Virus record (IMG/VR): IMGVR_UViG_3300010883_000432
Location: 1 to 24,920 of that record
Origin: a virus
Reading direction: 5' to 3' (one strand)
Length of the DNA: 24,920 nt
Of the stretch, positions 1-24,920 are shown piece after piece (position 1 is the stretch's first letter; each line of letters opens with the position of its first letter). The translations under genes and the position numbers were made by a program. The notes under the pieces were generated by a model. The model was not told where the DNA came from. It saw nothing but the letters and a program-made list of their open reading frames with translations, and made no database searches.

Positions 1-104
1 ATCCTAGTTACAGTTACCTGATTCATTTCATGTGCTTCTACATGTCCTACATCATCATCCAGATCAATGTGCATGTCACATTTAACACAGTATATGACAG
101 CCAC
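1..104 (-). CDS. Partial small C2H2-type zinc-finger-like protein, truncated at left edge
   Basis: An open frame starts with GTG at 104 and runs off the left edge after 34 codons. The start overlaps the TAG stop of the upstream gene by one base (TAGTG), and a GGGGGTGGAG ribosome binding site ends 4 bases before the GTG. The visible peptide has Cys6-x2-Cys9 and His21-x3-His25 separated by 11 residues, close to the classical C2H2 spacing, with an acidic run DLDDD between them. It is probably translated by coupling with the gene at 104-451. Function is unknown; the missing C-terminus prevents family assignment. The frame, overlap and binding site are seen directly. Zinc binding is inferred from residue spacing only. 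Confidence 0.6.
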   Translation of the reverse strand, partial: MAVIYCVKCDMHIDLDDDVGHVEAHEMNQVTVTR

Positions 105-451
105 TATGCTCCACCCCCAAGTATCCACCTGTTCTTGGAGAGTACGCAACTAGAATTGGAAACAAAGTTAATGAAGCTTGCTACATTTTCTGGACTTTGG
201 TACCCAAGCACATCGTCGCCAATGAATCTATACCAAACATTTTTACTGTTCCATGCAGCAATTTCAGCATTCTTACTGAAGTGAACGGGTTCACCAACGG
301 TGTCCAATCTACCCGGACCATACTCACGAATGTCCCAATCACAATAGTTATACTTACCCCATTGCACAGACACAGTATTACCATTCGTGAATGTCATATG
401 AAAACCCGGCTTAGTTGCCCCAGTTTCAAACATCCCAATCGTATTAGCCAT
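104..451 (-). CDS. Conserved phage hypothetical protein, 115 aa
   Basis: The start is ATG at 451, preceded by AAGGGGTACGT, the ribosome-binding pattern shared with neighbouring genes. The protein contains a stretch MTFTNGNTVSVQWG (from about residue 19), then AEIAAWNS (about 62-69) and GYQSPENVASFINFV near the C-terminus. This architecture is familiar from small uncharacterised proteins of marine phages, where the AEIAAW segment recurs. There is no signal peptide or membrane segment, so it is probably a cytoplasmic early or middle protein. Its stop overlaps the next gene by one base. I cannot give a biochemical function. Confidence 0.8.
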   Translation of the reverse strand: MANTIGMFETGATKPGFHMTFTNGNTVSVQWGKYNYCDWDIREYGPGRLDTVGEPVHFSKNAEIAAWNSKNVWYRFIGDDVLGYQSPENVASFINFVSNSSCVLSKNRWILGGGA

Positions 452-536
452 ACGTACCCCTTATCATGTGAAGTCCTACAGTTTGTCCGTAGGCATATAG
501 GTACCAGTGAGATACACCCCACTGGCACCTACGAGT
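452..536 (-). promoter_or_regulatory. 85-nt structured intergenic spacer with two hairpins
   Basis: Two inverted repeats fill this spacer. The first on the transcribed strand has arms 520-530 and 499-509: 11 bp including one G-U pair, with a 10-nt loop. It sits just after the stop of the upstream gene. The second has arms CCTAC/GTAGG at 475-493, extended by two more pairs, with a 5-nt loop. Neither is followed by a T run, so they look more like RNA processing or stability elements than intrinsic terminators. The ribosome binding site AAGGGG of the next gene follows. A closely similar CCTAC/GTAGG hairpin occurs in the spacer 846-930. Confidence 0.5.
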
Positions 537-845
537 CTACTGACGATAGGCTGCGTTCATATTAGCAGCAGCTTGTTCATCATCTACGTTATCCAGAGCT
601 ATCCTTAGTTCAGCTTTGATTCTACGTGCGTCTTCGCCCCGCCAAGTGTTGGCATTACCAAGGAAACGCGCAACAACTTCTTGTCCAGAATCCAGATAGA
701 AGTTATCACTAACGTCATTAAGCTGCCGCATAGCTTCAAGATATGGTACGGCTCCGTAATTTGGCTTTTTCCATATTTCAAGTATTTCACCAGCGATCTT
801 CCATATCTTCCTGGGCTCTGCTTGCTTACCTTTATCGTTTGACAT
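537..845 (-). CDS. Conserved phage hypothetical protein, 102 aa
   Basis: The start is ATG at 845 behind AAGGGGTACACACC (8-nt spacing). The protein is soluble, with no signal or membrane segment. Its conserved-looking core, from about residue 30, includes YLEAMRQLNDVSDNFYLDSG, then VVARFLGNANTWRGEDARRIKAELR. I recognise this pattern (short Leu/Asn helix, YLDSG, TWRG, then a basic helix) from small hypothetical proteins in many podoviruses and siphoviruses, always of unknown function. The C-terminus is Ala/Asn/Gln rich. Its position after the putative genome junction, within a run of small genes, suggests early or middle expression; this is inference. Confidence 0.8.
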   Translation of the reverse strand: MSNDKGKQAEPRKIWKIAGEILEIWKKPNYGAVPYLEAMRQLNDVSDNFYLDSGQEVVARFLGNANTWRGEDARRIKAELRIALDNVDDEQAAANMNAAYRQ

Positions 846-930
846 GGTGTGTACCCCTTTATTCCTACTGGTTTATCCCGTAGGTAGATACGCACAAGCC
901 TGGCTAAGCTTATACGTACCCATCTACAAG
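846..930 (-). promoter_or_regulatory. 85-nt structured intergenic spacer
   Basis: This spacer has exactly the same length as the one at 452-536. On the transcribed strand, distal GTAGAT (926-921) can pair with ATCTAC ending at 883, with weaker internal pairing. This is followed by a CCTAC/GTAGG hairpin at 864-884 with a 5-nt AT-rich loop and one G/A mismatch. An AAGGGG ribosome binding site follows. The CCTAC/GTAGG hairpin closely matches the one at 475-493 in size, loop composition and distance to the start codon. No T run is present, so an intrinsic terminator is unlikely. Confidence 0.45.
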
Positions 931-1329
931 CTAATGATTCGGCCCCCCACAATGCTGGCACTTAGTTTCATCATCTTTACAAAAGGTATCTTCCCAGTCT
1001 TGGGATGTCATTCCAGTCATAAGAAATTCGCGTTCAGTTTTACTAAGCTCTGGAAACTGTTCTTGAATAAGACGATTATCGAGTCCTGTGAAATAGCCCT
1101 CAACTCTCATGGCTGTTACACCAAGTATCATCTCATTCCAATCACCCGTAACAGGGCTACGTCTTTGTACGTTACAAGTGTTTGGAGAGTCCCCCAAACA
1201 GACTTTTCTATCATATGACTTATCAAGACCTAGTATTTCAGCCATAAAAGAAGCATCCATAAAAGAAGCATCGCCCTTCAGGTGGGTGACATCGTAGACT
1301 GCTTTATCTATACCTTTTCGATTTGCCAT
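931..1329 (-). CDS. Phage hypothetical protein with C-terminal Cys/His cluster, 132 aa
   Basis: The frame is open further upstream to 1371. I place the start at ATG 1329 because AAGGGGATACA lies directly before it, like the neighbours. The sequence has FPELSKTEREFLMTGMTSQDW at about residues 93-113, typical of small phage proteins of unknown function. It ends with Cys-x6-Cys-x2-Cys-x4-His, a plausible zinc site. Two further cysteines lie mid-protein (VCLGDSPNTC). Near residue 22 the pentapeptide DASFM is repeated in tandem by a perfect 15-bp DNA duplication. The protein is soluble and has no export signal. Function is unknown; a nucleic-acid-binding or inhibitor role would be a guess. Confidence 0.75.
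   Translation of the reverse strand: MANRKGIDKAVYDVTHLKGDASFMDASFMAEILGLDKSYDRKVCLGDSPNTCNVQRRSPVTGDWNEMILGVTAMRVEGYFTGLDNRLIQEQFPELSKTEREFLMTGMTSQDWEDTFCKDDETKCQHCGGPNH
1242..1271. repeat. Perfect tandem 15-bp duplication inside a gene
   Basis: The unit CCATAAAAGAAGCAT on the plus strand occurs twice head to tail with no mismatch. It keeps the reading frame of the minus-strand gene at 931-1329 and duplicates DASFM. Perfect identity suggests a recent replication-slippage event. Confidence 0.9.
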
Positions 1330-1366
1330 TGTATCCCCTTTGTGGAGTACCATTGCTGGAGTATCC

Positions 1367-1419
1367 AACAATGATAAAAGGCGCGCCTAGAGTCCCTAGA
1401 CACGCCTTAAATCATTGTT
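1367..1419 (-). terminator. Long interrupted hairpin with internal T run between genes
   Basis: Outer arms of 9 bp (1367-1375 with 1411-1419) flank a TT/TT internal mismatch and an inner 13-bp stem (1378-1390 with 1396-1408), which includes two G-U pairs and a 5-nt loop. The distal outer arm overlaps the stop codon of the upstream gene. On the transcribed strand the inner stem is followed by TTTT, which fits a weak intrinsic terminator. The outer arms would pair across that run, so an RNase III-type processing site or mRNA stabiliser is also possible. The pairing is seen directly; the role is inferred. Confidence 0.6.
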
Positions 1420-2062
1420 ACAGACTCAATTCAATTGTGAGTGCTAGTTCTTTTTTCTTGGTCCCAAACTGTACAAGCTGTTCTGGTGCAAAGGCTTGGC
1501 AAAAGGCTACCGCCGCCTCTTGCTGTTTCCCTTGATCCGCTTCATGCAACCGTATACGAATAGAACGGCCCATCGCGCCCTCACGGGCATAATTGAGTAG
1601 CGAGCCTACAGGAAACCTTCGGCCCCCACCAATGGAGTCAAAGGGAGCAATATCATAAAGCATACGCGCAAACACACAGTTACCCGGAGCTACCCTGACG
1701 AAGGCATTCCCCCGCATTCCTGGGGATGATTCACCCGCATCATAGGCTTTCTGGGCTTTGTAAAGCGCAACAGCGAGGGCAGTTGTAATATCCCTACCCA
1801 AGCTTTCACGCTCCTCTGCCGCATCGCGGCGCATTTGCGCCCTAAGTAGGCCAGCCTCGGCCCCATGCACTCGGCAATACTTCCTATGGGTCTTAAGCTG
1901 CCCCACATAATTGGGGTCATTCGCCCGCATTGATGTTTGATTCTTTCCCAACACGCGCACTGGCAAATCACATCCGTCCCACATACAAGTGTATATAACA
2001 GAGTGCTTTGCGAGTATTTGGAAAGTGCTTCCAGTAGCTTGTTTGCTTCCATCAATTTGCAT
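1418..2062 (-). CDS. Uncharacterised protein with N-terminal Cys/His cluster, 214 aa
   Basis: The frame is open to 2143. The best start is ATG 2062, which has AGGGAG seven bases upstream and an untranslated hairpin before it. The N-terminal third has Cys26-x4-Cys31 and, after about 30 residues, Cys63-x2-His66, a possible zinc site. Residues 67-110 form a charged, Ala-rich predicted helix. The C-terminal part is mixed and ends in a strand-like LALTIELSL. There is no signal or membrane segment. It is the first gene after the long gene-poor region, so if that region is the genome junction it would be among the first genes to enter the cell. Host-takeover factor is one possible role. I do not recognise the family. 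Confidence 0.7.
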   Translation of the reverse strand: MQIDGSKQATGSTFQILAKHSVIYTCMWDGCDLPVRVLGKNQTSMRANDPNYVGQLKTHRKYCRVHGAEAGLLRAQMRRDAAEERESLGRDITTALAVALYKAQKAYDAGESSPGMRGNAFVRVAPGNCVFARMLYDIAPFDSIGGGRRFPVGSLLNYAREGAMGRSIRIRLHEADQGKQQEAAVAFCQAFAPEQLVQFGTKKKELALTIELSL

Positions 2063-2972
2063 AGTATTTCTCCCTATTTGGTACGGAATGCACCATTGAA
2101 GGCATAGAGCTTTCACCCTATGCCTTCTAGGTACACCCCACATTCAAAAGGGTATGCAAAACGATTTAGGCTTTTAATGCTGAAGCCTTCGCCGATTGTG
2201 ATGGCTTCTAGTTGTCTGGAAACCTAGCGAACTACCGGGCAGCCTTGGTCAGTCCCCACGTGTTAGCGTCTTTAGGGAGATTGCAAGCGTCCAGCTGTGC
2301 CTTGGGTCACAGAAGGGAAGGGTTTCAACTTCTGGAAACCCTCCGCGTATTCCGACACTGTGCCCCACTAAATGGCCCGCTGTGTCGAACGATCAAGCGC
2401 ATTCGGATTGTGATCCCCCCTCAATAACATACAATTAGGGGATGCCCCAAGGGCAGCGGATGGGGATAAAATCCCCGGAATGTTTCAATATTTTTGACCC
2501 TATGAAATTGACGAATTCCGAGTGTCCTGCATCAAATCGACGAATCACAGTAGGTAAAACCCTACAAGCCCTAAAATAAATTGAATTACCGCAAAAAGGA
2601 TAGATAAATCAGGGGCTTAGCCCACTAAAATAGTTAGCATTACCACTTCCTGGGTGGTTTCCCCCTCAAGCCAGGCTTGGGTGTATTTCACCACGGTCGA
2701 GCCTTCTATATACACGTGATTGGTGTGGTGGAATCCCCCCAATTTGAATCACACCCTAGCATTACATTTTTCCCCAAGGCTGGCCGATCGGAAAGGGTTG
2801 GGGTGTGGCCAAAGCCCCCCAGGAAGCGTTGGTGGTCTTCCACTACGGTAGGAATCCCACACCATTTTCCCCACAGTGTGGGCAATTCCACTCGATGTGG
2901 TTATAAGGACACGAGGGTATTAAGGTGTGGGAAAAACACGACGGGGGGATTTTGCCACGCTACATATCGTAT
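2063..2972. other. Gene-poor region, candidate genome-end junction
   Basis: No frame here has both a credible start with binding site and protein-like composition. The stretch between 2640 and 2890 contains short frames with isolated Cys motifs (for example CPHCG near 2895-2880) that lack start codons. Visible elements are an 8-bp hairpin 2319-2342, a GGGGAT/ATCCCC hairpin near 2463-2477, a GTAGG/CCTAC hairpin 2550-2565, a promoter-like repeat at 2490-2545, and clustered GGTGTGG motifs from 2722 upward. Late genes end above it and small genes of different organisation begin below it on the same strand. That is where a T7-like genome would have its terminal repeat and early leader. Confidence 0.5.
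2099..2126 (-). promoter_or_regulatory. Perfect 9-bp hairpin in the leader of the gene at 1418-2062
   Basis: The arms AAGGCATAG and CTATGCCTT pair perfectly around a 10-nt loop. The hairpin ends 36 nt before the ATG at 2062. There is no T run, so it is more likely a 5' stabilising or processing hairpin than a terminator. Confidence 0.6.
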
Positions 2973-3139
2973 CTACCTATCAGGCACATCATCAAAAACA
3001 AAAGGGGGGGCTGGCTCTAAGTCACTACAGGACTCAAAGTACCCACAGCCTCTTTCGCACACCAATTTACACCTAACGCCCCTGAGAGTCCCACCACAGT
3101 TAATACACACAAACCGACCCAGGTCAGCGGGTGGTGTGG
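2722..3139. repeat. Cluster of GGTGTGG motifs, two paired with C6 tracts
   Basis: On the plus strand GGTGTGG occurs at 2722, 2802, 2924 and 3133. A fifth copy is on the minus strand at about 2863-2857. The copies at 2722 and 2802 are both followed by six variable bases and then CCCCCC. A six-base G run lies at 2943-2948 and a seven-base G run at 3004-3010. Seven-mers recur this densely far more often than expected in about 400 bp. Possible roles are a protein-binding array, a packaging or end-processing signal, or an early regulatory region. The motifs are seen directly; the role is unknown. Confidence 0.5.
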
Positions 3140-3152
3140 TAAAGTCGCTCAC
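2973..3152 (-). CDS. Probable zinc-ribbon microprotein, about 59 aa
   Basis: This frame ends at TAG 2973 and encodes a Cys-dense segment: CINCGG, then CKLVCERGC, then YFESCSDLEP and an acidic FVFDDVPDR tail. Cysteines at residues 16, 19, 28, 32, 36 and 42 (from GTG 3152) resemble small phage zinc ribbons. The spacing and the orderly C-terminus look like real protein. The weak point is initiation: GTG 3152 has no clear ribosome binding site, and the frame is open back to about 3217, overlapping the end of the upstream gene in the -1 frame. It may start at a non-canonical codon or be coupled to the upstream gene. Confidence 0.4.
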   Translation of the reverse strand: MSDFTTPPADLGRFVCINCGGTLRGVRCKLVCERGCGYFESCSDLEPAPPFVFDDVPDR

Positions 3153-3184
3153 AGGGGCTTGCAGAGGCTGTGAAACGTGGGAGT

Positions 3185-3400
3185 CTACTCCCCAGTTCCC
3201 AATTGACGGTACATGATGCTTAGATCATCTAGGCCCACGCCCCCGTCCCCATTAAGATCCCCAAGAATCCCCCGATCAGGGCAGGTCGCCTCAGCGTTTT
3301 GAATGTCCTCGATTTCGTCGGCCCGGTTCACCAGAGGCGCAGATCCAGGGCCACAAGCGAGTGCCCCCGCCGTGACCAGTACCAGTATCAAGTATTTCAT
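3185..3400 (-). CDS. Small exported protein with a dockerin-like calcium loop, 71 aa
   Basis: I place the start at ATG 3400, preceded by GAGAGGACACA; the longer frame to 3430 has no binding site. Residues 1-15 form a signal peptide ending ALAC, an imperfect lipobox, so it is either a lipoprotein or a cleaved secreted peptide. Residues 42-69 read CPDRG, then GDLNGDGGVGLDDLSIMYRQLG. This matches one half of a type I dockerin (D-x-N-x-D-G-x-V-x-x-x-D-L), i.e. an EF-hand-like calcium loop and helix. True dockerins carry two such repeats; here there is only one, at the C-terminus. Such C-terminal CPxD...LG tails are common in Planctomycetes proteins. Partner and function are unknown. It is the last gene of the late block. 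Confidence 0.7.
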   Translation of the reverse strand: MKYLILVLVTAGALACGPGSAPLVNRADEIEDIQNAEATCPDRGILGDLNGDGGVGLDDLSIMYRQLGTGE

Positions 3401-3434
3401 TGTGTCCTCTCTCAAGGTTGTGGGTGACAAATCA

Positions 3435-3471
3435 TCCCTGGGAGAGCCCAGGGGACTACAGGAGCCTGTAG
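3435..3471 (-). terminator. Two tandem short hairpins in an intergenic gap
   Basis: The stem CCCTGGG/CCCAGGG (3436-3442 with 3447-3453, 4-nt loop) is followed by CTACAG/CTGTAG (3456-3461 with 3466-3471, 4-nt loop). They fill the 76-nt gap between the genes at 3477 and 3400. On the transcribed strand only a short ATTT follows, so termination would be weak. An RNA processing or insulating role is equally possible. Confidence 0.4.
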
Positions 3472-3476
3472 GAGCA

Positions 3477-3797
3477 TCAACTCCCGTTAGATCTAACTAT
3501 GATTTCAATGGACGTTAATTTGTCAATTATCTGCTGATTGGTCTGCCGTTGCATGGTATTCCCTGACTTCAGGTCTTCTTCCAGCTTGTAAACCACAGTC
3601 TCGAGACGAACAACGCTGTCATGTGTCTGATCGATTTTCTTAGCAGTTTCATCGACTTCTTCTTCTGTCGCCACAGAGCGTATCTCCAAGTTGGAAACCC
3701 TCTCTCGGGTTTTTATGAATGCTGCACCAATGCCAAGAAACAGGGTAGATAGGGCGGCTGTTAATGATTTCCACACATCAATCCCGCCATCGGGCAC
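3477..3797 (-). CDS. Membrane-anchored coiled-coil protein, 106 aa
   Basis: The frame is open to a TTG at 3836, but I choose GTG 3797. It overlaps the upstream TAG by one base (TAGTG) and has AAGGACGG about 8 bases before it. Residues 8-28 (LTAALSTLFLGIGAAF within this segment) form one membrane span, followed by a basic patch KTRER. The rest (about 30-105) is a charged heptad-like coiled coil. Topology is probably N-terminus in the membrane and coiled coil on one face. Inner-membrane spanin subunits and accessory holin-type proteins share this shape. Since a separate Rz/Rz1 pair exists at 9370-9772, its role here is uncertain. Confidence 0.65.
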   Translation of the reverse strand: MPDGGIDVWKSLTAALSTLFLGIGAAFIKTRERVSNLEIRSVATEEEVDETAKKIDQTHDSVVRLETVVYKLEEDLKSGNTMQRQTNQQIIDKLTSIEIIVRSNGS

Positions 3798-4096
3798 TAT
3801 CCACCGTCCTTGCAAATTAAACCGGGACTCTTCCAAGGCATCTGATCTGCTTCCTCTCTGTTATCGGGCACACCCAACAAGCTGAAACACGCCTCATGCC
3901 AAGTTTCCAGAATCACGCTCACCAACCTGTCCCACTCTTCCTCGGAGCCTGCGAGGGGCCTGAAGCGGCTGTTGAGTGCCACTGCGGGGCCACCCTGAAA
4001 CTTCTCCATGCAATACATATGTGCGTTAGTCGAATCATTTGCGCTTGCACCCGTTGCAGACAACAGCAAGAAGAAAATCAGGGCTGCGGTAGGCAC
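3797..4096 (-). CDS. Small secreted protein, 99 aa, unknown function
   Basis: The start is GTG 4096, with CGGAG eight bases upstream; it overlaps the end of the sulfatase gene by 19 bases. An ATG at 4103 is out of frame and soon closed. Residues 1-19 are a classical signal peptide (LIFFLLLSATGASA) with cleavage likely before NDSTN. The mature part of about 80 residues has three to four cysteines (MYCMEKF, HEACF, GLICKD) that could form disulfides in the periplasm, and an acidic EEEWDRLVSVILETWH helix. I do not recognise the family. Its overlap with the sulfatase gene suggests co-translation and perhaps a shared compartment. Confidence 0.65.
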   Translation of the reverse strand: MPTAALIFFLLLSATGASANDSTNAHMYCMEKFQGGPAVALNSRFRPLAGSEEEWDRLVSVILETWHEACFSLLGVPDNREEADQMPWKSPGLICKDGG

Positions 4097-5949
4097 GCCA
4101 CATTCTCCGGGTACATATTCGGGTATGCAGCTTCTATGACAAGATTGATCTCTGCCCTTGCGTCGATAACTTCCTGAACTGCCGAGTTGCGTAAGTTAAC
4201 GTGCCATGTTGCGGGGTCGCTGATATTTTGAACGTAGTCACAATGGCTACTATCTTCATCGGGCCACCTCCACACACGGTAGGCATCTCCAGAAGCGTCA
4301 GGATCTAGAACTACCGAAAAGGTGAGGGGATCGTTCGAAATTGGCTGCGATGTACCGGGGACGAACGAGGTGACGCGCGCCCAGTCGGTTCCTATCGTCG
4401 CACCAAGAAGTCTGTTCTGAGACACGGCAGTGCCATCAAGTAGGCTCGAAAAATCTCTACCCCTATCGAAATATGTGGTAGGTCTTTCTCTGATTAGTTG
4501 GAGAGTAGTCTCGGCAACGTCAGCAAAATTGAAACGGGCTGCGGACGATGTACCCCGAAGATTCTGTGGAATAGACCCATACGAAACAACGAACGGCACA
4601 TTCAACCCAGTCTCGGAAGGCCCACCCTTTCCAGCGTAACGGTTTGTAATCCAACTGTGTGCTGGAGAACACGTATTTGCATTGACGTCCCACTGGCAGG
4701 ATGTTGGTTGGTCTGCACTATTGGCACTTACGGGGACAACAATATTTTGACGATACGGCAGTGACTTATCCTCTGATCCGTTATCTCCTGTAAAAATTAT
4801 GAAAGTGTTTTCAAGACCCTCTGGCCCAAGCCAATCCAGCAACTTTCCTATCTGCTCATCTATTAGAGTTAGATGTGTTAGTTCACAGTCGTACCTTAAT
4901 TTAACCCAATCAAAGTCTGTTCCAGGCCCGCCGCTCGCCGCAGGCAATAGTGCTGCGAATTCAGACGCAGTGTAGTTGGGAGTATCCGGCCCATAAGGTT
5001 CAGCGGCTCGACCTACAGGGGCAAGGACCGGGATGACGGTGTGCCCGTTGGCGGGAGTTATATCGAGAATCGCATCAGCGGGGCCAGTCGCATAGCCGTT
5101 CGTGGGGGTGCGGTTGTGGACACAGTTAATCCCGCCAAAACCGTGACTAAGCCCGGTGCTTATCGTGAGGAAGAAGGGTTGTCCCGTCCTGTGTCCAAAC
5201 CAGTTGACTGAGTTGAGTGGGGCGTTACCGTAGAAAGTCTCGACCCAATCCTCCAGTTCAAGGAAACCAACTTCATCAACGTGCATATACTCGTTGCCAT
5301 CGACCGTCCACAGTTCGCTGTCTGATCTTGGCATCGTCCAAGTAGCGGAAGAGGAAACCCATCCAAACCCCCCGTGGCCCAAGCTGTCTTGCATTATAAG
5401 GCCCGTCGACCCCCAGGTTGCTAGATCATTATCGGTCCCATCCATCGCACCCATCATGTTCTTACCATGATGGCCAATCTTATAGGCTGACCCTGTCAAG
5501 GACTGCACATAGTCTTTGGTTGTAGGGTTACCGTCGCCGTGCCAGGGGGGCCTGGTTGGGTCTTCCCCAACACCGTCCCACCCCCAGCGCAACATATCAC
5601 GAGTCATTTTGCACCAATCCCCAGACCAGACCCCCGTGAAGTTTATGCCATTGTCGAGCAAGCGATTTAGGCTCGGAAAATCTCCCGCGAGTTGGGGTTT
5701 ATAGAAATTATCCGAATGAACGACAGAACCAGTAAACGATGCAACCAATGGATCAATCTGCCAAAACGCACCCAGTTGTGGGTACGCTTCTCTCCCAACG
5801 TCATCCAGCATCACGAATATAATATTTGGGTTCTGTGGCCTTACTCTCCACGAAGGCTCCTCAACAAAAGAGGCAGACCCACCAGGGAAACTTCCAGCAA
5901 CAGAAATGCTGGGCACAAGTAGGAGTATGGCCAGTAGGGTTTGCTTCAT
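4078..5949 (-). CDS. Exported sulfatase-superfamily protein, 623 aa
   Basis: The start is ATG 5949, overlapping the upstream stop as ATGA; the frame extends to 5985 but the signal peptide begins at this ATG. Residues 1-19 are a cleavable signal peptide. PNIIFVMLDDVG (41-52) is the sulfatase N-terminal strand with the metal-binding Asp pair 49/50. Cys113-Lys-Met-Thr-Arg117 occupies the nucleophile site. HGKNMMG (161-167) matches the usual GKWHLG region, LSHGF (267-271) a substrate histidine, FTGDNGS (386-392) the second metal site, and AGKGGPSETGLNVP (439-452) the family's GGKG..EGG..VP segment. Sulfatases hydrolyse sulfate esters; the sulfate donor here cannot be told. Two consensus residues differ (Met for Pro in CxPxR, Met for His in GKWH), so activity is uncertain. 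It is probably periplasmic, released at lysis or virion-borne. Confidence 0.88.
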   Translation of the reverse strand: MKQTLLAILLLVPSISVAGSFPGGSASFVEEPSWRVRPQNPNIIFVMLDDVGREAYPQLGAFWQIDPLVASFTGSVVHSDNFYKPQLAGDFPSLNRLLDNGINFTGVWSGDWCKMTRDMLRWGWDGVGEDPTRPPWHGDGNPTTKDYVQSLTGSAYKIGHHGKNMMGAMDGTDNDLATWGSTGLIMQDSLGHGGFGWVSSSATWTMPRSDSELWTVDGNEYMHVDEVGFLELEDWVETFYGNAPLNSVNWFGHRTGQPFFLTISTGLSHGFGGINCVHNRTPTNGYATGPADAILDITPANGHTVIPVLAPVGRAAEPYGPDTPNYTASEFAALLPAASGGPGTDFDWVKLRYDCELTHLTLIDEQIGKLLDWLGPEGLENTFIIFTGDNGSEDKSLPYRQNIVVPVSANSADQPTSCQWDVNANTCSPAHSWITNRYAGKGGPSETGLNVPFVVSYGSIPQNLRGTSSAARFNFADVAETTLQLIRERPTTYFDRGRDFSSLLDGTAVSQNRLLGATIGTDWARVTSFVPGTSQPISNDPLTFSVVLDPDASGDAYRVWRWPDEDSSHCDYVQNISDPATWHVNLRNSAVQEVIDARAEINLVIEAAYPNMYPENVACLPQP

Positions 5950-6932
5950 TGAGCCACAGCCTCCAGTGTCATAACAACGTCCCAATCAGTCACCGCATCG
6001 CAATTTAGCCCCGGCGATCCGGAGGTGCCGTTCCGATTTATACCGTAAGAAGTTGATACTCCCGCTAACACTACCTCGCTGGTGGTTGTTGTTACAACTG
6101 TGTTCTCCAAGCTGCCCGTAAGAGCGGTAGAGTCCAAAGTCAACCGTAGAGCAGTGACTTCAGAAGTATTGTCTTTCCATACGATGAGCGAGCAGTCATT
6201 CGCACCTTGACCACCAGTGTCAACGGTTGCGGATAGCGTAATATCCCATGTCACAGGCCCCGTCGCCGGGGCTGAAACCGTAATTGGCGAGGTGCAATCA
6301 TCCGCGCCATTAGCACCCAATTCTGAACAGGATGCGGCAACCCCAGTCCCGGCATCTAGAGTGGTGACTAGAGGGCCGAGGGTGTAAACGGCAGCAAACG
6401 GTATATAACAGGTGCCCACTCCGGCCCCGCTCTGGCGGCATTCCTGCCCTCTAGCCCCCGTTCCTGAACTCCCTGAATTATTAATTTCATCGTAGACGGA
6501 ACCCAATACGTTTAGTGTGCTGCTAGTAATTTTCGCTCTGTTAATTTCTAAGCCTGCGGCTGTGATAAGATCCGTAAATATTGGGCATTCTACGGGAAGT
6601 GAACCCGTTGAGTCAAACACGCACGAGACATTACCCGCTAAGTCTGTCGTACCTACCCCAAGAGAAATTGTCTCTGAACCCTGGTTAGACCCCTCAGAGA
6701 AAATTAGTGCCGAACCAGTCGCAGCGGCTGGGCTAGATACAACCCCGGCTCCCGCTGTGTTGAGAACCAGATTCCCACTACCGTCTTGACATATGTCCCC
6801 AGTGGGGCAAGTGCCAAGGCCACCACCACCACCACTGCCACTGTAAACGGGGTTAGTGGTAGACCCAGACCAGCTAATACTAGGTGCTGCAAGTAGCACT
6901 AGAGTGAGTAGAGTTAAAAGTGATTTAAACAT
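5946..6932 (-). CDS. Secreted Cys-containing beta-rich protein, 328 aa
   Basis: ATG 6932 immediately follows the upstream TAA, and the stop overlaps the sulfatase start by ATGA. Residues 1-22 are a signal peptide. Next come a flexible Gly run (SGSGGGGGLG), a short CPTGDIC loop and Ser/Thr/Gly/Ala-rich sequence typical of beta-sandwich or repeat surface proteins. Several paired cysteines (CPTGDIC, CVF...CPIF, CRQ...CYI, CSELGANGADDC) suggest disulfides and export to an oxidising compartment. The C-terminal half (about 180-328) reads as alternating strands. Its motif CSELGANG echoes CTNLRANGGRC of the next upstream gene, so the two may be related or partners. No catalytic motif was recognised. 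It could be a virion surface or adhesion protein. Confidence 0.75.
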   Translation of the reverse strand: MFKSLLTLLTLVLLAAPSISWSGSTTNPVYSGSGGGGGLGTCPTGDICQDGSGNLVLNTAGAGVVSSPAAATGSALIFSEGSNQGSETISLGVGTTDLAGNVSCVFDSTGSLPVECPIFTDLITAAGLEINRAKITSSTLNVLGSVYDEINNSGSSGTGARGQECRQSGAGVGTCYIPFAAVYTLGPLVTTLDAGTGVAASCSELGANGADDCTSPITVSAPATGPVTWDITLSATVDTGGQGANDCSLIVWKDNTSEVTALRLTLDSTALTGSLENTVVTTTTSEVVLAGVSTSYGINRNGTSGSPGLNCDAVTDWDVVMTLEAVAQ

Positions 6933-7370
6933 TTAATCCAGATCCTCTACCAATGAAACTACAATGTTTCCAGAACCAGTGGCACTCACCTCAAACCAAT
7001 ACGTTCCTGCGTACAAGAACAGGCAATCTGTCCCATTGAGGGTAGCCGCAGTAGGTGCAAGAGATACTGTAGGTGTGATAACTTCATGTACTTGTATCGT
7101 TGCTGTTGAGCCAGCGTCCGCACAAACTTTTGTCCGACCGCGAACCGAGAAGGTAGCGGAGGATGTGGCTGTAGTAGTAGCGTCACCCCACCAAAAGCAC
7201 CTACCACCGTTGGCCCTTAGATTTGTGCATTTCGGGGCGTAATCCACACCCACATCTGCCACATTTGAAATTAAAGGCTTCAGAGGATCAGCCGCACCCA
7301 AAGCACTTCCGGGGACCAAGGACAACAGAGCAAACGCTGTTGCAAATAGTCCAATGATACTATTACGCAT
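6933..7370 (-). CDS. Secreted protein, 145 aa, unknown function
   Basis: The frame is open into the terminase gene (to 7481). The start is set at ATG 7370 because AGGAAGGTAACA lies directly before it and a signal peptide begins there (residues 1-25, ending ALG before AADPL). The mature protein of about 120 residues is Thr/Ser/Val rich with predicted beta strands and cysteine pairs CTNLRANGGRC, KVC and DC. The tail (LYAGTYWFEVSATGSGNIVVSL) looks like an edge of a beta-sandwich. It starts 10 bases after the large terminase stop and is followed directly by the next secreted protein gene. No family was recognised. Confidence 0.75.
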   Translation of the reverse strand: MRNSIIGLFATAFALLSLVPGSALGAADPLKPLISNVADVGVDYAPKCTNLRANGGRCFWWGDATTTATSSATFSVRGRTKVCADAGSTATIQVHEVITPTVSLAPTAATLNGTDCLFLYAGTYWFEVSATGSGNIVVSLVEDLD

Positions 7371-7380
7371 TGTTACCTTC

Positions 7381-9099
7381 CTAAATCCCCATAGGGGTGA
7401 GCCAAGTTTTTTGGTTCCGTCGGCCCTTAAGATTAAAAACATTATCTCTAAACTTCTCAAGGTCTTTCTCGAGGAGATCACTTCTATGTTCTAACATCTG
7501 CTCATCTACACTCACCGCAATTTGATCTACCCAATACTGACAAGCCATAGCGAGCGGATCAATTCTATCATCGTGTTTTAAAGCTCCCCTGTCCCTGGTT
7601 ATCCGGGTGAGTTGGTGGACAAGTTTACGATGGATATAGTTATTGTCAGTTTCATCTTGGTATGTTACGTCATGCTTTAGCATCTCCCTATCAAATATCA
7701 GCCTATGCTGATTCAGTAGTGGCTCTAAGACATTAATTATCCTAGCTTCCTTCTGATGTACGGATCGTGGAGCATCTTCGATTGAGCAACGGTGTATATC
7801 CCTAATGATTGGTTTAAATAGCTCCACAAACATACCATCACCAAAGTTAGGCTCAACGATAATCATCTGAACCTTCTCTTCTTTGGCTATGTGCGCCAGC
7901 TTTGTTAGGGTTTTGCTGTCGTATCCCCCTCTAAACCCCCCGCATTTCCTAACAAACAACTGACCGTGCAGCATTTTTACTACAACATAGCCAGTTTCGT
8001 CCTTACCACGCCCCGAAGGGTCCACAGCCATCACAGATCCGCTGTACGGAAGCCATTTTTCCCCGTCAACCTCCATTCGGGTGTGGAATCTGTCCCCTGG
8101 TAGGCCAATCATGGGTATATCGTTGACGATCTGCTGTTGGCCAGAGCCCCATACCATCTTTTCGGGGGCAATGTCACAATCTGTGTCGAATACAATCATA
8201 TCTCGGCACTTAAGTGGGTACCTGTCCATGTCAGACAGGGCAGTATCCAACATAAATTGTAGAGAGAACCCAGTTCTACCATATTCACCCTCTCTCTCCT
8301 GCAATTCAATCTCATCAAACCTAATATCTGTAGGTTTCCCCCACTCACTCTCACCCTTAAGTGACCGTTCATGGATTACAGGCGTTAAACCGTCACCATA
8401 CTTATGAAGCTGGGCCTCTGAGGGCACTCTGGCGGGCCAATTTCTAACCGTATACCCCCTAGAAGGGAGCTTATTGTAAAGACTGTCTTCATTCTGCGGT
8501 GTTCCCAGGAATATAACCTCATGTCTTGCTCCACCAGAATCATCATCTGGTTTTAGGATAGCCGCAAACTCCTTAACACGTTCAGCCAGCTTCTCTCTCT
8601 GTGTGGCAGTTTCACTATTGTTAGGTACTTCAACATCATCAGCAACGATAACGTCTGCTCGAGTGCCCGTAATCATACCGTAAAGACCTACCGACTTAAC
8701 ACTTGGGCTTTGGGACACGGGGGCTGTACCAACAGTAAACTTTTCAATACTGTCAAACCCGTGCCCGTGTCGGGGCTCAAGGTGTTTAACAAGTGGCATT
8801 TCGTGGATGACCATCTTTGTGAACCTACTGAACGCATCCGATCTATCCTTACTCGCTGACACCACTAGGATATTCTCTTCGGGATCTCTGAATAGTCTCC
8901 AGATGACATATGCTGATGTGATATAGCTTTTACCTATACCACGGAAAGCCTGTATAACCTTACGCTTACCAACATTACCTTGTAGAAATTCTGCAATATC
9001 GTATTGCAAAGGTGTGGGTTCTGGAAGCCCAAGGAACTTCCAAACTAGCCAAAGGAAAACCTTGAAGTCTTCCAGAGCTCTTTCTTCAGTGGTTTTCAT
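7381..9099 (-). CDS. terL: Large terminase subunit (T7 gp19-like), 572 aa
   Basis: This is the ATP-driven DNA packaging motor and headful/terminal-repeat nuclease. The N-terminal ATPase has Walker A-like FRGIGKS at 52-58, LVVSASKDRSDAFSRF (a conserved T7 gp19 segment) at 78-93 and Walker B VIVADD at 150-155. The C-terminal RNase H-like nuclease shows MAVDPSGRGKDETGY near residue 360, IIVEPNFGDG near 413 and HDDRIDPLAMA near 510, supplying the acidic metal ligands. Length and motif order match T7 gp19 (586 aa). The ATG overlaps the small terminase stop by ATGA and lacks a strong binding site, so it is probably translated by coupling. T7-type terminases create direct terminal repeats, which fits the junction proposed at 2063-3184. 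Confidence 0.97.
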   Translation of the reverse strand: MKTTEERALEDFKVFLWLVWKFLGLPEPTPLQYDIAEFLQGNVGKRKVIQAFRGIGKSYITSAYVIWRLFRDPEENILVVSASKDRSDAFSRFTKMVIHEMPLVKHLEPRHGHGFDSIEKFTVGTAPVSQSPSVKSVGLYGMITGTRADVIVADDVEVPNNSETATQREKLAERVKEFAAILKPDDDSGGARHEVIFLGTPQNEDSLYNKLPSRGYTVRNWPARVPSEAQLHKYGDGLTPVIHERSLKGESEWGKPTDIRFDEIELQEREGEYGRTGFSLQFMLDTALSDMDRYPLKCRDMIVFDTDCDIAPEKMVWGSGQQQIVNDIPMIGLPGDRFHTRMEVDGEKWLPYSGSVMAVDPSGRGKDETGYVVVKMLHGQLFVRKCGGFRGGYDSKTLTKLAHIAKEEKVQMIIVEPNFGDGMFVELFKPIIRDIHRCSIEDAPRSVHQKEARIINVLEPLLNQHRLIFDREMLKHDVTYQDETDNNYIHRKLVHQLTRITRDRGALKHDDRIDPLAMACQYWVDQIAVSVDEQMLEHRSDLLEKDLEKFRDNVFNLKGRRNQKTWLTPMGI

Positions 9100-9380
9100 T
9101 GATTAAATTCAGGAAGATCAGGATCATAATGTTCATCATCTTCAAGAGACTTAGTTAGATTGGAGACAGACTTGGATGGCCGAGTAGGATCAACCTCTAT
9201 ATTGTTGTCTTTAAGAAACTGCCTAGCTGCATTAAGGAGAGATGCGCCAGGACTTACCTTCTTCACCATAAACCCAGTCTTAGTCTCCACTCTAACAGAA
9301 GTACCATTAACCACTTGGTCAATGAATTCCTCCGCGAGGATATTATGCAGATCCCCCAGTCTTTTAACTTCACTCGCCAT
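9096..9380 (-). CDS. terS: Small terminase subunit (T7 gp18-like), 94 aa
   Basis: The protein is of the size of T7 gp18 (89 aa). It starts at ATG 9380 with GAGAGGA eight bases upstream, and its stop overlaps the large terminase start. The N-terminal half is helical. VSPGASLLNAARQFLKDNNIEVDP (about 43-66) matches the conserved region of small terminases of T7-like phages. The C-terminus is acidic (DDEHYDPDLPEF), as in gp18. The role is DNA recognition and regulation of the packaging motor. It overlaps the Rz1-like gene by 11 bases. Confidence 0.88.
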   Translation of the reverse strand: MASEVKRLGDLHNILAEEFIDQVVNGTSVRVETKTGFMVKKVSPGASLLNAARQFLKDNNIEVDPTRPSKSVSNLTKSLEDDEHYDPDLPEFNQ

Positions 9381-9681
9381 TTGAGTAGTCCTCTCTTAAT
9401 ATATCTATCGCTTCACAGTGGACAACAAGCCGCGCAATAAAGTCATACGTTGAAGGGTATTTAGCCGAAACATAGTACAACTCACCTGAAACATATTCAT
9501 CAGGGACGGGACAAGGTGGCACTTGAGGCTGGTTAAGCTCAATTGTTCTCCCCCCCAGGCTCGCGCATCCTGTCAACAATAACAGCGAGCTTATCAAACC
9601 TAGGAGTAGGCTTGGCAATAACCTCTTGAATTCTGTTTTCCTTCTTGAAGAATTTTTTCTGCTTCTTAAGAAACGCCTCAT
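9370..9681 (-). CDS. Rz1: Outer-membrane spanin lipoprotein (Rz1-like), 103 aa
   Basis: ATG 9681 lies inside the Rz-like gene in another frame, the classical embedded/overlapping spanin arrangement. A basic N-terminus is followed by a hydrophobic segment and a clear lipobox LLTGCAS at about residues 35-41, so the mature lipoprotein starts at that Cys. The mature part includes a Pro-rich stretch QPQVPPCPVPDEY, typical of outer-membrane spanins, then about 40 extra residues with no assignment. With the inner-membrane partner it would fuse the two membranes at lysis, implying a Gram-negative-type host envelope. Confidence 0.82.
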   Translation of the reverse strand: MRRFLRSRKNSSRRKTEFKRLLPSLLLGLISSLLLLTGCASLGGRTIELNQPQVPPCPVPDEYVSGELYYVSAKYPSTYDFIARLVVHCEAIDILREDYSNGE

Positions 9682-9772
9682 TCGATCCTACCTCCCTAGA
9701 TAGTTTATTTATTTGCCTAAGCATCATAAGGTTTAGAAAAATGATACCTATGACAAGAAGGGTTGTTGTCAA
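9539..9772 (-). CDS. Rz: Inner-membrane spanin (Rz-like), 77 aa
   Basis: The start is TTG 9772; its first three bases overlap the TGA stop of the holin-like gene (TTGA), and no strong ribosome binding site is present, so translational coupling is likely. Residues 3-19 (TLLVIGIIFLNLMML) are a single membrane anchor. The rest is a charged helical periplasmic part with Lys-rich and Glu-rich runs. It is shorter than T7 gp18.5 (143 aa). Identification rests mainly on the anchor-plus-helix shape and on the embedded lipoprotein gene in another frame. Confidence 0.72.
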   Translation of the reverse strand: MTTTLLVIGIIFLNLMMLRQINKLSREVGSNEAFLKKQKKFFKKENRIQEVIAKPTPRFDKLAVIVDRMREPGGENN

Positions 9773-9921
9773 GAGCCTAGACCCAAGAACGATTTAATCT
9801 TCTTGAACCACGCATCGTCTACCTTGGTGGGAGTTAGTTTTACAATAAGACCGCCGAGAGCCGCCGATGCCAGAACAATGGACATAAGGTGTTCTTTATT
9901 TGCCAATATAAATTCAATCAT
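9769..9921 (-). CDS. Small holin-like membrane protein, 50 aa
   Basis: A 50-codon gene starts at ATG 9921 after AGAGGAACTAAAT and stops at TGA 9769. Residues 12-28 (LMSIVLASAALGGLIVKL) form one membrane segment. It is followed by TPTKVDDAWFKKIKSFLG, a polar basic tail pattern often seen in small phage holins. Its place between the tail fibre and the spanin/terminase genes equals T7 gene 17.5 (class II holin). Size and topology fit, but holins have little sequence signature. Confidence 0.7.
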   Translation of the reverse strand: MIEFILANKEHLMSIVLASAALGGLIVKLTPTKVDDAWFKKIKSFLGLGS

Positions 9922-9955
9922 ATTTAGTTCCTCTATATGTATACTTATGTGAGAG

Positions 9956-10888
9956 TTAAGCAGACTCTATCGTAGCTAGCCTGTTCTCCAGTTCTTCGAT
10001 TGTTTGGGATAATTCCTGAACAGCTTTAATTAATGGTGCTATTAGTTTCATGCTACTGATAGTCTCAACCTCATCCACGCCCCGTCCCCACCCAACATCT
10101 GCCCCGAGACTGTGCGAGTCTACAGCGGTTTTAAGTTCCTGGGCAATCAGTCCGTATTTGTACTCACTCCCATTCCTCTCCCTGCCGTCTAAGGTTACAA
10201 TTGAATTTTTTATACTAGCATCTTCAGACTCTGATAGATCCTCAGATTGTTTAAATTGAAACTTAACTGGTCTGAGGTCTTTAATAAAAGAAAGCCCCAG
10301 ATCCGAAGGTTCAATATTTTTCTTTAACCGTTCGTCTGAGGGGCTGTTAAAGTTGGATGCCGTCATCGTGGGACACGCCAAGTTACCCTGCACAGCCCCT
10401 GGATTTATGGTTGATGGTACGTATGTTAGGTCGTAGTCTGAAAAACATTCCCTGGAGAGACCGTAGTTATCAACAAGGAGACCACCCTGCATCATGGGCC
10501 AGAACGTGTGGATAGCACTTGTGTTGTCTGTTATGTCTAACGTCTGAGCTTCCCAATGGTCCGTATGCTCTTCAAGTGCGTATAGCGGCTGCTTAACTGT
10601 AATGTCCAAGCCTGAACCACTTATAGCTGTTTGATTAGTCCAGTCAACTAGCGGGATAGACTGTGTATCCCTCTTTATAAAGACAGACGCGCCCACGCTA
10701 GGGGGAGTTATAAAGGAAATCTCATTGGTGGATGTAACTACTGAGTAGTCCCCAGATTGCGTAGGAGTGTGCAGAGTCTTTAGTACCCCACCAACATAGA
10801 CTTTAATGTGAGTGGGATCTAAGTAGGGGAATGATATGGACAAGTTTCCCGCGCCCCCATATACATAGGTAACGCTAGTATTCGGCAT
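9956..10888 (-). CDS. Tail fibre with T7-type N-terminus and S74 chaperone, 310 aa
   Basis: ATG 10888 follows the upstream stop directly, with AGAGGA eight bases before it. Residues 3-110 (VTYVYGGAGNLSISFPYL ... DTQSIPLVDWTNQTAISG ... YALEEHTDH) match the T7 gp17 N-terminal domain that binds the tail. Residues 182-310 form an intramolecular chaperone, peptidase S74: SDERLKKNI with the autocleavage Ser184, YGLIAQEL, and a C-terminal coiled coil. Such chaperones trimerise the fibre and cut themselves off. Only about 70 residues lie between the two domains, so the mature fibre would have almost no receptor-binding shaft or tip. It may be an adaptor for another receptor-binding protein. Confidence 0.92.
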   Translation of the reverse strand: MPNTSVTYVYGGAGNLSISFPYLDPTHIKVYVGGVLKTLHTPTQSGDYSVVTSTNEISFITPPSVGASVFIKRDTQSIPLVDWTNQTAISGSGLDITVKQPLYALEEHTDHWEAQTLDITDNTSAIHTFWPMMQGGLLVDNYGLSRECFSDYDLTYVPSTINPGAVQGNLACPTMTASNFNSPSDERLKKNIEPSDLGLSFIKDLRPVKFQFKQSEDLSESEDASIKNSIVTLDGRERNGSEYKYGLIAQELKTAVDSHSLGADVGWGRGVDEVETISSMKLIAPLIKAVQELSQTIEELENRLATIESA

Positions 10889-13800
10889 CTATTGCGTCCT
10901 CTTTTCTCTGAATTGCTCCATTTCGTTTTCCAGCGAACCCTTATCCTCAAGTAGGATTTGGACTCTTGGCTTTGTGTCTCCAGGTTCAATAGATTGCTGT
11001 GTGGATAAATCCGTTGAGCGCGCAGTGACTTTCTCCCTAATCATATTCACTTGCTGGAATAGTTTCATTTCAGCGAATGCTGCACTATTTTCTTCGTCAC
11101 CACCGTCTTTCATTTTGTAAATTGTACCATCTTCAGAAATTTCATATCCTTGAACAATAAGAAGACGCGCCTCTCTCATAACGTCTTTAACTATTTCACG
11201 TATCGTGGTGAGCCGACCACCCGGTATGTCTTCGCTTTCGATCTCAAGACCGAGGTGCTCAAGCTCTGGCAGACGCTCCGTAAGCCTCTGCTTTAACATG
11301 CTACCAGATAGCCTCTTCATTCTGTCCTTCATTCTGATAGGAAGTTCGTCGCCATTTATCTGGTCAGTCATTGACCTAAAGTCCCCACCGTACTTTGAGT
11401 CAGCTAAAAGCTGCTTAAGTGGTGTTACTTCCTTATCGTTAGTGAAGAAGGGCATCACCCAATCCCATCCAAGCGTATTCGGTCTACTGATAACTTCTCC
11501 GAACATATTTCTTCCAGGGTACAATTTGTCTGTAAGCGATGCCTTCCTTAAGATATTTTCAACTACAGTTTCGGCTTCGTAGATAGCACTCACACCTTCA
11601 GAGAAATCGTGGCCCAGGAAATTAATACCTGTCTGCCGTGAAGAGGCCACAAGATTGGGGACAACCATTGCGGCGGCTGTCTTACCTAGCCACCTCTGAA
11701 TCTTTGTCTGACTCCCAAGCCTGGGGTCAAAAGCATCCATTGCATCTGATATGCCCTGATAGTATGACTTGTCTTTTGCAATAATACCCACAGCCCCAGC
11801 AATGGTTCCAGCGATTTCCATAGACATTTCTTCCCCACCGGGGGCATCCTGAATGTCTGCGAATCTTTCTGCCAACGTCCCCATAAATCCAAAGAAAGTT
11901 GCGAAGGGGTCTGCTCTACGGTATGAGACAGGTATCATTTTTCCGTCTTCATCATAGAAGATAAACGAGAAAGGTTGCCACCCTGTCATCTCAAGAACTT
12001 TTCTTTCGTGCGGATTGACCGGACCTGACCCGGTAATACGCCCGTTCACTGCCATGTACCATGCAGAACCCCACATAATTTGACCCGAAGTAAGGTGTGC
12101 TTGAAATCTTTCCATTTCGCGCTTTAACCGAACATCTGATGGGTCGAGTTCTAGCTGTTGCTTTAGTGTGCGGTATTTTTTTGTCAAAAGGTGTATGCCG
12201 GGGGACCGCTCACCAACGTACTTGAGAAGGTTTGTCGGTGTTCTGATAAATGGCACGAACAATTTAAGAATAGGAGCGCGCGAAATCCCACTTTGTATCA
12301 ACTGGGCTGGCTGGCTGTTAACGGGGTTAGTAAATGATACTGTCCTCGCATGATCTAGCGCGTCCCGGTGCATCATTTCGTAGGCTTCTCTGAGCGGATC
12401 ATTTATATCCATCTCTGCCCAGCGGGGGATATTTTCGGCAGCATCCTTAACATACTTACTAAACTCTGCCCCCTCCAGTCCCGCCTCCCTGGCGTTTCTG
12501 CGTGCGTTTTTAATTAAGTTGGCACGATAAAAGATGCCTTTCGAGAGTTCATCCCCGGTTGACACAAGGCGCGCCATTAGATTAGAAGTAACTCCAAGAG
12601 CGTCTACCGCCTTCCCCCCCACCGTCCCGTGCCGCACGATGCGCCCCGGATTATATTTACCAATACCGGGAAGTGTGTTCAGCCTGTCTTCCAAATTGTC
12701 ACTCGAGATTGCGCGAAGGGAACCCGGTCTAGCCGAAGATCCTCCAAGCTCTGTAGCCCGAGCCCCCCGTGCCGGGTCCAGGTAATTTTTACCCGTCATT
12801 AGGCTTTTCATCCACGAGGGCAGATCTCCTGATTCTTCTATAATCTGTCTTGCGGCATCCGTATGTGAAGAATCTAGAGAGGCACCTGATCTTGCGAATC
12901 TTTTACCAGCCCCTCCAATCTCTCGCAGACCCCTACCGTATCTCCCCCCTACCGTTTTCCCCCAATGCTGTAATTTCTGTCTCCCGCTCATCCCCTCTAC
13001 ATACCCAGCGACACCGTTAAGTCGGAATGCGTCAGAGTATGATGAGAAAATTCCATTCATCTCATCCATTGCAGCGTCCCAAGATTCCATGACATCTGCA
13101 CCCCATTCGCCACTACTACGGTCCCACATTGTTTTATTTATCACACTACCAACAAGTTCCTGAGCGGGGTTCAGCACTGCGGTGAGGTGAACCGCACTCA
13201 CATTAATAAACGAAGTAATGGGGCCTGAGATAATGTTATTAACAAACCACTCTGCGATCATGTCCTGAAAGCCAGGCTTTCGCATAAGGAGCTTTCGGCG
13301 TTTCGCAGAATCTTTCGCAGCAATAACACCTGTAGCCCACTTATCCCATTCCTCATCCGTCATGCGTACAAAGTCTTGGTTTAGGCCCAGTGCCCTTGGA
13401 AGGTTCCCATCTGGGCCAACAGTGTGGTTAAAGATCTGAAGCCCTCGCCCCATAGCCGTTGTCATGCCTGACACAAGGTCATTCCAATTAGCAGTAACTT
13501 CTACAAGGTTTAGAACCTTAGACTTAAGTTCAGAATCACCCCTACCACGCTTAATAGCCTTCGCGTACATAATAATAGTTGCGTGTAGGTTGGCGTTGAC
13601 TTGACGAAGAATCTGAACATCTTCTACAATTTCATGGATGCTCCGCTGCGCTGTCCCCCGATCACCGAATTTCAACAGAAATCTTTTAATTCTTTCAGCG
13701 GGTACCCCTATAACCTTACCTTCATTTCTAAGGAGCTTATTAAGATAATTGACAACAGGCTGGGCACTTTCTACCGTAGACTCCATAGGCCTAGGCTGAA

Positions 13801-15850
13801 AGGCCCGCCTAGCAATCGGCACTCTCCCGGGCGTGCTGCCTAGGCGCATCATTTGACCAAAGACAAGCTCAAGTTCTTCGCCGTTTGTAATGCGCTCCAA
13901 GTTCAAATCGGGGGGAATGCCGTGCAGCGTATAGAAGTCGGCAAGGGCTGCCGCATCAATCTCATCAGCTTGCAGAATTTCTAGGAGTGCTCTAGTTTCA
14001 GCCCTTGTAATCTTAAGGTGATTTCCTCCACCAAATAGAAAATCAGAAGCATTCTCAACCGCTCTACTTATGGGGATTCCTTCTCTCGTAGATGCCCTAG
14101 CTTCTTCTAGCCCACCCCCGGGCTTTAGTTTATTACCTGTCTTTGTGGTGGAGTCTTTGTCAAGACTGTCACGGAGAAGAGCTCTGGACTCCTTAGTCTT
14201 GGGATGAATGTGCGTGTTAGGGTCGCGTAGGGGATTAACACCATCAACAAGTTCTCTCTTGAGGTGTCCTGGGAGCGTCCTTACATTATCTGAGGTGGCT
14301 GCTCGTACCCAATCATCTTCAGCTTCTTCAAGTCTAGTTACGGTGCTATTAATAAAACCTTCGACTTCACCGTTTTTGTCCAGAACAGACCTAATACCTT
14401 TTGCCATATTCGCAAAGGCACCATCCCCGATCTGCTCTAGTTCGTCGAGTAGTGAAGAAGCACCGGAACGGACTTCCGGTCCTACAAGCGCATCGAATGA
14501 CACCAGTACGTTATTTCTGTAGTTCCCTGCCTGGAAGATAGCACTCTCAGCGTACACTCGAGCCTGTGGGGACAAGGACGCTAAAACCTCTTCGGGGATA
14601 AGAAACTCATCAACATCTGAATTCTTAGTAATTCTAGGTGAAAGCGTGCCCCCTTGCTGGCGGGCTCTATCCATCAGAGATTTCAAAGCTTGGCGAGCTT
14701 CAACAATATGTGGGTTACCTGTGTTGAAGTTCTTAACTGTCTCTACAAGCTCTGTAATAGTACTGAACACTTCCCTATAATGGGTGACACGTTTGGATAC
14801 TTCGTTTAGGGATTCTGCCTCAAGACTATCAAGACCGCCCTCCCGAATAAGTTTCCCTTCGATTGATCGGTGGAACTTTACTTTATCTACTATGTTCTTT
14901 ATGGCAGGGGTTGAGTGTTTTACTGCACCTACACCAAACCTGCCCGCCCCCTCAACACCAAACCCAACCGCAAATCCCTCAAGGGATCTCTTGAACATAG
15001 CTTCACCCCTGGTATCGCCGGGGTCTGTGGCCATGTACTCCAAGATCGCCGCCTCCATCGGGCCTCTGTCTTCGTCCGTGTTGTCAATAATGATGTCTGT
15101 GAGCCGTTCTTCCCACGGGTCAAACGGTAAGGCATCCGCAGGAATGCCCGAGAGAGAGCCTCTCAGGGACGTACGCAACCATTTTTCGCCCGATCTGAGG
15201 ATAGCTACTGAGTCCTGAAATTTCTTTGCTTTCTCAAAATTCTTGAACCACTTAACTGCGCCCAGCATCCTGAAGGCGGGAGCGAAACCAACAAGAAACT
15301 GGGATATTCCTTTAGCTCCAGCCTCCCAGCCATCCTGGGGTTCAGGCCACACCTTCTTACCATCAACTTCAAGGTTTTTAAGTGCCTCTATATCTACCGA
15401 AGCCCCACTAAAGTCGTAGTCCTGTGGATCTGTAACTTCTCCGTGTTGCATTACTTGTCCAGTGTCCGAATATTGGTTCGCTGCCCACTCAGCAATTGGG
15501 ACAACGGAATTATTCCATGTGTTTAGAATACCCTCTATACCCCCAGCTACAGTATTTGCTAGTACCCCACCATAACCTTCCGGCCCCCCAGCCCCGTCAT
15601 CCCCAAGCTGTTCAGACTCAAGCCCACCAGAGGGAGAGGCTGGCGAGCGAGGAACATCATCGGATTCTACGGAACTGGGAGGCGAGCCCATAACACTGGC
15701 GTTTAGAATGTCCACACCCTCCGAAGCCATATCGCTGATAAGAGCCTGGCGTTCAGCCGCCCGCGCTTTTTCTGCCCCGATGACTCCCGTCAGGGAGCCT
15801 TCATCTCCCGGCTCTAGAGGCGAATCCGTAATGTGGTTAATGGTTGTCAT
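10889..15850 (-). CDS. Giant internal virion protein in gp16 position, 1653 aa
   Basis: The start is ATG 15850 with a strong GAGGAGG six bases upstream, overlapping the previous stop (ATGA). It lies directly before the tail fibre, where T7 has gp16 (1318 aa), and is larger. The first 110 residues are low-complexity Ser/Pro/Gly. Much of the rest is helical. A conserved-looking block spans about 1170-1310, including [36 protein letters not shown] and [18 protein letters not shown], a pattern known from very large internal proteins of podoviruses. I see no transglycosylase signature (the lysin module is in the preceding gene). The expected role is ejection with DNA to form the trans-envelope channel. 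Confidence 0.85.
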
Positions 15851-16851
15851 TCCGGTCCTCCTCGCTTTCCTATGAAAAGGGGCTCATTTTCTCTTCGGGA
15901 GAGAACTTCCCGCTCGTGCCGCGACCCAGGAAGATACTCAAGTATGCCGGGATCAGGGTGCATAACTGCCTGCTGTGCATCAAGCTCCTGGTTAGAGTAC
16001 ATAACAAAACCAGACTCTTCCCCCGAGTCAAATTCATTGGTAGGCTCGAGTTCCCTGCTAATTGGTTCCATGAGTTTGGTTAGTTTGTCTGTAAGGGCTT
16101 CATACAGGAAGGATGGATCGACCCCCCTGGCCAAGTCTCCCGCTCCCGCCAGGAAGTTGTTCCACACAACTGCGGTGGTTTCCTGCATGTCCTGCAAAGC
16201 CCCTCTTTTTGAAATATCCCTTGAGGGATTCCCGGCTACAATACTCTCGGCTTCTTTAATTGCTTCAGGTGAGAAGGCGTTGTCCAGTGCATCAAGGACT
16301 CTATGCGTATTCTGTGTGTCCGTAGCATCGGAAAATTCTTCCACTTCCGTAGCCTCCTGTTGTTGAGGGGGGGCACCAATTGAATCCAAAAATCTGTTAG
16401 TGCGAAGTTCCAGTTCTTCTGGGCTTACTCTCTGATTTTTACCACCAGACTGGAGGTGTATATGGGGGGCAGACCCGTGTTTTTTGCCCCCCGGCATGTG
16501 CCATCTACCATCTGCTTTAATACCCAAACCCTGCGCGATTCGCATAAGAGAAAGGTAAACCTTCTCCTTCTCATCATCATTCATTCTGCCAACACTAGGA
16601 CCTCTGATTGCAAAATCGTGTGCAGGCTTGTTCTTGTGACTGCCACGGTCATTCGACGTTCTATCGCCAGGTGCGTACCCACTTGTGTGCACTAACTCGT
16701 AACCTTCCGGCAGAACCTTATCGGCATGTTCTATAAAAAGCATCAGTTGGTCCCAATATTGGTTGTGCTTATCATTTGTGTAGAAGTCCGCTGGAAGAGT
16801 GTGCTTGATAGGGAGCCTGCCCCCCAGCGTTCTGTCGATAGGATCAGACAT
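15847..16851 (-). CDS. Virion protein with N-terminal M15-like peptidase domain, 334 aa
   Basis: I set the start at ATG 16851 (TGATG overlap with the upstream stop); a GTG one codon earlier (16854) is possible. The N-terminal 140 residues look like a zinc D,D-peptidase of the M15/VanX type. Counted from the [20 protein letters not shown] is followed by SHKNKPAHD, where His73-x6-Asp80 matches the HxxxxxxD zinc motif, and by PHIHL with His131/His133 as the third ligand. It would cut peptide stems of peptidoglycan during DNA ejection. The C-terminal half is acidic and low-complexity, ending [13 protein letters not shown]. It sits between gp15-like and gp16-position genes, so it is probably an ejected structural protein. 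Confidence 0.75.
15862..15888. repeat. 27-bp repeat, copy 1 (end of peptidase gene)
   Basis: It matches 19911-19937 at 25 of 27 bases. On the minus strand both copies encode NEPLFIGKR and the two differences are synonymous. This copy lies immediately before the ribosome binding site of the giant virion protein gene and contains TTTTCATAGG. Confidence 0.85.
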
Positions 16852-18509
16852 CACTGCCCCACGTTAGGGGGAGCTTGGGCACCACTGTCGTTGTGGAGGA
16901 ACCCATCGATCAAAAGCTTCCTGTCTCGTACCGAATCAGCCTCAAGAAACTTTTTATACGCTGTCTCATTTAGGGTGAAAACTTTATCAAGACCCTTGCT
17001 AAACTCCCTTGCTGCGCCAATGTCTACCCCAGCAGCAGTACGTGGACTAGATACATGGGTCATGGACTCTCTAACAACTCTATAAAACAAAAGCCTTTTA
17101 GCGCGCTCTGTGTATTCATCTCGCACAGTTGAAGATACGAAGACAACGCCACCATCTTGAGTTGTGATGAGTTGCCCGCCTATAGCGTCTGCAAATTGTG
17201 CTAGGTGGTGTTTGAAGACGGGATTTCGTGATACCTGCCCTATAAGAGCAGCCCGCTCCCCTTCATAATCAAACATCTTTATCTGGTCACTATATGATAG
17301 GTCTTTAGCGAGGTCTGCATTAAAACCTCCATGACTTAACATGCTAAAACGAAGTTCAGCGTGCTGTGCTGGCGTTAGCTTACTTTCTGTAGAATCTCTG
17401 TATTGCTTTATCTTGCCTCCGGGGTTTTCAACCTTAAGCATCATCCCTAGAGTTATGTGTTCGTTGACCTCTGCTTGGTCACCCGTGGATACAATGTCAG
17501 GTACATCCGTATACCACAGCCGCTTCCGCTCTTTTCTACCCGCTTCAGCGTTCCGCGCCTCCACCCCAAGCCTCGTCAAGTCACGGGATTCCGCTGAACG
17601 GTAAGAAGCCATAAAGCGCGCAGCGTCCTCTGTATCTTCTGCTAGCCATGAAATATCGCGCCCCATTCCTATGTCTACCGCAATACCTGACAACCTAAAA
17701 AGAGTAGATTGATCCACTTCTTCCGAGTCAAGTATATTTATCACAGAACCTATAACTGCTTTTTTGATTTTGTATTTAGGAATCCCCCAGTTTTCAGCCT
17801 GCGCGGACAGGGAGTCGGGTTGGTCTGAGTTCAGGAGGTCATTAATCTCATCTTCGCCTCCATTATTTAAGAGTACGTCACGTACCACTAACCCGGCTTC
17901 TACATCAAAGGCTGCATCTCTCGCACCCTGGATGTATTGGGCAGAACGCGCCCCCAGACGGCCCCGCATCTTGCCATATTCTTCAAAGGCGGCGTCGGCC
18001 ATAGCTTCGCGGTTACGTTCCAGAAGTCGGGATTCCCCATCTTCTCCCTCTCCCGAAATATTAAAGGTCTTTGTATAGTCAGTCAGTGCCGCATCTGCCG
18101 CACTCATAATATCTTCGATGGTGCTATGCTCGTGCACCATTCCTGGGAGGGCTGTGGTTTCCCACTCCTGCATAAAGGATCTCCCCATGTTCGCGCCTTT
18201 ACGCTGATTGATTCCGATTGAAACCCAATCGTTCAGCCCCCAGGCCACATCCTCCTTCTCTAAAATTTCCTTTGTGGTAAGAGCAGCGTTTCTTTCAGCC
18301 AGAATAGTGCCACGCTTTACCGATGATTTATAGGCAGCCCCTATCGCACGCCCTGTCAAAGGGATAAGGACGTTGGCCAATCTCTCAAGCCCGGTAGCGG
18401 TAGAGTCCTGAATGGCAGGGGGATAATACGGACTAGGCGTGGTCTGTACGGTAGGCTGTATAGACGCAGGCGTAATGCCCTTCAGTTCAGTGTTTAATTT
18501 AGGACTCAT
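16851..18509 (-). CDS. Internal virion protein (T7 gp15-like position), 552 aa
   Basis: ATG 18509 overlaps the upstream stop (ATGA). The N-terminus is Pro/Thr-rich (about 1-35) and is followed by a long, mostly helical protein with no signal peptide, membrane span or enzyme motif. Order (after a gp14-like and before the gp16-position genes) and size compare with T7 gp15 (747 aa), a core and ejection protein. Residues 37-120 ([23 protein letters not shown] ... [13 protein letters not shown]) resemble the opening of such core proteins. Sequence-level homology to T7 itself cannot be shown by eye, so the assignment rests mainly on gene order. Confidence 0.75.
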
Positions 18510-19069
18510 CTAAAAGCATCCGGCTGTAGCTGCATGGCTGTCCCTAGTCCAGTGGCAACACCCTTCAAAGCTCCAGTTCCGATTACCAGTCCCATGTTAG
18601 GAGGCTGTGGAAGTCCCCCAATTCGCCCCTCAAGCCGCATATGGGATTCTGCGCCCAAGAAGGTGGCTCGCTCCTTGTCCAGTGCTGCTTGGGCATCTAT
18701 TGCGGATACCCTATCACCAGCTTGTATATTTACTCCACGTTGAAGAGCCGTCAGAAAATTCCCTTTACCCCCAGTTTCTGCCGCTTGTGCCATTAGAGAA
18801 CCCTGAGATGAAAGCCTTGCCTTCTCTACTGCTAATTTCTTGCGTGTAGCAGCTTCGGCTGCCTGACGTTGTGAAGCATTTATCTTAGAGGCTTCGATAC
18901 TGCGAGTTTTCTCAGCAGCCTCGGCAACCTTAAAGTTTTGTTTTGTCTGGGCGCTAGCGGCAGATGCCTGTAACGCAACAGAAGTGGCAGTGGAAATCAC
19001 GGCAGAGGCTATAGTAGCGTTGATTACCCCCGCAGATATGGTCCCAATGGCCCCTGAGACTATACACAT
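18506..19069 (-). CDS. Internal virion protein (T7 gp14-like), 187 aa
   Basis: ATG 19069 directly follows the upstream stop, with GGAGG nine bases before it. Residues 5-40 are Ala/Ile/Gly/Ser-rich and hydrophobic, then about 45-95 form a charged Ala-rich coiled coil (KVAEAAEKTRSIEASKINAS). The C-terminus is Gly-rich. This composition and length match T7 gp14 (196 aa), which inserts into the outer membrane as part of the ejection channel. The stop overlaps the gp15-position gene. Confidence 0.82.
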   Translation of the reverse strand: MCIVSGAIGTISAGVINATIASAVISTATSVALQASAASAQTKQNFKVAEAAEKTRSIEASKINASQRQAAEAATRKKLAVEKARLSSQGSLMAQAAETGGKGNFLTALQRGVNIQAGDRVSAIDAQAALDKERATFLGAESHMRLEGRIGGLPQPPNMGLVIGTGALKGVATGLGTAMQLQPDAFR

Positions 19070-19528
19070 TTAAATGACCCTCCGTTCAAATTTCCAAAAG
19101 TAATAATATTTATTATCTTTCTGTATAGGTACCTTGCCTGTAAACTGAAAGCCCAGAAACTTAAGCCATCCGATAGCTGCCTCATTCTGGTCATGAACTA
19201 TATTCCGCAAAAGACCATAGGATTGAATTTCATTGTCTAACCATTTCTTACTTTTTTTTAAAAAGCTAAAGCGTGCAAACTTAAAGTCAGTTGTAGACAA
19301 AAGCCACGGCACCCCGCCCCAAGAAGTTCTAGCAATTCCAAACATTGCAGAAGGAGACCCATCCAGAACTATAGTCTTACACACCTCAGACTCTCGGTAC
19401 CCATACGTAAGATGATATTCCGCTGACTCCTCTCCCAGAATTTGTATTTCTTTTCTATCGGAGTTCCGTAAATTTTGGGAAATTATGTCTATATCCGATT
19501 CTATAGAATCTCTATAGTACCTGTGCAT
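19070..19528 (-). CDS. T7 gp13-like virion/assembly protein with GNAT-like fold, 152 aa
   Basis: ATG 19528 lies behind GAGGGGGTACACCAG, 16 bases after the tail tubular B stop. PWLLSTTDFKFARFSFLKKSKKW (about 75-97), then LRNIVHDQNEAAIGWLKFLGF (about 108-128) correspond to T7 gp13 WFVTSDQVWRL and LWNYVWVGNTSHIRFLKTIGA. In both, a GNAT-acetyltransferase-like N-x-x-A/H-x-x-x-L-x-x-x-G motif is visible. T7 gp13 is a small internal/assembly protein. Whether any acetyltransferase activity remains is unknown. Confidence 0.8.
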   Translation of the reverse strand: MHRYYRDSIESDIDIISQNLRNSDRKEIQILGEESAEYHLTYGYRESEVCKTIVLDGSPSAMFGIARTSWGGVPWLLSTTDFKFARFSFLKKSKKWLDNEIQSYGLLRNIVHDQNEAAIGWLKFLGFQFTGKVPIQKDNKYYYFWKFERRVI

Positions 19529-19544
19529 CTGGTGTACCCCCTCG

Positions 19545-22500
19545 CTACATTCTCTTGCTTCTTGTACTCCAGCTTGCCTCGTAGCGGGCTCCTATGAAGA
19601 CACTTAAGAAGGGAGAATCGTTTACCAGTTGTAGGCTTGTTTCTGTGTTCCGACCACCGACATCAACCTTAAATTCGCCATGTGATTTACTCCCAGGTCC
19701 AAATGGATCGCCCAAGACCCACGGGTCATAATAGTTGTAGGAGTACACAGTACCACCGTTGTTCACGTACACAGTAAACGGGCCGGACTTCGAGAATTTT
19801 ATAGAAAACGTCCTTAATTGCAATCTGCCGTCAGTGTAAGGCCGGGGGGCGCTCGTCCGAGTTGCCGATGATTTAATGATACATGTACTTAATTCAATAT
19901 CCTGAACGTATCGCTTCCCTATGAAAAGGGGTTCATTGAATACGCTATCCTCAATTTCTACAAAGATAGAGTTCGGTTCCTGACTATTCGATTCTACGCT
20001 TATCGAACTAGCTAAAATCAGAGTACCCGCTAAAGAACCTGATCCACCGACAAGAACTTGAAGATCTGGATGCACTTTGTCTACGTCTAAGGGATCTCTC
20101 GGAGCGGGCATTGGAAGGAGAATTTCCTTAAATGTCCCCACATGCAGCCCGCTAGGATTAGCAGCACTCAGTATCGTGTACTGAACTCGCTGATCCAGAC
20201 AAACGGGCATATCCGTTACTGGGGAATCAGACAGGTTTGGGTCGCTCAATCTTGGGGGCATGTACTCGAGCACAGTTTGGGGACCACTGATCGTTTCGGT
20301 TCTGTCTAGAAGTAAATTCAAATTTCTATTCAGAAAATTTCCGTTTATAATAGGTTGGTCTGTTGTCCACTTAGACCATGCCGACTGCAATCGGTCGTTT
20401 CCAGACAATAGGTACTGATAAACATATACGCTTGTAGGTTCATCACTCGAGAGAAAACATATAATTGATTCGTTGTCATTAGCTGTCACTTTATAAATAT
20501 TTTTAGGTAGAAACCTGGGGGCATGGTTGGTAATCTCGGTTGCTGAGCCTACAGGGGCATCTCCAGAAGCATCTGAGAATACTCTATACTCCCAAACCTT
20601 TGAGTTTGCTCCCTGTTCTGTCACCCAATACACACGGGAGCCTACAAAAATAGGCTTAGAAGCATTCTCTGACTGATAGCGTGAGACTTGATCTATATGC
20701 ACGGTTTTAGGTGTAAAGCCTTCTCCCAATGAAGGTCGAGCTAGAAACTGTCCAGAGGATGTAAGCAACAGAAGCCCAGCCTCTGTGGCCACTCCGCTAT
20801 GGAAGTCGCTTGCACCATCGGTAGTGGTAGAAGCCTGCACATCAATCGGATCAGAGTCCACAGAAGTCATTATGGAAGTAGGCCAGAAATTCAGAGGTTC
20901 TCTAACTTCACTAAACATTACAGAGTCGCGACTAAGAAACGCAAGTCTGTCTTTATACAGGACAATATCATTTAGGGGCTGGCCAACGAATGACGGAGTT
21001 GGAGCCATAACATCGTCGCCCACTTGCCTAGGTGCCCAGTCTTCGGGGCCAAATGTGAAATAAATATCACCTGCGGAAAGCACTAAAGTATAATCTTCTT
21101 CGGGGTCTCCTGTAGCAATTTTACGCTTAAGAACGTGCGGCATAGTGCGTACGTCGAAGTGATTACGTATCTGGCCTCTGGTATCTGCGTGCTTCACGCT
21201 TCTGCTTGAAATGCTCTCGACCCACACTCCATCCAGGGCGGAATATTGAAGATAGTATTCGTCTGCCTCTACATCGGGATCTCCGACTATACGTGTCTTG
21301 AACCCGTCTTGGCACACCGCAGGAAGCTTTGATACATCGGAAGGGCCTCTCCAACTATGCGTGATTACTGTGTTTTCAGAACCACGAGTAAATTCTAGCC
21401 GCTCCCGATTAGGGATTGGAACGTCAATTTTTTTGCTAGTGGAATACGGTGGGAAATGTAAATGTCTAATTACGGTGCTGTAGTACGTGCCAATGATAAA
21501 ATTTGGAAGCTCGGTATGGATGGGATCACCACCCGAGTACTCCCAAATCCACCCGTTTAACCCTTTATAATTAGCAACGGAACCAGTATCAGCGGTCCAT
21601 TCGAGTCGCTCGATATGATCGTATGTATCCTTGACGCCGGATGGTAGGGCAAAGTCTCCGGTTCCCGAATCGGGGGGGCCTAGACCAACGCATTGAGTGC
21701 TGGTTGAAGCAAACGTAGTAAACCCCGTGCTATCCAACGGTCCCACAAATGTTTCTACCACTTCAAATGTGTTGGATGTGACGTTCTGAGCGTAGAATTG
21801 AGGATTCGTATTGGAAGTTACATAGGGGGTATCCAATCCGGCGGCGAAAAAGTCGGGGGAAAAGACGTTCTGAAAGTATACTGCCTGACCCTCTATTAAA
21901 TTATGGTTAGGAGAGGTAGTTACAACAGCAGGGTTGGCGCTTGAAATGGCAAGTACGTTAACCCAAGCTAATGACCAGTCAAAAGAAGCTTGAAGGAATA
22001 CCGCAGGGGCTACCGCAAGTGCGTCTTTAATCTTCTTTATCTGAAGGCCATCTTGTTCGGTTGCAGCAGTGGTGCCCGGGGTTCCGCTGCTGACGCTGAG
22101 AATATCTACAGCCCACCGAGGTGCTTCATCTGGGTCATCGCTATTATCTGCGTCATACCCTGCAATTTCCATAGACGCATAAGCTGGGCCAGCTTGCATA
22201 GCCCCCCCGGAAGACGATATACACGCCGTTTCATACCCAGGTGAGTTAGTTGTAACGCTTTCTTCAACCGTCACTAAGCGGTTAACAACGAAGGTTGTAT
22301 CAGCGATGGTAAGCATACGAATGGATTTGTTGGGGGTAGCTACGTTTTCTATATATTTTTCAGCATCTGATCTGAGTTCGTTCGGGTAGATGCTTAAAGA
22401 AGTGCCGTCTATTTCAGAAATGTGGCCCTTGTTGGGGTCAGTTAGCCATTCTGGGGTGTATGCTGCCGTCGCGGGGGTGGAGATGCCGACTCCAAGATCA

Positions 22501-23249
22501 AGTTCTATTTCGTGATAATAACGTGTAGTACCCCCAAGTTCCGTTGTGTCGTATTCGCTTATATCCGTTGACCAGTTGCCCCCAATACCGTGGGGGTAGT
22601 CGGAACTGTGCGCGTACGCCCCATTGCCGTAGAAAGTACTCTTCAATGTTGGGGTACCGATAACATTGTGGGTTCCGTTGAGTTGAGCCCCTATATCGTC
22701 CCCTCGGTAGTCAAGCCCCACACCTGCAATGGTGATGGTGGTTGGAGGCGAAATCTGCAGCCCAACTGCAAGGCCCACTCTAGTATCCACACCATCAATG
22801 CGGCTCTCGAGAAGAATATGGTAATTCCCATTGTAACTAGTAGGATCTCCTACACCTGAGCCCCTGGACCCACCAAACCACGCGACTATAGTGAACGGAC
22901 TTCTGGCCTTTTTGTCTCCCCTATCTAGGTACACTAGGGGGACCGTACTCTGCGATATGGGATCAATCACGGATAGTTCTGTATGGGACGCACCCGCAAC
23001 ACCCGCTTCGATATTTACCAAATATTGTTCTTGTTCGTCCCTAACGATAGGGTGTGAATTTGTTTCTCTTGAGTACACCGTATCGAGAACCCCTCTATGC
23101 AAAAGCGGGGGGCGCTTTAACGCACCAGAGGTGGGATCTAGGAGGGTGTTTACAGAAGATTCAACTTGGGAATCCAGTCGTAGTTCGGGAGGCTGCTGCG
23201 ACACACCCCCCAGTAACGAGTCTATCTCCTTATGGATTAACGGTGCCAC
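19545..23249 (-). CDS. Tail tubular protein B (T7 gp12-like), expanded, 1234 aa
   Basis: The start is GTG 23249 with GGTGAG upstream; it overlaps tail tubular A by 13 bases. The N-terminus LLGGVSQQPPELRLDSQVESS and SGALKRPP are hallmarks of gp12. The family core is at about 720-900: GEDW-like EDWAPRQVGDD, PLNDIVLYKDRLAFLSRDSV, DSDPIDVQAST and APRFLPKNIYKV. The family C-terminal FIGKRYVQDIELS is at about 1107. T7 gp12 has 794 residues; the extra length lies mostly before the core. It includes a VTTSPNHNL..GQAVYFQNV segment (about 440-500), the start of a small beta domain often inserted in phage tail proteins. It forms the tail nozzle. Confidence 0.93.
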   Translation of the reverse strand: MAPLIHKEIDSLLGGVSQQPPELRLDSQVESSVNTLLDPTSGALKRPPLLHRGVLDTVYSRETNSHPIVRDEQEQYLVNIEAGVAGASHTELSVIDPISQSTVPLVYLDRGDKKARSPFTIVAWFGGSRGSGVGDPTSYNGNYHILLESRIDGVDTRVGLAVGLQISPPTTITIAGVGLDYRGDDIGAQLNGTHNVIGTPTLKSTFYGNGAYAHSSDYPHGIGGNWSTDISEYDTTELGGTTRYYHEIELDLGVGISTPATAAYTPEWLTDPNKGHISEIDGTSLSIYPNELRSDAEKYIENVATPNKSIRMLTIADTTFVVNRLVTVEESVTTNSPGYETACISSSGGAMQAGPAYASMEIAGYDADNSDDPDEAPRWAVDILSVSSGTPGTTAATEQDGLQIKKIKDALAVAPAVFLQASFDWSLAWVNVLAISSANPAVVTTSPNHNLIEGQAVYFQNVFSPDFFAAGLDTPYVTSNTNPQFYAQNVTSNTFEVVETFVGPLDSTGFTTFASTSTQCVGLGPPDSGTGDFALPSGVKDTYDHIERLEWTADTGSVANYKGLNGWIWEYSGGDPIHTELPNFIIGTYYSTVIRHLHFPPYSTSKKIDVPIPNRERLEFTRGSENTVITHSWRGPSDVSKLPAVCQDGFKTRIVGDPDVEADEYYLQYSALDGVWVESISSRSVKHADTRGQIRNHFDVRTMPHVLKRKIATGDPEEDYTLVLSAGDIYFTFGPEDWAPRQVGDDVMAPTPSFVGQPLNDIVLYKDRLAFLSRDSVMFSEVREPLNFWPTSIMTSVDSDPIDVQASTTTDGASDFHSGVATEAGLLLLTSSGQFLARPSLGEGFTPKTVHIDQVSRYQSENASKPIFVGSRVYWVTEQGANSKVWEYRVFSDASGDAPVGSATEITNHAPRFLPKNIYKVTANDNESIICFLSSDEPTSVYVYQYLLSGNDRLQSAWSKWTTDQPIINGNFLNRNLNLLLDRTETISGPQTVLEYMPPRLSDPNLSDSPVTDMPVCLDQRVQYTILSAANPSGLHVGTFKEILLPMPAPRDPLDVDKVHPDLQVLVGGSGSLAGTLILASSISVESNSQEPNSIFVEIEDSVFNEPLFIGKRYVQDIELSTCIIKSSATRTSAPRPYTDGRLQLRTFSIKFSKSGPFTVYVNNGGTVYSYNYYDPWVLGDPFGPGSKSHGEFKVDVGGRNTETSLQLVNDSPFLSVFIGARYEASWSTRSKRM
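19911..19937. repeat. 27-bp repeat, copy 2 (inside tail tubular B)
   Basis: It matches 15862-15888 at 25 of 27 bases and encodes the same NEPLFIGKR. Here the peptide is in a region conserved in gp12-like proteins (FIGxxY), so this copy is probably the ancestral one. Confidence 0.85.
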
Positions 23250-23836
23250 TGGCTCACCAGATTGTGCAGATCAGGCCCCTTGAACACATTGTAGTCACCG
23301 TTAGACAACTCCGCATCCTCTAGCTTGGCCCTGTTGATAAGTTCATCCTGGGAAAGAATCTTTGCAAGATTAATATCAAGAACCCTGGCTTCGCATAGGA
23401 GTCTAGTTGCCCTGGAGGTTATAGCTTTACGCACAACTTCAGGAAGTTCTTCAAATAGAAACTGGAAAATAATCACAACCTCTACTTTAGACTCTGTAAA
23501 TACAAAGGTGCGGTCCTTGGTGTTGTACAGCTTCATAACACCCCCATCCCCACGCTCTACGTATTCTGTGCTGGGGGAATAGAGTGTCTTATCGACTGAT
23601 AGAATAGTTTCGTTGAGTACGATCTCCCCGTTACCATCGGGAACAAGATCGACAACTTCCCTATTAAACCACCACCCCTCAGACTGAATCTCCCTGCTCA
23701 CTTCTTCAAGCAAAGCTATTGCTGCGTCCACATCGCTGCGCGTAGGGGTCGCAAGGTCGGAAACTGATGATTCCCCAATCATACGCAGCATAGAGTTGAC
23801 AGCAGCTAGCTTATTCGTCCTAACTTGTTCAGCCAC
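23237..23836 (-). CDS. Tail tubular protein A (T7 gp11-like), 199 aa
   Basis: The frame has GTG codons at 23842 and 23836. The AGGAG binding site occupies 23846-23842, so only GTG 23836 has room (5-nt spacing). The product begins VAEQVRTNKLAAVNSMLRMIGESSV, the typical opening of gp11. It continues with QSEGWWFNRE (about 52-61) and EELPEVVRKAITSRATRLLCE (about 128-148). Length is close to T7 gp11 (196 aa). It forms the ring connecting portal and nozzle. The gene lies just after an intrinsic terminator, as T7 gene 11 lies after T-phi. Confidence 0.94.
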   Translation of the reverse strand: MAEQVRTNKLAAVNSMLRMIGESSVSDLATPTRSDVDAAIALLEEVSREIQSEGWWFNREVVDLVPDGNGEIVLNETILSVDKTLYSPSTEYVERGDGGVMKLYNTKDRTFVFTESKVEVVIIFQFLFEELPEVVRKAITSRATRLLCEARVLDINLAKILSQDELINRAKLEDAELSNGDYNVFKGPDLHNLVSQWHR

Positions 23837-23859
23837 ATTCACTCCTATTTAAAAAGATT

Positions 23860-23906
23860 AAAAAAAAGGGGTGCCAAGGGAAAGGGGAATAACCCTTGGC
23901 ACCCCT
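23860..23906 (-). terminator. Strong intrinsic terminator after the capsid gene (T-phi equivalent)
   Basis: On the transcribed strand GGGGTGCCAAGGG (23905-23893) pairs with CCCTTGGCACCCC (23880-23868): 13 perfect base pairs plus one closing A-T, with a 12-nt loop. Eight T residues (23867-23860) follow at once. It lies 42 nt after the capsid stop, just where T7 has T-phi between genes 10 and 11. Partial read-through would lower tail-protein expression relative to capsid. Confidence 0.95.
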
Positions 23907-23947
23907 ATACTCACCGTAGTGTGTGTGGTGAGGTGTTCAGTTACTTA

Positions 23948-24920
23948 CTATGCACCGAAGCTCAGACCAGTAGCATCCGAAATAGTCACAGCACATTCGG
24001 ATCTGAGGACACCATGACCAACGGCGTACTTGCCGACAATCAGATGACCCTGCCTAGTAATGTCATACTCCTGCTCCATCGCAAGATCAAGCAGCTTGAC
24101 AGTACCAACGCAGTCACCCGTATTAACGAGTGCCATAACATCCGTACTATCTACACGATAGTCTGTGTTGGGAATGTAGTCGGCGTGAGATGAATCAATG
24201 AAGTTGCCAGTAGTCTCATTAGCCTGCGGAATGTTGTTGCTCTTAATCAACTCCGCTCCACCAATGTGCGGCATGGTTCCTTCAGTAAGGTTCCCGTTAC
24301 CACCGAGATCACGATTCATAATTGATCCGATTGGTGACAGGTTTTGACCAGCCGCAGGAGGCGCAGGAGTGGTGACAAGGGCAGACCCAGCACGGAGAAG
24401 ACCGTACCATTCCAACGGTCGGACAAAGATTTGCCGTCCAACGCCAGGAACATTCTTCTCATCAAGACGCTTCAAAGACGCAAAGATTGCATCAATGAGA
24501 ACCTCAAGATCACCAGAGATCACGTTGGCAGAGGCTGCACCAAGAATAGAACCACCTTCACCACCCGTATGTCGGGTAGTGGTTGCGGCAGCTTTCATCA
24601 TTACGCGAAGGACATTTTTGTCCATCGTGTTGCCGAGAACTTCGCCAACTTGCTTGGAGTATTCCCGTCGAACCTCATAATGATTCTTAGCCTCATCAAG
24701 CCGATCAATGAAGACGGGCGCAACAAGAAGATCATCAATGGAGATTGTCATCTCTGCGTGTTCGATTGCATTCGGGACAAGGATCTGACCGGGAACATGC
24801 GTGTAGGCAGTAGTCTTCCATGTACTGGGGAACCTTGCGGTCTTACCCTCAGAAATGGTTCGTACCTTGTGGCGGCTCATAGTTACGTTCGCTGTATTGA
24901 ACGCATTCAGAACCTCCCCA
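23948..24920 (-). CDS. Major capsid protein (T7 gp10-like), N-terminus cut by window edge
   Basis: Although an ATG occurs at 24880, the frame remains open to the right edge and reads GEVLNAFNTANVT just before MSRHKVRTISEGKTARFP. This lines up with T7 gp10 GGEVLTAFARTSVTTSRHMVRSISSGKSAQFP-type sequence, so the real start is outside the window. Further family landmarks are TISIDDLLVAPVFIDRLDEAKNHYEVRREYSKQ, EVLIDAIFASLKRLDEKNVP, RQIFVRPLEWYGLL and MALVNTGDCVGTVKL. Ends are about 310 residues after the ATG; with the missing head the size would approach T7 gp10A (345 aa). The protein forms the icosahedral head. Confidence 0.95.
   Translation of the reverse strand, partial: GEVLNAFNTANVTMSRHKVRTISEGKTARFPSTWKTTAYTHVPGQILVPNAIEHAEMTISIDDLLVAPVFIDRLDEAKNHYEVRREYSKQVGEVLGNTMDKNVLRVMMKAAATTTRHTGGEGGSILGAASANVISGDLEVLIDAIFASLKRLDEKNVPGVGRQIFVRPLEWYGLLRAGSALVTTPAPPAAGQNLSPIGSIMNRDLGGNGNLTEGTMPHIGGAELIKSNNIPQANETTGNFIDSSHADYIPNTDYRVDSTDVMALVNTGDCVGTVKLLDLAMEQEYDITRQGHLIVGKYAVGHGVLRSECAVTISDATGLSFGA

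Follow-up and report, generated by a model that had tools for sequence, protein, structure and literature searches.

Among described proteins, the closest points of comparison for the gene product reported here are the S1 sulfatases, a family that is defined by its Asp, Asp, Asp and Asn calcium ligands (PMC8746622). Sulfatase domains are also known from mobile elements, in Lpt-O and other phosphoethanolamine transferases that alter the O-antigen (PMC3458804), and HTVC010P/Skadi-like pelagiphages have a localised hypervariable spot that encodes an uncharacterised protein along with a structural protein containing a lectin domain (PMC10504331). A formylglycine-generating enzyme (FGE), not a sulfatase, has been reported in Pseudoalteromonas phages (PMC10232697), and the open-access papers on phage and viral sulfatases that we read contain no description of a phage sulfatase cassette. 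An earlier note on the DNA analysed here had singled out one sulfatase-like gene; this single-gene view misses a mobile four-gene cassette of which the middle two genes are exchangeable.

The window, by which we mean the whole stretch of DNA analysed, is a linear fragment of 24,920 bases from IMG/VR from which the early region is absent. Its late block is that of a T7-like phage, with a T7-type large terminase subunit (TerL), MCP, tail tubular proteins and internal virion proteins in the T7 order, along with a fibre and TerS. The genes of the cassette and its borders, all on the minus strand, are as follows.

7381 to 9099, minus strand: large terminase subunit TerL of the T7 type, with a T7-type RNase H domain (PF22530, E 1.3e-36; phrog_38, E 2.4e-108)
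6933 to 7370, minus strand: p145 (= p144), a small, putatively exported protein with conserved Cys, gene 1 of the cassette, identified from homologues in the sister phage L002 and on other cassette contigs
5946 to 6932, minus strand: p328, putatively exported, in the same slot in every cassette long enough to tell
4078 to 5949, minus strand: sulfatase-like, putatively exported protein (P0001) of 623 aa, identified by PF00884, AF2 model, fold match and active-site alignment
3797 to 4096, minus strand: p94, putatively exported, with a GTG start within the 3' end of the sulfatase-like gene, identified by alignment and pattern scan
3477 to 3800, minus strand: p119, with an N-terminal hydrophobic segment and a coiled coil, placed by synteny with phage G049 and by a weak match to phrog_739

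The sulfatase-like reading frame runs from an ATG start at 5949 to a stop at 4078. The earlier note had placed it immediately after TerL; it does lie downstream of a T7-type TerL, which in phages of the T7-like type marks the upstream limit of the cassette, but as the third gene, with p145 and p328 intervening. The proposed ATGA coupling to another gene for an exported protein was found at 5946-5949, where the start of the sulfatase-like gene overlaps the stop of p328. Elsewhere in the late block, the tail fibre (9956-10888, minus strand; 310 aa) consists of a T7 anchor domain and an S74 chaperone that leave little room for receptor-binding sequence, and a 335-aa protein encoded among the internal virion proteins (15847-16854, minus strand) has one stretch resembling a peptidoglycan peptidase and gave no Pfam or PHROG match.

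Pfam Sulfatase (PF00884) matched residues 41-485 of the protein with an E-value of 2.9e-12, covering profile positions 1-298 of 301 and scoring 47 bits against a curated cut-off of 25. An AF2 model produced from 22 aligned sequences (pTM 0.78) could be matched to S1 sulfatases along the greater part of the chain and has the sulfatase/alkaline phosphatase fold, with a Foldseek E-value of 1.7e-16 against S1 sulfatases and, as the best VIA-align match, a Z of 26.6 to the S1_25 module 6hr5 (347 residues, rmsd 3.5 A). The N-terminus, MKQTLLAILLLVPSISVAGS, reads as a type I signal peptide, and Cys 276, 355, 570 and 619 are kept in most members. Superfamily membership and a signal peptide, both claimed in the earlier note, are therefore borne out, the former by the profile and structure comparisons that it had proposed as checks. 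We conclude from the profile match and the model that the protein is a member of the sulfatase superfamily with an S1 fold; we withhold the label of formylglycine sulfatase, because its nucleophile motif is non-canonical and no FGE was detected on the contigs.

It can be seen from the active-site alignment that the catalytic residues D49, D50, C113, R117, K163, H269, D389, N390 and K441 are present in the window protein, among them the four calcium ligands of the S1 family (D49, D50, D389 and N390). The nucleophile lies in the motif C113-K-M-T-R117, which departs from the (C/S)xPxR formylglycine signature. All ten alleles in which this region is covered retain the nucleophile Cys, in the motifs CKMTR (window), CKVSR, CKASR, CAATR, CGATR, CVATR, CTTSR, CTPSR, CQPTR and CGPTQ. 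Canonical CxPxR is therefore present in G050 (CTPSR) and G043/G044 (CQPTR), and four of the ten have CxAxR, a form that anaerobic maturases accept; the Met-containing motif of the window is neither. The window protein may accordingly not be a standard formylglycine sulfatase, since it has CKMTR instead of CxPxR. FGE (PF03781) was detected on none of the 13 cassette contigs, several of which are fragments, and FGE or anSME could be supplied by the host. An unmodified Cys need not mean inactivity, as a choline sulfatase whose Cys is unmodified still performs multiple turnovers, if slowly (PMC6189696).

The main rival to a catalytic role is a non-catalytic, glycan-binding complex, in which a pseudo-enzyme or lectin would keep the fold as a scaffold and the exported complex would serve superinfection exclusion or receptor masking. 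It would account for the loss or alteration of the signature in eight of the ten alleles, for the G001 allele, where CGPTQ occurs together with EE replacing DD and Q replacing the active-site Lys, and for the appearance among the fold matches of the periplasmic domain of PbgA/YejM, a non-enzymatic member of the sulfatase fold. However, the nucleophile Cys, His269 and Asp389-Asn390 are invariant across alleles that are only 24-53% identical to that of the window, Arg117, Lys163 and Lys441 are kept in every allele except G001 (nine of the ten), the signature is fully canonical in two, and the catalytic core is conserved while the loops vary. Absence of the GKxH His, which is Met in the window and missing from all alleles, was dropped as a trait special to the cassette, as the nearest cellular sulfatases also lack it, reading GKWQ. 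The points that speak against catalysis are the CKMTR motif, the presence of CxPxR in only two of the ten alleles, the missing GKxH His and the lack of FGE on the contigs; taking both sides together, we regard the pseudo-enzyme as rather improbable.

All relatives of the cassette were drawn from one viral collection, IMG/VR. The window protein alone, used as a query against the viral contigs, gave no relatives; these were reached through TerL, and then with family alignments and a pattern search. TerL led to a sister phage, L002 (contig 3300001680_000205; TerL 93% identical), which in the same slot encodes p145, then a putatively exported protein of 579 aa, a sulfatase-like protein of 694 aa, and p94. 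When the viral collection was scanned with a general p94 pattern, 12 contigs emerged, the ones already found, all 12 with a sulfatase-like gene directly upstream. Including the window, the cassette is present on 13 IMG/VR contigs that carry 11 distinct sulfatase-like alleles (G040/G041 and G043/G044 are identical at the gene), and its order of p145, p328, sulfatase-like gene and p94 was seen on every contig long enough, with p145 missing only in G050, where a profile search did not find it. The search of other phage contigs that the earlier note had called for thus gave the same order on sister and on unrelated phages.

Four phage backbones carry the cassette. The first is T7-like (window, G001, G045 and G050), with the cassette after TerL. 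The second (G040, G041 and G042) has a different terminase, portal and head protein, its terminase being 44% identical to that of Skadi pelagiphages (G041 TerL), and in G040 and G041 the cassette follows the head protein. The third is represented by G049, with a phrog_332 connector and a phrog_2 terminase, and the fourth by G043/G044, with a phrog_3287 structural protein. Directly upstream of the G049 cassette lies a gene for a 1126-aa phrog_9880 protein of unknown function (L101, 13854-17231, minus strand). That the setting is marine is suggested by the closest known phages, those of Pelagibacter and Roseobacter, and does not come from sample records.

Among 38 other TerL relatives, none had a PF00884 match, and cassette genes were found in 0 of the 14 that extend at least 3 kb downstream of TerL. 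The sulfatase-like proteins of the window, L002 and G049, and p94, had no relative among 50,697 phage records, in line with the earlier note, which was aware of no sulfatase described in such a position; the divergent G045 allele as query gave six phage records only, most of them resembling bacterial DNA. No phage protein was among the significant BFVD matches to the model.

Fusion of host sulfatase genes to a phage contig during assembly, which the earlier note had named, beside the lack of a significant sulfatase profile match, as a finding that would overturn its reading, could be suspected from the slightly raised G+C of the sulfatase region (about 0.53, against 0.46 in TerL). The same gene order on 13 contigs with four backbones, sister and unrelated phages alike, argues strongly against such a chimera. 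p94 was also not found in 385 alphaproteobacterial genomes (an absence that is weak without a positive control) or in five sulfatase-bearing genomes, and we consider the chance of an artefact negligible. A genome scan for a host origin of the gene gave ordinary sulfatases only (best tblastn E-value 3e-6).

Comparison of close relatives revealed that the two middle genes diverge far more strongly than their surroundings. Between G041 and G042 the conserved flanks are nearly identical (p145 97%, p94 95%, following genes 93-97%), whereas p328 is 43% and the sulfatase-like protein 42% identical. Likewise, the window and its sister G001 share 93% identity in TerL but 32% over 38% of the length in the sulfatase-like protein, and the closer counterpart of the window protein is found not in G001 but in the unrelated phage G049 (46% identity over 98% of the length). 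The window and G047 are 84-86% identical in p94 and 34% in the sulfatase-like protein, and p94 identity had no predictive value for sulfatase-like identity (Spearman -0.12; the pairs are not independent). On sequence grounds p328 and the sulfatase-like gene behave as an exchangeable specificity pair, because they diverge so strongly (about 42% identity) between nearly identical neighbours (95-97%).

At a finer scale, the differences within the closest pair of non-identical alleles, G049 and G048, are concentrated in two loops adjacent to the active site, the longer one following the Asp-Asn metal ligands and preceding the later active-site Lys. In the 59 loop codons, with borders set after inspecting the data, pN was 0.387 and pS 0.374; in the remaining codons pN was 0.032 and pS 0.091 (pN/pS 0.35). 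As pS is high as well as pN in the loops, the changes point to imported segments rather than to point mutation alone. A diversity-generating retroelement was rejected, since the changes are not adenine-directed and there is no reverse transcriptase (RVT_1 was found on none of nine contigs).

These patterns also bear on the idea that the gene is a metabolic one, whose secreted product, a sulfatase or phosphatase, would supply the infected cell with sulfate or phosphate. The fold would suit such a role and auxiliary metabolic genes are common in phages, but a nutrient gene would hardly be expected to sit in the late block, to be strictly linked to genes for three putatively exported proteins of unknown function and to change its specificity rapidly between sister phages, and we hold this reading to be very unlikely.

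The remaining cassette proteins also have signal-peptide-like N-termini and conserved Cys. p328 has a Gly-rich N-terminus and a variable C-terminal part predicted to form beta strands; it gave no family match in Pfam or PHROG profile searches, and its AF2 model (pLDDT 44) was too poor for a fold search. p145 is 68% identical to its counterpart in L002 and has homologues in G041, G042, G044, G045 and G049, and in alignments p94 is the best-conserved gene of the cassette. p119, which belongs to the cassette in some phages, is 79% identical to the equally placed gene of the unrelated phage G049 and 34% to that of G001. Its weak match to the Rz-like spanin family phrog_739 (E 1.2e-4) makes a lysis function possible; that it is the main spanin is doubtful, as a nested Rz/Rz1-like pair sits upstream of TerS. 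This pair consists of two overlapping small genes (9370-9772, minus strand), of which one has the lipobox LLLTGCAS, with a phrog_456 match at E 0.067.

Two further small genes lie near p119. The first (3185-3400, minus strand) encodes a 71-aa lipoprotein-like product with the lipobox ..ALAC and a dockerin-like GDLNGDGGVGLDDLS repeat, for which the Dockerin_1 match (E 0.076) was below cut-off. The second encodes a small Cys-rich, zinc-ribbon-like protein and is found downstream of the cassette in both sisters (window 2973-3152, minus strand; L002 16319-16466, plus strand).

It is also conceivable that p328 and the sulfatase-like protein are carried on the particle, as an accessory adhesin or depolymerase that, for example, binds released virions at lysis. 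In the backbones that we examined the neighbours of the cassette are genes for virion proteins and packaging, p328 resembles phage fibre proteins as judged from its motifs, and with so short a tail fibre in the window receptor binding could lie elsewhere. However, all four proteins have signal-peptide-like N-termini and paired Cys, while tailed-phage virions assemble in the cytoplasm, and neither p328 nor the sulfatase-like protein gave a match to the T7 anchor domain. We consider a virion component unlikely.

The explanation that we favour, with about an even chance of being correct, is that the protein is a secreted hydrolase of the S1 sulfatase/alkaline phosphatase fold, the catalytic member of a mobile late cassette, and that it edits a charged surface glycan. 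Late in infection all four cassette proteins would be exported across the inner membrane and would there form their disulfides, and p328, as a fibre- or adhesin-like protein, would position the enzyme. This would cleave an ester, most likely of sulfate, possibly of phosphate or a related group, off a charged surface glycan of the infected cell or of one nearby. With the group gone, the capsule would be loosened or the receptor used by the phage itself destroyed, and progeny would thereby avoid re-adsorbing to infected cells or debris. A glycan target that itself changes would then account for the exchange of the pair and for the loop-restricted changes; an anti-receptor decoy or a binding protein would be equally compatible with exchange taken by itself.

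A broader proposal, which we offer only tentatively and think clearly less probable than not, is that unrelated phages have in common an undescribed mobile export cassette of four genes. Two of its products, an enzyme of the sulfatase fold whose nucleophile site has been remodelled and a variable, adhesin-like partner, would be swapped together as a specificity pair and would rewrite glycans on the surfaces of infected cells or their neighbours. If true, the cassette would be a bacterial-virus analogue of a receptor-destroying enzyme. The shared gene order in unrelated phages, together with two variable genes that diverge between close relatives, suggests a swappable tool aimed at cell-surface sugars. 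In the phages studied here sulfatase-fold proteins were found only as part of the cassette, and the presence on four backbones of an exchangeable enzyme-partner pair would imply that selection related to surface glycans acts on genes other than the tail fibre. The 11 alleles, with their different nucleophile motifs, form an expressible enzyme family for questions of receptor destruction, capsule editing and superinfection control, as well as of how much change the formylglycine signature tolerates.

With respect to known systems, the HTVC010P/Skadi-like pelagiphages are linked to the cassette through the TerL of G041, and no relative of the sulfatase-like protein or of p94 was found in their isolate genomes. 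A phage family of unknown function, phrog_19870, matched weakly (window E 5.1e-5, G049 1e-6, G045 1.8e-9), and for most alleles the match did not extend over the whole protein. Sulfatase-like proteins of the giant viruses Tetraselmis virus 1, Yasminevirus, Satyrvirus and Terrestrivirus matched the model in BFVD at E-values under 1e-3, as did two further proteins of the alkaline phosphatase/phosphodiesterase type; the giant viruses, however, have eukaryotic hosts and no shared cassette is known. With the S1 sulfatases, namely the S1_25 module of FA22250 from Formosa agariphila (6hr5), an S1_16 enzyme (7oza) and PAS of Pseudomonas aeruginosa (1hdh), the window protein shares PF00884, the fold, predicted export, the metal ligands and the active-site Cys, Arg, Lys and His, but it differs from them in having CKMTR for CxPxR, in lacking the GKxH His, in its large loop insertions and in its phage cassette context, and it is about 20% identical or less to any solved sulfatase. 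Lpt-O is a transferase encoded on a plasmid, whereas the window protein appears to be soluble and exported, with no membrane segment seen past the signal peptide; Lpt-O nevertheless provides a precedent for a sulfatase-superfamily domain that travels on a mobile element and changes a surface glycan.
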